DNA of 64,000 nucleotides from NCBI RefSeq assembly GCF_026870175.2, contig NZ_CP113977.2, positions 3,348,001-3,412,000 of the forward strand, in the 5' to 3' direction. Position 1 is the first letter of the stretch. Every line of letters starts with the position of its first letter. The position numbers were made by a program, and so were the translations under genes. The notes under the pieces are model-generated. The model was given only the letters and a program-made list of their open reading frames with translations, was not told where the DNA came from and made no database searches. This DNA is from Flavobacterium aestivum (GTDB lineage: Bacteria; Bacteroidota; Bacteroidia; Flavobacteriales; Flavobacteriaceae). Shown piece after piece: positions 1 through 64,000 of the stretch.

Positions 1-2054
1 ATTTCAGCATTCGCTTTAATGTATTCTAAAGCAATTGTTGCTGACTCTTTCATTACTGTTCCTAAATTCCCTGTAATAGTCATTATTCCTTTACCTGGAG
101 AAATCAGTGATTCTATAAAAAGAATGTCACCACCAACACTTGTCCAAGCTAATCCTGTAACTACACCGGCAACATCATTACTTTCGTATTTATCTCTTTC
201 TAATCGAGGTACACCAAGTACTTTTACAATATCTTCATCAGTTACTTTATTGTTATAAGGTTCATCCATGGCAACTGATTTTGCAGCATTTCTAATGATT
301 TGTGCAATCTTGTTTTCTAATCCACGAACGCCAGATTCACGAGTATATCCTTCTACAATTTTTTCCAATTGTTTTTTTCCAATTGTCAAATCTTTAGCTT
401 TCAGACCGTGTGCCTCAAGTTGTTTTGCGAACAAATGTTTACGGGCAATTTCTACTTTCTCTTCAATAGTATACCCTGACATTTTTATAACCTCCATACG
501 ATCTATTAATGCTGGCTGAATAGCTGACATATTATTAGACGTTGCAATAAACATTACTTTAGATAAGTCATATCCCATTTCCAGAAAATTATCATAAAAA
601 GAATTGTTTTGCTCTGGATCTAAAACCTCTAATAAAGCCGATGAAGGATCTCCGTTATGACTAGATGACAATTTATCAATTTCGTCTAAAACAAACACTG
701 GATTAGATGTTCCCGCTTTCTTTAAACTTTGAATAATTCTACCTGGCATTGCTCCTATATAGGTTTTTCTATGTCCACGAATCTCTGCTTCATCACGCAA
801 TCCTCCTAATGAAATACGAACATATTCCCTTCCCAATGCTTTTGCAACAGACTTACCAATTGAAGTTTTACCAACACCCGGAGGTCCTGTTAAACAAATA
901 ATTGGTGACTTCATGTCATTTCTTAATTTAAGCACAGCAAGATGTTCGATCATTCTCTTTTTAACCTCTTCTAATCCAAAATGGTCTTTATCTAAAACTT
1001 TTTGAGCATGCTTCAAATCAAAATTATCTTTAGAAAATTCACCCCAAGGCAACTCTAAAAACAATTCTAAATAATTTCTTTGAATACCAAAATCCGGAGC
1101 TTGTGGATTCATGCGACGCATTTTTGACAATTCCTTATCAAAATGTTTTTTTGTCGTTTCATCCCATTTTTTGGTTTGGGCTTTCAGACTCATTTCGTCC
1201 ATTTCTTCCTCCTGCGAAACGCCTCCCAATTCTTCTTGGATGGTTTTCATTTGCTGATGCAAGAAATACTCTCTTTGTTGCTGATCTAAATCAAAACGAA
1301 CTTTAGATTGAATATCATTCTTTAATTCCAATTTTTGCAACTCTACATTCATAAAGCGCAAAGCTTCCAAAGCTCTATCTTTCAAGCTATTAATCGATAA
1401 TAAATCTTGTTTTTCTTTAACAGACAAATTCATGTTAGAAGAAACAAAACTGATTAAAAATGAAGGGCTTTCAATGTTTTTTATAGCAAAAGTAGCCTCT
1501 GATGGAATATTAGGACTTTCAGTTATAATCTGAACTGCTAGTTCTTTTATCGAATCAAGAATTGCACTAAATTCAGAATCTTTTTTTGCAGGTCTTTTTT
1601 CAGGAACGTCTTTAATTTTAGCTGTAAGATATGGCTCCTCAGCAACTACTTCGGTTATTTCAAAACGTTTTTTTCCTTGCAGGATTACTGTAACATTACC
1701 ATCTGGCATTTTTAAAACCCTCAAGATTCGGGCTACAGTTCCTACTTTATTAATATCGTCTTTTGTAGGATCTTCATCTTCTTCATTGATTTGTGAAACT
1801 ACCCCAATTACTTTTCCTGCAGCATTGGCATCATTAATCAATTTTATCGATTTATCTCTTCCAGCCGAAATAGGAATAACCACTCCTGGGAATAAAACAG
1901 TATTTCGTAATGGCAATATAGGCAAAGAATCCGGCAATTCTTCATTATTCATTTCCTCCTCATCTTCAGGAGTCAATAACGGAATTAATTCGGCTTCAGA
2001 ATCAAATTCTTGAAGTGACAGATTGTCAATAGTAAGGATTTTATGATTTGACAT
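1..2054 (-). CDS. lon: Lon protease (ATP-dependent), 3' end beyond window
   Basis: Encodes the first 684 codons of Lon, the cytosolic AAA+ protease that degrades damaged and regulatory proteins. The start is ATG at 2052-2054 (MSNHKILTIDN). An N-terminal LON substrate-binding domain begins around LPILPLRNTVLFPG. The AAA+ module follows with Walker A GPPGVGKTS near 860-890 and Walker B VFVLDEID near 690-710. The protein continues into the start of the protease domain (GDILFIESLISPGKG). The catalytic Ser-Lys dyad lies off the left edge, so catalysis cannot be checked. It is transcribed alone, away from the neighbouring lipoprotein gene. Confidence 0.97.
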   Translation of the reverse strand, partial: MSNHKILTIDNLSLQEFDSEAELIPLLTPEDEEEMNNEELPDSLPILPLRNTVLFPGVVIPISAGRDKSIKLINDANAAGKVIGVVSQINEEDEDPTKDDINKVGTVARILRVLKMPDGNVTVILQGKKRFEITEVVAEEPYLTAKIKDVPEKRPAKKDSEFSAILDSIKELAVQIITESPNIPSEATFAIKNIESPSFLISFVSSNMNLSVKEKQDLLSINSLKDRALEALRFMNVELQKLELKNDIQSKVRFDLDQQQREYFLHQQMKTIQEELGGVSQEEEMDEMSLKAQTKKWDETTKKHFDKELSKMRRMNPQAPDFGIQRNYLELFLELPWGEFSKDNFDLKHAQKVLDKDHFGLEEVKKRMIEHLAVLKLRNDMKSPIICLTGPPGVGKTSIGKSVAKALGREYVRISLGGLRDEAEIRGHRKTYIGAMPGRIIQSLKKAGTSNPVFVLDEIDKLSSSHNGDPSSALLEVLDPEQNNSFYDNFLEMGYDLSKVMFIATSNNMSAIQPALIDRMEVIKMSGYTIEEKVEIARKHLFAKQLEAHGLKAKDLTIGKKQLEKIVEGYTRESGVRGLENKIAQIIRNAAKSVAMDEPYNNKVTDEDIVKVLGVPRLERDKYESNDVAGVVTGLAWTSVGGDILFIESLISPGKGIMTITGNLGTVMKESATIALEYIKANAE

Positions 2055-2099
2055 AGTATAGTTTAAGTCTTTTTGTCATTAATTTTTTAAATCGGAATG

Positions 2100-2107
2100 C
2101 AAATATA
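2100..2107 (-). promoter_or_regulatory. Candidate -7 box of lon
   Basis: On the minus strand this reads TATATTTG, matching the Bacteroidota -7 consensus TAnnTTTG, 46 bp before the lon start codon. No clear -33 TTG lies at 19-21 bp, so activator dependence or a weak promoter is possible. Confidence 0.45.
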
Positions 2108-2264
2108 AGGCATCATAACAATATTTAGAGATAATATTGATGTATAAATACTGTATTATATTTAGGAGTAAAATAGGGCAATCATTGTGCCAAAATAATT
2201 AATTGCTTAGCAAATTTTACATTACTTCTTTATTTCAAAAAAACATACAATAAATTTAAAGCAC

Positions 2265-2296
2265 AAAAAAACCCAAAACTTTTATTTTGGGTTTTT
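2265..2296 (-). terminator. Intrinsic terminator of the lipoprotein gene
   Basis: An AAAACCCAAAA/TTTTGGGTTTT hairpin lies just past the lipoprotein stop codon, with a T-run on the minus strand. Confidence 0.75.
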
Positions 2297-2324
2297 CGTT
2301 TTAAAATTTAAAATTAAAAAAATG

Positions 2325-3017
2325 CTATTTTATTACACTTGATTTAAGTTCACTAATAGATCCAGCATTATCTATTTTAATTAGACCCACATTTTTGGCA
2401 ATCCAATAATTTGTTACAATTTCAGAAGTAGCTTGCCCACTAATAGAAGGATTTTGTACTAAACTAAATTTTATCACATCTTTATAAGTTATACCGTTTA
2501 TAGTCAAAGTCAAATTTTTCTCTAAAATTTTCCCTGTGCAATTTACATTTGTAACAATGCTTGGAAAATTAGCAATATTATAACTTGTAGTAGTACTATA
2601 ACTGCCAGTCCAAGTTTGGTTTGCCTCTAAATAATCTTTAAAAAGAATAAATTCATATCCTGTAATCTTACCCTTCATTCCGTTTACATCAATATTTATA
2701 TCCCCAATTTTAATATAGTAATCACCTTTATTTTTCTTAATCCAAACTGATGCTTGTCCTGCAATAGAAGAACCAAATGCTGCCATTTGGTTAAATTTAT
2801 AATATTTAGCTCCATTAATTTCATCAATTCCAATAATTTTCATAGAAGTCTCTTCACCATTTTGAGCATAAACCCAATTATTGTCTACAGTTGTTGGCCA
2901 ATAATCTCCAGTTGAATTTTCTGCTACTGGTGCATCATCAGAAGAGTCATTACTACATGCAGTAAAAAAGAACGTTGCTAAAAGCGATAATAAAAACGAA
3001 GTTGTAAAATTTTTCAT
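2325..3017 (-). CDS. Putative lipoprotein of unknown function
   Basis: A 230-residue protein with a lipoprotein signal: MKN, a hydrophobic core, then FFFTAC with the lipidated Cys at residue 21, followed by an S/N/D-rich tether (SNDSSDD). The acidic tether after the Cys resembles the lipoprotein export signal that sends Bacteroidota lipoproteins to the cell surface. The mature part is beta-rich (DYWPTTVDNNWVYAQNG) and similar in style to Bacteroidota surface lipoproteins. I recognise no catalytic motif and assign no function. It is monocistronic, with its own terminator. Confidence 0.8.
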   Translation of the reverse strand: MKNFTTSFLLSLLATFFFTACSNDSSDDAPVAENSTGDYWPTTVDNNWVYAQNGEETSMKIIGIDEINGAKYYKFNQMAAFGSSIAGQASVWIKKNKGDYYIKIGDINIDVNGMKGKITGYEFILFKDYLEANQTWTGSYSTTTSYNIANFPSIVTNVNCTGKILEKNLTLTINGITYKDVIKFSLVQNPSISGQATSEIVTNYWIAKNVGLIKIDNAGSISELKSSVIK

Positions 3018-3337
3018 AATTTGTTTAAGAATTTAGCCGTCAAAAGTAATATTATTTGTACTACAAAAAAAAATATCACAAGTTATATTTTACAAATTGA
3101 AAAAATATCTTTTTTGTTTGCAAAACCCCATTGGTCAGCAGTTGTTTATGTGAATGATAGCAATGGTGCACTTTTGTCACAGTGCTTTGTAGTACCAAAA
3201 AAGCACGAAACGCATAGCAAGACTAGTTGGAATACGCCAAACTAAAATGCTGCATCAAAAAAACAATGAATTATTTTTATAAAACTGTAACAAACCAAAA
3301 AATAACATGTCTTTTATAATAAACCATTAACTACTGC
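3018..3337. other. Intergenic region with a richer-GC, hairpin-forming patch
   Basis: This 320 bp gap separates divergent genes. Its middle (about 3120-3245) is visibly richer in G and C than the flanks and holds inverted repeats: CCATTG/CAATGG near 3128-3165 and GTGCTTT (3182-3188)/AAAGCAC (3200-3206). A 74-codon open frame crosses it but has no signs of a real protein. It may be a dispersed repeat, a small RNA or a gene remnant. Confidence 0.4.
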
Positions 3338-3892
3338 TTGAGCTTAACCAACCAAAATATCGAAGAATTAATTACGCTTTGCAAAGAGAATAATCAGAAA
3401 GCACAATTTGAGATTTATAATCGCTATTGCAAGGCGATGTATAATGTGGCCTATCGAATTGTGAAAGACGAACATTTTGCCGAAGATGTCATGCAAGAAG
3501 GTTTCTTGAAAGCATTTACCAAAATAAATGATTTCAAGCAAGAAGTAGCTTTTGGAGCTTGGCTGAAACGGATAATTGTAAATTATAGCATAGATTTTTA
3601 TAAAAAAAACAATCCATTTAAAACAGAAGATTTTGAAAAATCACTTTATAAACTAGAAGAATCAGAAAATGATTGGGGAGAAAAATTAGATTTTAATGAT
3701 CTAAAAGTCAAACAGGTTTTAGACGCCATTCAGTCCTTGAAATACAATTACAGCATGGTTCTAACCTTATTCTATATTGAAGGTTATGACCAAGAAGAAA
3801 TAAGTGAAATTCTTAAGATTAGTTATGCCAATTGCAGAACAACATTAAGCAGAGCTAAAGAAAATTTAAGAAAAAAACTAAATGAGATATGA
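3338..3892 (+). CDS. ECF-type RNA polymerase sigma factor
   Basis: A 184-residue sigma-70 family factor of the extracytoplasmic-function class. Region 2 is seen at YRIVKDEHFAEDVMQEGFLKAF and region 4, with its DNA-binding helix-turn-helix, at YDQEEISEILKISYANCRTTLSRAKENL. No region 1.1 or 3 is present, as expected for ECF factors. The start is TTG at 3338 (MSLTNQNIEEL), because no in-frame ATG occurs upstream. The stop overlaps the next start by 4 nt (ATGA), so translation is coupled to the putative anti-sigma protein. The operon probably controls its own surface proteins. Confidence 0.92.
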   Translation: MSLTNQNIEELITLCKENNQKAQFEIYNRYCKAMYNVAYRIVKDEHFAEDVMQEGFLKAFTKINDFKQEVAFGAWLKRIIVNYSIDFYKKNNPFKTEDFEKSLYKLEESENDWGEKLDFNDLKVKQVLDAIQSLKYNYSMVLTLFYIEGYDQEEISEILKISYANCRTTLSRAKENLRKKLNEI

Positions 3893-4431
3893 AAATGAAA
3901 AATGAAAATGAAAAGTTAGATCAATTATTTGAAAATTTAGAAAACCAATGGGACATTCATGAAATGGATAGTCAACATAGTAATCGATTTTCAGAAAAAT
4001 TGGCTCTTAAAAAACGAAAAAAGAATTTTGGTTACATCTATGCCATAGCTGCATCTGTAGTTGTCATGCTTGGAATTGCATTGCTTTATACCAATAATGA
4101 CAAACCCAAAGAATTAAAATTTGCTTCTAAAGAGACCAAGCAAACCGACTCTATTTTTACCGTTTTGATTGAACATCAATTAGAACAAGTTAAAGCTAAA
4201 AAATCACCAGAAAACGAAAAAATCATAAATGATGCATTGCAGCAGATGAAATCGTTAGATAGTGATTATGAAAAAATCAAGCACGAATTGGAAGTTAATG
4301 GTGAAAGCAAACCAATTATTTATGCTATGATTAGCAATCTTCAAACCCGAATTTCATTTTTGCAAAATGTTTTAAAGCATATTGACGAAACAGAAAAACT
4401 TAAAAACTTAAACGATGAAAAAACAATTTAA
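3889..4431 (+). CDS. Putative anti-sigma factor with one membrane segment
   Basis: A 180-residue protein with a charged cytoplasmic N-terminus (about residues 1-45), one transmembrane helix (FGYIYAIAASVVVMLGIALLY, about residues 47-67) and a helical C-terminal domain rich in K, E and Q. Position directly after an ECF sigma gene with a 4 nt overlap, plus this topology, suggests an anti-sigma factor. No recognisable zinc-type anti-sigma motif is visible, so the role is inferred from context. The 3' end overlaps the next gene by 17 nt. Confidence 0.65.
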   Translation: MKMKNENEKLDQLFENLENQWDIHEMDSQHSNRFSEKLALKKRKKNFGYIYAIAASVVVMLGIALLYTNNDKPKELKFASKETKQTDSIFTVLIEHQLEQVKAKKSPENEKIINDALQQMKSLDSDYEKIKHELEVNGESKPIIYAMISNLQTRISFLQNVLKHIDETEKLKNLNDEKTI

Positions 4432-5485
4432 CATACTGCTATTACTACTGTTATTTATTCCTTTTTTAGGATTTTCGAATGAGGATTTTACCTATTCAAA
4501 ACAAAAAACTATCAGCAAAGCTTATATCGTGAATAGCGATGCCGGAGTAAATATTGACAACTCTTATGGGAATATTTTTGTCACCACTTGGAATGAGGAC
4601 AAAATTGAAATTGAAGTTCTTATCAAGGTTAGCGGTGATAACGAAAAGTGGGTCAACCAAAAATTAGCAGGAATCAATGTAGATTTTATTGGTCTAAAAA
4701 ACATGGTTACCGCCAAAACTGTCTTTGATAACATCGGCTTGAAAGGTAATGGAAGAAATAACAATTTTGAGGTTAATTACACCGTAAAAATCCCAAAAAA
4801 CGGAACTGCAAAACTCAATAATAAGTATGGGGATATACGAACTACAGATCTCTTTTCTACAACTGATATCAATTGCAAGTACGGAAGAATTAATTTAGGC
4901 AAATTAAACGGAAACAACAATGCGATTCAGATTAGTTATTGCCCAAGTTCTACTATTGAATCCTTAAAAAATGCCGCAATAACCTCTAAATATTCAAACT
5001 TAAAAATAAATGAAGTATCCAAGCTGGACTTGCTTTCAGAATATTCTGAAATTGAGATCAATGAGGGTAATGATGTAAAATACAACAGCAAATACGGAAG
5101 TGTCAAAATTAAGAAACTCAATTCATTAGATGGTATTGGAAATTATTTGACCATTGATGTTGGCTCTTTATCCAATCAATTGAAACTAAACACAAAATAC
5201 AGTAACATCTCTGTTGATGCCATTCAAGCCAAAGCCAATAATGTAAACATCGTAGCTGGATATACCGGTGTAGATATTGGTTTCCAACCTAATTACAGCT
5301 TTGATTTTGATGTATCTGTAAAATTTGGCGACTTTAGATATGACAATGAATTGAGTGTAAATTCTAAAGAGGAAACCAATAATAGCAAAAGAGTTAGTGG
5401 TTTTTTTAAGAAAAAAGGTGAAAACAAAGTTTCAATCACATCAGATTACGGCAATGTAAAATTGTTTAAAAAAGAAGTACAATAG
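4415..5485 (+). CDS. Exported beta-repeat protein, adhesin-like (DUF4097-type)
   Basis: A 356-residue protein with an N-terminal signal peptide (MKKQFNILLLLLLFIPFLGFS). The rest consists of repeated short beta units such as NSYGNIFV, NKYGDIRT, CKYGRINL, SKYSNLKI, SKYGSVKI and TKYSNISV, a ladder of YG/YS turns typical of parallel beta-helix or DUF4097-like folds. It is third in the sigma-factor operon and overlaps the preceding gene. It is likely periplasmic or at the outer membrane; its function is unknown. Confidence 0.75.
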   Translation: MKKQFNILLLLLLFIPFLGFSNEDFTYSKQKTISKAYIVNSDAGVNIDNSYGNIFVTTWNEDKIEIEVLIKVSGDNEKWVNQKLAGINVDFIGLKNMVTAKTVFDNIGLKGNGRNNNFEVNYTVKIPKNGTAKLNNKYGDIRTTDLFSTTDINCKYGRINLGKLNGNNNAIQISYCPSSTIESLKNAAITSKYSNLKINEVSKLDLLSEYSEIEINEGNDVKYNSKYGSVKIKKLNSLDGIGNYLTIDVGSLSNQLKLNTKYSNISVDAIQAKANNVNIVAGYTGVDIGFQPNYSFDFDVSVKFGDFRYDNELSVNSKEETNNSKRVSGFFKKKGENKVSITSDYGNVKLFKKEVQ

Positions 5486-5541
5486 CGGTTTCAATCATCT
5501 ATAAAAATCAAAAATCATGTTCAATCAATAATTTTTAATCT

Positions 5542-6270
5542 ATGAAAAAATCAATTCTATTATTAGCATTAAGTATTCTATCCTTTACAATAAATACAAA
5601 TGCACAACAGTCATCTGGCAATAAAATAAAAGGAAACGGAAAAATAATTACCGAGAAGCGAACTACTGCAGAATATGACGGAATCTATGTTTCTGGCTTT
5701 TTTGATGTGGTTTTGGTTTCCGGAACAGAAGGAGCAATATCTATCAAAGGAGAAGAAAATTTACTTCCTCATATCAAAGTTGAAGTAGAAGGGAATATAT
5801 TGAAAATTTATTCAGAGAAAAATCTCCATTTTAGCACTAAGAAAAATATCGTATTGACTGTACCTTTTGAACAAATAAGTTCTGTATCCCTTTCCGGATC
5901 AGGAGATATTGTATCTAAAAACACTATTATCTGTCCTACATTCAAAGCTAAATTATCAGGTTCTGGTGATTTGACATTAGATGTTAAGACAACTGATTTT
6001 GAAACCAATTTGAGTGGCTCTGGAGATGTTGTCTTAACTGGTAGTTCTGATAATTTAGTTTCTAAAACCTCAGGTTCAGGAGATGTAGACGCTATTAATT
6101 TGATAACAAAAAAAGCGAATCTGACGATTTCGGGTTCTGGTGATATGAAAGCAAACTGTAGTGAGAGTTTATTTGCCAGAGTTTCTGGTTCTGGTGATAT
6201 AACTTACAAAGGTAATCCAAAGACTAAAGACACAAAAGTTAGTGGCTCTGGTGATATTTCCAAAATATAA
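5542..6270 (+). CDS. Head GIN domain protein (DUF2807), exported, SGSGD repeats
   Basis: A 242-residue exported protein (signal MKKSILLLALSILSFTINTNAQ) of the putative auto-transporter adhesin, head GIN domain (DUF2807) type. It carries seven near-regular SGSGD motifs about 15-23 residues apart, from VSLSGSGDIV to KVSGSGDISKI at the C-terminus, which predicts a right-handed parallel beta-helix with a stacked turn. It lies 56 bp after the previous gene and is the last member of the ECF sigma operon. Binding or adhesion is a guess from the family name only. Confidence 0.82.
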   Translation: MKKSILLLALSILSFTINTNAQQSSGNKIKGNGKIITEKRTTAEYDGIYVSGFFDVVLVSGTEGAISIKGEENLLPHIKVEVEGNILKIYSEKNLHFSTKKNIVLTVPFEQISSVSLSGSGDIVSKNTIICPTFKAKLSGSGDLTLDVKTTDFETNLSGSGDVVLTGSSDNLVSKTSGSGDVDAINLITKKANLTISGSGDMKANCSESLFARVSGSGDITYKGNPKTKDTKVSGSGDISKI

Positions 6271-6327
6271 TTTATGGTAAGCACAGTTATTACAATTACA
6301 ACCAATAACTAAACCTAGCTACCTCAA

Positions 6328-7686
6328 CTAATTACTTGACACATCATTAAGGGGCTTTACTTCAAAGCCTCTTTTTTTTGGAACCCTATTCAATAAAAAA
6401 ATACCAATTGCAAAGAATACAGCCAAAAATACAATTGCCAATCTTGGACTTCCGGTGATTTGATCAATAGCACCATATACGCACATCCCAATTACAATTC
6501 CAATCTTTTCGGTAACATCATAAAAACTAAAAAAGGAAGCTGTATCTTCTGTTTCAGGCAACAGTTTAGAATAGGTTGAACGGGATAATGCCTGAATTCC
6601 TCCCATAACTAGCCCAACTAATGCGGCCATTATATAAAATTGATTTGGAGTTACAATAAAATAAGCCGCAGAACAGAGTATCATCCAAAAACAATTGATA
6701 ACAATAAGAGTTGGAATATTCCCATATTTTTCTGAAGCTTTTGATGTCAAAATTGCACCTACAACTGCCACTATTTGAATTAATAAAATACAGATGATTA
6801 ATCCCGTTTGACTTTGACTTTTTGACTCCCAAGCAATTTCTTGTGATCCAAAATATGTAGCAATAAGCATTACGGTTTGAACAGCCATGCTGTAAACAAA
6901 AAAGCTTGTCAAATATCTTTTTAATGGAATGTTCTCTTCTAATAATCTCCAAACCTTTTTTAATTCATTAAAACCATTAAACACAACAGCTTTGGTCACT
7001 TTTCGGTTTGTGTTTTTATTTCCTTTTGGCAAGAAATAATAGGTATATTGACTAAATAGAATCCACCAAATTCCAACCATGACAAAGGAATATTTCATTG
7101 CTTTCATAGCTGCTTCTCCTTTAGTGCTTCCTGTTATTCCAAAAGTATCGGGCATCAATACCATACCAAGATTTACTATTAGCAAAATCACACTCCCAAT
7201 GTATCCAAGAGAATATCCTTTGGCACTTACAGCATCTTGTTGCTCTGTAAAAGCAATATCAGGCAAATAAGAATTATAGAACACCAAACTTCCCCAAAAA
7301 CCTATTAAACCGAAAAAGTAAAAAAATAATCCAACATAGATGTTCTCTAAACTAAACCAATTCAAACCAATGCATGAAAGAGCTCCTGTATAACAGAAGA
7401 ATTTCATAAAGGATTTTTTATTTCCTACATAATCAGCGATTCCAGATAATAATGGTGAAAAAATAGCAACCATCAAAAAGGCAGCGGCTGTAACAAAACT
7501 AATTAAAGCTGAATTTTTTAGGTTCATGCCAAAAACAAAAATGTAATGGTCTCTATCCGAAAATAAAGATTCATAGAAAATTGGAAATATTGCTGAGGAT
7601 ATCACTAATGGGTAAACTGAATTTGCCCAATCATAAAATGCCCAAGCGTTTAATAGCTTCTTACTTCCTTTTGCTAAATCTGCCAT
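6328..7686 (-). CDS. MFS transporter, UMF1 family
   Basis: A 452-residue inner-membrane transporter with about 12 hydrophobic segments. The opening KKLLNAWAFYDWANSVYPLVISSAIFP and the later GGIQALSRSTYSKLLPE are typical of the UMF1 branch of the major facilitator superfamily, related to yeast Atg22. The natural substrate is not known. The gene stands alone on the minus strand between the sigma operon and the M48 peptidase. The start is ATG at 7684-7686 (MADLAKGSK). Confidence 0.88.
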   Translation of the reverse strand: MADLAKGSKKLLNAWAFYDWANSVYPLVISSAIFPIFYESLFSDRDHYIFVFGMNLKNSALISFVTAAAFLMVAIFSPLLSGIADYVGNKKSFMKFFCYTGALSCIGLNWFSLENIYVGLFFYFFGLIGFWGSLVFYNSYLPDIAFTEQQDAVSAKGYSLGYIGSVILLIVNLGMVLMPDTFGITGSTKGEAAMKAMKYSFVMVGIWWILFSQYTYYFLPKGNKNTNRKVTKAVVFNGFNELKKVWRLLEENIPLKRYLTSFFVYSMAVQTVMLIATYFGSQEIAWESKSQSQTGLIICILLIQIVAVVGAILTSKASEKYGNIPTLIVINCFWMILCSAAYFIVTPNQFYIMAALVGLVMGGIQALSRSTYSKLLPETEDTASFFSFYDVTEKIGIVIGMCVYGAIDQITGSPRLAIVFLAVFFAIGIFLLNRVPKKRGFEVKPLNDVSSN

Positions 7687-7810
7687 GATTTTTGTTTTTT
7701 ATTTTGCGAATTTATCTATTTTTTAATTGCAATTGCAAAAAACACAACTAATTCACATATTAATTTTTCAATAATAAATTATTACTATTTTTTTAATCAA
7801 TATGATTTAT

Positions 7811-7839
7811 AAAAAAAGCTATTCTTAAATGAATAGCTT
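7811..7839 (-). terminator. Terminator of the M48 peptidase gene
   Basis: The hairpin AAGCTATTC (7817-7825)/GAATAGCTT (7831-7839) is followed on the minus strand by a run of seven T. Confidence 0.8.
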
Positions 7840-7876
7840 AAATAGTTCTAAAAATTCAATTAATTACACTTGGTAA

Positions 7877-8692
7877 TTATTTATATACAGCATTCACTTT
7901 CGCTGCTGTTGCTCTAGCTTCAGGAATCAATGCCTGTAGATTTGCCATTCTAGTGGCATCAGATGGATGTGTACTAAGAAATTCCGGTGGTGATTGTCCC
8001 GCTGATTGGGCTGCCATTCTTTGCCAAAAAACAATAGCTTCATCCGGATTATAACCTGCTATTGTCATTAAAGTAAGTCCTATTTTATCAGCTTCACTTT
8101 CATGACTTCTGCTAAATGGAAGCATTACTCCTACTTGAGAGCCTATACCATAGTATTGTTGCCACATTTGTTGTGTTTCGGCACTTTGTTTACCAGTTGC
8201 TGCAGCTACTCCTATTGCACCCAATTCTTGCAATTGAGTGGCACTCATTCTTTGCGCTCCATGGTTTGCCAAAGCATGTGAAACTTCATGACCCAAAACT
8301 GTTGCCAGACCAGCTTCATTTTTAGTTACAGGCAAAATTCCTGAATAAACAACGATTTTTCCTCCCGGCATACACCATGCATTAATTTCCTTACCTTCAA
8401 CTAATTTATACTCCCATTGATATCCATTCAAATATGCGGATTGTCCTAGATAGGCTAAATATTTTTCAGCAGCCCTTCTAATTTTTGATCCAACTACTTC
8501 TACACTTTGGGCATCTGCAGTTCCTGTGATTATTTTATTTTCCTTCAAAAAAGTTCCGTATTGTTGAAATGATGATGGAAATAATTCACTGTTTGAAACA
8601 AAATTAAGCTCTTTTTTTCCTGTGATAGGATTAGTTGCACAAGAATAAATTAAACCAATTACACCTACTCCTATTAATAAATACTTTTTCAT
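7877..8692 (-). CDS. M48 family metallopeptidase, lipoprotein
   Basis: A zinc metallopeptidase of the M48 family (BepA/LoiP/Oma1-like), probably in the periplasm and involved in outer-membrane or envelope protein quality control. From the chosen ATG at 8692 (MKKYLLIGVGV) it is 271 residues. The lipobox is GLIYSC with the Cys at residue 18, and the zinc motif HEVSH is at about residues 135-139, with a later ESEADKIGL providing the third ligand Glu. An in-frame ATG seven codons upstream (8713) would place extra residues before the signal peptide and is less likely. Confidence 0.92.
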   Translation of the reverse strand: MKKYLLIGVGVIGLIYSCATNPITGKKELNFVSNSELFPSSFQQYGTFLKENKIITGTADAQSVEVVGSKIRRAAEKYLAYLGQSAYLNGYQWEYKLVEGKEINAWCMPGGKIVVYSGILPVTKNEAGLATVLGHEVSHALANHGAQRMSATQLQELGAIGVAAATGKQSAETQQMWQQYYGIGSQVGVMLPFSRSHESEADKIGLTLMTIAGYNPDEAIVFWQRMAAQSAGQSPPEFLSTHPSDATRMANLQALIPEARATAAKVNAVYK

Positions 8693-8889
8693 GACTTTGA
8701 GATTAAATATCATTACAAAATTACATATTTAACGCGTTAGGTGTAAATAATTTTGCCACATAGAAATGTAGAATTTTTACTATCCAAAAAGAATTTGATA
8801 GATGTTTTACTTTTCACATTCATCTCTGACAACTTGAGTAAAATTGAACAAAGGCTTATCAAATAGCATTTAAAACATTTTATCTCCCG

Positions 8890-10824
8890 TTATCTCTGTA
8901 TTTTAAATAAATGAAAAGGTAATTCATGTGAAAGTTCTACATAATTCCATTCTTTATCCCATAAATACGTATTTCCTGTAAGCAAATCAGAAACGTTTAT
9001 AGCTTGGCTTCCTATTTCTTTTACAGGTAATTTTACCATCGCTTTACCAGTATGAAATGCATCTAAACTTACAACCATCAATGTCTCGTTTTGTTTATCA
9101 TCATCAAACTTGTAATATGCTATCATTTGCTCATTATTAGTCTCACAAAAAATAATATTACTGGTTTGCTGCAAAGATGCTTGCTCTTTTCTTATCGCAT
9201 TAATACGACTTATTATTGATGTTAGCTTGTTTTGTTTGTTCCAATCCCAATGGTAACACTGGTATTTTTCTGAATCTAAATATTCTTCTTTTCCATGTCC
9301 TAATGGTGTACAAGCCATATATTCGAAAACAGGTCCATAAATCCCAACACTAGAACTTAAAGTGGCTGCAAGGAAATATTTATGCAAATGCACTGATTCA
9401 TTCCCACTTTGCAATGCATAAGGATTAATATCTGGCGTGTTAGGCCAAAAATTGGGTCTATAAAATTCTTTTAATTCCGTTTGAGTTAGCTCCTCAACAT
9501 ATTCTGTTAATTCCTTTTTAGAATTTCTCCATGTAAAATAAGTATACGATTGGCTAAAACCTTGTTTAGCCAATTCATTCATAATTTTTGGGCGTGTGAA
9601 AGCTTCTGACAAGAACAAAACGTCTGGATGTTTCTTCTTAATTTCTGAAATCAGCCAACCCCAAAAATAAAAAGGCTTTGTGTGTGTATTATCAACTCTA
9701 TAGATTTTGATATTGCATTCTTCAATCCAAAATAAAGCAACATCCAGTAGTTCTTTCCAAAGATTTTTCCAGTCTCTGGTTTCAAAATATATGGGTAGGA
9801 CATCTTGGTACTTTTTAGGAGGATTTTCGGCATATTGCACCGTTCCGTCTGGTCTCCATTTAAACCATTGGGGAAAATCTTTTATATAAGGATGGTCTGG
9901 GGCTACTTGAAGTACATAATCCATAGCGACTTCGATCCCTAAATCTTGCGCTTTTTGTACTAATTGTTTAAAATCATCTATAGAACCTAACTCGGGATGA
10001 GTCGATCTGTGTCCTCCATGATGAGAACCAATTCCCCAGGGAGAACCAACATCTCCAGATACTGATCTGGTGGCATTATTTTTACCTTTTCGATTTATTT
10101 CACCTATTGGATGAATTGGCGGAAAATATAATGTATCAAATCCCATTGCTGCAACTCGTGGCAATAGCTTTTCGCAATCTTTGAAAGTACCATGCTTTCC
10201 TTTTTCTGCTGAGGCAGAACGAGGAAAAAACTCATACCAAGTACTAAATAATGCTTTTTTTCGATCTACATAAACTCTTAATTCATTGGATTTGTTTGCT
10301 AATAATCGGACTGGATATTTTTTGAATATTCGGATTAATTCATGAGATTTTGCTTCTCTTATCGCATTTTCATATTCAGATTCTGTTGCAAAATAATGAT
10401 TCAATTGATTCAGATATTCTTTCTCGGAAGCATTAACAAAATCTAGAATCGCCCGAACATACTCAGCTCCCTCTAACAACTCAGATTGCACATGCTGATT
10501 GTCATTAATTTTACGTTCTATACCATGTTGCCAGTTTAGTGCATAATCTACCCATCCTTCAATGCAATAGGTGTAAAAACCTTGTTTCTCGACTTTAAAC
10601 TCTGCAATCCATTCGTCATTATGAGTGGGAGTCATTCTAACTTCTTTCCAATTATTAGAAGATTCATGTTTGAATTTCACACAACATTCCAAAACGTCAT
10701 GCCCATCAGAAAATACGTCTGCAGTAACCACTACTTTCTGTCCCACAATTCTTTTAATTGCAAAACTACTACAATCTAATTGTGGCAAAACATTTTCGAT
10801 TATTATCCGAGTTTGATTCTGCAT
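8890..10824 (-). CDS. glgE: GlgE: alpha-1,4-glucan:maltose-1-phosphate maltosyltransferase
   Basis: A 644-residue GH13_3 enzyme that extends alpha-1,4-glucan using maltose-1-phosphate. Motifs include LYFPPIHPIG (about residues 232-241), YRVDNTHTKPF with the nucleophile Asp378, and FLSEAFTRP with the acid/base Glu407. An N-terminal beta domain and a C-terminal beta domain flank the barrel. It lies 105 bp after glgC on the same strand. Pairing GlgE with GlgC suggests the route ADP-glucose to maltose-1-phosphate to glucan, although no GlgM-like gene or trehalose synthase is in the window. Confidence 0.93.
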   Translation of the reverse strand: MQNQTRIIIENVLPQLDCSSFAIKRIVGQKVVVTADVFSDGHDVLECCVKFKHESSNNWKEVRMTPTHNDEWIAEFKVEKQGFYTYCIEGWVDYALNWQHGIERKINDNQHVQSELLEGAEYVRAILDFVNASEKEYLNQLNHYFATESEYENAIREAKSHELIRIFKKYPVRLLANKSNELRVYVDRKKALFSTWYEFFPRSASAEKGKHGTFKDCEKLLPRVAAMGFDTLYFPPIHPIGEINRKGKNNATRSVSGDVGSPWGIGSHHGGHRSTHPELGSIDDFKQLVQKAQDLGIEVAMDYVLQVAPDHPYIKDFPQWFKWRPDGTVQYAENPPKKYQDVLPIYFETRDWKNLWKELLDVALFWIEECNIKIYRVDNTHTKPFYFWGWLISEIKKKHPDVLFLSEAFTRPKIMNELAKQGFSQSYTYFTWRNSKKELTEYVEELTQTELKEFYRPNFWPNTPDINPYALQSGNESVHLHKYFLAATLSSSVGIYGPVFEYMACTPLGHGKEEYLDSEKYQCYHWDWNKQNKLTSIISRINAIRKEQASLQQTSNIIFCETNNEQMIAYYKFDDDKQNETLMVVSLDAFHTGKAMVKLPVKEIGSQAINVSDLLTGNTYLWDKEWNYVELSHELPFHLFKIQR

Positions 10825-10929
10825 TTTTATACTTTTTTAATACTTAAAAATAGTAAATATTATGCTTTCAAGAAACTTAAAAAAATAAATAATCCTTTTT
10901 TAATTTTATATTAATCTTTTAAAAACAAG

Positions 10930-12210
10930 CTATTTAATAGTAAAACCATCTGAAATAACAGCTCCTTTTCTAATAACGATAATTCCTCCTTTGATGCAAT
11001 ACAATTCATTTGTAGTATCAGCCAAATGTTTACCTCCTTTTATATAAACATCATTTCCTATTCTACAATTTTTATCTACAATAGCATTATATATAAAGCA
11101 TCTTTCTCCTATACCAATCAATGGTTTATTATTTTTTATATCCTCGTTGATATCATCAATATGCTGATAAAAATCATTACCCATTACATAAGAATGTTGA
11201 ATAACAGTGTCTTCTCCTATTAAGCTTCTGTTTCCAATAACAGATTTGGTAATTTCTTTAGAATGAATAATACATCCCTCAGATACCAATGATTGCTCTA
11301 CCATTGTTTTATAAAACTTAGATGGTGATAACAAACGTGGTCTTGTGTAGATTCTATTCTCATTATCAAACAAATTGAATTGTGGTATATCGTCAGTCAA
11401 ACCTATATTAGCCTCAAAAAATGAATCGATATTACCAATATCTGTCCAATAGCCTTCGTATTGATAGCTCAATATTTTTTTATTCCCAATGGCTTGTGGA
11501 ATAACTTCTTTACCAAAATCTTTTGTGTTTGGATTTGACATCAATTCTATCAATATTTTTTTATTGAAAATATAAATTCCCATCGAAGCCAAATATTCTT
11601 TCCCCTGACTTTTCATTTCATTACTCACCTCAGATTTCCAATCTGGTAATAATTCTTTACTTGGTTTTTCTATAAAAGATTCAACATAACTTTTTAAATC
11701 CGTTTTTAAAATACCAAACTCTGAAGCATCTTTATCGTTTACGGGTAAAGTAGCGATCGAAATATCGGCTTCAGCATCGATATGAGCATCGATCATTTCA
11801 TTAAAATCCATTTGATACAATTGATCTCCAGAAAGAATCAATGCATAATCAAACTCATGGTTTAAAAAGTGTGGCATACATTGTCTAACTGCATCTGCTG
11901 TTCCTTGAAACCAGGTTGGATTATCTGGTGTTTGTTCAGCAGCTAGGATATCAACGAATGAATGGCTAAAAATACTAAAGTTATAAGTGTTCTTAATATG
12001 AGCATTTAGGGATGCCGAATTAAATTGTGTCAGTACAAACATCCTGTATATATCGGAATTAATACAATTTGAAATCGGGATATCTACTAATCTGTACTTT
12101 CCTCCTATTGGTACAGCTGGCTTAGACCTACTGGCTGTTAGAGGAAATAATCTTGAGCCTTGACCACCACCTAAAATAATAGCTATTATATTTTTCTTTT
12201 TAGTTTTCAT
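10930..12210 (-). CDS. glgC: Glucose-1-phosphate adenylyltransferase
   Basis: A 426-residue enzyme making ADP-glucose from ATP and glucose-1-phosphate, the committed step to glycogen. The nucleotidyltransferase signature IILGGGQGSRLFPLTASRSKPAVPIGGKYR is visible split across residues 10-40 (GGGQGSRLFPLT, SKPAVPIGG), followed by LSGDQLYQMDF and YEGYWTDIGNIDSFFEANI. A C-terminal left-handed beta-helix is present. The gene leads the glgC-glgE unit. Confidence 0.95.
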   Translation of the reverse strand: MKTKKKNIIAIILGGGQGSRLFPLTASRSKPAVPIGGKYRLVDIPISNCINSDIYRMFVLTQFNSASLNAHIKNTYNFSIFSHSFVDILAAEQTPDNPTWFQGTADAVRQCMPHFLNHEFDYALILSGDQLYQMDFNEMIDAHIDAEADISIATLPVNDKDASEFGILKTDLKSYVESFIEKPSKELLPDWKSEVSNEMKSQGKEYLASMGIYIFNKKILIELMSNPNTKDFGKEVIPQAIGNKKILSYQYEGYWTDIGNIDSFFEANIGLTDDIPQFNLFDNENRIYTRPRLLSPSKFYKTMVEQSLVSEGCIIHSKEITKSVIGNRSLIGEDTVIQHSYVMGNDFYQHIDDINEDIKNNKPLIGIGERCFIYNAIVDKNCRIGNDVYIKGGKHLADTTNELYCIKGGIIVIRKGAVISDGFTIK

Positions 12211-12483
12211 TCCGTCTAGTAATAATTAAATTATATAATTCGATATATTAAACCTCCCACTTTTGCAGCAGGATAACATTCTGCCCCAATGTGAAATATT
12301 TTCATTTATAATGATTTATACATTTTAACCAAAATAATTTTATTCCTTTATGCAAAATTTAAAACTTTAATTGAAGAACACTACAATACAAGATTAAATA
12401 TGCTTTAATTTTACACTACATTTATGTTTTAAATTTAGTTAAAAAAAAGTAAGACTACCTCTCCATTTTCAACATTTATCAAT

Positions 12484-13347
12484 ATGGCAATAAAACCTTC
12501 TAATCACACTAAACCATTAGAAATTCCTAGATTTATAATACTTACAAGTAAGTTTATCGCTTTTTTATCTACTAAATGGGTTACAGTTTTTGTCTTCAAA
12601 CTATTTACAAAACCAATACGCCATAAGAGTCCTAAACGAGAAATCGAGATGGATCAAAAAAGTATTCAAACCTCAATTATCATCCCTGCCATAAATAAAG
12701 AAATAGTGGTTTACCAATACGGTGTAAGCGAAAAAAAAGTTTTACTGGTTCATGGTTGGTCCGGAAGAGGTACTCAATTATGCAAAATAGCCGATGAACT
12801 TTTAAAATCAGGCTATTCAACCATTAGCTTTGATGCTCCTGCTCACGGAAAATCCCCAGGGAATTCATCAATTATGGTCGATTTTATTGATTCAATTCTT
12901 GAACTTGATAAACTATATGGTCCATTTGAAATCGCAATTGGGCATTCCTTAGGAGGCATGTCTGTTCTAAATGCAATAGCAAAAGGCTTCACGGTCAATC
13001 GTACAGTTGTCATAGGAAGCGGAGACGTTGTACAAGATATAATTGATGACTTCATCAAAAAATTAGAATTAAAGCCAGAAATAAGTACTCAATTGCGTTT
13101 GTACATAGAGAACAAATATGGCGGAACAATGAACGATTATAGTGCTTACAGAGCTGCCGCTAAAACTGATATCCCAACTTTAGTAATACATGATGAAAAT
13201 GATCCTGAAGTTTCTGTAAAAGCAGGAATCCATATCCATAAGCATCTTAAAAATGGAGAATTAATGATTACAAAACACTTAGGACACCGAAAAATCCTTG
13301 CAGATAATCATGTAATTGAAAAAATCATTAATTTTATTAAAAAATAA
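12484..13347 (+). CDS. Alpha/beta hydrolase
   Basis: A 287-residue alpha/beta-hydrolase fold protein. The nucleophile elbow GHSLGG is at residues 153-158 (Ser155), the oxyanion strand is VLLVHGWSGRG (about 86-96), the likely acid Asp is in LVIHDENDPEV, and the His is in KHLGHRKIL near the C-terminus. A hydrophobic N-terminal stretch (FIILTSKFIAFL) suggests membrane association. It lies 5 bp before msrB, so the two are cotranscribed. The substrate is unknown. Confidence 0.88.
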   Translation: MAIKPSNHTKPLEIPRFIILTSKFIAFLSTKWVTVFVFKLFTKPIRHKSPKREIEMDQKSIQTSIIIPAINKEIVVYQYGVSEKKVLLVHGWSGRGTQLCKIADELLKSGYSTISFDAPAHGKSPGNSSIMVDFIDSILELDKLYGPFEIAIGHSLGGMSVLNAIAKGFTVNRTVVIGSGDVVQDIIDDFIKKLELKPEISTQLRLYIENKYGGTMNDYSAYRAAAKTDIPTLVIHDENDPEVSVKAGIHIHKHLKNGELMITKHLGHRKILADNHVIEKIINFIKK

Positions 13348-13352
13348 CGATT

Positions 13353-13745
13353 ATGAATTATCCTTTTGTGAAATCCGAAAAAGAATGGGAAGAAATACTG
13401 GGCTCTGAGCGATTCAAAATACTTCGTCAAAAAGGTACTGAATATCCACATACAGGAAAGTATAATTTGCATTACGAAAATGGAACGTATTGTTGTGGTG
13501 GATGTGGAACTTCCCTATTCGAAAGCGATTCTAAGTTTGATGCACACTGTGGGTGGCCTTCATTTGATAAGTCTATTCCCGGAAAAGTAGAATATATTGT
13601 AGATAATACTCACGGAATGAAACGAACCGAAATAGTTTGCGCAAATTGTGGCGGACATTTGGGTCATGTTTTTGAAGATGGTCCAACCAAAACTGGGCAA
13701 CGATACTGTGTCAATTCTTTATCAATCGATTTTAAAGAAAAATAA
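13353..13745 (+). CDS. msrB: Peptide-methionine (R)-S-oxide reductase MsrB
   Basis: A 130-residue MsrB that reduces methionine-R-sulfoxide in proteins. Zinc cysteines are at 48/51 (CGGC) and 96/99 (CANC), the catalytic Cys is at 119 in RYCVNSLSI, and CGWPSF lies at 66-71. It follows the hydrolase by 5 bp. Its transcript ends at a bidirectional hairpin shared with the convergent gene. Confidence 0.96.
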   Translation: MNYPFVKSEKEWEEILGSERFKILRQKGTEYPHTGKYNLHYENGTYCCGGCGTSLFESDSKFDAHCGWPSFDKSIPGKVEYIVDNTHGMKRTEIVCANCGGHLGHVFEDGPTKTGQRYCVNSLSIDFKEK

Positions 13746-13771
13746 GCACCAGACTTGAAACTAATTAAAAT

Positions 13772-13801
13772 AAAAAAGCTTTACAATCGTAAAGCTTTTT
13801 T
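13772..13801. terminator. Bidirectional terminator between msrB and the convergent gene
   Basis: AAAAAAGCTTTAC/GTAAAGCTTTTTT is a perfect 13 bp stem with a 4 nt loop and T-runs on both strands. It closes both msrB and the long minus-strand block. Confidence 0.9.
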
Positions 13802-13819
13802 ATTTTAAACAAGACTGTA

Positions 13820-14248
13820 TTAGAAGGCAACATTCCATCTTGGTAACTTACCATTCTCATCTAAAAAATTTTGCAAAACTTGACCTTCTACGCTTGTTGG
13901 GATAGATTTTACATCAGCATTGAATGTTTCAAACCAAAGTACTTCAAGTCTTTCAATATTTTCAATTTTCATTTGTGCTGGCCAAGAATATTTTCTTCCT
14001 GTTTTAGCAAACTGATGTCCGTTTACAATTTTGTCTTTTAAACCTCCGTTTTTGCTTTTTAAAGTTCCATTGTTTTGAACAGTTCCTGTAGAAGCAACCA
14101 TTATCAATTCTTTAGAATCTGCATTTGCAGCATAAACTAGGAAAACACCACTTCCTGATTCTGATGCATTACATACTTCTTCTAAACTATCCTCTTGTGT
14201 AAACGTAAAATGCCCTTTTACTGTAAACTTTTCTAATTCTTTATACAT
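13820..14248 (-). CDS. Conserved hypothetical protein, 142 aa
   Basis: A soluble 142-residue protein with no signal peptide and no motif I can name. It begins MYKELEKFTVKGHFTF and has mixed alpha/beta character (SGVFLVYAANADSKELIMVAS). It is the last gene of the minus-strand block, but a strong hairpin separates it from sucD, so it probably has its own transcript. Confidence 0.75.
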   Translation of the reverse strand: MYKELEKFTVKGHFTFTQEDSLEEVCNASESGSGVFLVYAANADSKELIMVASTGTVQNNGTLKSKNGGLKDKIVNGHQFAKTGRKYSWPAQMKIENIERLEVLWFETFNADVKSIPTSVEGQVLQNFLDENGKLPRWNVAF

Positions 14249-14261
14249 ATTTTTTATAATT

Positions 14262-14294
14262 AAAAAAATGCCTCACAAAATCGTGAGGCATTTT
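14262..14294 (-). terminator. sucD terminator
   Basis: The AATGCCTCAC/GTGAGGCATT stem with a T-run on the minus strand follows the sucD stop codon. Confidence 0.88.
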
Positions 14295-14320
14295 GGAATT
14301 TTATTTTAACGTACTGGAAA

Positions 14321-15193
14321 TTAACCCAATACTTCTTTTACTTTTTTACCAATTTCAGCTGGAGAATCAACAACGTGAATTCCGTTGTCTTTCATAATTT
14401 GTTTTTTAGCAGCAGCAGTATCATCAGAACCTCCAACGATTGCACCAGCGTGCCCCATTGTACGTCCTGCAGGAGCAGTTTCACCAGCGATGAAACCAAT
14501 AACTGGTTTACGGTTACCGTCAGCTTTGATCCATTTAGCAGCATCAGCTTCTAATTGACCTCCAATTTCACCAATCATAATGATACACTCAGTTTCTGGG
14601 TCGTTCATTAATAATTCTACAGCTTCTTTTGTAGTTGTTCCAATGATTGGATCTCCACCAATACCAATTGCAGTAGTGATTCCTAATCCTTGTTTTACAA
14701 CTTGGTCAGCAGCTTCATAAGTTAAAGTTCCTGATTTTGAAACAATTCCTACTGTACCTTTTTTGAAAACAAAACCTGGCATAATTCCAACTTTAGCTTC
14801 TCCTGGTGTAATTACACCTGGACAGTTAGGTCCAATCAATCTTGCGTTTCTTTCTTTTACATAACTGTTTGCTTTAATCATATCAGCAACAGGAATTCCT
14901 TCAGTAATAGCAATGATTACTTTTATACCAGCATCAGCAGCTTCCATAATAGCATCAGCAGCAAAAGCAGGTGGTACAAAAATAATAGTTGTATCAGCAC
15001 CAGCTTGTACAACAGCATCTTTTACTGTATTAAAAACAGGAAGATCCAAATGAGTTGTTCCTCCTTTACCTGGAGTAACTCCCCCAACAACGTTTGTACC
15101 GTATTCAATCATTTGTGAAGCGTGGAAAGTTCCTTCGCTACCTGTAAATCCTTGAACTATTATTTTGGAATCTTTATTAACTAAAACACTCAT
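14321..15193 (-). CDS. sucD: Succinyl-CoA synthetase alpha subunit
   Basis: The 290-residue alpha subunit of the TCA-cycle enzyme that converts succinyl-CoA to succinate with nucleotide triphosphate formation. It shows the CoA-binding start [25 protein letters not shown] (residues about 10-33), the [20 protein letters not shown] segment, and the phosphohistidine loop [10 protein letters not shown] near residue 245. The partner sucC is not in this window, so the two subunits are encoded apart here. Confidence 0.97.
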
Positions 15194-15228
15194 GATATAT
15201 TTTTTATGTAGTTTTTAAAATTGTGTTG

Positions 15229-15236
15229 CAAAAGTA
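15229..15236 (-). promoter_or_regulatory. Candidate -7 box of sucD
   Basis: The minus strand reads TACTTTTG, the same -7 box used by the rRNA promoters in this window, 36 bp before the sucD start codon. Confidence 0.5.
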
Positions 15237-15277
15237 AGGCTTTTGTAATTATTCTTCACTTTTTTAATAAAAATAAA

Positions 15278-15640
15278 TTACAAAATCTGACTCATTTGAT
15301 AACCCTTATATAATTTATTGTCTTTTAATTCCCAAACAATCATAATATGAGCCAATAACATTTCTTCTCTTGGATTCTCAATTGTTTTTACAAAATGAGA
15401 AAAACGTACAGAAACTAAATTATTTTCTTCAATTATATGACTTATTCTTGCTTTAGTACGAACATATGCTCTACTGATTTCGCTTGTGAATTTCATTAAA
15501 GAATCATAATCCATTTGTATAAATCCTTTGCTACTATTCCACTCTAAGGTAAAATCAGGATGCAAATACTCTTTCATTATCTCAGGATTAATAATGGCAT
15601 CCGATTTATAAAAACTTTTAACAATCTCTTTAGCAGACAT
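15278..15640 (-). CDS. NTF2-like / SnoaL-type small protein
   Basis: A 120-residue protein with the layout of NTF2-like proteins: MSAKEIVKSFYKSDAIINPEIMKEYLHPDFTLEW, then a beta half ending MIVWELKDNKLYKGYQMSQIL. Its start lies 2 bp from the end of the lpxD paralogue, so it is part of the same operon. No catalytic residues can be assigned. Confidence 0.78.
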   Translation of the reverse strand: MSAKEIVKSFYKSDAIINPEIMKEYLHPDFTLEWNSSKGFIQMDYDSLMKFTSEISRAYVRTKARISHIIEENNLVSVRFSHFVKTIENPREEMLLAHIMIVWELKDNKLYKGYQMSQIL

Positions 15641-15641
15641 A

Positions 15642-16571
15642 TTATTTCATTTTATTTAAAATTTCAGGAATCTTTTTGATATTTGCCAGCTGTTTCAATT
15701 TTTCTCTTGATTCTTCTATTGGAGTTCCAAAATAACTTTTTCCTCCTTCAACTGATTTAGTAACTCCGGTTTGACCTAAAATTACTGCTTTAGCCCCAAT
15801 TGTGATTCCACTTGTTGTTCCTACTTGTCCCCAAATAGTAACTTCATCTTCAATAATCACACAACCTGCTATACCTGTTTGAGAAGCAATTAAGCATTTC
15901 TTCCCTATAAAAGTATCGTGCCCTACGTGTACTTGATTGTCGATTTTTGTTCCTTCTCCAATAGTAGTATCTCCTGTTACTCCTTTATCTATTGTACAAA
16001 GCGCTCCAATCCCAACATTGTCATGTATAACAACTCTACCACCAGATATTAATTGATCGTATCCTTCCGGTCTCTTTTTGTAATAAAATGCATCAGCACC
16101 AAGAATAGTTCCAGCGTGTATGGTTACATTATTTCCAATCACAGTATGGTCATAAATAGACACATTAGAATGGATTAAACAATTTTCGCCAATCACTACA
16201 TTATTCCCCACAAAAGTATTGGGCTGAATTATAGTTCCTTCACCTATTTTGGCAGAAGCCGAAATAGAAACATTAGCAAACTGAAAAGGTTTAAAATGAT
16301 TGGTTAGTATATTGAAATCTCTAAATGGATCATCTGAAACCAATAATGCTTTTCCTTCCGGACAATCTACTTCTTTGTTTATTAATACAATTGTAGCGGC
16401 TGAATCTAAAGCTTTATCATAATATTTAGGATGATCGACAAATACGATATCACCTGGTTCTACAACATGAATTTCATTCATGCCGTAAACAGGAAAAGAA
16501 GCATCACCTACAAATTTACATTGAAGTAAATTTGCAATATCTTCTAGAGAATAAACCTTTGGGAATTTCAT
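15642..16571 (-). CDS. LpxD-like UDP-3-O-acylglucosamine N-acyltransferase paralogue
   Basis: A 309-residue left-handed beta-helix acyltransferase with many hexapeptide repeats ([23 protein letters not shown]) and an LpxD-type N-terminal domain. The candidate catalytic His is in [16 protein letters not shown] true lpxD lies in the same cluster 3 kb upstream, so this copy may have a different acyl or sugar specificity. It sits between efp and a small NTF2-like gene. Confidence 0.82.
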
Positions 16572-16591
16572 AAATTTAATATTCTGTATAT

Positions 16592-16633
16592 AAAAAATCC
16601 GTATTTAATTTCAACGACTAAATACGGATTTTT
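16592..16633 (-). terminator. Hairpin after efp
   Basis: The AAAATCCGTATTTA/TAAATACGGATTTT stem lies right after the efp stop codon, with a T-run on the minus strand. The lpxD paralogue begins just beyond it, so it may be a partial terminator. Confidence 0.8.
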
Positions 16634-16639
16634 GAAAAA

Positions 16640-17206
16640 CTATTCCTTAACACGCTCCATATAAGAACCTGAAGCTGTATCGATTTTAATTTTGTCTCCT
16701 TCATTAATGAATAAAGGAACGTTTACCGTTGCACCAGTTTCAACAGTTGCAGATTTTGTAGCATTGGTAGCTGTATTTCCTTTAACTCCTGGTTCTGCAT
16801 AAGTAACTTCAAGTACTATAGATGCAGGCATATCAACAGAAAGTGGTAAATCAGTTTCAGTGTTAATCTGAACCATTACGTTTGTTCCTTCTTTTAATAA
16901 ATCTGGAGCATCAAGGATATTTTTGTCCAAAGTAATTTGCTCAAAAGTTTCAGCATTCATAAAGTGAAATTGATCTCCCTCTGCATATAAAAATTGAAAT
17001 GTGTGTGTTTCTACACGTACATCATCAATTTTGTGTCCAGCAGAAAATGTATTATCCAATACTTTTCCTGTTGTTAAACTTTTCAATTTTGTTCTTACGA
17101 AAGCTGGTCCTTTTCCTGGTTTTACGTGAAGAAATTCGATAATTTTATAAATATCGTGATTGAATTTAATACATAATCCGTTTCTAATATCTGATGTAGA
17201 TGCCAT
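16640..17206 (-). CDS. efp: Elongation factor P
   Basis: A 188-residue EF-P that relieves ribosome stalling at polyproline. The N-terminal KOW-like domain has the loop HVKPGKGPAF with Lys32 at the usual modification site. The C-terminal half ends KIDTASGSYMERVKE, the EF-P signature. The length is typical. It is located in the lipid A cluster, an arrangement I recall from related flavobacteria. Confidence 0.97.
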   Translation of the reverse strand: MASTSDIRNGLCIKFNHDIYKIIEFLHVKPGKGPAFVRTKLKSLTTGKVLDNTFSAGHKIDDVRVETHTFQFLYAEGDQFHFMNAETFEQITLDKNILDAPDLLKEGTNVMVQINTETDLPLSVDMPASIVLEVTYAEPGVKGNTATNATKSATVETGATVNVPLFINEGDKIKIDTASGSYMERVKE

Positions 17207-17318
17207 TTTAATTTATTTTTGATTTAAGATTTTAAATTTTAGCTTCTTCTAGAGAACCTAACCTTTTTTATTTTTTATCTATTATTCTAATTGTATGAAC
17301 GCTATTCGAAATCTAAAA

Positions 17319-18104
17319 CTAATAGTTTCCTGTATAACCTTTCATGATTCCCCTTGAAGAGTTTCTGATGAAATCAATTATTTCATCTCGCTCAGGAGTA
17401 GCTTCCATTTCTCCCTCAATTATATCTAACGCTTGAGTTACATTATAACTCTTTTGGTACAAAATTCTATAAATTTCCTGAATTTCTCTAATTTTTTCGG
17501 ATGTAAACCCACGTCTTCTCAATCCTACTGAATTGATTCCTACATAAGACAAAGGCTCTTTTGCAGCTTTTGTATATGGCGGAACATCTTTTCTTAATAA
17601 AGAACCTCCTGATACCATGGCATGGTCTCCAACACTGATAAACTGGTGTATTGCTGATAATCCGCCAATAACAGCATAATTACCAATTGTTACATGTCCT
17701 CCTAAAAGAACACCATTTACAATAATTGCATTATTACCTACATGGCAATCGTGTGCAACGTGTGCAGTTGCCATAATTAAACAATTATCTCCAATTACAG
17801 TTTGCCCAGAGGCAATAGTTCCTCTATTTATAGTTACGCATTCTCTAATAGTGCAATTATCTCCAATAATTGCTAAAGAATCTTCTCCTCCGAATTTTAA
17901 ATCTTGTGGGACAGCGGCAATTACAGCTCCTGGAAAAATATTACAATTTTTACCAATTCTTGCTCCCTCCATAATTGTTACATTAGAACCAATCCAAGTT
18001 CCATCTCCAATAACAACATTATTGTGTATGGTTGTAAAAGGCTCAATAACTACATTTTTGGCGATTTTAGCGCCTGGATGAACGTATGCTAACGGTTGAT
18101 TCAT
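17319..18104 (-). CDS. lpxA: Acyl-ACP:UDP-N-acetylglucosamine O-acyltransferase LpxA
   Basis: A 261-residue LpxA, the first enzyme of lipid A synthesis. The beta-helix shows hexapeptide repeats, AVPQDLKFGGE, and the catalytic His in NCLIMATAHVAHDCHVGNNA. The C-terminal helical part is GLRRRGFTSEKIREIQEIYR. It lies 70 bp after lpxC-fabZ. Confidence 0.97.
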   Translation of the reverse strand: MNQPLAYVHPGAKIAKNVVIEPFTTIHNNVVIGDGTWIGSNVTIMEGARIGKNCNIFPGAVIAAVPQDLKFGGEDSLAIIGDNCTIRECVTINRGTIASGQTVIGDNCLIMATAHVAHDCHVGNNAIIVNGVLLGGHVTIGNYAVIGGLSAIHQFISVGDHAMVSGGSLLRKDVPPYTKAAKEPLSYVGINSVGLRRRGFTSEKIREIQEIYRILYQKSYNVTQALDIIEGEMEATPERDEIIDFIRNSSRGIMKGYTGNY

Positions 18105-18174
18105 CTGCTTTTTTTTATATTAATGTTAATTTAGAAAAATGCCTTTTAAACTTTTAAGGCTATTTGATCTAAAT

Positions 18175-19572
18175 CTATTGTTTTCTAGCTATTTGTGCCA
18201 TTAATTCAGCTTGAGCTACTAATTTACCATTGGCATAAGCATTCGCTTGCATGTGGCAAATCCCTCTTCGTATAGGTGTAATCAAATCACATTTGAAAAC
18301 TAAAGTATCCCCAGGTAACACTTTTTGTTTGAATTTCACATTGTCTATTTTCATGAAAAAGGTCAAATAATTTTCAGGATCTGGTACAGTACTTAAAACA
18401 AGAATACCTCCTGTTTGAGCCATTGCTTCAACAATTAACACACCTGGCATAACTGGAGCGTTTGGAAAATGCCCTACAAAGAAATTTTCGTTCATTGTAA
18501 CATTTTTCATTCCAACCACATGGCTATCAGACATTTCAATAATCCTGTCAATCAATAAAAAAGGAGGTCTATGTGGTAACATAGACATAATTTTATGAAT
18601 ATCCATCAATGGTTCTTGGTTCAAATCATAAGTAGGAACATAATTTCTCTGTTCGTTTTTTATAATTTTTGCCATTTTTTTTGCAAACTGAGTATTTACA
18701 AAATGACCCGGTTTATTAGCAATAATCTTTCCTTGAATTTTTGTTCCAATCAAGGCTAAATCACCAATTATATCCAAAAGTTTATGTCTGGCAGCTTCAT
18801 TAGGATAATGCAAAGTAAGATTATCTAAAATTCCATTTGGCTTAACAGTTATTTCATCTTTACCAAATGCTTTCTTTAAATTTTCCATTGTAGACTCTGA
18901 TATCTCTTTGTCTACATATACAATTGCATTATTTAAATCTCCACCTTTGATTAATCCGTTTTCTAAAAGAGATTCCAATTCATGTAAAAAACTGAATGTT
19001 CTTGCATTTGAAATTTCTGCTTTAAATTCAGAAATACTCTTCATAGTTGCATTTTGGGTTCCTAAAATTTTAGTTCCAAAATCTACCATTGCTGTAACAC
19101 TATAGTGATCACTTGGCATAACCATGATCTCACTTCCTGTGGCTTCATCTATAAATGAAATCACTTCCTTTACAACATACACATTTCTGTTTAATTCTTG
19201 TTCTATAATTCCAGCTTCTTCAATGGCTTCCATAAAAAACTTAGAAGAACCATCCATAATTGGCAATTCAGAAGCATCTAATTCTATGATGATATTATCC
19301 AAATCACATCCCATTAGCGCAGCCAAAACATGCTCAGGAGTTTGAATTTTGACACCTAATTTTTCTAAATTAGTACCGCGCTGTGTATTGACTACATAAT
19401 TTGCATCAGCTTCAATAACAGGTTGACCTTCAAGATCAACACGTACAAATGTAAAGCCGTTATTTACAGGAGCTGGTTTAAAAGTAATTTTTACTTCATT
19501 CCCAGTATGTAATCCAACACCAGTAAGCGAAATTTCTGTTTTGATGGTTTTCTGTTTAACCATTGTTTCCAT
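18175..19572 (-). CDS. lpxC/fabZ: Bifunctional LpxC / FabZ
   Basis: A 465-residue fusion. Residues about 1-305 are LpxC, the zinc UDP-3-O-acyl-GlcNAc deacetylase ([16 protein letters not shown] and [14 protein letters not shown] carry metal and catalytic residues). Residues about 320-465 are FabZ, the 3-hydroxyacyl-ACP dehydratase ([34 protein letters not shown] with the catalytic Glu). The fusion is a known Bacteroidota trait. Its first 17 nt overlap the end of lpxD; starting at the Met four codons in would still overlap. Confidence 0.97.
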
Positions 19573-20599
19573 TTTTTTGGTTTAATATTTGTTTTTTTAA
19601 CTCCTCTATTTCTTTAACTAATTTTGGTAAATTCTTAAAATGTATATATGATTTACTAAAATCCGAATATCCAAATGTTGGACTTCCTTGCAAAACTTCG
19701 TTGTCTTTAATATTCCCTGCAACTCCTGACTGGGCTTGAATGCGAACATTATTTCCTATTGTTAAATGACCAACTATACCAACTTGACCACCAATCATAC
19801 AGTTTTCACCAACTTTTGTAGAGCCTGCAATTCCTGTTTGTGCTGCAATAACGGTGTTTTTTCCAACTTCTACGTTATGTGCAATCTGAATTTGATTGTC
19901 AATCTTAACGCCTTTCCTTATTATGGTAGATCCTAAAGTTGCTCTATCAATTGTTGAGTTCGCGCCAATTTCAACATCATCTTCGATAATTACATTCCCA
20001 ATTTGAGGAATCTTATTATATGTACCATCTTCATTTGGAGCATATCCAAATCCATCTGCACCTATTATAACTCCAGAATGTACAATACAATTATTACCTA
20101 TTACAGTTTCTGAATATATTTTGGCACCCGCAAAAATAGTAACATTATCACCAATAGTAACATTATCACCAATAAAACTATTTGGATAAATTTTTACATT
20201 ATCTCCCAATACTACATTATCTCCTATATAACTAAAACTACCAAAATATAGATTTTCACCATATTTTGCACTTTCAGAAATAAATGAAGGCTGTTCAATA
20301 CCGTTTTTATTTAGCTTTACTTGATTATAAAACTCCAGTAATTTTGAAAAAGCTTTATAAGCATCCGCAACTTTAATAAGAGTTGTGGTTATTGGAGATT
20401 CAGGAACAAAAGTATCATTAACAATAGTTATTGAAGCTTTTGTACTATAAATATAATTGATGTATTTAGGATTTGATAAAAAAGTAAGTGATCCTTCAGA
20501 ACCTTCTTCTATTTTAGACAATCGGGAAACTTCAATATTGGGATCTCCAACAATTTCTCCTTCTAATATTCCTGCTATTTGTTCTGCTGTAAATTTCAT
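19556..20599 (-). CDS. lpxD: UDP-3-O-(3-hydroxyacyl)glucosamine N-acyltransferase LpxD
   Basis: A 347-residue LpxD, the third lipid A enzyme. The N-terminal uridine-binding domain begins [19 protein letters not shown], and a long beta-helix carries the catalytic His in [17 protein letters not shown]-terminal helix ([18 protein letters not shown]) is acyl-carrier-binding in the family. It is the first gene of the lpxD, lpxC-fabZ, lpxA order. Confidence 0.96.
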
Positions 20600-20729
20600 C
20601 TTATAAGGTTGTATTTTTCATAAGCATAAGATCGAACTTGTAATAAAGTACTATCAATATTAAATAAAAAATAGATTGGCTGTTTTTCGCTGCGACAAAA
20701 ATATAAAAAATAGGTTTTAAATGTTCTTT

Positions 20730-21959
20730 TTATAGTAGTTGTTTTGGAAAACATATATAATACTTAGTGACTAATTTCGATAACGATTTCAAATTCAGCT
20801 GATCTGAAGCTTCAACTACATCTTCAATTGTCAGATCTTTGTTTAAAATACGAATGGGTTCAGCTACTTTACTGTAAGCTTGACTCTTTATTTTACCCTT
20901 AAAAATAAAATAATTAGATTCTGTAAGGGAAATATTATTTTGAATTGAGAAACGTTCTTTCTGAATTAACAACTCTTCTGTTGAGACTTTATCATTGGTT
21001 AATTTAATTTTTAATAAATCCCTGTTGATAATCATTTTGCACAAAGAAGAGAGTATAAAATCATCATGATTTTGCCATGATTTCAATGCACTTATAATAT
21101 CAAAATCATCTAATTGAGCAAATAAAGCCAATGTTTTCGTATCAAAGGTTTCATGAGTTACTTTGTTTTGCATAAAAAACAACAAAGGATTACTACTTGG
21201 TAAAACAAAACCTCTTTCGGTCAATTCTTTAGCTCGCTTTAAGACTTTAGTCAAAATCAGCTCGGCTACTAAACTTGTTTTATGTAAATAAACCTGCCAA
21301 TACATTAATCGTCTGGACATCAAAAACTTTTCAACAGAATAGATTCCTTTTTCTTCAATGACTAATACATCATCAACAACATTCATCATCTGTATTAGCC
21401 TCTCTGAATTGATATTTCCTTCGGATACACCGGAATAAAAACTATCCCTTTTTAAATAATCCATTCGATCCATATCTAACTGACTTGAAATAAGTTGCAG
21501 CATAAACTTTCGATGATAATCCCCTTTAAAAACCTGAATTGCAAGACTCAACTGACCATTAAATTCTTTATTCAATTGCTCCATGAATAATAAAGAGATT
21601 TCTTCATGGTGTACATCTTCTACAATACTGCTTTCCATAGCATGCGAGAATGGACCATGCCCAATGTCATGTAACAATATCGCTATATATAAGGCATTTT
21701 CTTCCTCATAACTAATTGTAACTTCCTTAAAACGCAATGCTTCTACAGCTTTTTGCATTAAATGCATACAACCCAAAGCATGGTGAAAACGAGTATGATT
21801 GGCTCCAGGATATACTAAGTACGACAAACCCATTTGAGAAATTCTTCGTAAACGCTGAAAATAAGGATGTTGAATTAAATCGTAAATTAATGCATTTGGA
21901 ATGGTGATAAACCCATAAATTGGGTCATTGAATATTTTAAGTTTATTAATCTGAGACAC
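20730..21959 (-). CDS. HD domain protein (dGTPase-like phosphohydrolase)
   Basis: A 409-residue HD-superfamily protein. Metal motifs: RFHHALGCMHLM (about residues 57-68) and LLHDIGHGPFSHAME (about 94-108, the HD dyad). It resembles the dNTP triphosphohydrolase-like family seen next to lpxD in related genomes. The substrate is not deducible. It starts 131 bp upstream of lpxD on the same strand, perhaps with a separate promoter between. Confidence 0.88.
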   Translation of the reverse strand: MSQINKLKIFNDPIYGFITIPNALIYDLIQHPYFQRLRRISQMGLSYLVYPGANHTRFHHALGCMHLMQKAVEALRFKEVTISYEEENALYIAILLHDIGHGPFSHAMESSIVEDVHHEEISLLFMEQLNKEFNGQLSLAIQVFKGDYHRKFMLQLISSQLDMDRMDYLKRDSFYSGVSEGNINSERLIQMMNVVDDVLVIEEKGIYSVEKFLMSRRLMYWQVYLHKTSLVAELILTKVLKRAKELTERGFVLPSSNPLLFFMQNKVTHETFDTKTLALFAQLDDFDIISALKSWQNHDDFILSSLCKMIINRDLLKIKLTNDKVSTEELLIQKERFSIQNNISLTESNYFIFKGKIKSQAYSKVAEPIRILNKDLTIEDVVEASDQLNLKSLSKLVTKYYICFPKQLL

Positions 21960-22267
21960 TTTCTATACTTTTTAGGTCAACAAATATAAACAAAATAGCT
22001 AGTGAATAAGACCTAATATCTAATCCTTTTAAATTGTACGAATAATTTTCAATATTAACTTAATCTATACAATTAGAATCGCATATTAAATATTTAAAAC
22101 GAACAGCTTATTTTTATCCAAAAAAAGAAATCAGCCGATTTTATTGCTTATTTTTAACACTACTTTTAATCAAAGTTGTAAAACCTCATATTTTTGATAG
22201 TAATTTTATACTATTTTTAATATTTATTAAGTTCTATAAAACTAAATTGCACTAAAATTAAATTTAA
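21960..22267. other. Divergent intergenic region between the HD gene and porX
   Basis: A 308 bp AT-rich spacer serving both divergent genes. I see no clean -33/-7 pair, no strong hairpin and no small gene in it. Confidence 0.4.
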
Positions 22268-23821
22268 ATGGATACTATAAAAATACTTTGGGTTGATGAT
22301 GAAATCGACTTACTCAAACCTCATATATTATTTCTGGAGAAAAAAAACTACCAAGTTACCACTTGCAATAATGGCCGTGATGCCATTGATATTTTTGAAG
22401 AAGACAACTTTGACATTGTTTTTCTTGACGAAAACATGCCTGGAATGAGCGGTTTGGAAACTTTATCTGAAATGAAGGAGAAAAAATCTTCTATCCCTAT
22501 GATAATGATTACCAAAAGCGAAGAAGAATATATCATGGAAGAAGCCATAGGCTCTAAAATTGCTGATTATTTGATAAAGCCAGTAAATCCTAATCAAATT
22601 TTATTGAGTTTAAAGAAAAACTTAGATCATTCACGATTAATTTCTCAGAAAACAACATTAGACTATCAAAAAGAGTTTAGAAAAATCACCATGGAAATGG
22701 CTATGGTCAATTCTTATGAAGATTGGATTGAATTATATAAAAAATTAATTTTTTGGGAACTCAAACTAGAGAACATTAACGATCATGGCATGATTGAAAT
22801 TCTTGAGTCTCAAAAAGTAGAAGCAAATTCACAATTTGGAAAATTTATAGAGCGAAATTATGAAGACTGGTTTGCACCAAAAGCAGACAAACCAATACAA
22901 TCTCATAATTTATTTAAAGAATTAGTAGTTCCTGAAATTCTTAAAAAGGAAAGACCAATACTTTTTGTAGTCATTGACAATTTACGTTATGACCAATGGA
23001 AAGCAATGGAAGGTGTGGTAAATAATTATTACAAACTTGAAAAAGAGGTTCCATATTACTCCATTTTACCAACTGCAACACAATATGCCAGAAACGCTAT
23101 TTTCTCAGGATTGACTCCACTCGAAATGGAAAATCAATTCCCTCAATATTGGAAAAATGATCCAGAAGAAGGTGGAAAAAATTTATTTGAAGCCGAATTT
23201 TTAACCGCTCAAATAAAAAGATTGAGACTGGACATCAAAGAAGATTATTTTAAAATTACCAATCTGGCTGGAGGAAAAAAACTAGCCGAAAATTTCCGAT
23301 CATTAAAGGATAATGATCTTGTTACTGTGGTATATAACTTTGTTGACATGCTTTCCCATGCCAAAACCGAAATGGATGTGGTAAAAGAATTAGCTTCAGA
23401 TGACAAAGCATATCGCTCGTTAACATTAAGTTGGTTTAAAAACTCTCCTTTACTAGAAATTATTCAGCAAGCCCAAAAGTTAGGTTTCAAATTGATCTTA
23501 ACAACAGATCACGGAACAATCAATGTAAAAAATCCATCAAAAGTAGTTGGAGACAAAAACACAAGTCTTAACCTCAGATACAAAACGGGACGCAGTTTGA
23601 CATATGAACAAAAAGATGTATACGCCGTAAAAGAGCCGAAACACATTGGTTTGCCTGCTATAAACATGAGTAGTTCCTATATTTTTGCAAAAAATGATTT
23701 GTTTTTGGCCTATGTAAACAACTACAACCATTATGTAAGTTATTACAGAAACACCTATCAACATGGTGGAATATCGTTAGAAGAAATGATTATTCCTTTC
23801 CTTATTTTTAACCCAAAATAA
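22268..23821 (+). CDS. porX: PorX: T9SS response regulator with PglZ phosphatase domain
   Basis: A 517-residue two-domain regulator of the type IX secretion system. The receiver domain (1-125) has the acidic pocket DDE at 10-12, the phospho-acceptor Asp54 in VFLDENMPG, and Lys104. A helical linker follows. The C-terminal PglZ domain has the alkaline-phosphatase-like metal Asp in VVIDNLRYDQ (about 237), the candidate nucleophile Thr271 in ILPTATQYARNA, and the metal motif LTTDHGT. It is known in Bacteroidota to act with the PorY kinase and sigma factor SigP, neither present here. A strong hairpin follows the stop codon. Confidence 0.95.
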   Translation: MDTIKILWVDDEIDLLKPHILFLEKKNYQVTTCNNGRDAIDIFEEDNFDIVFLDENMPGMSGLETLSEMKEKKSSIPMIMITKSEEEYIMEEAIGSKIADYLIKPVNPNQILLSLKKNLDHSRLISQKTTLDYQKEFRKITMEMAMVNSYEDWIELYKKLIFWELKLENINDHGMIEILESQKVEANSQFGKFIERNYEDWFAPKADKPIQSHNLFKELVVPEILKKERPILFVVIDNLRYDQWKAMEGVVNNYYKLEKEVPYYSILPTATQYARNAIFSGLTPLEMENQFPQYWKNDPEEGGKNLFEAEFLTAQIKRLRLDIKEDYFKITNLAGGKKLAENFRSLKDNDLVTVVYNFVDMLSHAKTEMDVVKELASDDKAYRSLTLSWFKNSPLLEIIQQAQKLGFKLILTTDHGTINVKNPSKVVGDKNTSLNLRYKTGRSLTYEQKDVYAVKEPKHIGLPAINMSSSYIFAKNDLFLAYVNNYNHYVSYYRNTYQHGGISLEEMIIPFLIFNPK

Positions 23822-23826
23822 TATCA

Positions 23827-23870
23827 AAGTGGTCAATGATTCAGTTTTATTAACTAATCAATGACCACTT
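23827..23870 (+). other. Long hairpin after porX
   Basis: AAGTGGTCAATGATT (23827-23841) pairs with AATCAATGACCACTT (23856-23870): 15 bp with a single mismatch. No T-run follows on the plus strand, so it is not a textbook terminator. It may protect the porX mRNA end or act with another factor. Confidence 0.6.
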
Positions 23871-23897
23871 ATGTCTAAATACTGAATACTTAAAAAA

Positions 23898-24305
23898 ATG
23901 ACTATCACATTTTCTTTAGATCAACTTGAAGAAGTTACTCAACAAATACTAGAGCAAAATCCCAATAAAGTAATCCTTTTTAATGGAGAAATGGGAGCTG
24001 GAAAAACAACATTAATCAAGCAGCTTTGCAAAACTCTTGGTGTAGAAGATGCTACAAGCAGCCCAACCTTTTCCTTAGTTAACGAATATCAAACAATTGA
24101 AAACAAAACAGTTTATCATTTTGATTTTTACAGACTTAACCAAGAAAGTGAAGCACTAGATATGGGAGTAGAAGATTATTTGTATTCAGGAAATTGGTGT
24201 TTTATAGAATGGTCCGAAAAAATTGAAAATTTGATCCCTGAACACCATTCTATAATTACAATTCAATCACTTCCTGACGGAAAACGTTCGCTTGAGTTAA
24301 CTTAA
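23898..24305 (+). CDS. tsaE: TsaE, tRNA t6A threonylcarbamoyladenosine ATPase
   Basis: A 135-residue P-loop ATPase of the t6A37 tRNA modification complex. Walker A is GEMGAGKTTLIKQL (about residues 30-43), with SSPTFSLVNEY and HFDFYRL next, then the conserved FIEWSEKIE near residue 103. It follows porX by 76 bp across a hairpin, so cotranscription is likely partial. Confidence 0.95.
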   Translation: MTITFSLDQLEEVTQQILEQNPNKVILFNGEMGAGKTTLIKQLCKTLGVEDATSSPTFSLVNEYQTIENKTVYHFDFYRLNQESEALDMGVEDYLYSGNWCFIEWSEKIENLIPEHHSIITIQSLPDGKRSLELT

Positions 24306-24512
24306 CTTGAATTATTTTTTTTATCGATTTAAAACCTGTAAAATTTTAACTTTAAGAGTAGCTTCATAAATTTATGAAAAAGCTGATATAAAAATAAATA
24401 AACACAGATTGACTAAATTTAAATTATTTAAAGCAGCCAAATTTGCCACCCATATATTGTGTCAATCATTTAAATCTTTTTCGTAAATTGTACCTCTAAT
24501 TTCGCTTCATCA

Positions 24513-25706
24513 ATGTCACTAAGTCCATTCACAAAAGAACAACTACTTCCTCAAGAAGAAAAGCTTGAAGTCGCAAGGCAAAAAAGCCAGCTTTTTATAG
24601 GTCTTCCAAAAGAGACAAGTTTCCAAGAACGCCGTATTTGCCTTACACCAGATTCGGTAAATACCCTTACTTATCAAGGACATAGAGTAATGATCGAATC
24701 TGGTGCAGGTGTAAGCTCTAGTTATAGTGATAAAGAATACAGTGATGCCGGTGCAGAAATTACACAAGATACAAAAAAGGTATTTAGTTGCCCAATGATA
24801 TTAAAAGTTGAGCCACCAACTATTGCCGAGATTGAGATGATGAATCCAAAGTCGATTATAATATCGGCAATTCAATTAAAAACAAGGAAGAAATCATATT
24901 TTGAAGCATTATCACGAAAAAAAGTTACAGCGCTTGCTTTTGAATATTTAAAAGACGAAGATGGCTCCTACCCTGCTGTAAAATCATTGAGTGAAATTGC
25001 TGGAACAGCCTCTATTCTTATTGCAGCCGAATTGATGATTACTAATGAATTTGGAAAAGGTTTACTTTTTGGAAATATTACAGGAGTCGCTCCTACCGAG
25101 GTTGTTATTATTGGTGCAGGAACTGCTGGTGAATTTGCCGTAAGAACTGCTATTGGTCTTGGCGCAAGTGTAAAAGTTTTTGATAATTCCATTACAAAAT
25201 TACGTCGTTTACAACATAATTTGAATCAACGTATTTTTACTTCTACTATACAACAAAAAGCATTGCTTAAAGCATTAAGACGTTGTGATGTTGCTATTGG
25301 CGCAATGAGAGGTAAAGAACGCTGTCCTGTAGTTGTAACCGAAACTATGGTGGAACATATGAAAAAAGGAGCTGTCATTGTTGATATTAGCATTGATACT
25401 GGTGGTTGCTTTGAAACATCAGAAGTGACAACTCACGAAAAGCCAACCTTTTTAAAGAATGATGTATTACATTATTGCGTACCCAATATTCCTTCTCGTT
25501 ATTCCAAAACTGCTTCATTATCAATAAGCAATATTATTACACCATATTTATTACAGATTGCAGAAGATGGAGGTATTGAAAGCTCTATACGTTGCAATGC
25601 CGGTTTAAAAAACGGAATTTATTTGTATCATGGAATCCTTACCAATAAAGCCATTGGAGATTGGTTTGATTTACCAGATAACGATATTAATTTAATTGTT
25701 TTTTAA
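24513..25706 (+). CDS. ald: Alanine dehydrogenase
   Basis: A 397-residue NAD-dependent alanine dehydrogenase/PNT family enzyme that interconverts alanine and pyruvate plus ammonia. The N-terminal region has IGLPKETSFQERRICLTP with the substrate Arg and Lys residues, and the dinucleotide-binding motif is EVVIIGAGTAGEFAVRTA (about residues 195-212). The ~25-residue N-terminal extension (MSLSPFTKEQLLPQEEKLEV) is typical of Bacteroidota forms. A -7-like TAATTTCG precedes the start. Confidence 0.92.
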   Translation: MSLSPFTKEQLLPQEEKLEVARQKSQLFIGLPKETSFQERRICLTPDSVNTLTYQGHRVMIESGAGVSSSYSDKEYSDAGAEITQDTKKVFSCPMILKVEPPTIAEIEMMNPKSIIISAIQLKTRKKSYFEALSRKKVTALAFEYLKDEDGSYPAVKSLSEIAGTASILIAAELMITNEFGKGLLFGNITGVAPTEVVIIGAGTAGEFAVRTAIGLGASVKVFDNSITKLRRLQHNLNQRIFTSTIQQKALLKALRRCDVAIGAMRGKERCPVVVTETMVEHMKKGAVIVDISIDTGGCFETSEVTTHEKPTFLKNDVLHYCVPNIPSRYSKTASLSISNIITPYLLQIAEDGGIESSIRCNAGLKNGIYLYHGILTNKAIGDWFDLPDNDINLIVF

Positions 25707-25719
25707 GCAAACTTTACCA

Positions 25720-25727
25720 TACCTTTG
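25720..25727 (+). promoter_or_regulatory. Promoter of the small DUF4258-like gene
   Basis: TACCTTTG fits TAnnTTTG, with TTG at 25696-25698 upstream (21 bp spacing) and the start codon 16 bp downstream. Confidence 0.5.
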
Positions 25728-25742
25728 CAAAAAAAATAAAAC

Positions 25743-26117
25743 ATGAATTTTATACAACGTTTTGCTTATTATTTAGTGGGTCTAATATTGGGGTTGTTTG
25801 TAGTAGCAGCAATATTTAGCGGAAAAGATACCCGTTGTAATTATTTTCCAAATGCCAGAGTTTTAAATGATTTAAGCACTAAACCATTCTTATATTCAGA
25901 CAAAGCTTCGAAAGTTCTTTCAGAAAAATGGATTGATACTATCGATATAAAAAACACCTTAAAATTGGGAGATGTAGACTTTGATAAAAGTAACATTCCA
26001 TTCAAAAAAGGAAAATTATATGTAATAGAAGGAAAAACTACTAAAAACCAACAAATCACCCTTAAAGTGATTAATTATTCAAACAAAGCCGTTTTGGAGG
26101 ATATTGTTAAAAAATAA
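25743..26117 (+). CDS. Small membrane-anchored protein, DUF4258-like
   Basis: A 124-residue protein with an N-terminal membrane segment (YYLVGLILGLFVVAAIFSG, about residues 9-27) and a small C-terminal alpha/beta domain (LGDVDFDKSNIPFKKGKLYVIEGK). It resembles DUF4258 proteins found after alanine dehydrogenase in flavobacteria. Function is unknown. It has its own promoter and terminator. Confidence 0.75.
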   Translation: MNFIQRFAYYLVGLILGLFVVAAIFSGKDTRCNYFPNARVLNDLSTKPFLYSDKASKVLSEKWIDTIDIKNTLKLGDVDFDKSNIPFKKGKLYVIEGKTTKNQQITLKVINYSNKAVLEDIVKK

Positions 26118-26121
26118 GTTA

Positions 26122-26150
26122 AAAAACTCTTCATTACGAAGAGTTTTTTT
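26122..26150 (+). terminator. Terminator after the DUF4258-like gene
   Basis: The AAAAACTCTTC/GAAGAGTTTTT stem is followed by T residues on the plus strand. It is also usable by the convergent HTH gene. Confidence 0.85.
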
Positions 26151-26218
26151 TCATATCCAAACTAAAGTAATTGTTAAAACTATCTATAATCTGTAAATAG
26201 AATCTAAAAAGTGATGTT

Positions 26219-26563
26219 TCACTTACTTGTTAGATAGTCTATTTTTTGTTTAAGTTCTCTAATCTTTTCTTGATATTCCTCAATCAATTTTTCTGTGATT
26301 AGATTTCTATTTTTAAAACTACTAGCAACTTTATTTTTATCAATATCTCTAATTATTGTGTTTTCATTTTTAAATAAGTCCTCTGGTTTTATATTATACA
26401 ATACACTTATTTTATCTAAATGTATTGCCCACGAGCTACTTACTCCATTTTCTATTCGAGCATAAGCTGATTGTGAGATATGTAACCGTTCACCAACTTG
26501 TTCTTGAGACAAACCTTCTTGTTTACGAAGTAATTTTAGCTTAGCACCTATTAAGATATTCAT
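26219..26563 (-). CDS. XRE-family helix-turn-helix regulator
   Basis: A 114-residue DNA-binding protein. The HTH_3 domain covers residues about 5-60 (KLLRKQEGLSQEQVGERLHISQSAYARIENG), followed by a C-terminal coiled-coil-like helix (LIEEYQEKIRELKQKIDYL) that may mediate dimers. A GGGTA/TACCC dyad lies 72 bp upstream in the divergent region and is a candidate operator. The target is not known. Confidence 0.9.
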   Translation of the reverse strand: MNILIGAKLKLLRKQEGLSQEQVGERLHISQSAYARIENGVSSSWAIHLDKISVLYNIKPEDLFKNENTIIRDIDKNKVASSFKNRNLITEKLIEEYQEKIRELKQKIDYLTSK

Positions 26564-26635
26564 GATTTTTGCAGTTTATTTATAATTTTGTACGTTTGAA
26601 GCTACAAATCAATTAAATATAATTATGCAGAAATA

Positions 26636-26649
26636 GGGTAAAAATACCC
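26636..26649. promoter_or_regulatory. Candidate operator dyad near the HTH gene
   Basis: GGGTAAAAATACCC is a 5+5 bp dyad with a 4 nt A spacer in the divergent region between the regulator and the small membrane protein gene. Confidence 0.4.
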
Positions 26650-26683
26650 ATTTTTCACACGATGATTTAAAAAGATAATCATG

Positions 26684-26691
26684 TATGTTTG
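26684..26691 (+). promoter_or_regulatory. -7 box of the small membrane protein gene
   Basis: TATGTTTG matches TAnnTTTG. An ATG at 26685 lies inside this box, which supports the later ATG at 26709 as the true start. Confidence 0.5.
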
Positions 26692-26708
26692 TCTTGTATG
26701 AAAAAATT

Positions 26709-26891
26709 ATGAAAACAAATACTTATTTTTTAATATCAACATTCATTTCACTCGTTATATCACTAGCATATAACTTATTAAACAATATAGATTTAGATTA
26801 CTTTTCTTTATTTTTAATTATCATTGGAATAATGATAATCACGAGTTTATTAATTAATAGAAAAGAATACAGTATTAAAAATACTGCCTAA
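26709..26891 (+). CDS. Small two-helix membrane protein
   Basis: A 60-residue protein (MKTNTYFLISTFISLV) with two hydrophobic helices (about residues 7-22 and 33-50) and a basic tail (NRKEYSIKN). Its start is chosen downstream of a promoter box. The gene is opposite the HTH regulator and may be its target. Function unknown. Confidence 0.6.
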   Translation: MKTNTYFLISTFISLVISLAYNLLNNIDLDYFSLFLIIIGIMIITSLLINRKEYSIKNTA

Positions 26892-26992
26892 AAAAGCATT
26901 AAAGTAAAAACTAATATTTTGAAATCCATTATTTACAAAATTCAGAATTAAAAGATGAATTTCTTGAGTAAATTTATCAAATTTTAAAAAAT

Positions 26993-27196
26993 ATGATTAA
27001 ATTCAACAAAACATTATTATTTATTTTATTTGCAACTTCATTGTTTTTATTAGGAGTAAACATCACCTATATTACCTTAGATGGATTTGGAAAAGGACGA
27101 GAATTATTTATTGAACTTATAAACTTGTTTATTTTATCTTCATCAGCATATCTCTTTTATAAAAAATTAAGTGAAGTAAATAATTCCAAAAAATGA
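26993..27196 (+). CDS. Small two-helix membrane protein
   Basis: A 67-residue protein with two membrane segments (TLLFILFATSLFLLGVNITYI, and FIELINLFILSSSAYLFY) and a basic C-terminus. It lies about 100 bp after the previous small gene and has a similar two-helix shape; the two may be distant paralogues or unrelated. Function unknown. Confidence 0.6.
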   Translation: MIKFNKTLLFILFATSLFLLGVNITYITLDGFGKGRELFIELINLFILSSSAYLFYKKLSEVNNSKK

Positions 27197-27306
27197 GTCT
27201 TTAATAACTTAAGCTTCTTTATCTAAATTATTGGGTTTCATTATTTTAAGAAAACAACCTAATCAGAAGACTGAATATGATTAACCGACGAGTATTTTGT
27301 AAAACA

Positions 27307-27337
27307 AAAAACCCCGTTTCGTTAGAAACAGGGTTTT
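27307..27337 (-). terminator. rRNA operon terminator
   Basis: AAAACCCCGTTTC/GAAACAGGGTTTT, a 13-position stem with one mismatch just beyond the 5S gene, with a T-run on the minus strand. Confidence 0.85.
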
Positions 27338-27344
27338 CAAAAGA

Positions 27345-27452
27345 AAGGCGACGACATACTCTCCCACATAACTGCAGTACCATCTGCGCAGGCGGGCTTA
27401 ACTACTCTGTTCGGGATGGGAAGAGGTGAGCCCCGCCGCAATAACCACCTTA
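27345..27452 (-). rRNA. rrf: 5S ribosomal RNA
   Basis: The minus strand shows the conserved 5S segment GGGGCTCACCTCTTCCCAT and the closing CGCAGATGGTACTGC. The length of about 108 nt is right. It is the last gene of the rRNA operon. Ends are approximate to a few bases. Confidence 0.92.
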
Positions 27453-27584
27453 AGGTCGTTTTGCAATGGGTATTCCGACGTATTCGGAACAACATTACAC
27501 AATATCTTAACATACTGAGATAAAGAACATAAAAAGTATTTAGAAAGTTCTCTCCCGAGTCCTTAGACTCGGGAAAAGGATGTA

Positions 27585-30466
<2,882 letters not shown>

Positions 30467-30607
30467 ACCAATCATAAAATCAATTATGACCGTTTTGTTT
30501 CGTTTTACTTAAATAAATCAAGTAAAACTGCTTTCTACTTTTTATTATTTCTTATCTCAATATGTCAATGAACTTTATTGGCTTTTAGCCATAAGCTTTC
30601 GCTCTTG

Positions 30608-30681
30608 TGGAGAATAACGGAGTCGAACCGTTGACCTCCTGCGTGCAAGGCAGGCGCTCTAGCCAGCTGAGCTAATCCCCC
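30608..30681 (-). tRNA. tRNA-Ala (UGC)
   Basis: 74 nt. The acceptor stem GGGGGAT pairs with ATTCTCC and contains the G3-U70 alanine identity pair. The anticodon TGC lies in the loop of CCTTGCACG. The discriminator is A and CCA is not encoded. It is the second tRNA of the 16S-23S spacer. Confidence 0.96.
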
Positions 30682-30687
30682 AATTTT

Positions 30688-30716
30688 AGTTATGAGTTAT
30701 TAGTTATGAGTTATGA
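30688..30716. repeat. Short direct repeat in the tRNA-Ala/tRNA-Ile spacer
   Basis: Two copies of AGTTATGAGTTAT (30688-30700 and 30702-30714) lie side by side in the rRNA internal spacer. Confidence 0.7.
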
Positions 30717-30786
30717 ATCACAGCTCATAAGGTCTCAACCCTAGAATTTCCTTTTATTAAGTATTTTTCAGTTTTTTTTTTAAATC

Positions 30787-30822
30787 TTAAATCTAAAATC
30801 TTCATTCTTAAATCTAAAATCT
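30787..30822. repeat. Duplicated 15-mer in the tRNA-Ala/tRNA-Ile spacer
   Basis: TTAAATCTAAAATCT occurs identically at 30787-30801 and 30808-30822. A related tandem AATCTAAAATCTAAAATC is at 54016-54033. Confidence 0.7.
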
Positions 30823-30831
30823 CAAATTTTG

Positions 30832-30905
30832 TAGTCCCGGGCAGACTCGAACTGCCGACCCCTACATTATCAGTGTAGTACTCTAACCAGCTGAGCTACG
30901 AGACT
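30832..30905 (-). tRNA. tRNA-Ile (GAU)
   Basis: 74 nt. The acceptor AGTCTCG pairs with CGGGACT, the anticodon GAT is in ACTGATAAT, and the T-arm is GCAGTTCGAGTCTGC. CCA is not encoded. It is the first tRNA after 16S, in the usual Ile-Ala order. Confidence 0.96.
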
Positions 30906-31033
30906 CTGTTTTTACTTAATTCTTATTCTTTTTTTTTAAATTAACAGCAAGAGTAATAAAACGTCCACATTCGTTCCCAAATAGTCCTTTTCGTCTTCTT
31001 TCTCCAGCGTGCTTGCGCTAACACTGAAGCTCT

Positions 31034-32550
<1,517 letters not shown>

Positions 32551-32764
32551 TATTGTTTGAGATTTAAATCTCTTTATTTATTTGACTGAAGGTCTAGTGG
32601 TTTTATTCAAATCTTTCGATTCTATTACTCTTATTTCTTTTGTCTCGATTAATCGAGACGGCTGTCAATTCAATATGTCTAGGAACGTATCTTAATTCTT
32701 TCTAAGATTCACATCTCAGTGTGAGTCCGTGTTTCGCGCTTTTCGTTGTTTCTCAAAGCGGGTG

Positions 32765-32795
32765 CAAAACTAGCAATTCTTTTTTTAACCGGCAA
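32765..32795 (-). promoter_or_regulatory. rRNA promoter P3 (nearest 16S)
   Basis: On the minus strand: TTG (32793-32795), 20 bp spacer, TAGTTTTG (32765-32772), then GCACCCGC. This fits the Bacteroidota -33/-7 pattern. Confidence 0.75.
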
Positions 32796-32888
32796 GAAAA
32801 ATTTGAAGTTTTTTTTCGAAATCTTTATCTCGATTTCTTCTCTTTCTCTATCCAGTCTCTCAAGGAACGTTGCGCATTTTGCGGGGTG

Positions 32889-32919
32889 CAAAAGTAAACA
32901 TCATTTTTAATTCTCGCAA
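32889..32919 (-). promoter_or_regulatory. rRNA promoter P2
   Basis: TTG (32917-32919), 20 bp spacer, TACTTTTG (32889-32896), then GCACCCCGC. Second of three tandem promoters, about 124 bp from P3. Confidence 0.78.
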
Positions 32920-33008
32920 GCTTTTTGAAATCTTTTTTGAAAATTTTTTTCAAACTTAATTTCTTTTTCTTGCCAGTCTCTCTATGAACGTCTGCGTTGT
33001 TGCGGGTG

Positions 33009-33038
33009 CAAAAGTAGACCTTTTATTCACTTAAACAA
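33009..33038 (-). promoter_or_regulatory. rRNA promoter P1 (furthest from 16S)
   Basis: TTG (33036-33038), 19 bp spacer, TACTTTTG (33009-33016), then GCACCCGC. About 120 bp from P2. Confidence 0.78.
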
Positions 33039-33286
33039 TACTTTTTCTAACCTTTTTTTAACCTTATCCTAAAGTTTTTTTCAACACTTTGGTTTTGCGA
33101 TATTTACATTTCTTCTTTTTTTACGTTTCTTTCGGTTTGGCTCTCCATATGGGGTGGATTTAGGCGTTTTGCACCTTTTTTAGTGGCAAATTGGGGATAT
33201 CGGCATTCAAATTGCAGACGGATACAACCAATTTGATTATACCAAAACACCTATTTATACAGATTCTCACCTCAAAACCGTCTCTC

Positions 33287-33345
33287 CTATATATAAGGTA
33301 TATGTTTTTATACACTCCTAATTACATAATACACCTTATATATAG
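33287..33345. repeat. 13 bp perfect inverted repeat
   Basis: CTATATATAAGGT (33287-33299) and its reverse complement (33333-33345) enclose a 33 nt AT-rich loop, in the gap between the rRNA leader and the flavo-1-like RNA. Confidence 0.7.
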
Positions 33346-33370
33346 AAGAATCTCTCTTATGAAAGACCTA

Positions 33371-33454
33371 TGCCCTAGCCCCGATAGTAGTGGAAATCCT
33401 TATTGCCCGGCGTTCGAGCAACAAGATTGAAACGAAAAGCGGGATGAAGCTTCT
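33371..33454 (+). ncRNA. Structured RNA resembling the flavo-1 motif
   Basis: An ~84 nt GC-richer block in an AT-rich gap. It has the conserved-looking strings CCCTAGCCCCGATAGTAG and GATTGAAACG, a CCCG/CGGG closing pair (33380-33383 with 33440-33443), an AATCCTT/AAGATT helix with one bulge (33395-33401 with 33423-33428) and a TTGC/GCAA tip stem. I recall this layout as a widespread Flavobacterium intergenic RNA and think it is the flavo-1 motif. The name is from memory and needs a covariance search. Confidence 0.6.
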
Positions 33455-33479
33455 AATTAGAGAAATGGTTATATAAAAA

Positions 33480-33507
33480 AACTGCCTGAAGATATCTTCA
33501 GGCAGTT
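33480..33507 (-). terminator. Terminator of the giant S8 protease gene
   Basis: A perfect 28 bp palindrome built on ACTGCCTGAAGA/TCTTCAGGCAGT, followed by T residues on the minus strand, 22 bp beyond the gene's stop codon. Confidence 0.88.
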
Positions 33508-33529
33508 AAAAACAATTTTATAAGTCTTC

Positions 33530-36500
33530 TTATTCAACAATTAATTTTTGAGTTGATGTTTTACCATCTTGCTCTACTTTTATAATATAAACTCCTTTTG
33601 GTAAATTAGGAAGATTTAGTTCTTTATTTACTGTTTGTAAAGAAAGAACCTTCTTGCCTGAGATATCAGATATTCTGATGTTCTTAATACTATTAGATGG
33701 AGTTATTATATTTACTTTTTGATCTTTTACTGGATTTGGGTAAATAACAAAACCATCTACTATATTATCAACTATTCCTAAACTACAAGTCGTACTCGAA
33801 ACATTTACTGTACGCGTAACAGAAGATTCATTGTTTAATGCATCTTTTGCTGTATATGTAAGAGTGTATTGACCTGGCGTATTTACATCAACAGTACCCG
33901 AAGTTACAACTCCTGCAACAATATCTGCATTTAAATTATCTTTGGCAGTAACTCCTGCTTCTGCATAAACACATCCTTTATTAAGAGAAACTACTGCATC
34001 TCCTAAAAGGGTAATTGTTGGTTTTGCTCTTTCGATTGTTACTGTCCAGTTGTTGATAGCTCCGTTTTGAGCAAGAACATTATAGCCAACAGGCGCAGTA
34101 TAGTTTAATGCAGTCTCTCCACTATTCTGAAGATATGTTCCTATACGTAATGTAGCAAAATCAGACACTTGGAAAGCTGGAACCAATGTACTTAAATTGG
34201 CATTATTATCTACATACGTTTTTACCGTTTTTGCAACTGCATCTATAACACTTGTTCCAATTTGGTTAGAAACTGAGTAAGTCTTAATATTTGCCTCAGA
34301 ATTTTTAGCATTTAACGTAATCATGTAGTTTGTTTGAGAAAGTTTATTTTCTGAAACTACTGTAACCATATAACTATTTGAATAATCTGATGTAATAGTT
34401 CTTGAATTTAACTGTTTTACACCGTCGATGAAAAGCTCAGCTCCAGGGGAAACAACAAAATCAGCTCTCAAATTTGTAACATCAAATCCGTATGGAAGCA
34501 CTTTAGTTGCATTACTTCCAACAATTTCAGTATTAATTTCCTGCATCAATCCAGGATTCCATGCTGTTTTAAAATCATAAGAAATCAATTTACTTTCATT
34601 ACTCAAACCAGTAAGTACTTTGACAGTATAGGTTTCTGTAATACCTGTATTAAAACCAACTCCTTCTACTGTAAGGGTAACTGGGTTTGTATAATCATTC
34701 GAGGTAACTCCACTTACTTGTGTTACTCCTCCTATTTTTGCTATACTATTCATTCCTGCTGAAAAATTAGCTACTGCTGTAGTTACATCAGCTCCGTCAT
34801 TCAATAATACAGTATAGGTTTTTGTATTAGCATCATAAGTCGATGATAATTGGTTTACGAAATCTAACTTTTGCAGTAAAACCGGAACATTCCAAAATTT
34901 ACCTTCCCCTAATCCATTAGTATTCGCATTTGTTACTACTGCTGTATTATCATTTGATGATGTATCGTATACAAATTGTTTATCTCCTTCGGTAAAAGAA
35001 TAATAAGCTAATAATCCAGCTTCATTCCCTACATATTTTGTCATCGCATTATTAGCAATTGTTGCTTGATCGCGAACACCTGACCAAATACGAACTTCAT
35101 CTATATTTCCGTTCAAACCGCGAGCCAAACCGGCATTATTACCAATATATGCAGGAGCTGTTGTATTATCAACTGCAGCACCAGCTGTACCTGTAGCTGT
35201 ATAAGGAACTGCTACCCCATCAATATAAATAGTATAAACATTAGCCGCATCTACTGTAAATGCTACATGATGCCATTTGTTTTGCTTAATCGAATTTAAT
35301 CCCGTATTCATAACATACGAACCCGTTGCTGTTGTAATAGAAAATACAAGACTATTTTCTTTATAAAGTGACAAGCTATTATTGTTATGTATATAAACTA
35401 AGACTTTACTCTTATCAAGAATCCTAGCAAATGTTGATGGTTTCTTTTGATTAACCCATGCCTCAAAAGTATAATTGTTGGTAAGTCCTAATGCTGGAGT
35501 TATATCAGTTTTTATAAAATCATCTACACCATCAAAAGTTCCGGTTACATTTGTAGCATAATTTGCCGCATGTGAGAACATTACTGCTTTTGAATCATTT
35601 GTTGCATCTGTATCCCCTACCAATTTAGTATAAACCTCGATATTATAATCGCCTGGAGCACTTAAATCTGCTTTTGCAGTAAAAGAAAATGAAGCCGTTG
35701 CTCCTGCAGCAATAGATGCAGTAACAGTTTCAACTACTTCTGTTCCTCCATTAATTTTATAAGCAATAGGGAAGTTAGAAATTGCTGCATTCGAATAATT
35801 ACGAACAGTCGCACTAATAGTTACTGGCTTCATTCCTAGTTTTACTGGAGACGAAATTTTATCTACACTTGCATCAGCAACTGTAAATGGCAATACATTA
35901 ACTGTATACTCTTCAATTTCAAAATCCTGTCTTGAAGTTGTCAATCCGTCAATTGTTGGACCAAGATTCACATTATAATATTCATTAGGTGAACGGAACA
36001 TGTGTATAACACGCATTAATTTCTCACCAGCAGTTGTATTAGCCGGAATAGTCAATCCTCCCGCTAGAGTAAAATTATTTCTAAAATAATGCGTACTTGT
36101 TGTTGATGGAATTGCTGGTGCTGGAGAAGAAATTACAGTATTTACCCAAAAATTACCTGCATAGAACTCGTCTGTTAAATTACCATCTCCATTCAAATCA
36201 ATAACCATCATTGTAAATACACCTGCATCTTTTGCAGTTTGATCTCTTGTAATAGGTGCTTCAGGTTTTATTATTGTAACCTCTGGCTGATATGTAAATC
36301 CTGCATATACCGGTATTTTTATACTCTTAAAATCTGAATATGCCGAAGCTCCAGAAGTATTTACAACATCGTTCCATTTTAATTTAGAAATACCATAACC
36401 ATTGGCATTAGCATGAACTGGCAATTCATTTTTATTATATACCGTTTTTTCTTTTGTGTCATTAGCAACGTTATCATCTGCTACATCAACACCTGTTTTA

Positions 36501-39500
36501 ATTGTATAAGTAGCATTTACAGTAGATAAATCCGCTTTGGTTGCAAAAGTAAAATTCACAGTTGTATATGCTGCAATAGTTGGCACAACATCAGTAACTT
36601 TTGTACCTCCATTCACTTGATAAAATACTGGATAATTTGTCAAAGCTACCGGTCCCAAATTACTAACTCGAATAGTTACATCATTGGTAGCTGTCTTTTT
36701 TCCGATAGTTTCCGGAGTGGTTATAGACGCTATCGCAGCATCGTTTACAACTGGTTTTGCTACACAAGAAATCTGAGCAACCCAACCTGGCTCATTCACT
36801 TCACTGTCCGAAGTAAATTTAAATGTTAACTCTCCATTAGCCGCTGTAGAAGTAAATGATGGAGGCAATGTGTTTCCAGTATACATCCCTACTAATGGTG
36901 AGGATGCTGTTGGTCCGTTATAGATATACAAATAATCATAATCTTCTTCGACCTCAAAAGCTGAGAAATCAACATTTACACTACTACCAACTGTAGCAGG
37001 TTTGAAAGTCATTGTTTGTGTAAGTTTATCTGAATAATTTGCAAAACGAGTTCCGCTATCAGTAAATGCCGCTGAACAAGTTACTAAAGATGCTGCTGAG
37101 CCCATTAAGACATCAGATCCTGCATTAATAACCATTTTTTCAATAGTATTATTTTTAGCATCTACATCATCTGCATGATTTACACTACCAACTACTGTAT
37201 AAACTCCTGGAGCAGAAAAATCCGCTTTTTGTGTGAAATTATAAGTTGCTTCACTCAATGGGTTAATAGGTCCTGCAATCGTTTCAACAACTTCTGTTCC
37301 CCCATTAATTTTATAAGAAACCGGAATGTTACTAATAGCTACTGGTGAATTATTATACACTGTTGCTGTTACTGTTTCTGTAGCAGTAAGAGCCGCATTA
37401 GGCGTTAATGAAGACAATGTCAAATCTGTTGCTGTTGCTTCAAAAAACTCAACATTATCAACAAAAACTGAACTGTACACATTTTCATTACTAACCACTA
37501 TAAAATCATTATCCATAACAGCCTCAAAAGTTACATTGAATGAAGTTCCCGCATAAGCAGATAAATCATATATCAACTCTGTTTCACCTGTTAATTCAGC
37601 TCCACCATAAACTCCCAAACTCTCATGGCTATTTACTGGTGTTCCATTCACTAAAACCCTAAAAAAGTTTTTATTAGCTGCTCCAACACTACTCCAAAGT
37701 AAATTAAATTTCATTCTGATGGCTTTCCCTGCAAGACTTGTTGCATCTATATCACAAAATGACATTTTTTTAATATAATCTGGATTATTAGTAAACGCGT
37801 TTGTAGTATTACTTGCAACCCAAGAAGATGAAGACGCAACACCTGATCCTTCCATTTTTACTCCATCTAACAATTCAGGAGAAATATACTCATATTTGAT
37901 AGTTCCTGTTGTTCCTTTAGAGAATACATAATTCGTTGCTTTTCTTTCGTTGAAATTTTCTTTGAAAGGCAAGCTTAATGCGTTCAAAACTGGTGCTGAA
38001 ACCGGATCTACATTTATTGCCGAAACTCTTTCTGAAACTATACCCGATGCAATATCGATAGCACGAACTGTGAACCAATTGTCATCACTTACAGTAAGAT
38101 TATCAAAAGTATAAGTAGGGTCTGTAACTGTAGCTACAACATCAAACTTATATCCATTCATTTTCATTACTTCATATTTTGCTCCAACAATAGGATCCCA
38201 ATCCATTTTATAAGATGAGACACCACACGCAGCTGGTGCTATAACTAAATTTTTAGGCTCTGACATAATTGCAAATGTTTCTTTAGAAACATCTACTTTA
38301 CTTCCTGCACTAATTCTGATTTTAGAGTTTACAGCTAACCCTGAAGGTACTTTCCATGCAAAATTTCTTGCCGCTGACGGAACATCTTTTGCAATTAATT
38401 TATAATTTACCCCTCCGTCTTCTGAATACTCTATAGTAAATGTTTTTTCAACTCCTTCATAATCCCAACGGATATATTCTGTTGAATCAGTATTGAATTT
38501 TTCTCCACCAATTGGATACGTTAAACTCAATTCTGGAGCTACATAATCATAAACAACCGAAAACTCTTGACTATTTAATGGAACTTTTGTACCTGTAACA
38601 ACAATTTTATAAGTTCCTGCAGCAGGATTGTCTAAAGTTACTTGTTCTATATTATTCAAATTATCTACTCCTCTTGTAGCATTTGCATTTGGCAAAGTAG
38701 GATTTAATATCCAAGGAAGTGTAGTCGTATTATCTTTTACTATTTTAATATCTAAATCATTCACCTGAATAGATCTTGCTCCCGGTGTTGCTCCAATATC
38801 AGTATAAGCAAGCATTACTTTTAATGATACTAAACCTGCTGGAACCACAATTTCTTTTTCGTAAGTTGCTCCATTAGCAACTGATGCTGAATAGAACATT
38901 TTCTTATCTAAAACTTTAATTGCTCTTATGCCATTTAAGTTTCCAAATCCATATTTATAATCTGGACCAGGATTACCAGCATCTTTAGCTGTATTGGCCA
39001 CCAAAGCTTTCATCAAAGATGCCAAAGGTTTTGCATTATAAATATTTTTATATCTTTCATACAACAAAGCTATTGTCCCTGTTGTTCCTGGTGTTGCCAT
39101 AGAAGTTCCACTCATAATTTGATAGGAATTGCTATAGTCTAATGAATAAACATTTGTACCAACTGCAGCAATTTGTGGTACCAAACGCCCATCTATTGTT
39201 GGTCCAAAACTACTGTAAGTGCTTATTAAATCATTAGGGTCATTTGCAGCAACGTGCAATGCATTTTTTGAGTTCTTTGTAGAGGTATTAAATCCTCCTG
39301 GGTATGCCGTTTGTGCATTACCATTAGAATACACATTCAAAAGATATGGATACTTTACTGTAACATCATCATCACCACGATCACCTGCACCATACCTACC
39401 TGTATTATACCCTGAAGCAAGGTTTACCCCATACGAGTTTGAAGTAAGCTCTACTCCATCATTTTTTGCTGCAAGATCTCTTTCAGCATAAACTGGTAAA

Positions 39501-40426
39501 CCATTAGACTGTGTATTAAAATTCCAACCATACATAAGTACTTCAGGAGCCATACCTTTTGCTCTTGGATCTAATAATCCTGCGCCACCAATAGTTCCTG
39601 AAACGTGTTCACCATGAGAAGAGTTCGATTCATATTCTCTATTCACAACTCTACCGGTATGATCTTTATGTTTTTCTAGGTTACCATCCCAAATACCAAC
39701 TTTAACTCCTTTCCCTGTCAAACCATATCCATATCCTGGAATAACTGAGTTAAGTACGTTTGCTTTATGAGAAGTTGTCCCAGGAAGATTATCGCTTTCT
39801 ACTGGAGCTGGAATTAATTCGATATTTTGTACCCAGTTTAATTTAGCAATTTCTTCTAGTTTATCTTTAGAAACCTGAACATAAACCTCATTAAAAGACT
39901 CATTATTTTTTATATCTTTTACATATAAACTGGTCAAATCTTTAGAAATTGTATTGCTGTCAACTCCTTTGAAATAGGTCACTACAACTTTTACTGTAGT
40001 AGTACCATTCATAGCATAATCTGGGATTGCTCCCTCTGCAATAGCAGGATCCAATTTAAACTTTGGATCAATAGTTATTTTTGTTCTGATATTACCAGAA
40101 ACACTTCCTCTGGCATAAAATTGAGAACTAACAGAAGCGTAATAAGCATTATTAGATAAATAGCTTAACAAGGTTATTCCTTGTTTTTTCAAACTTTGCT
40201 GTTCATCTAGAGAGGGAATTTTTGTAAATTGTAACAAGGTATATTCCGTTTTGGAACCTTGCTTACTTACAGTTTTTTTAAGCTCTTCAACCTGCCGCTT
40301 AAAATTAGCAGTAGTAGTAATTTTGTTTCCATTTACAGAAACAGAAAAATCATTTTGTGATTCATTTTGCGACCATGCGGAAATCGCAAAAAGAATCACA
40401 ATAAAATTGAGTAATCCTTTTTTCAT
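33530..40426 (-). CDS. Giant secreted S8 serine protease with T9SS sorting domain
   Basis: A 2298-residue exported mosaic protein. Signal peptide at residues 1-19. The subtilisin-type domain has Asp247 (VGIWDGN), His271 (SSHGEHVSG) and Ser442 (SGTSMATP). Downstream, roughly: fibronectin-like (725-812), CARDB-like repeats (1002-1099, 1225-1329, 1509-1619), CUB-like (1115-1218), GEVED-like (1339-1432), LamG (1625-1795), DUF5011-like (2139-2212) and a type A T9SS sorting domain (2220-2298, VIYPNPVKDQKVN...GVYIIKVEQDG). It is secreted by the type IX system and attached or released at the surface. Monocistronic. The catalytic Asp sits in WDGN rather than the usual DSG/DTG. Confidence 0.95.
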   Translation of the reverse strand: MKKGLLNFIVILFAISAWSQNESQNDFSVSVNGNKITTTANFKRQVEELKKTVSKQGSKTEYTLLQFTKIPSLDEQQSLKKQGITLLSYLSNNAYYASVSSQFYARGSVSGNIRTKITIDPKFKLDPAIAEGAIPDYAMNGTTTVKVVVTYFKGVDSNTISKDLTSLYVKDIKNNESFNEVYVQVSKDKLEEIAKLNWVQNIELIPAPVESDNLPGTTSHKANVLNSVIPGYGYGLTGKGVKVGIWDGNLEKHKDHTGRVVNREYESNSSHGEHVSGTIGGAGLLDPRAKGMAPEVLMYGWNFNTQSNGLPVYAERDLAAKNDGVELTSNSYGVNLASGYNTGRYGAGDRGDDDVTVKYPYLLNVYSNGNAQTAYPGGFNTSTKNSKNALHVAANDPNDLISTYSSFGPTIDGRLVPQIAAVGTNVYSLDYSNSYQIMSGTSMATPGTTGTIALLYERYKNIYNAKPLASLMKALVANTAKDAGNPGPDYKYGFGNLNGIRAIKVLDKKMFYSASVANGATYEKEIVVPAGLVSLKVMLAYTDIGATPGARSIQVNDLDIKIVKDNTTTLPWILNPTLPNANATRGVDNLNNIEQVTLDNPAAGTYKIVVTGTKVPLNSQEFSVVYDYVAPELSLTYPIGGEKFNTDSTEYIRWDYEGVEKTFTIEYSEDGGVNYKLIAKDVPSAARNFAWKVPSGLAVNSKIRISAGSKVDVSKETFAIMSEPKNLVIAPAACGVSSYKMDWDPIVGAKYEVMKMNGYKFDVVATVTDPTYTFDNLTVSDDNWFTVRAIDIASGIVSERVSAINVDPVSAPVLNALSLPFKENFNERKATNYVFSKGTTGTIKYEYISPELLDGVKMEGSGVASSSSWVASNTTNAFTNNPDYIKKMSFCDIDATSLAGKAIRMKFNLLWSSVGAANKNFFRVLVNGTPVNSHESLGVYGGAELTGETELIYDLSAYAGTSFNVTFEAVMDNDFIVVSNENVYSSVFVDNVEFFEATATDLTLSSLTPNAALTATETVTATVYNNSPVAISNIPVSYKINGGTEVVETIAGPINPLSEATYNFTQKADFSAPGVYTVVGSVNHADDVDAKNNTIEKMVINAGSDVLMGSAASLVTCSAAFTDSGTRFANYSDKLTQTMTFKPATVGSSVNVDFSAFEVEEDYDYLYIYNGPTASSPLVGMYTGNTLPPSFTSTAANGELTFKFTSDSEVNEPGWVAQISCVAKPVVNDAAIASITTPETIGKKTATNDVTIRVSNLGPVALTNYPVFYQVNGGTKVTDVVPTIAAYTTVNFTFATKADLSTVNATYTIKTGVDVADDNVANDTKEKTVYNKNELPVHANANGYGISKLKWNDVVNTSGASAYSDFKSIKIPVYAGFTYQPEVTIIKPEAPITRDQTAKDAGVFTMMVIDLNGDGNLTDEFYAGNFWVNTVISSPAPAIPSTTSTHYFRNNFTLAGGLTIPANTTAGEKLMRVIHMFRSPNEYYNVNLGPTIDGLTTSRQDFEIEEYTVNVLPFTVADASVDKISSPVKLGMKPVTISATVRNYSNAAISNFPIAYKINGGTEVVETVTASIAAGATASFSFTAKADLSAPGDYNIEVYTKLVGDTDATNDSKAVMFSHAANYATNVTGTFDGVDDFIKTDITPALGLTNNYTFEAWVNQKKPSTFARILDKSKVLVYIHNNNSLSLYKENSLVFSITTATGSYVMNTGLNSIKQNKWHHVAFTVDAANVYTIYIDGVAVPYTATGTAGAAVDNTTAPAYIGNNAGLARGLNGNIDEVRIWSGVRDQATIANNAMTKYVGNEAGLLAYYSFTEGDKQFVYDTSSNDNTAVVTNANTNGLGEGKFWNVPVLLQKLDFVNQLSSTYDANTKTYTVLLNDGADVTTAVANFSAGMNSIAKIGGVTQVSGVTSNDYTNPVTLTVEGVGFNTGITETYTVKVLTGLSNESKLISYDFKTAWNPGLMQEINTEIVGSNATKVLPYGFDVTNLRADFVVSPGAELFIDGVKQLNSRTITSDYSNSYMVTVVSENKLSQTNYMITLNAKNSEANIKTYSVSNQIGTSVIDAVAKTVKTYVDNNANLSTLVPAFQVSDFATLRIGTYLQNSGETALNYTAPVGYNVLAQNGAINNWTVTIERAKPTITLLGDAVVSLNKGCVYAEAGVTAKDNLNADIVAGVVTSGTVDVNTPGQYTLTYTAKDALNNESSVTRTVNVSSTTCSLGIVDNIVDGFVIYPNPVKDQKVNIITPSNSIKNIRISDISGKKVLSLQTVNKELNLPNLPKGVYIIKVEQDGKTSTQKLIVE

Positions 40427-40828
40427 TTGTAATTTTTTGGTTAATTAACAGTTAATAAGGAAGTAAACCTACTAATTAAACCATAACAAACAAATTATAA
40501 GAACTTTTTTTTTGTTAAATAATTAACACAAAAGCTAATTTTGTTCTAAATATATAACAAAACACTGGGTTTGTCGCCTAAAAAAAATTTTTCAATAAAA
40601 TTTCATCAAATATAAAAATGAAAGAAAATTCATCTAAAAAATATATTTATAAAAATGCTAAAAACATTTTTTCATAACCCCAACAATCTAAAAACTTAAC
40701 TGATTTAACTCAAAAATAATATAGAATACTAATTAATGATTTTTGATCTATATTTTTCCATAAAAAAAGAGGCAACTATCCTTAAGATAATTGCCTCTTT
40801 TATAAACTAAAAAGTAGAAACGAATTTT
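40427..40828. other. Upstream region of the S8 gene and terminator of the DUF4294 gene
   Basis: A 402 bp AT-rich gap. On the minus strand a TTTTG (-33-like) is followed after 20 bp by TAGCTTTTG, about 120-160 bp before the protease start codon, a possible promoter with a long leader. The DUF4294 terminator is at 40766-40800. No gene seen. Confidence 0.4.
40766..40800 (-). terminator. Terminator of the DUF4294 gene
   Basis: The AAAGAGGCAA/TTGCCTCTTT stem is followed by a T-run on the minus strand. Confidence 0.85.
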
Positions 40829-41503
40829 CTAATTTGTCTTATTTGCTTTTTCTGACCAAGAATCAGATAACTTGTCATAATCTATAGGCTGAGCTGCCTC
40901 CTGTTTTCTCAATCGGCCGGATTCAAATCCTCTGACCAATATTGTCTCTATTAAATAATCTTCATTAACTTCGAATGGCTGATACTTTAACTTTAAATCT
41001 ATATCAAACATACTCGCCGTAGTATTGGACCAAAATGCCTTCCAGCCACTTTTCAAATTCTTTATTAATTCATAGGTTGTACTTCCGGTTTGCCTGTCAA
41101 TTAACTTAACTAAGATTTGTCCTTGCTTTTTGGAGAGTTTTTTTAATTTGGCTTCGAATTCATTACTTAAGTAGTCTTCAACAATTTTAAAATATCTTTT
41201 TTTGTCTTTGTTATTAGTAAACTTTTGCATGCCTCTATTTAACGCAGTTAATCTTTCTGCGGCAACTCTGGCATAAGGGTAAGTAACATAAACTCTTTTT
41301 TGTAGCAACAAAAACTGTTTCTTATCTTCATCGCTCATTTTATGTCTTTCAATTACTATTTCTGGTAAGGCAATAGTATCACCAAATATGGTGTCTGCTT
41401 CTGTTAGCACATACCCCATTTGTACGGTGTCTTTTTTTATTTCTTGAGCTTGAATTGCGAATGATGCAAAAAGAAAGAATACAGTAATTTTAAAAAGCTT
41501 CAT
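40829..41503 (-). CDS. Exported DUF4294 domain protein
   Basis: A 224-residue protein with a signal peptide (MKLFKITVFFLFASFAIQAQ). The conserved-looking core (LPEIVIERHKMSDEDKKQFLLLQKRVYVTYPYARVA, then KLSKKQGQILVKLIDRQTGSTTYELIKNLKSGWKAFWSN) matches the DUF4294 family as I know it. Function unknown, periplasmic. The divergent M42 peptidase starts 82 bp away. Confidence 0.85.
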   Translation of the reverse strand: MKLFKITVFFLFASFAIQAQEIKKDTVQMGYVLTEADTIFGDTIALPEIVIERHKMSDEDKKQFLLLQKRVYVTYPYARVAAERLTALNRGMQKFTNNKDKKRYFKIVEDYLSNEFEAKLKKLSKKQGQILVKLIDRQTGSTTYELIKNLKSGWKAFWSNTTASMFDIDLKLKYQPFEVNEDYLIETILVRGFESGRLRKQEAAQPIDYDKLSDSWSEKANKTN

Positions 41504-41585
41504 ATTAGAATAATTTTAGCACAAAATTATACATTATATATGCAACTCTAAAGACAAATTTCTAATTTAGCGAAAAAATAATTTT

Positions 41586-42674
41586 ATGAGTTCAGATTCA
41601 ATATTAAAAGCAACTTCTATTGCCTTTTTAGAAAAATACTTAAACAACGCCTCCCCTACTGGTTTTGAAGCCGAAGGTCAAAAACTATGGATTGAATATC
41701 TAAAACCTTATGTTGATACCTTTATTACGGATACTTACGGGACTGCTGTAGGTGTTATTAATCCAGACGCTCCTTATAAAGTTGTTATAGAAGGACATGC
41801 TGATGAAATATCTTGGTATGTTAATTATATTACAGACGAAGGAATGGTTTATGTTATTAGAAATGGTGGATCTGATCATCAAATTGCACCTTCAAAACGT
41901 GTTAACATTCATACTAAAAAAGGTATTGTTAAAGGTGTTTTTGGATGGCCTGCTATACATACTCGAAACAGAGACAAGGAAGAGAATCCAAAAATCAGTA
42001 ATATTTTTATTGATTTAGGATGTGAAACCAAAGAACAGGTAGAAAATATGGGGGTTCATGTAGGATGCGTTATTACTTATCCTGATGATTTTATGATTTT
42101 GAACGAAAACAAATTCGTTTGTCGTGCCATAGATAATCGAATAGGTGGTTTCATGATTGCGGAAGTAGCTCGTTTATTGCATGAAAATAATATTAAACTA
42201 CCATTTGGATTATACATTACCAACTCTGTTCAGGAAGAAGTAGGCTTGAGAGGTGCTGAAATGATTACACAAACTATCAAACCAAATGCAGCTATTGTCA
42301 CTGATGTTTGCCACGACTCTACTACTCCTATGATTGAAAAGAAAATTGAAGGTGACACTAAAATTGGTAAAGGTCCTGTGGTTACTTATGCTCCTGCGGT
42401 TCAGAATAATTTAAGAGAATTAATCTTGGATACAGCTGTTGAAAAAAATATACCATTCCAGCGATTGGCTTCTTCACGAGTTACCGGTACTGATACTGAT
42501 GCTTTTGCCTACAGTAATGGCGGTGTCGCTTCGGCTCTAATTTCGCTCCCATTGCGATATATGCATACAACGGTCGAAATGGTACACCGTGATGATGTAG
42601 AAAACGTGATTAAACTAATTTATGAAACGTTACTCAAAATTGAAAACAACGAAACCTTTTCATATTTCAAATAA
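41586..42674 (+). CDS. M42 family aminopeptidase
   Basis: A 362-residue cytosolic di-zinc aminopeptidase (glutamyl/TET-type). Metal and catalytic motifs: VIEGHADEISW (first His-Asp), CRAIDNRIGG (bridging Asp), SVQEEVGLRGAE (catalytic Glu and metal Glu), IVTDVCHDST, and a late His in ALISLPLRYMHTTVEMVHRDDV. Typical length. It ends at a terminator whose sequence recurs after the cyd operon. Confidence 0.93.
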   Translation: MSSDSILKATSIAFLEKYLNNASPTGFEAEGQKLWIEYLKPYVDTFITDTYGTAVGVINPDAPYKVVIEGHADEISWYVNYITDEGMVYVIRNGGSDHQIAPSKRVNIHTKKGIVKGVFGWPAIHTRNRDKEENPKISNIFIDLGCETKEQVENMGVHVGCVITYPDDFMILNENKFVCRAIDNRIGGFMIAEVARLLHENNIKLPFGLYITNSVQEEVGLRGAEMITQTIKPNAAIVTDVCHDSTTPMIEKKIEGDTKIGKGPVVTYAPAVQNNLRELILDTAVEKNIPFQRLASSRVTGTDTDAFAYSNGGVASALISLPLRYMHTTVEMVHRDDVENVIKLIYETLLKIENNETFSYFK

Positions 42675-42680
42675 AAAGCA

Positions 42681-42709
42681 AAAAGCATCATTTTTATAAT
42701 GGTGCTTTT
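42681..42709 (+). terminator. Terminator of the M42 gene
   Basis: AAAAGCATCATT (42681-42692)/AATGGTGCTTTT (42698-42709) with one G-U pair, then T-run. The same stem recurs at 45966-46000. Confidence 0.88.
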
Positions 42710-42837
42710 TTTTTGAATATATTCTCTTGAAAAAATCAAACTTAAATCCCAAATTGGAAATCTATTATAATTTCATTTACAAAAGCAAAACCTTATTCAT
42801 TAATAATTAACACGTTACATTAAATATCAGTAAAATC

Positions 42838-42859
42838 GACTAATAATGTCAGATTAGTC
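42838..42859. promoter_or_regulatory. Dyad upstream of cydA
   Basis: GACTAAT (42838-42844) and ATTAGTC (42853-42859) form a perfect 7+7 bp dyad with an 8 bp spacer. It ends 12 bp before a -7-like TAAATTTA at 42872-42879. Candidate binding site for a regulator of the oxidase. Confidence 0.45.
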
Positions 42860-42910
42860 ATGTTTCTATTGTAAATTTACGCGTGCTTTTTAAATAAAAA
42901 ATTAGTTATC

Positions 42911-44263
42911 ATGGATGTTGAAATACTTGCCCGTATACAATTTGCCTTTACTATTGCCTTTCATTATATCTACCCCCCACTAAGTATTGGTATCGGGTTA
43001 ATAATGGTAATTATGGAGGGACTTTATATTAAAACCGGAAATAAAGACTATGAAATTTTGACTCGGTTTTGGATTAAAATATTCGCCTTAACTTTTGGAA
43101 TTGGTGTTGCTACCGGAATTATAATGGAGTTTGAATTTGGAACCAATTGGGCTGTGTACTCAAGATATGTTGGCGATATTTTTGGAAGTGCATTAGCTGC
43201 AGAAGGATTATTTGCATTTGGCTTAGAGAGTACTTTTCTTGGAATATTACTTTTTGGGTGGAACCGTGTAAAACCTTGGGTACATTTTGTATCTGCTTTA
43301 GGTGTGTTCTTAGGTTCTATGTTCTCTGCTGTTTGGATTGTAGTTGCAAATTCCTGGCAACAAACTCCCGCGGGTTATCATATTATTGGTACAGGGTTAA
43401 ATGCCCGTGCAGAAGTAACTGATTTTTGGGCAATGGTTTTCAATCCCTCAAGTCTAGATAGAATAATTCATACTTGGCAAGGAGCCATTTTAGCAGGCGC
43501 ATTTTTGGTTTTAAGCGTGCATGCCTATTATATTAGAAAAGGACGTTATGTTGAAATATCTAAAAAAGCTTTCAAAATTGCTTTAGTTGTAGCCACCATT
43601 TTTTCACTTACCCAATTACTTTCAGGGCACAGTACTGCAGATGGAGTTGCGGTTAATCAACCAGCAAAACTCGCTACCATGGAAGGTCATTTTGAAAAAA
43701 ACAAACCTGCCGATTTATATCTTATGGGTTGGGTAGATAAAGAAAATCAAAAAGTTACTGGTATTGGCATTCCTGGCGGATTATCGTTCTTAGTCCATAA
43801 TGATTTTGATGCTCCCATAAAAGGATTAAATAATTTTCCTGTTGAAGACAGACCAAGTCAAATAAATGCAGTTTTTCAGTTTTATCACATTATGGTTGCC
43901 ATAGGAATGGCATTGATAGGTCTTACATTATATACCAGTTTTTTATGGTGGCGAGGAAAACTATTTGATACCAAATGGCTCTTATGGATTTTCTCATTTA
44001 CTGTCATTTTGCCTCAAATTGCCAATCAAGTAGGATGGTTTACTGCCGAAATGGGAAGACAACCTTGGGTCGTTTATGGACAATTAAGAACCAGCGACGC
44101 TTTTTCTCAAGAAGTTGCCTCCAATCAAATCGTTTTTTCATTGGTTATGTTTACAGTAGTTTACTCCCTATTACTGGCATTATTTTTATACACGGTCAAT
44201 AAAAAAATAAAACATGGACCTTATGACGAGTCAAAAACAACGGTAACATTCAAATCCTTTTAA
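42911..44263 (+). CDS. cydA: Cytochrome bd ubiquinol oxidase subunit I
   Basis: A 450-residue subunit of the high-affinity terminal oxidase. It holds the heme ligand His18 (FAFTIAFHYIYPPLSIG), about nine membrane helices, and the conserved MGRQPWVVYGQLRTSDA. It is shorter than E. coli CydA, mainly in the Q loop and C-terminus, as in short Q-loop forms. It is followed by cydB after 10 bp, so the two form one transcript. Confidence 0.96.
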   Translation: MDVEILARIQFAFTIAFHYIYPPLSIGIGLIMVIMEGLYIKTGNKDYEILTRFWIKIFALTFGIGVATGIIMEFEFGTNWAVYSRYVGDIFGSALAAEGLFAFGLESTFLGILLFGWNRVKPWVHFVSALGVFLGSMFSAVWIVVANSWQQTPAGYHIIGTGLNARAEVTDFWAMVFNPSSLDRIIHTWQGAILAGAFLVLSVHAYYIRKGRYVEISKKAFKIALVVATIFSLTQLLSGHSTADGVAVNQPAKLATMEGHFEKNKPADLYLMGWVDKENQKVTGIGIPGGLSFLVHNDFDAPIKGLNNFPVEDRPSQINAVFQFYHIMVAIGMALIGLTLYTSFLWWRGKLFDTKWLLWIFSFTVILPQIANQVGWFTAEMGRQPWVVYGQLRTSDAFSQEVASNQIVFSLVMFTVVYSLLLALFLYTVNKKIKHGPYDESKTTVTFKSF

Positions 44264-44273
44264 TCTTTATACT

Positions 44274-45311
44274 ATGGAAACTTTTTTAGGAATTGATTAC
44301 CCTACATTATGGTATTTAGTAATCGGATTATTATTCTCGGGTTATGCTATTTTAGAAGGCTTTGATTTTGGTGCAGGTGCATGGCACTTATTTTTCAGAA
44401 AAGATTTAAGCCGAAGGATTGCAATAAACGCAATCGCTCCCGTTTGGGATGCCAATCAAGTTTGGCTAATTATTGGTGGTGGAGCATTATTTGCAGGATT
44501 TCCTGTAATGTATGCAACAATGCTATCTGCAATGTATGTTCCCTTTATGCTCTTTTTAATGTTAAATGTACTTCGGGCAGCTGCCATTAAATTTAGAAGT
44601 GTCGAAGAAATGACATGGTGGAGAAAAAGCTGGGATATAATCTACAGTATTTCAAGTATTTCCATCGCTTTTTTATTGGGTGTTGTTTTAGCTAATATCC
44701 TACAGGGCTTTGCTTTAGGACCTAATTTTAGTTATAAAGGTGGAGTGTTTTTTTCTTTCTTAAATCCATATGCCATTATGGTTGGATTTACAACATTATC
44801 TATTTTTATGACTCAAGGCGCTATCTATCTTTTATTAAAAACTGAAGGGCGATTACACGCTAGACTAACATTCTTGCTTAAAAATGGAATGATATTTTTT
44901 ATCATAAGCTTTGGAATTACCACGCTTTATACTTTAGTTTTTATTCCTGAAGTAACTGCCAATTTCAGAGCCAATCCTCTTTATTTTGTTGTTCCCATAA
45001 TATCCTTTTTGGCTGTAGCCAATGTTCCCCGATTGGTTTCAAAAAAGAGATACATGCTGGCATTAGTTTTCTCGTCATTAACAATGGCCTTTTTGCTTAT
45101 ACTCGTTGCTTTGCAATTGTATCCAACGCTTTTGATTTCAACAATAGATCCCAAGTACAGCGTAACGATTTATAATGCGGCTTCCTCACAAAAATCATTG
45201 GGTATAATGCTGACTATTGTTGTTATTGGAGCACCATTATTAGCTGCCTATTTTTTCTTTTTATACCGAACATTCAATGGAAAAGTAAAACTTGATGACA
45301 CCAGTTATTAA
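44274..45311 (+). CDS. cydB: Cytochrome bd ubiquinol oxidase subunit II
   Basis: A 345-residue membrane subunit with eight or so helices. The start METFLGIDYPTLWYLVIGLLFSGYAILEGFDFGAG is characteristic of CydB. With CydA it reduces oxygen at low concentration and feeds from the quinol pool. It lies 34 bp before a DUF2238 gene, and all three share a terminator. Confidence 0.95.
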   Translation: METFLGIDYPTLWYLVIGLLFSGYAILEGFDFGAGAWHLFFRKDLSRRIAINAIAPVWDANQVWLIIGGGALFAGFPVMYATMLSAMYVPFMLFLMLNVLRAAAIKFRSVEEMTWWRKSWDIIYSISSISIAFLLGVVLANILQGFALGPNFSYKGGVFFSFLNPYAIMVGFTTLSIFMTQGAIYLLLKTEGRLHARLTFLLKNGMIFFIISFGITTLYTLVFIPEVTANFRANPLYFVVPIISFLAVANVPRLVSKKRYMLALVFSSLTMAFLLILVALQLYPTLLISTIDPKYSVTIYNAASSQKSLGIMLTIVVIGAPLLAAYFFFLYRTFNGKVKLDDTSY

Positions 45312-45345
45312 GTCAAATCAAGATTAACAAACCATACTATTAAAC

Positions 45346-45942
45346 ATGAAATACATATCTGTCTTACTAATAGCATTTGCTATAACTTTTCTTTGGTCAA
45401 TAATAAATCCTAAGGAAGGTTTTACTTGTTTTCTGGAAATTATTCCGGCAATAATTGGCTTTTTAATCTTAGTCTTTACTTACAATCGTTTTCGATTTAC
45501 CAATTTTACATATACTTTGATTTTGATTCATTGTATCATTCTTTTCATTGGTGGACATTACACCTATGCAGAAGTTCCTTTTTTTGATTATATCAGAGAG
45601 ATATTTCATCAAAGCAGAAATAATTATGATAAGGTTGGTCATTTTATGCAAGGCTTTGTACCATCAATGATTATCAGAGAACTATTTGTTCGAAAAAATG
45701 TAATTGCAAATCAGAGCTTTTTCAATTTTATAATCGTTTCAATATGTTTAGCAATTAGTGCTGCTTATGAATGGATTGAATGGTGGGTTTCTATTTCTAC
45801 CGGAGAAGGTGGAGATGCATTTTTAGGAACACAAGGATATGTTTGGGATACTCAATCCGATATGCTGTTTGCTACGATCGGGGCCATTGTCGCTTTATTA
45901 CTATTTTCAAAAGTACAAGACAATCAGCTTATAAAAATATAG
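45346..45942 (+). CDS. DUF2238 (YjdF-like) membrane protein
   Basis: A 198-residue integral membrane protein with about six helices. It has the motifs RNNYDKVGHFMQGFVPSMIIRE and AISAAYEWIEWWVS, typical of the DUF2238/YjdF family. It is third in the cyd operon by position and terminator, so it may be made with the oxidase, but no link to it is established. Confidence 0.82.
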   Translation: MKYISVLLIAFAITFLWSIINPKEGFTCFLEIIPAIIGFLILVFTYNRFRFTNFTYTLILIHCIILFIGGHYTYAEVPFFDYIREIFHQSRNNYDKVGHFMQGFVPSMIIRELFVRKNVIANQSFFNFIIVSICLAISAAYEWIEWWVSISTGEGGDAFLGTQGYVWDTQSDMLFATIGAIVALLLFSKVQDNQLIKI

Positions 45943-45965
45943 AGGATTATAATACACACAAAAAA

Positions 45966-46004
45966 AAAAGCATCATTATCTTCTTTATAATGGTGCTTTT
46001 TTTT
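45966..46004 (+). terminator. Terminator of the cydAB-DUF2238 operon
   Basis: AAAAGCATCATTAT (45966-45979)/ATAATGGTGCTTTT (45987-46000), then T-run. Nearly the same stem as at 42681-42709. Confidence 0.9.
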
Positions 46005-46053
46005 GGTACTCCTTTACCTCTCCTGATTTATATGCGTCTTGTATCATTTAGCA

Positions 46054-46590
46054 TTACTTCATTCCAACATAAGTTTTAGAATTGAATTTGCTTAACATCA
46101 TAGAATTACTATTTATTATTTTAAAATCCAATGGACTGGTTTCGTTAGACTCATTATTCTCAGTAATCAATTCAAGTTCAGCGATTTCATCCTCTATACT
46201 TCTTCCTGTATAAATGGTATAATCTTCACTAGAAGTATTAAATTCAGTAATTAAATCTGATTGTACTATTACTTCTTTCATTGATTCCTCCAAGGCATTA
46301 AACTCCATTTCATCAGTATTTGTATACTCAATTATTTTATCATCTTCACTGATAACTTCCTTAACAGTTTTTCTGTTATCATATCTAATAACTGTATCAG
46401 GATTAAACGTTTCTGTATCGGCTTTTAGATATGGTTTTACAACTTTTCCTGGTTCATTTGATTCTAATACTATATCTGAATCAGATAAAACATTTCCTTG
46501 GTAGATTAGATCGCTTTTTACATTCGATGCATTACAAACATTAGATAAAGTTACTAATGTGATTCCTAAAACTAAGATTGAATTTTTCAT
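46054..46590 (-). CDS. Exported acidic protein of unknown function
   Basis: A 178-residue protein starting at ATG 46588-46590 (signal peptide MKNSILVLGITLVTLSNVCNAS). The mature part is acidic and rich in E, D, T and S (EVISEDDKIIEYTNTDEMEFN), with no recognisable domain. An ORF open 26 codons further upstream runs through the leader and promoter-like region, so the shorter start is preferred. Its promoter region matches that of the ankyrin gene 1.6 kb away. Confidence 0.7.
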   Translation of the reverse strand: MKNSILVLGITLVTLSNVCNASNVKSDLIYQGNVLSDSDIVLESNEPGKVVKPYLKADTETFNPDTVIRYDNRKTVKEVISEDDKIIEYTNTDEMEFNALEESMKEVIVQSDLITEFNTSSEDYTIYTGRSIEDEIAELELITENNESNETSPLDFKIINSNSMMLSKFNSKTYVGMK

Positions 46591-47192
46591 GATAATTGAT
46601 TTTTTGATTGTTGTTTGATTGCTGTTTTTTAAATGAATATTAAAATCATATAATAATATCCTATACAAATATACTGATAAAAAAAAGTATTATGTTTTAC
46701 ATAGTACTAAAATTTAACATTACATTAACTTTTTAAGCCAATTTACTGGGGTTTTTGAAAAGCAAAAAATAAACATAAACCGTAAACATTATGCAATAAA
46801 TGAATAACCTTATAACATTACAGTCGTTTAAGACTTTACTCTATTGTCATGGAAAATTAAATCCATGCCATAAATAATTAATCATGTCCGTTCGTGATTA
46901 ATTACAATTCCCTTACTTCTAGTCTTCAATTATGTTTACGTTCAACTCACATTATTAAGACTTACATTTCTATCAATTCTTTGGTTTACAACTACTATTT
47001 TTTATTTTTAATCTATAAGCTACTTACAAAACAAAATCATATTTATCTGTAAATTAATACGTTAATTAAGAATAGGCTTTATTGAAAAGATTTACTTTGA
47101 ATAAAATTTTATACCTTTATATTGAAACCTAAAAATTATTTTTTGAAGAATAAAATAAATTTGATTAATTACAAATTCTTAAATTTAAACTT
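46591..47192. other. Intergenic region with promoter, operator-like dyad and stem-loop
   Basis: About 600 bp between divergent genes. It carries the 46054-46590 gene's -7 box TATATTTG (46666-46673), a 21 bp dyad at 46687-46707 (see findings), and a TAATTAATCA (46875-46884)/TGATTAATTA (46895-46904) perfect 10 bp inverted repeat. No gene seen. Confidence 0.5.
46666..46707 (-). promoter_or_regulatory. Promoter plus dyad of the exported acidic protein gene
   Basis: The -7 box TATATTTG (46666-46673), 13 bp gap, then GTA-N2-ATGT-N3-ACAT-N2-TAC, a 21 bp dyad at 46687-46707 covering the -33 position. Confidence 0.5.
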
Positions 47193-47735
47193 ATGAAAGT
47201 CATCAAAAAAATTCTGTTTGGTTTGTTAGGAATCATTGCTTTTTTATTGTTGCTTGGACTATTTCTTCCTAAAAAATATACTGTAGAAAGAGAAATAATA
47301 ATAGACTCACCAAAAGACAGTGTATTTAGCTATGTCAAATATTTAAAAAATCAAGATGATTTTAGTGTTTGGGCAAAAATGGATCCTGAAATGAAAAAAA
47401 AATTTACTGGAACCGATGGAACTGTTGGGGCAATTTCAGCTTGGGACAGTAAGGATAAAAATGTTGGAATTGGCGAACAAGAGATTACAAAAATAAAAGA
47501 AGGTGAACGAATTGATTTTGAGCTCCGCTTTAAAGTTCCATTTGAGTCTACAGACAATGCCTTTATGATAACTAAAGGTATTTCATCAAGCCAAACTAAA
47601 GTAATATGGGGATTTTGTGGCAATATGCCCTACCCTATGAATTTGATGTTACCTATTATGAATATGGAAGAAATGCTGGGCAAAGATTTAGAAAACGGGC
47701 TTAAAAACCTAAAATTTAACTTAGAGGAAAAATAA
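47193..47735 (+). CDS. SRPBCC (START-like) family protein
   Basis: A 180-residue protein with an N-terminal membrane anchor (KKILFGLLGIIAFLLLLGLFLP) and a START-like/SRPBCC fold (REIIIDSPKDSVFSYVKYLKNQDDFSVWAKMDPEMKKKF, ending MEEMLGKDLENGLKNLK). These bind hydrophobic ligands, but the ligand is unknown here. Monocistronic, ending at a bidirectional hairpin. Confidence 0.85.
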   Translation: MKVIKKILFGLLGIIAFLLLLGLFLPKKYTVEREIIIDSPKDSVFSYVKYLKNQDDFSVWAKMDPEMKKKFTGTDGTVGAISAWDSKDKNVGIGEQEITKIKEGERIDFELRFKVPFESTDNAFMITKGISSSQTKVIWGFCGNMPYPMNLMLPIMNMEEMLGKDLENGLKNLKFNLEEK

Positions 47736-47800
47736 TTAATTAACTTTCAAGATAACATCATCTTTATAGAAATCATCTTAGCAAATGAGTACAGAGAATA

Positions 47801-47836
47801 AAAAAAGGCATCATTTTTAAAATTGATGCCTTTTTT
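47801..47836. terminator. Bidirectional terminator between the SRPBCC and ankyrin genes
   Basis: The GGCATCA (47807-47813)/TGATGCC (47824-47830) stem with A/T runs on both sides serves both convergent genes. Confidence 0.85.
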
Positions 47837-47843
47837 ATTTGTT

Positions 47844-48224
47844 TTATGATTCTCTCAGAATTTGAGCTGCCTCTCTTGCGTTGGATAATTCGGCATATTT
47901 TAATGCTGTAAATCCATTTTCATCTTTATCATTAACATTTGCTCCTTTTGAAATTAGAATTCTAATTATATCTACTTTATTATAACGAGCTGCTATCATT
48001 AACGGACTCATCCCGTTTGATTTTTCATTTACATCAGCACCATATTCAATAAATTTTTTGACTACCTCAATATCTCCTTTGCTTATAGCAATACCAAGCG
48101 GAGTTAAACCAGTATAAAGTTTAACTATGCTTTTGTTATTAGACAATGACTCTGAATTTGATGCAAATGAAACATTTGCAAAAGCTATTAAAGCTACACC
48201 TAAATAAATGATTGATTTTTTCAT
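47844..48224 (-). CDS. Exported ankyrin-repeat protein
   Basis: A 126-residue protein with a signal peptide (MKKSIIYLGVALIAFANVSFAS) and about three ankyrin repeats (TPLGIAISKGDIEVVKKFIEYGADVN, SPLMIAARYNKVDIIRILISKGANVN, TALKYAELSNAREAAQIL). Periplasmic protein-protein binding is likely. Its signal peptide and promoter region resemble those of the gene at 46054-46590, so the two may be co-regulated. Confidence 0.88.
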   Translation of the reverse strand: MKKSIIYLGVALIAFANVSFASNSESLSNNKSIVKLYTGLTPLGIAISKGDIEVVKKFIEYGADVNEKSNGMSPLMIAARYNKVDIIRILISKGANVNDKDENGFTALKYAELSNAREAAQILRES

Positions 48225-48307
48225 AATGATTGATTTTGATTGATTGTATATATTTAATTAATTGTTCATGATTTGATTGATGATTTTTATTTTATACAAA
48301 TTTTATG

Positions 48308-48348
48308 CAAATATATTGCTAAAAAAGGTATTATGCTTAATACAGTAC
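48308..48348 (-). promoter_or_regulatory. Promoter plus dyad of the ankyrin gene
   Basis: The -7 box TATATTTG (48308-48315), 12 bp gap, then a 21 bp dyad-like site at 48328-48348 beginning GTATTATG and ending CAGTAC. It also contains GTATTA/TAATAC with a 4 nt spacer. Confidence 0.5.
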
Positions 48349-48675
48349 GAAATTTAATATTTAATTAACTTTATCAATGTATATACTGACAAAATACTGT
48401 CTTTAAAAGAATAAATCTTAGCAAAACAGTAATTAACACTAAACAATAAGAACATCTATTTAAAATTAAAAAACTAAAAACAGTTAAATTAATAGACTCA
48501 AAACTTGCAGTTTTGTAACAGTACTTAACAAAACTTTAACTATTAAAAGTAAATTCAATACAACACAAAAATCTATTTAGAAATTTAATTTCTTAAAAAG
48601 CACATAAAATAAGACTTCACAGACTATTCTAATTAAATTACTAGTTATTAATCGTTTATGAATTTGATTAAAAAA

Positions 48676-48707
48676 AATCCGCAATTCATAATCATGAATT
48701 GCGGATT
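48676..48707 (-). terminator. purC terminator
   Basis: A 14 bp perfect stem AATCCGCAATTCAT/ATGAATTGCGGATT with a 4 nt loop, followed by an eight-T run on the minus strand. Confidence 0.9.
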
Positions 48708-48740
48708 AACTAAACATCCGTAGATTGAATATTATTTGAA

Positions 48741-49694
48741 TTATCTCTTAGCCAAATATGCCAAAACATTTTTTTCAATACGCTCATTAATATTTGAAAT
48801 GTCAGCTTTTACAAACTTTTCACCAAGAATATTTTCATATAATTCTATATATCTTTCTGAAACTGATTCAATGTATTCATCAGTCATATTTGGTATTTGT
48901 TGTCCTTCTTGACCTTGAAAACCATTTTCTATCAACCAACGTCTTACAAATTCTTTTGACAATTGTTTTTGCTCTTCTCCTTTATCTTGTCTTTCCTGGT
49001 ATCCTTCTGAATAAAAATAACGGGAAGAATCCGGAGTATGAATTTCATCAATCAAAACAATAACTCCTTCTTTTGTTTTACCAAACTCATATTTTGTATC
49101 TACCAATATCAAACCGCGATTAGCTGCAATTTCAGTTCCTCTTTGAAATAAAGCTCTTGTATATTTTTCTAACATCAAATAATCCTCTTCGCTAACAATA
49201 CCTTTTGCCAAAATATCTTCTCTCGATATATCCGCATCGTGTTCTCCATTATCAGCTTTGGTAGTTGGTGTAATAATTGGTTCAGGGAATTTATCATTTT
49301 CTTTCAACCCTTCAGCCATTGTTACTCCGCAAAGTTGTCTTTTGCCTTGAGCATATTCACGAGCTGCGTGACCAGAAAGATATCCACGAATAACCATTTC
49401 TACTTTAAAAGGCTCACATAAATGTCCAACAGCAACACTTGGATCCGGAGTAGCAATCAACCAATTAGGAACAATATCCTGAGTCAATTCCATGAATTTT
49501 GTGGCAATTTGATTTAAAATCTGCCCTTTATATGGAATTCCTTTTGGTAAAACGACATCAAAAGCTGAAAGCCTATCTGTAGCAACCATCACTAAAAGAT
49601 CATCATTTATATTGTAAACTTCTCTTACTTTTCCTCTATAAACTGATTTTTGATTCGGAAAATTAAAATTTGTAGTGGTAATTGTATTGCTCAT
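48741..49694 (-). CDS. purC: SAICAR synthetase (phosphoribosylaminoimidazole-succinocarboxamide synthase)
   Basis: A 317-residue enzyme of purine synthesis joining aspartate to CAIR using ATP. Signatures: [80 protein letters not shown]. Longer than the E. coli form, as in many bacteria. It has its own promoter and terminator. Confidence 0.97.
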
Positions 49695-49726
49695 TGGTAG
49701 TGTGTTGTGTTGTTAAATTTTGAATG

Positions 49727-49757
49727 CAAATTTAAAACTAATTAATAGAGAACGCAA
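49727..49757 (-). promoter_or_regulatory. purC promoter
   Basis: TTG (49755-49757), 20 bp spacer, TAAATTTG (49727-49734) on the minus strand, a good match to the Bacteroidota consensus. Confidence 0.65.
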
Positions 49758-49842
49758 GGAAATCCAAAAAAGGAAATCGATAATACAAGTATATGCAAAT
49801 TGAATACTGTACAATATCATGTTCACAAGAAAAACAAATATA

Positions 49843-50427
49843 TTATTTATAACCTAAAAGACCTTTTCCTGATGCCTTTATAGAAGATTTCAAAGTACTT
49901 ATAGGTGTTTCTTGCAAGATTTTGACACACTGAACAGGAACTATATAAATTTTTCCATTGTCACTACCGTCTGAATTGGGGATAACTACAACGGCATTAC
50001 CTTGTTCATCCTGCTCTGTCAAAAATCCTGGCCGCCAATAGTCTCCAAATTTTATTAAAGCAGGTAAATCTGTTTCTACCTTTGGCTCATTAATTAACTG
50101 CTTCTTAGCCATATCTTTATGCTTTTCATAACCTGGAATAATTTCTTTTAGTTTTAAATCAATTCCATCACTTATTCTTTTAAAAAAAGCTAACCTGACC
50201 AAATAACCACATATGTACACAAATATCAACAAAATCAATGCACCAATAAAATTAGCAGCATTAGGCCCCAATATTTGATCCAATCCTATCGCTTTTGCAA
50301 TTCCACTACCAAACTTAGCAAAGTAGCCAAAAACTTTTTTTACTAACAATAATAAGATTAAAACTGGTAGTAAAAATAATATACCTGATATGCAATTCTC
50401 CTTAGATCTTTGAAAAAAATTATCCAT
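49843..50427 (-). CDS. DUF502 family membrane protein
   Basis: A 194-residue protein with two membrane helices (GILFLLPVLILLLLVKKVF and NFIGALILLIFVYICGYLV) and a C-terminal domain (GDYWRPGFLTEQDEQGNAVVVIPNSDGSDNGKIYIVP) typical of DUF502. Function unknown. It lies 19 bp after the HAD hydrolase gene, in one operon. Confidence 0.85.
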   Translation of the reverse strand: MDNFFQRSKENCISGILFLLPVLILLLLVKKVFGYFAKFGSGIAKAIGLDQILGPNAANFIGALILLIFVYICGYLVRLAFFKRISDGIDLKLKEIIPGYEKHKDMAKKQLINEPKVETDLPALIKFGDYWRPGFLTEQDEQGNAVVVIPNSDGSDNGKIYIVPVQCVKILQETPISTLKSSIKASGKGLLGYK

Positions 50428-50446
50428 AAGTGATTGGTTTTAAGTT

Positions 50447-51268
50447 CTATATTTTATCCATTAATTCTAATTTACTTGATAAATATTGGGCAACTCCTTC
50501 TTCTGCATTTGAAGCTATAATATCCAAATGAGGTAATTTATCTTTAAGACTATCTGGCGCATTACCCATTAGCAATCCTATTCCAGTTGCATTCAGCATT
50601 TTTTCATCATTAAAACCATCTCCAAAAGAGATCGCATCTTGAAAAGAATATCCTTCAAGCTCTAGAATCTTACCGATAGCCACACTTTTATCTACTGATT
50701 TATCCATAAATTCCAAACAAATAGGCAAACTAAAGGCATGATTAAATTCTTCGGAATGACCTTCCAGAATTCTATTCTTTAATTCAACTAATTTTTCGTG
50801 ACTATCATGAGTAAAAAATAATTTTATAGCTGTAAAATCTTCTAAATCATCAAAATCAACCACTTCTGGGGGATATTTTAAATCCTTTTGAAAACTATTT
50901 ATTTTTTTATTGACTTTTGAAGTCAACCAAACTTCCTCCTTAAACAATACTGTAGTGATTTCAGGATCAATATCTAGTGACAAAATCGATTTGATTGCTT
51001 CACTCTTTATATTGAAGGAATACAAAAGTTCTTTTTTTGGAGAATGAATTCTTGCTCCGTTTGAAGTCACTAAATAAATAGGTATTCCTAAATTTTCTAC
51101 GATAGACATCGCATCTATATGATGACGCCCTGTAGCAACAATAATCAAATACTTTTGATGATGTAATTCTTGAAAGACCGATTTTGTATAATCAGATATA
51201 CTATGATCTGAATTGAGCAAGGTTCCGTCTAGATCACTTATTACAACTTTTATTTTTTCTTTCAACAT
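50447..51268 (-). CDS. Cof-type HAD-IIB hydrolase
   Basis: A 273-residue phosphatase of the HAD superfamily. Motif I is VISDLDGTLLNSD (Asp nucleophile near residue 11), motif II is VATGRH, and motif III/IV is DAISFGDGFNDEKML near residue 217. The cap is of the IIB type. Such enzymes act on sugar or nucleotide phosphates; the substrate is unknown. First gene of an operon with a DUF502 gene. Confidence 0.9.
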   Translation of the reverse strand: MLKEKIKVVISDLDGTLLNSDHSISDYTKSVFQELHHQKYLIIVATGRHHIDAMSIVENLGIPIYLVTSNGARIHSPKKELLYSFNIKSEAIKSILSLDIDPEITTVLFKEEVWLTSKVNKKINSFQKDLKYPPEVVDFDDLEDFTAIKLFFTHDSHEKLVELKNRILEGHSEEFNHAFSLPICLEFMDKSVDKSVAIGKILELEGYSFQDAISFGDGFNDEKMLNATGIGLLMGNAPDSLKDKLPHLDIIASNAEEGVAQYLSSKLELMDKI

Positions 51269-51571
51269 TTGTTATTTCAATTTCTTCGGGGAATTTATTT
51301 CAATTTCAATTATTAAGAAACTCTCTCTTTAATCTCATAGAAATAAAATTCATTTTTGAAGTGTATCCTAATTTCAACTCTTTCAAATTTATTGAATTTC
51401 AAAAAGATACACAAAAAATTACTCTCATATAAAATGCTTTTAACTTAATTATATAGATATCTTAACTTTCATTAGCTAAATAAATTAGTGAAGGATATTT
51501 TTAGATTTAAAACAGAAAAAGGAGAAACATCACAATTGAGTTTCTCCTTTTTTAAATTTAAATTAAAGAAT
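51269..51571. other. Intergenic region upstream of the HAD gene, with the phoH terminator
   Basis: A 303 bp AT-rich gap. The phoH terminator is at 51516-51553. No other site or gene recognised. Confidence 0.4.
51516..51553 (-). terminator. phoH terminator
   Basis: The AAAAAGGAGAAAC/GTTTCTCCTTTTT stem lies just past the phoH stop, with a T-run on the minus strand. Confidence 0.85.
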
Positions 51572-52525
51572 TTAATAATCGTTATTTTCAATTTGCTTGT
51601 AAGCATCAATTACTTTTTTAACCAAACGATGACGCACAATATCTTTATCATCTAGATAAATAATACCAATTCCATCAATATCCTTCAAAACCAACAAGGC
51701 TTCTTTGAGTCCTGAAATCGTTCTTCTTGGCAAATCTACTTGACCTGGGTCACCAGTTATCATAAACTTGGCGCTTTTTCCCATACGGGTCAAAAACATT
51801 TTCATTTGTGAATGCGTTGTGTTTTGTGCTTCATCCAAAATCACAAAAGCATGATCCAAGGTTCTCCCACGCATGAAAGCCAAAGGTGCAATTTGAATAA
51901 TTCCTTTTGAGATATAATCCTCTAACTTTTCATTGGGCAACATATCACGCAAGGCGTCATACAAAGGCTGCATATACGGATCTAGTTTTTCCTTCATATC
52001 ACCTGGAAGAAAACCAAGATTCTCCCCTGCTTCTACAGCAGGACGAGTCAGAATAATGCGTTTAACCTGTTTCTCTTTTAATGCTTTTACAGCCATGGCT
52101 ACACCCGTATAGGTTTTACCGGTTCCAGCTGGACCAACAGCAAAAACCATATCATTTTTGGCCATAGTATCAACCAACAATTGCTGGTTGGGAGTCATGG
52201 GTTTAATGATTTTTCCGCCTACACCATGAACCAAAATTTTATCATGTCCGTAAGCTTTGTTTTCGTCTTGGGAATCACTTAGAATAACTCTTTCGATTAC
52301 ATTGTCATCAATAGTGTTGTATCGTGTAAAATGTAACATCAAACGCTGAAAACGCTTTTCGAATTCGTCTAAAACTTCTTTATCACCAAATGCCTTAAGT
52401 GTTGTTCCTCTGGCGACAATTTTTAATTTTGGATAATACTTTTTTATAGACTCAAGATGAGAGTCTTGAGCGCCCCAAAAATCTTTTGGAGCAATGTCGA
52501 TTAACTCGATGATTCTTTCGTTCAA
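51572..52525 (-). CDS. phoH: PhoH family ATPase
   Basis: A 317-residue cytosolic PhoH-like protein. Walker A is FAVGPAGTGKTYTGVAMAV (about residues 132-150), Walker B is AFVILDEAQNTTHSQMKMFLTRMG, then the motif ITGDPGQVDLPRR. The N-terminal region resembles a KH-like domain. The family is linked to RNA metabolism and phosphate stress; the exact role is unknown. Confidence 0.94.
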   Translation of the reverse strand: MNERIIELIDIAPKDFWGAQDSHLESIKKYYPKLKIVARGTTLKAFGDKEVLDEFEKRFQRLMLHFTRYNTIDDNVIERVILSDSQDENKAYGHDKILVHGVGGKIIKPMTPNQQLLVDTMAKNDMVFAVGPAGTGKTYTGVAMAVKALKEKQVKRIILTRPAVEAGENLGFLPGDMKEKLDPYMQPLYDALRDMLPNEKLEDYISKGIIQIAPLAFMRGRTLDHAFVILDEAQNTTHSQMKMFLTRMGKSAKFMITGDPGQVDLPRRTISGLKEALLVLKDIDGIGIIYLDDKDIVRHRLVKKVIDAYKQIENNDY

Positions 52526-52672
52526 AATAAGAAGTTTTTAAGTTAATTAATTTAGATAAAAATCAATTTTAATATTTACGCTGTGTCTCATTACACCACA
52601 GTTTTAAATTTCTAATTCGGTAAATAATACTAAAAAACATCTTTCTAGAAACGTAGTTTTTCTAGTTTTAAA

Positions 52673-52945
52673 TTATACGTTAGCTAACAATTTTTTTAAC
52701 ATCGATTCATTTAATAAATCTGATACTTTAATGGCTAAAACATCACAGAGATCGTCTTCAGAAGTTGTTTCGGTCTCTTTTTCATTTGGCTCTTGAACTT
52801 TTGCAGTTTCAACGTTTTCTTTTTTAAGTTCATTTATTTTGTTAGAAAAACCTGTACAATTTATTTTTGGGTCTGGTGAGGGCTTCTGACTAAATGAATG
52901 TGTACTACAAAAGAAAAGAAATAAAATAAAAATAAACTTTGACAT
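52673..52945 (-). CDS. Small exported hypothetical protein
   Basis: A 90-residue protein with the start ATG at 52943-52945 (MSKFIFILFLFFCSTHSFSQ, a signal peptide). The mature part is charged (NELKKENVETAKVQEPNEKETETTSEDD). No domain was recognised. An ORF extended 24 codons upstream would overlap the divergent gene's leader, so the shorter start is used. Confidence 0.6.
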   Translation of the reverse strand: MSKFIFILFLFFCSTHSFSQKPSPDPKINCTGFSNKINELKKENVETAKVQEPNEKETETTSEDDLCDVLAIKVSDLLNESMLKKLLANV

Positions 52946-53073
52946 ACATTTTGTTTTTAATTCAAATAAAAATCTATTCAAATAAAGCTTAAAATACTTT
53001 AGCTTTGCATTTCTCAAATTTAATAAAAAATAAGTTTAGGTCACGATATTACTCAATAGTTATAAACAATTTT

Positions 53074-53904
53074 ATGTCAATAATTACCCTTACTACCGAT
53101 TACGGCTTGAAAGACCACTTTGTAGGTGCGTTGAAGGGGAAAATATTATCAGAGTATTCTGAAGCCACTATTGTAGACATTTCACATGACATTGACCCAT
53201 TCAACACTGCAGAAGCAAGTTACATCATTTCTGCCTCTTATGCAAGTTTTCCAAAAGGAACTGTTCATATCATAGGAGTCGATTTAGAATCTAATAAAGA
53301 AAACCAACATATTGCCATGCAATGGAACGATCATTTCTTTATTTCTGCTGATAATGGCATCTTAAGTATGCTTACGGAAAAGATAATTCCTCAAAAAATA
53401 GTCGCGATAACCATTCATGATCGACTACATAGCGATGCTACCGATCTGGATGCCTTTGTAAAAGTAGCTTGCCATATTGCAAAAGGTGGTGTGCTAAATG
53501 TAATAGGTAAAGAGATTAATAATCTGAAACAGGTTACCGATTTACAAGTTACATTTTCTGACGATGGGATTTTATTGAAAGGTAATGTCATTTATATCGA
53601 CCATTTTGGAAATGTAGTTACTAACATTTCCAAAAAGCAATTTATAGAAGCAGCCAAAGGAAGACCCTTTGAAATTGTTTTTAACAGGATTACAATAAAA
53701 GCCATTCTACCTTATTATTCTGCTATTGCTAGTTCTGATAAATATCCTATAAAGTATTATGAAGGTGAAAAGTTAGCTATTTTCAATGAAGCCGGTTTTC
53801 TTGAAATTGCCATTTTCAGAAGCAATCCATTAACTGTAGGTTCCGCAAGTACATTACTTGGACTAAACTACAGAGATGTAGTTTCTATACGGTTTAAAAA
53901 TTGA
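53074..53904 (+). CDS. SAM hydroxide adenosyltransferase family protein
   Basis: A 276-residue protein from ATG 53074 (MSIITLTTDYGLKDHFVGALKG), related to SAM-dependent chlorinase/fluorinase and the SAM hydrolase DUF62 family. Motifs: TTDYG with the conserved Asp, VDISHDIDPF, and FISADNGILSML, then a C-terminal beta domain (YIDHFGNVVTNI). Most such proteins split SAM to adenosine and methionine. A longer ORF start lies 23 codons upstream and is less likely. Confidence 0.9.
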   Translation: MSIITLTTDYGLKDHFVGALKGKILSEYSEATIVDISHDIDPFNTAEASYIISASYASFPKGTVHIIGVDLESNKENQHIAMQWNDHFFISADNGILSMLTEKIIPQKIVAITIHDRLHSDATDLDAFVKVACHIAKGGVLNVIGKEINNLKQVTDLQVTFSDDGILLKGNVIYIDHFGNVVTNISKKQFIEAAKGRPFEIVFNRITIKAILPYYSAIASSDKYPIKYYEGEKLAIFNEAGFLEIAIFRSNPLTVGSASTLLGLNYRDVVSIRFKN

Positions 53905-54038
53905 GATTTTTAATTATAGCTAGAAAACAAAAATGACTAACAAAGAAACTTTAATTTTCTCAAATAAAAATTAAAAAAATATTCGGCTTGTAACATCAAA
54001 AAAACTAAAATTTGCAATCTAAAATCTAAAATCCCAAT

Positions 54039-54335
54039 ATGTTTGTACGAATAGTCAAATTGAGTTTTCACAAGGAAAATATTCCTGCATTTCTGGAAAA
54101 CTTTGAATTAATGAAAGATAAAATAAGAAATGCTCCGGGAAATCGTTTCCTGGAACTGTATCAAGATAAAAACAACGAAAGTATATTTTTCACCTATAGT
54201 TATTGGGAAACCGAAGCTGATTTGGAAAATTATCGAAATTCTGAGCTTTTCAATACTGTTTGGACATTCACCAAACAATTATTCAATGCAAAACCTGAAG
54301 CTTGGAGTGTAGATAAATTAGTAAGTTTGCAGTAA
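54039..54335 (+). CDS. Antibiotic biosynthesis monooxygenase (ABM)-like protein
   Basis: A 98-residue ferredoxin-like dimeric alpha-beta barrel protein: VKLSFHKENIPAFLENFELMKDKIRNAPGN and SYWETEADLENYRNSELF match the ABM/YgiN family. Such domains act as oxygenases or stress proteins. It sits between the SAM hydrolase and gldF; no operon role is clear. Confidence 0.85.
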   Translation: MFVRIVKLSFHKENIPAFLENFELMKDKIRNAPGNRFLELYQDKNNESIFFTYSYWETEADLENYRNSELFNTVWTFTKQLFNAKPEAWSVDKLVSLQ

Positions 54336-54437
54336 GCTGAATTTCAGAAAGCAGTTTTTCAAATATTATAGAAAAAAGCTTAACGTCTTTGTGGCAAATA
54401 ATTAATAATAAATAGCGCCTTAACGGCAACAAAAAAC

Positions 54438-55163
54438 ATGAAGTCAATCGTATTACGAGAAATAAAATCCTTTTTTGGTTCACCGATCGGATATTTGGTA
54501 ATTGCTCTTTTCTTGATTGGAAACGGCTTATTCCTTTGGGTTTTCGAAGGGGAATATAATATTTTAAATACTGGTTTTGCCGATCTAACACCATTTTTCA
54601 CCTTAGCTCCCTGGATATTAATCTTCTTGATTCCTGCTGTAACCATGCGCAGTTTCTCCGATGAGAAAAAGCAAGGTACACTCGAATTGTTGCTAACAAA
54701 ACCTATTAGTCTTTGGGAAATTGTAAACGGAAAATTTTTGGGTGCTTTTCTATTAATCGTAATGGCTATCATCCCGACTTTTATTTATGTAGAAGTAATT
54801 TGGAATCTTGGTTCTCCTGAAGGAAATATCGACATGGGAAGCACCTTAGGGTCATATTTCGGACTGTTATTCTTAATTGCAGCTTATTCTGCTATCGGAA
54901 TTTTTACGTCATCAATTTCAGAAAATCAAATTGTTTCGTTTATCATTGCGGTTTTTTTATGCTTCTTTTTTTATTTTGGATTTCAAGGGTTAGCAAGCAT
55001 TTTGCCTAGCTTTTCATCTTTTATTTCTTATTTCGGAATGCAAGATCATTACAAAAGTATGAGCCGAGGTGTTATAGACACAAGAGATGTAATCTATTTT
55101 ATTAGTATTGCAGTTTTGTTCCTTTCTTTTACAATCTTCAAATTAAAATCTATTAAATCGTAA
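54438..55163 (+). CDS. gldF: Gliding motility ABC transporter permease GldF
   Basis: A 241-residue ABC-2 type permease with six membrane helices. The N-terminus LREIKSFFGSPIGYLVIALFL and the middle MRSFSDEKKQGTLELLLTKPIS are typical of GldF. With GldG and the ATPase GldA it forms an ABC exporter linked to gliding in Flavobacterium. gldA is not adjacent here. The stop overlaps the gldG start by 1 nt. Confidence 0.95.
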   Translation: MKSIVLREIKSFFGSPIGYLVIALFLIGNGLFLWVFEGEYNILNTGFADLTPFFTLAPWILIFLIPAVTMRSFSDEKKQGTLELLLTKPISLWEIVNGKFLGAFLLIVMAIIPTFIYVEVIWNLGSPEGNIDMGSTLGSYFGLLFLIAAYSAIGIFTSSISENQIVSFIIAVFLCFFFYFGFQGLASILPSFSSFISYFGMQDHYKSMSRGVIDTRDVIYFISIAVLFLSFTIFKLKSIKS

Positions 55164-56848
55164 TGAAAGCATTCAATATAAAAAACGCCAAATCTTTATT
55201 GATTACTGTTGCGGTAGTTTTACTTTTAAACATCATTAGCAATTTCTTTTTTCACCGTTTTGATTTAACCCAAGACCATCGTTATACCCTATCTCCTACC
55301 ACTTTAAAGATAATTAAAGACGTAAAGAATCCTTTATCTATAAAAGTGTATCTACAAGGAGAATTACCTGCTGAATTCAAACGATTACAGTTGGAATCCA
55401 AACAACTTTTAGAAGAATTTCAAGCCTATAATTCTAATATCATTATCGAATTTGTTGATCCGTTGGAAAACAAAGACGAGAGTATGGACAACATTAAAGA
55501 ATTGTATCGAAAAGGACTCACTCCAATAAACATAACAGTTGACGACAAAGGTAAACAATCACAATCCATGGTTTTTCCTTGGGCAATTGCTGTTTATAAC
55601 AATAAAGAAGTAAATATTCCATTGTTGAAAAACATCATGGGAGCTTCTACCACTCAAAAAGTTATCGGGTCTGTACAGCATCTTGAATATTCTATTTCTG
55701 ATGGAATCAACAAAATAGCAAAAGAGAAGCAAAAGAAAGTTGCCATCATAAAAGGAAATGGAGAACTCGAAGAACGACACATTGCCAAATTCCTAATGCA
55801 AGTACGCGAAAGTTATTTCATTGGTCCGTTTACTTTGGATTCGGTTGCCAAAAACCCAGAAGGAACTTTAAAATCCTTACAAAATTATGATTTAGCGGTC
55901 ATTGCCAAACCAACAGAAGCTTTTACCGATGAAGAAAAACTGGTTTTAGATCAATTCATAACCCATGGAGGAAAAACCCTTTGGCTTATCGATCAAGTCA
56001 ATGCCGAAATGGACAGTCTTTACAATCCTTCTGGAGCAACTTTAGCATTTCCAAAAGACTTAAATCTAAATGATTTATTATTTAAATACGGAGTACGAAT
56101 CAATCCTGATTTAGTCAAAGATGAGCAAGGTAGCCCGATAAAACTGGCTAGTGGAGAACAAGGAAGCGGAACTCAGTATCAGGATTTCAACTGGAAATTT
56201 GCACCTCAGGTATATCCTATCAGCAAACATCCGATTGTAAAAAATCTGGGAGGTATCAAATTTGATTTCGCCAATGCAATGGATACTTTGAAAAACGGAA
56301 TTAAGAAAACAGTTCTATTACAGTCATCTGCTTATTCTAAAAGAATAGGAACTCCAGTAGAAATTAATCTGAATATGGTTTCAGAACAAACTTCTCCGGC
56401 AGATTATCTCAACAAAGGAAACATCCCGTTAGCCGTTTTATTAGAAGGTTCTTTTCATTCTATGTTTGAGAATCGTATTTTACCTTTCGAAGACAAATCT
56501 TTTCTAGCCAAAGGAAAAGAAAGTAAAATGATTGTGATTTCGGATGGAGATATTCTAAAGAACCAATTGGATAAAACAGGACAACCTGTAGAATTGGGCT
56601 ATGACCAACGATCTGGTAATCTATACGACAACAAAGATTTTATGATGAATTGTGTTAATTATCTATTGGATGACACCGGACTTATTAACATTCGAAGCAA
56701 AGATTTGGATTTACCATTATTGGACAAAGAGAAAGTATATGAGAACTATACCTTTACACAGTTCCTAACTATCGGGCTTCCAATTCTAATTTTGTTCTTA
56801 TTTGGCATTGCATTTACATTCCTTAGAAAAAGAAAATACAGCAAATAG
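55163..56848 (+). CDS. gldG: Gliding motility-associated ABC transporter component GldG
   Basis: A 561-residue protein with an N-terminal membrane helix (about residues 12-30), a large periplasmic domain (FFHRFDLTQDHRYTLSPTTLKIIKD) and a C-terminal helix (FLTIGLPILILFLFGIAFTFL). The domain resembles the ABC-type uncharacterized (GldG/DUF4350) auxiliary subunit. It is translated with gldF. Confidence 0.95.
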   Translation: MKAFNIKNAKSLLITVAVVLLLNIISNFFFHRFDLTQDHRYTLSPTTLKIIKDVKNPLSIKVYLQGELPAEFKRLQLESKQLLEEFQAYNSNIIIEFVDPLENKDESMDNIKELYRKGLTPINITVDDKGKQSQSMVFPWAIAVYNNKEVNIPLLKNIMGASTTQKVIGSVQHLEYSISDGINKIAKEKQKKVAIIKGNGELEERHIAKFLMQVRESYFIGPFTLDSVAKNPEGTLKSLQNYDLAVIAKPTEAFTDEEKLVLDQFITHGGKTLWLIDQVNAEMDSLYNPSGATLAFPKDLNLNDLLFKYGVRINPDLVKDEQGSPIKLASGEQGSGTQYQDFNWKFAPQVYPISKHPIVKNLGGIKFDFANAMDTLKNGIKKTVLLQSSAYSKRIGTPVEINLNMVSEQTSPADYLNKGNIPLAVLLEGSFHSMFENRILPFEDKSFLAKGKESKMIVISDGDILKNQLDKTGQPVELGYDQRSGNLYDNKDFMMNCVNYLLDDTGLINIRSKDLDLPLLDKEKVYENYTFTQFLTIGLPILILFLFGIAFTFLRKRKYSK

Positions 56849-56862
56849 ATGTTAATAAAAAA

Positions 56863-56895
56863 TTTGCAATACTAGAATAGTTTACAATATATTTG
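56863..56895 (+). promoter_or_regulatory. dnaN promoter
   Basis: TTTG (56863-56866), 21 bp spacer, TATATTTG (56888-56895), 58 bp before the dnaN start codon. Confidence 0.55.
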
Positions 56896-56953
56896 TAAAG
56901 TGTATTCAAATTTTATTTAAAAAAAGTACACCATTAATAACAAAACAATACAG

Positions 56954-58072
56954 ATGAAATTTATAGTATCGAGTTCGTACTTATTAAAACAATTACAAGT
57001 TTTAGGTAGTGTTATCAACAATAACAATACTTTGCCAATTTTGGATAACTTCTTATTTGAATTAAATAATAGCGAATTAACTGTTTCGGCATCCGATTTG
57101 GAGACTACAATGTCTGCTACATTGTCTATCGACTCAACCAGTAAAGGAAGTGTTGCAGTACCTGCAAAATTATTGTTGGAAATCCTTAAAACCTTTCCAG
57201 AACAACCCTTAACATTCACAGTTGAAGAAAACAGTACTATAGAAATTAGTTCTAACTCAGGAAAATATGCGTTAGCGTATGCTCCAGGAGAAGAATTCCC
57301 GAAATCTGTAAGCTTAGAAGAACCATCAGTAACATTGGTACCGGCAGATGTTTTGGCAACTGCTGTTAGCAAGACTATCTTCGCAGCTGGAAACGACGAT
57401 TTACGTCCGGTTATGTCTGGGGTTTTCTTCCAATTTTCTCCGGAAGGTTTAATTTTTGTAGCTACAGATGCTCACAAATTAGTAAAATATGCTCGCTCTG
57501 ATGTAAAAGCATCACAAGTAGCTGAGTTTATTATGCCAAAGAAACCTTTGAACATTTTAAAAAGTATCCTAAGCACCTCAGATGCTGAAGTAAAAATAGA
57601 ATACAACGATTCGAATGCTACTTTCTCTTTTGACAACTATATTTTATTATGTCGTCTAATTGATGGAAAATATCCGAATTACGAAGCGGTTATCCCTAAA
57701 GAAAATCCAAACAAATTGATGATGGATCGTTCTCAATTCTTGAGTTCAGTACGTCGTGTTGCTATTTTCTCTAACAAAACAACACACCAAATTCGTTTGA
57801 AAGTTGCTGGAGCCGAATTGAACATTTCTGCAGAAGACATCGACTACTCAAACAAAGCAGAAGAAAGATTGACTTGTGATTACCAAGGAGATGATATGCA
57901 AATTGGTTTCAATTCACGCTTCTTAACAGAAATGTTGAACAACCTTCAATCTGATATGATAATGCTCGAAATGTCATTACCAAACAGAGCCGGAATCCTA
58001 ACTCCTGTAGACGGACTAGAAGATGGCGAAACCGTAACAATGCTTGTAATGCCAGTAATGCTAAATAGCTAG
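56954..58072 (+). CDS. dnaN: DNA polymerase III beta subunit (sliding clamp)
   Basis: A 372-residue clamp. It has three repeated domains and the conserved start MKFIVSSSYLLKQLQVLGSVI. Functions as the processivity ring of DNA polymerase III. It sits away from dnaA and gyrB. It is followed by a terminator and then the GIY-YIG element. Confidence 0.97.
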   Translation: MKFIVSSSYLLKQLQVLGSVINNNNTLPILDNFLFELNNSELTVSASDLETTMSATLSIDSTSKGSVAVPAKLLLEILKTFPEQPLTFTVEENSTIEISSNSGKYALAYAPGEEFPKSVSLEEPSVTLVPADVLATAVSKTIFAAGNDDLRPVMSGVFFQFSPEGLIFVATDAHKLVKYARSDVKASQVAEFIMPKKPLNILKSILSTSDAEVKIEYNDSNATFSFDNYILLCRLIDGKYPNYEAVIPKENPNKLMMDRSQFLSSVRRVAIFSNKTTHQIRLKVAGAELNISAEDIDYSNKAEERLTCDYQGDDMQIGFNSRFLTEMLNNLQSDMIMLEMSLPNRAGILTPVDGLEDGETVTMLVMPVMLNS

Positions 58073-58115
58073 TTACTTCAAAATACTAAACTAACCAAAA
58101 CCATTTTTATAACTG

Positions 58116-58155
58116 AAAAAACCGAAATTCCTAACCAGAGTTTTGGTTTTTTTTT
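58116..58155 (+). terminator. dnaN terminator
   Basis: The AAAAAACC (58116-58123)/GGTTTTTT (58145-58152) stem, with an extended A/T pairing, ends in a T-run on the plus strand. Confidence 0.7.
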
Positions 58156-58201
58156 GGACTTATTCCATAAATAACTAGCTCCAATCATTAACGCAAGCTA
58201 C

Positions 58202-58301
58202 GTCATTGCGAGGTACGAAGCAATCTCATACCGTATATTGATTTCTATTGATTCACTTTGTTTGCTCAGGTTAGTGAGGTTGCTTCGTTCCTCGCAATGA
58301 C
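58202..58301. repeat. Left palindromic repeat of the GIY-YIG element
   Basis: A 100 bp palindrome. Outer arms GTCATTGCGAGG/CCTCGCAATGAC and inner ACGAAGCAA/TTGCTTCGT pair over 22 positions with one mismatch. It is an inverted copy of the right repeat, about 80-85% alike by eye. Confidence 0.92.
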
Positions 58302-58330
58302 TTTGAGTATATGACTTTACTTAATTAAAA

Positions 58331-58636
58331 TCACTCGGTCATTATGTTTTTAATTTCATCAAATAAATCTTTCCAAGTTGGATTCATTGAACGAATTAAA
58401 TCATTTTTAGCTTGTCTTGAGCCTGCCTTAATTTGTTTCTCTCGAGTTATTGCATCTTCAATCCACTGAAACTGTTCGTAATAAACCAATACATTCACAT
58501 CATAACGTGCTGAAAACGAATTTGGATTTCTTTTTTCTTTGTGTTCTAAAACCCTTTGAGGAAGATTTGAAGTAACCCCAGTATAAACCACAGTTTGGTA
58601 TTTATTCGTAATTATGTAGACAAATCCTGGTTTCAT
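58331..58636 (-). CDS. GIY-YIG nuclease family protein
   Basis: A 101-residue single-domain nuclease of the URI/COG2827 type. Signature: GFVYIITNKYQTVVYTGVTSNLPQRVLEHK (the GIY-YIG-like VYI and YTG, with the Arg of PQR), and a metal-binding Glu in the helix WIEDAITREKQIKAG. No DNA-binding fusion is present. It is bracketed by inverted palindromic repeats, so it may act on them. Confidence 0.93.
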   Translation of the reverse strand: MKPGFVYIITNKYQTVVYTGVTSNLPQRVLEHKEKRNPNSFSARYDVNVLVYYEQFQWIEDAITREKQIKAGSRQAKNDLIRSMNPTWKDLFDEIKNIMTE

Positions 58637-58681
58637 ACTTATAATTTGTTAATGAGGTTATTTTTTTCTTTAGTGTTTTGT

Positions 58682-58777
58682 GTCCTTGCGAAGAACGAAG
58701 CAATCACACTAGCCAGAGCAAACAAAGTGATTCAATAGTGATATACGTTATGAGATTGCTTCGTCCCTCGCAATGAC
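58682..58777. repeat. Right palindromic repeat of the GIY-YIG element
   Basis: A 96 bp palindrome with arms GTCCTTGCGAAGAACGAAGCAATC and the near-complement ending TCGCAATGAC. It shares the core AGCAAACAAAGTGA and TATGAGATTGCTTCGT with the left copy read on the other strand. Confidence 0.9.
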
Positions 58778-58804
58778 TAACTATGTTTGAAAACTAAAGA
58801 CGCT

Positions 58805-60577
58805 CTAAATAACTCCCATTTTTTTCATTAGGAAAGTGGCGCTTTTGTTTTTACAAATGCCATCTCGAAGGGTGTAATCAAAATGCAATTCATTGTTACT
58901 AATTTCAACTTCAAAACATTTGTTGGTTAGAATATTAGGATACTCATTAGTCGTTAGACAAACTTCTATGTCGTGTGTAGCTATGGCTCCAATGGCTTTT
59001 TTAGCAATTACTTTTTTCACCACTTCAATCGTTCCGTTTCGCTTATCATCAGAGTTGGTACCTCTCAAGATTTCATCTAAAAGGACAAAAGCAGAATTAG
59101 CTTCGAGCTCATCCATGATTTGTTTTAAACGTTTGATTTCGGCAAAGAAATAAGATTCACTATCTGATAACGAATCAGAAAGTCGCATAGATACTAAAAC
59201 TGGTAATGGGTGTACATTTGCCTGATTTGCACACACCACAGATCCCATTCCTGAAAGCACCATATTTATTCCTAAACTACGCAAGAAAGTACTCTTACCA
59301 GACATATTAGAACCCGTTAAAATCATAAATGATTGTGGCTGAAACTGCACCTCATTCCCTACTCTTGTGACTGGATTCAACAAAGGATGACTTAAATTAG
59401 AAAAATCAATCTCATAATTAGAATTCAAAGTTGGATACACAAAATCAGGGTTATTATACGAGAAGTTAGCCAAACTGTTGAGCATTTCAAATTCACCTAT
59501 TACCTCCAACCATTCTTCTAAAACAACGGCATGTTGCTTTTTCCAAACAATCAAGGATTTCAATACATGCAGATTAAAAAGAAATGTTCCGTTAAATAAT
59601 AAACCTGTTACAAAGTTCCCGATGCTATCCATTCTAGAAAACAACTCCGCCAACTGTTCAAGATGCACACTCGCTTTCTGATTTTTGAAACTCAACTTTT
59701 GCTGTAAAGCAACTAATTTTTCTGATTGGAAACTTTCATTTTCAATTTTCTGTACCAGTAGACCATATTGACTGATAATCAAATTGATGTTATCTGCCTG
59801 AACAATTTCTAATTTGATTCGCTTTAGGAAACTCCCCAAAATCATCAAATTACAAATAAACAAAAAAGACAAATAAGAAAGAAAAACTGTATTTGAGCTT
59901 ATTAAATATCCCAAAACACAACTTAAAAATAGCGATGGGAACAAATAGGAAATAAAGACTACCCCTTTTGACAAGGGCTTACTATTAAAGACGCTCCATT
60001 GCAGTAAAGTTTTATAAAGCGTTTCATTATCCTGACCTACTTTGGCAAAAGCCAAAAACTCCTGACGCCAATTTAATTTCTCTCTTAATTCCTGTACTGC
60101 TTCATGATTTTTTACTATTTCATCATTTGGCAAAAGCTTTAATAATTTTTCACTCAGGTTTTTTTTACCAATAAAAGTGGCTGTTCTATTTAAATTTTGA
60201 AATAAGGAGTGTTCCCCAAAAATATCTAAATCATAAGCATATGGATGATGGAAATCGTTGAATTCTGCACCATTTTCAAAAGGAATCGATTTTCGTTCCA
60301 AATACGCTATCTCATTTTCATTTATCTCGACAAGAGCATTTTTAATCTTTCTCTGAAACGATAATTTAGAATGGATTCTCATCAAAATAATAAAACTAGC
60401 AAACAGTAGAATTGCCACTATGACAAATACTGATTCGCTAGTTTTTAAGTAGTAAAATAAGCTTCCTAAAAAAAGTAAAATACTAATAAGTCTAAGAAAA
60501 CTTATACTATTGTATTTCGTATTGATTGATTTTAATTCTTCCGAATAGTTTTTGCTATTGCTTTTATATACTTCCAT
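58805..60577 (-). CDS. Membrane-anchored MutS-like ATPase
   Basis: A 590-residue protein. It has two N-terminal membrane helices (about residues 27-45 and 49-67), a second pair (about 206-228 and 230-250) and a C-terminal MutS ATPase domain. Walker A is TGSNMSGKST at 421-430 and Walker B is LLDEILRGTNSDD at 499-511. The mismatch-recognition domain of MutS is absent. The topology argues against classical mismatch repair; the function is unknown. Confidence 0.9.
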   Translation of the reverse strand: MEVYKSNSKNYSEELKSINTKYNSISFLRLISILLFLGSLFYYLKTSESVFVIVAILLFASFIILMRIHSKLSFQRKIKNALVEINENEIAYLERKSIPFENGAEFNDFHHPYAYDLDIFGEHSLFQNLNRTATFIGKKNLSEKLLKLLPNDEIVKNHEAVQELREKLNWRQEFLAFAKVGQDNETLYKTLLQWSVFNSKPLSKGVVFISYLFPSLFLSCVLGYLISSNTVFLSYLSFLFICNLMILGSFLKRIKLEIVQADNINLIISQYGLLVQKIENESFQSEKLVALQQKLSFKNQKASVHLEQLAELFSRMDSIGNFVTGLLFNGTFLFNLHVLKSLIVWKKQHAVVLEEWLEVIGEFEMLNSLANFSYNNPDFVYPTLNSNYEIDFSNLSHPLLNPVTRVGNEVQFQPQSFMILTGSNMSGKSTFLRSLGINMVLSGMGSVVCANQANVHPLPVLVSMRLSDSLSDSESYFFAEIKRLKQIMDELEANSAFVLLDEILRGTNSDDKRNGTIEVVKKVIAKKAIGAIATHDIEVCLTTNEYPNILTNKCFEVEISNNELHFDYTLRDGICKNKSATFLMKKMGVI

Positions 60578-60714
60578 CTTTTGCTTTAATGATACACAAA
60601 TGTAGGGAAAGTCAATATTAATTTCAATCCTAATATCAATAGCTATTTAAATAAACAATCTAACTTCATTATTTTCTCTTTGTTTTCTAAATCCTTAATT
60701 CTGTATTCTGAAAT

Positions 60715-61548
60715 TTATCCTTCGTGCATTGCCAAGACTGGTACAATTGAAATATTAGCTAATTTTTGAGTCAGGCTTGGATTGAATAATTCTGAGAAAA
60801 AATTTCTTTTATGGGTTATCATTGCCAAAATATCAATGTTTTTGTGAGATACGAAATCCAAAATAGTTTCTTTGACATGATCGCTCAAAGTAACTGAAAA
60901 TTGTACAGGTTCATTTTCGAATTCGGTTTTCCATTCGTTAATAATTGCATCTGAAACATCAGACTTATTTGTTTTGACATACAAACATTTTACTATAGCA
61001 TGTGTTTTTTTTGCAATTTTAATGACTTCTCTTAGTGCAGCTTTATCTTTTTCTCTAAAACGGGTTGTAAAACCAATTATCTCTATCTTAGCGAATTTGG
61101 CCTCAATTGGGACACTTAAAACCGGAACATCAACTGTAGTTACCACTGCTCCTGTATTAGAACCTACAAAAAAGGATTCCCATCCCGTAGAGCCAGAAGT
61201 TCCCATGACTATAAAATCTATTTTTTCATCATTAACAGCACTTTTTATCGCATAAATCAGATCTCCATCCATGAGTTTATGACTAAGTTTAATGTGGTCA
61301 AGATTCCGCTTTTGTGCTATTTCACGAAGTTTTGGAATTTCCTCTTTGAACATATCAAATTGTGCCAATTGTATGGAATCAAAAATCTTATAATAGTTTT
61401 CCGGAATAAATTGATTGTCAACAACTGGTAAATCAAAAGTATGTAATAAAATAAGTTCTCCATTCACAAGTTTTGCAAATTCTAATGCATGTACAAAAGC
61501 ATTATTGGCAACTTCGGAAAAATCGGTGGGGAATAAAATCTTTTTCAT
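60715..61548 (-). CDS. Universal stress protein, tandem domain
   Basis: A 277-residue protein with two Usp-like domains. The first is well conserved (KKILFPTDFSEVANNAFVHALEFAKLVNGELILLHTFD, and VMGTSGSTGWESFFVGSNTG), the second is degenerate. A paralogue lies next to it, with the same opening KKILFPTDFS. A TTACGG/CCGTAA dyad lies upstream. Confidence 0.9.
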   Translation of the reverse strand: MKKILFPTDFSEVANNAFVHALEFAKLVNGELILLHTFDLPVVDNQFIPENYYKIFDSIQLAQFDMFKEEIPKLREIAQKRNLDHIKLSHKLMDGDLIYAIKSAVNDEKIDFIVMGTSGSTGWESFFVGSNTGAVVTTVDVPVLSVPIEAKFAKIEIIGFTTRFREKDKAALREVIKIAKKTHAIVKCLYVKTNKSDVSDAIINEWKTEFENEPVQFSVTLSDHVKETILDFVSHKNIDILAMITHKRNFFSELFNPSLTQKLANISIVPVLAMHEG

Positions 61549-61607
61549 TACTATATGAATTAAGGGTTTAATTTTTGGTAAACAATTCTGAATTTTAGCT
61601 TAAACTA

Positions 61608-61625
61608 TTACGGAATTAACCGTAA
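61608..61625. promoter_or_regulatory. Dyad upstream of the first universal stress gene
   Basis: TTACGG (61608-61613) and CCGTAA (61620-61625) form a perfect 6+6 dyad with a 6 bp spacer. Confidence 0.35.
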
Positions 61626-61720
61626 ATATTTCCTCGTTATGTCAACAATTGCTTGTTTTGCAGGTTACACATGAGCGATTACTTCACCAAATAGCCCTAC
61701 AATTTCATAATTTAGTAAGC

Positions 61721-62548
61721 TCAATGAACGGATAGAATTGGGATGTTAATATGAAATGTCAATTTTTTGGAAAGACTTACTTCAAAAAGTTTTTCAAAAA
61801 AACCTCTGTGTCGTTCGTGAATGGCAATCATATTTATATTATTTTTTTCGATAAAGTTTAAAATCACTCCTTCTATATCATTACTCAACTCAGAATGAAA
61901 AGCAATGTCATGCTCTTTGAAAATATTCTTAAAATCTACCACAAAATCGTCTTTATAAACTGTATGTGGTGGCTTTATATTGAGGCAATCAATGTGTGAA
62001 TGAAAAAAACTGGCAAAAACCTGAACTTTTTTTAAAGGTTCGATGTCATCCATGTTAAATTTTGTGGCAAACAATATCTTATCAATAGGCTGATATTTGC
62101 ATTTTTCTGGTACAGCCAAAACCGTTGCATTACATTCGCTCATTATTTTTGTAGTCACATTCCCTAGAAATATTTCCCTCAAATGGGTTACTCCCCTTGT
62201 TCCCATGACAATAAAATCTGTATTCTCTTTTTTTGATAATGCTACCACTTCCTTTACTAAATAGCCTTGAATAAGTACATTACTGATCTTTATATGCGAA
62301 AGATCATTAGCTTCGGCAATGCTTCTCAGAATAGGCACTTCATCTTTATAATTTTCGAAATCACTTAATTGTTCATACTCATAAATCTCTCTTAAATAAA
62401 TGGAAACATCTAAATAAGCTGGTGAATCTAATTCATAAACATGAAGCGTAATAATCTCCGCATCTATGGCATCGGCAAGCTTTAAAGCATAAATAAATGC
62501 ATTTTTAGAAGCATCAGAAAAATCAGTAGGGAACAATATTTTCTTCAT
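61721..62548 (-). CDS. Universal stress protein, tandem domain
   Basis: A protein of 275 residues from ATG 62546-62548 (MKKILFPTDFSDASKNAF). An in-frame GTG two codons earlier (62554) is less likely. The first domain has the nucleotide-binding-like motif VMGTRGVTHLREIFLGNVTTKIM, the second is weakly conserved. Paralogous to the neighbouring protein. A 14 bp palindrome lies upstream. Confidence 0.9.
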   Translation of the reverse strand: MKKILFPTDFSDASKNAFIYALKLADAIDAEIITLHVYELDSPAYLDVSIYLREIYEYEQLSDFENYKDEVPILRSIAEANDLSHIKISNVLIQGYLVKEVVALSKKENTDFIVMGTRGVTHLREIFLGNVTTKIMSECNATVLAVPEKCKYQPIDKILFATKFNMDDIEPLKKVQVFASFFHSHIDCLNIKPPHTVYKDDFVVDFKNIFKEHDIAFHSELSNDIEGVILNFIEKNNINMIAIHERHRGFFEKLFEVSLSKKLTFHINIPILSVH

Positions 62549-62591
62549 AATCACCTTAATTAATTACATATCAATATTTTATATAAAGTTA

Positions 62592-62626
62592 CAAAACTTA
62601 TAAAAAGAAAGCATGATAATTATCAT
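62592..62626 (-). promoter_or_regulatory. Palindrome and -7-like box of the second universal stress gene
   Basis: ATGATAATTATCAT (62613-62626) is a perfect palindrome with TGAT-N4-ATCA spacing like Fnr/Crp-type sites. It lies 12 bp from the -7-like TAAGTTTTG (62592-62600). Confidence 0.45.
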
Positions 62627-62796
62627 TTTGATTTATAATTAATAAAAAAATACTGGTTAGAGAATAACCAGCAGTAATTAGCCAAAATAATCATTAACAA
62701 TGTCTATCATAATTCTGAACATATCATCCTAAAGCATATTGTTAAGAATTCTATTTTTCACAAATCACTATAGGCTCAAAAGTTGTAAGTTTTGCT

Positions 62797-62804
62797 TACT
62801 TTTG
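62797..62804 (+). promoter_or_regulatory. mnmE -7 box
   Basis: TACTTTTG, the same box as in the rRNA promoters, 15 bp before the mnmE start codon. No clear -33 TTG at 19-20 bp. Confidence 0.5.
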
Positions 62805-62819
62805 CATAAATTTTTTATT

Positions 62820-64000
62820 ATGATCCAAAACGATTCTATAGTAGCCTTAGCCACCCCTTCGGGAGCGGGAGCCATTGCCGTAATTCGAATTTCTGGCGAA
62901 GATGCCATTACTATTGGGCACTCTGTTTTTCGATCCGTAAAAAATAAAGATTTAAGACTCCAAAAATCCCACACGCTTCATTTAGGACAAATTGTTGATG
63001 GACAAAAAATGCTTGACGAAGTTTTGGTTTCAGTTTTCAAAGGTCCAAATTCATATACAGGCGAGAATACGATTGAAATTTCATGTCACGGTTCGACTTA
63101 TATTCAGCAACAAATTATTCAGTTACTATTGCGAAAAGGCTGCAGAATGGCCGATGCTGGAGAATTTACTTTAAGGGCTTTCTTGAACGGTAAGTTGGAT
63201 CTTTCACAAGCCGAGGCTGTAGCCGATTTGATTTCATCAGATAATGAAGCATCACACCAAATTGCAATGCAACAAATGCGTGGAGGTTTCTCTAACGAGA
63301 TTGCAAAACTACGTGAAGAACTGTTAAATTTTGCTTCGCTCATTGAGCTAGAATTAGATTTTGCCGAAGAAGATGTTGAATTTGCCGACAGAACTCAGTT
63401 TCATGAATTATTGAACCGAATTGAGTTTGTTCTCAAACGATTAATTGATTCGTTTGCTGTGGGGAATGTTATCAAAAACGGAATTCCGGTAGCCATTGTT
63501 GGTGAACCCAATGTTGGTAAATCTACACTACTGAATGCTTTACTGAATGAAGAGCGTGCTATCGTATCGGAAATTGCAGGAACAACCCGTGATACAATTG
63601 AAGACGAATTAGTAATTAGCGGTATTGGTTTTAGATTTATCGATACTGCTGGAATACGAGAAACAGCTGATGTTGTAGAAAGCATAGGAATCAAAAAAAC
63701 ATTCGAAAAAATAGAACAGGCGCAACTTGTTATTTACTTGATGGATAGTTTAAAGTTTCAGGTTTCAAGTGGCGATTTCGTTATTGAAATTGAGAAAATA
63801 AAAAACAAATATCCTCTAAAGCAAATTTTAATTGTTGCTAATAAAATAGACCAACTAAACGACGAGGAAATTTCAGCAATACGTCTTCAACTTGAAACTT
63901 TAAACTTGAAACAAATTTTTCTAAGTGCCAAAGAGAAATTGGGTGTTGATGAACTTAAAAATCAGTTGCTTTCATTTGTAAACACTGGTGCTTTACGTAA
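62820..64000 (+). CDS. mnmE: MnmE tRNA modification GTPase, 3' end beyond window
   Basis: The first 393 codons of MnmE (TrmE), the GTPase that with MnmG modifies U34 of certain tRNAs. Start ATG at 62820 (MIQNDSIVALATPSGAGAIAVIRISG). N-terminal folate domain to about residue 120, helical domain, then the G domain inserted at about 215: G1 GEPNVGKST, G2 AGTTRDT, G3 DTAG, G4 NKID. The C-terminal part, including the cysteine motif, is off the right edge. A segment between G3 and G4 carries a repeat-derived sequence (see findings). Confidence 0.97.
   Translation, partial: MIQNDSIVALATPSGAGAIAVIRISGEDAITIGHSVFRSVKNKDLRLQKSHTLHLGQIVDGQKMLDEVLVSVFKGPNSYTGENTIEISCHGSTYIQQQIIQLLLRKGCRMADAGEFTLRAFLNGKLDLSQAEAVADLISSDNEASHQIAMQQMRGGFSNEIAKLREELLNFASLIELELDFAEEDVEFADRTQFHELLNRIEFVLKRLIDSFAVGNVIKNGIPVAIVGEPNVGKSTLLNALLNEERAIVSEIAGTTRDTIEDELVISGIGFRFIDTAGIRETADVVESIGIKKTFEKIEQAQLVIYLMDSLKFQVSSGDFVIEIEKIKNKYPLKQILIVANKIDQLNDEEISAIRLQLETLNLKQIFLSAKEKLGVDELKNQLLSFVNTGALR

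Follow-up and report, generated by a model that had tools for sequence, protein, structure and literature searches.

GTC-tagged REP hairpins bracket a single-domain GIY-YIG nuclease gene in Flavobacterium and in other bacteria

Most REPs belong to the GTAG or the CGTC superfamily, according to the passages of a 2013 survey on which we draw (Di Nocera et al., PMC3733652). GTAG REPs associate with RAYTs, and in the RAYT (TnpAREP) arrangement, as described in part in PMC3733652 and PMC8266576, a small enzyme gene lies between tagged hairpins and gene-less dimers are dispersed. CGTC REPs, in the same passages of the survey, have a C/TGTC tag, an 8-9-bp stem starting with AT and a loop of 4-5 nt, are found mainly as head-to-head dimers and end in CCA in most cases, not all. 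They include dRS3 of Neisseria and RPE-4 and RPE-6 of Rickettsia, and extend over five phyla. These passages report no dedicated transposase for CGTC REPs and suggest that CGTC REPtrons were perhaps lost early, or that other transposases serve these repeats; the repeats described here differ in being tied to a GIY-YIG gene. No report of a link between GIY-YIG genes and REPs was recognised among the papers listed by searches of open-access literature, as judged by title and start of abstract.

The locus lies in the window, by which we mean the whole 64-kb stretch of DNA analysed. It shares with the RAYT/REPtron systems an enzyme gene flanked by lineage-matched REPs and dispersed gene-less dimers, but the RAYT is an HUH/Y1 enzyme with GTAG REPs, and here the enzyme is a GIY-YIG nuclease and the tag is GTC. 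The initial annotation had placed the gene between two mutually inverted palindromes, and all three positions proved correct (Table 1); the inversion extends over nearly the full length of the palindromes, with complementarity of 88% over 57 nt and 95% over 37 nt. Self-folding of the left palindrome was better than that of shuffled sequences (z -7.1, 0 of 200 as good), as was that of the right one (z -3.7, 1 of 200). The repeating unit is a 24-nt hairpin, present as two facing copies per palindrome and built as GTC-ATTGC-GAGG(N)ACGAA-GCAAT-C, i.e., a GTC tag, a 5-bp stem beginning with AT, and a loop. Its arm, CATTGCGAGGNACGAAGCAATC, was matched four times in the window with up to three mismatches, compared with no match in 100 shuffles. 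In Rfam the left palindrome drew only matches below the gathering score, to families of microRNA precursors; we rejected these and read them as the response to a generic hairpin. Searches of PADLOC and PHROGs gave no convincing match.

Table 1. Features of the locus and its neighbours (positions in the window)
Feature	Position	Strand	Basis or remark
Left neighbour, dnaN (DNA polymerase III beta)	56954..58072	+	host gene, outside the unit
Left palindrome	58202..58301	.	REPIN-like head-to-head REP dimer; folds; inverted copy of 58682-58777
Outer left REP hairpin, GTC-ATTGC-loop-GCAAT-C	58202..58225	+	arm pattern and hairpin detector
Inner-arm REP hairpin of left palindrome	58278..58301	-	1 mismatch to arm pattern
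Single-domain GIY-YIG nuclease, 101 aa	58331..58636	-	PF01541, alignment, predicted fold
Right palindrome	58682..58777	.	REPIN-like head-to-head REP dimer; folds
Inner-arm REP hairpin of right palindrome	58682..58705	+	2 mismatches to arm pattern; starts GTCC
Outer right REP hairpin	58754..58777	-	arm pattern and hairpin detector
Right neighbour, MutS-family ATPase gene	58805..60577	-	host gene, outside the unit

A domain search assigned the encoded protein to PF01541 (E 3.9e-15) and found GIY-YIG only, with no additional DNA-binding domain and no HUH/Y1 domain. The fold of the 101-aa protein was predicted with a pLDDT of 91.9, and in an alignment of 38 sequences Y7, I8, Y18, G20, R28, H32, E66 and N85 were invariant, residues to which a putative catalytic role is assigned by comparison with I-TevI. 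Domain, fold and conserved residues all fit membership of the GIY-YIG superfamily. Homing endonucleases of the I-TevI type and UPF0213 proteins belong to the nearest described company of the protein, which differs from them in being REP-flanked, not intronic, and in having no extra DNA-binding domain; Slx1, a structure-selective nuclease, is eukaryotic, needs its partner Slx4 and shows 16-18% identity. The host genome holds three PF01541 matches, of which only the one in the window is short and stand-alone (a 105-aa open frame), the other two sitting in frames of 618 and 454 aa.

Compared with the CGTC traits in the survey passages (PMC3733652), the window's repeats agree in part. The first stem pairs are A-T and T-A in both outer hairpins (GTC-AT..AT-C), head-to-head dimers are found at nine of the 14 places in the genome where the arm occurs, and the base before GTC is C or T in two of the four window hairpins and at five of the 14 genome places (left arms). 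The perfect stem, ATTGC/GCAAT, has 5 bp instead of 8-9, and the tails on the readable outer arms are CTC or CAC instead of CCA. Because of this short stem and these tails the window REP was not filed in the published families: it is a shorter-stemmed GTC-tagged relative with the same kind of partner gene, outside the four published CGTC families. In the single 4.58-Mb contig of the host genome the arm was matched 23 times with up to three mismatches, the reversed control giving none, and the dimers counted above have both arms facing each other at the same threshold. Only one pair of the 14 places is less than 1 kb apart, and it is this pair that brackets the stand-alone GIY-YIG gene. When the 14 copies were aligned, the arms were conserved, the centre was variable, and several second arms were degenerate.

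Arms were present in 101 of 150 Flavobacterium genomes and a nuclease homologue (E 1e-3) in 118 of 150; many genomes had several homologues, and some of the copies were broken. Where a close homologue was found (30 genomes), arms were never lacking (median 23; at least five in 25), compared with a median of one arm in genomes without a close homologue (34 of 118 with at least five). The genomes compared are partly related and hence non-independent, and two that carry fragments of the gene, and have 24 and 20 arms, were set aside. The 34 arm-rich genomes without a close homologue speak against strict dependence. Three genomes (G014, G099 and G103) hold 48, 44 and 58 arms, respectively, without a close nuclease homologue, and their arms may be orphan repeats or may belong with another enzyme. 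Around the 30 best homologue loci, read with up to five mismatches in flanks of up to 1.5 kb, the same arm was seen on both sides at 22, on one side at five and at none of the sides at three, one of the last (L055) being a broken gene. The inverted orientation of the two palindromes in the initial annotation holds in the window; elsewhere it is no rule, since at many loci of close relatives the best match between left and right is in direct orientation.

The hairpins were then sought with a detector in which GTCAT, a 3-nt pairing stem and ATC were fixed, in flanks within 450 bp of the gene. At the close loci a REP was found at 24 of 27, on both sides at 15, with 52 REPs compared with 0.4 in shuffled flanks, and further out, at 1050-1500 bp, the flanks of these 27 loci had no REP. 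Distant Flavobacterium GIY-YIG genes, intended as a negative control, were flanked as well, by other hairpins of the plan GTCAT-stem-loop-stem'-ATC: 30 of 36 loci had a REP and 23 had REPs on both sides (98 REPs compared with 0.5 shuffled). These sets exclude three of 30 close and four of 40 distant fetched loci that were cut, fragmentary or over-long. As a control, one of 23 dnaN loci had any REP in its two 450-bp end stretches. For named genomes, 578 stretches were confirmed and the best 80, picked on protein alignment alone, were used: within 400 bp a REP was found at 58 of the 80, on both sides at 31, and there were 141 REPs in the near flanks, six in the 800-1200-bp flanks (some of them cut by contig ends) and 0.8 in shuffled near flanks. 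In a plasmid collection 33 records had a match, and among the 14 fetched a REP was present at 10, on both sides at seven. The two-sided loci there include Azospirillum lipoferum and Neisseria gonorrhoeae, the latter amid repeats like dRS3.

Pooling gave 164 loci, of which four without a usable frame were dropped and 160 scored. Within 450 bp, 125 of the 160 had a REP and 84 had REPs on both sides (57 and 41 of 66 in Flavobacterium, 58 and 36 in the named genomes, i.e., the best 80 of 578, and 10 and 7 of 14 in plasmids). Seventy-three of the best 80 of 578 came with a named phylum; among these, REPs occurred in at least 11 of 13 phyla and on both sides in at least eight, in a tally where many records are MAGs, single assignments may err and some loci are near-duplicates. 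With a stricter detector, [CT]GTC followed by a perfect 6-bp stem, 65 of the 160 loci were positive, 40 on both sides (168 hairpins compared with 8.6 shuffled), as against five of 99 far flanks and two of 27 ParE loci. The outermost tags mostly face outward (left + in 86 of 105, right - in 81 of 104), which we do not count as separate evidence because it is partly a consequence of head-to-head dimers.

Could the gene simply be a passenger that accumulates in REP-rich, tolerant intergenic DNA? REPs do cluster in intergenic DNA, and the Neisseria locus stands within a stretch rich in dRS3-like repeats. Other genes of the genus are not so placed, however: ParE toxin loci had a REP at three of 30 and Y1 transposase loci (RAYT domain), with a wider 600-bp flank, at one of 27 (three of 30 being excluded as cut by contig ends), with GTC REPs on both sides in neither case. 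The fall from 141 to six REPs between near and far flanks of the best 80 of 578 also argues against a passenger, as does the correspondence of repeat type with nuclease lineage described below, and we disfavour this explanation as very improbable. By the test proposed in the initial annotation, the repeats are not randomly placed with respect to GIY-YIG genes, with a hairpin at 125 of the 160 loci and rarely at ParE genes, Y1 genes or in far flanks. There is good support for the pairing of GIY-YIG genes with REPs, for its specificity and for its breadth.

Several loci fall outside the detectors or have particular surroundings. At L239 and L244 hairpins with other first stem pairs escape detection. 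A well-supported nuclease clade (L079, L095, L135, L157, L167 and L177) has no strict GTCAT REPs, and several of its loci have tagless hairpins, for example ATTCCTGCG..CGCAGGAAT. On plasmid AZO_p3 of A. lipoferum 4B (L233) the REP-flanked GIY-YIG gene lies between sufB and sufC in the suf cluster, and on plasmid p1 of Planktothrix agardhii (L241) the unit has an MmeI-type restriction gene on one side and the DISARM gene drmA on the other. The N. gonorrhoeae record (L235, NZ_CP119140.1; 2.17 Mb) is filed as a plasmid and is probably a chromosome. A 'Limnohabitans' MAG (L180) encodes a 74% identical protein with the same REP; we rejected transfer across phyla there because the contig, JASGCW010000005.1, has about 35% GC and Bacteroidota-looking, flavobacterial-looking genes and is probably misbinned.

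That repeats of this type are widespread had been stated in the initial annotation and is already in print, as CGTC-tagged REPs in the passages of PMC3733652. The REPs near GIY loci share with that superfamily the C/TGTC tag (in 317 of 352, C or T precedes GTCAT, at a position on which the detector sets no condition), the AT start of the stem and the head-to-head dimers; the AT first pairs at the 125 of 160 loci are built into the definition of the detector. Of the 352 REPs, 130 end in a CCA tail; 187 have a perfect stem of 5 bp, and 148 one of 8-9 bp. Many loci, e.g., one with GTC-ATTCCCGC-GAAA-GCGGGAAT-C, have an 8-bp stem and a 4-nt loop as in published family 1. Many repeats at the surveyed loci fit CGTC-tagged REPs, dRS3 among them, as the survey describes these.

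Stem type was compared with a nuclease tree built from 98 alignment columns of 158 proteins, in which 73 of the 154 inner branches are open. It changed 35 times over 124 labelled loci, compared with 77 times on average and never fewer than 68 in 300 shuffles, and the same held for Flavobacterium only (14 changes, shuffled minimum 26, 57 loci) and for the other loci (23 changes, shuffled minimum 32, 67 loci). Left and right stems were the same at 69 of 84 two-sided loci, against a shuffled maximum of 26. Without the pairing requirement, full pairing was still present in 105 of 167 distinct anchored windows (mean 17 and maximum 30 in 500 shuffles); counted by distinct stem combinations, full pairing was seen in 12 of 65. 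In the closest clade ATTGC/GCAAT is replaced by ATAGC/GCTAT at L048 and by ATGGC/GCCAT at L053, both sides being altered together. Stem sequence tends to be particular to a nuclease lineage, and the stem halves pair despite varying.

Exactly one strict REP per side, with tags outward, was found at 30 of the 84 two-sided loci, of which 24 span 347-419 bp; the 30 include the window and L032, where arms are more numerous or otherwise placed, because the strict detector misses imperfect inner arms. The smallest unit is REP-nuclease-REP, of about 350-420 bp. Two loci of one MAG (L152 and L158, one flank of L152 being cut by a contig end) have in common a 363-bp block, 81% identical, running from REP to REP with unrelated sequence outside; one edge of the block lies no more than a few bases from a REP tag, and the opposite edge coincides with the tag of the second REP. 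Likewise, homology at L043 and L046 stops 1-7 bases from the REPs. In Flavivirga sp. 57AJ16 (L130, 127-1556) three REP-nuclease-REP units stand in tandem about 505 bp apart, with an in-frame stop in two of the three nuclease genes. Of the proposal that the palindromes are terminal inverted repeats, the part that stands is that REPs bound the unit; they do so as single REPs or dimers in varying order. No target-site duplication was recognised at L152/L158 (one L152 flank incomplete) or at the shared site described next.

DNA comparison of 1.5-kb flanks at 30 loci placed the nuclease gene at several sites in the genus. One intergenic site (site I) is common to 11 loci, one of them by a single flank only, and the other sites to two or three loci each. 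Twenty species have no gene at site I: six, the window's genome included, have same-type arms there, three have a REP of another type and 11 have none by the detectors. In one of these 11 a degenerate REP can be seen by eye, and in one species the right neighbour could not be placed. Three REP types, with TTGC, TTTC and TTCC stems, occur at site I according to species (L286, L287 and the nuclease-bearing loci), which may mean that the site is a hot spot or that repeat families undergo conversion there. The window locus does not occupy one fixed position among relatives: its flanks match none of the 29 other homologue loci, and only three of 23 dnaN loci of other species have an arm-like match (up to four mismatches, one degenerate) and 20 have none; close nuclease copies in the genomes of these dnaN loci lie elsewhere. 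As a candidate empty site, of the kind for which the initial annotation had called, dnaN of the sister species G056 is not clean: no recognisable nuclease appears in the alignment, but degraded pieces of palindrome persist. At the G056 counterpart of the gene-less palindrome at 3717787 the palindrome is absent and other unmatched sequence stands instead; for the gene-less palindrome site at 2558792 the best G056 flank matches are on different contigs.

The main rival, which we regard as unlikely, is a homing gene: the nuclease would cut a gene-less REP dimer, the gene would be copied in by repair, and the REPs would be spread by another enzyme. GIY-YIG domains are familiar from homing enzymes, to which the sole NCBIfam match, below cut-off, also points. 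A dimer split in this way would look like REP-gene-REP, as at the 30 of 84 loci above (by the strict detector, and with a putative recognition site), and at site I, where some species have the nuclease, six of the 20 gene-less species, the window's genome among them, have same-type arms. Homing leaves the spread of the repeats unexplained, however; taken alone, it gives no reason to expect that repeat type should track the nuclease tree, and three of the 20 species have REPs of other types at site I. Lower still do we rate, as improbable, a domesticated manager of REPs, a nuclease kept by the host beside REPs that would act on REP hairpins, for example by cutting or resolving them, and move nothing today. 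The strong purifying selection that we found on the nuclease gene, its single stand-alone copy in the host genome and the 11 loci at site I (one by single flank) are in line with it; against it are the several different sites within one genus, the broken copies and multiple homologues in many genomes, and the tandem array of L130 with its stops, as expected of a selfish unit.

The reading of the locus as a nuclease-linked REP system is, overall, partly supported. In our preferred explanation the unit is probably a minimal selfish element whose GIY-YIG nuclease would be the cognate enzyme of the GTC-tagged REPs that bracket it, a functional counterpart of RAYT/REP built on an unrelated enzyme. 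The nuclease may recognise tag and stem of a hairpin extruded from single-stranded or cruciform DNA and nick beside it, and repair or replication would then copy the sequence between two REPs in elsewhere. On this view units with the gene (REP-nuclease-REP) would be autonomous, and the scattered REP dimers of about 100 bp would be the gene-less form. Whether such units of about 350-420 bp make up a class of minimal mobile elements, with a single-domain GIY-YIG nuclease acting as transposase and mobilising GTC-tagged REPs, among them dRS3 and its relatives, in at least 11 phyla, is to us an evenly balanced matter. With an enzyme of about 100 aa and a putative substrate of a 24-nt hairpin, the key test is simple. 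If the explanation is true, a dedicated partner would answer the missing transposase of CGTC REPs as described in the passages of PMC3733652, dRS3 and the RPE repeats would gain a testable origin, and the REP way of life would have evolved with two unrelated nuclease folds.
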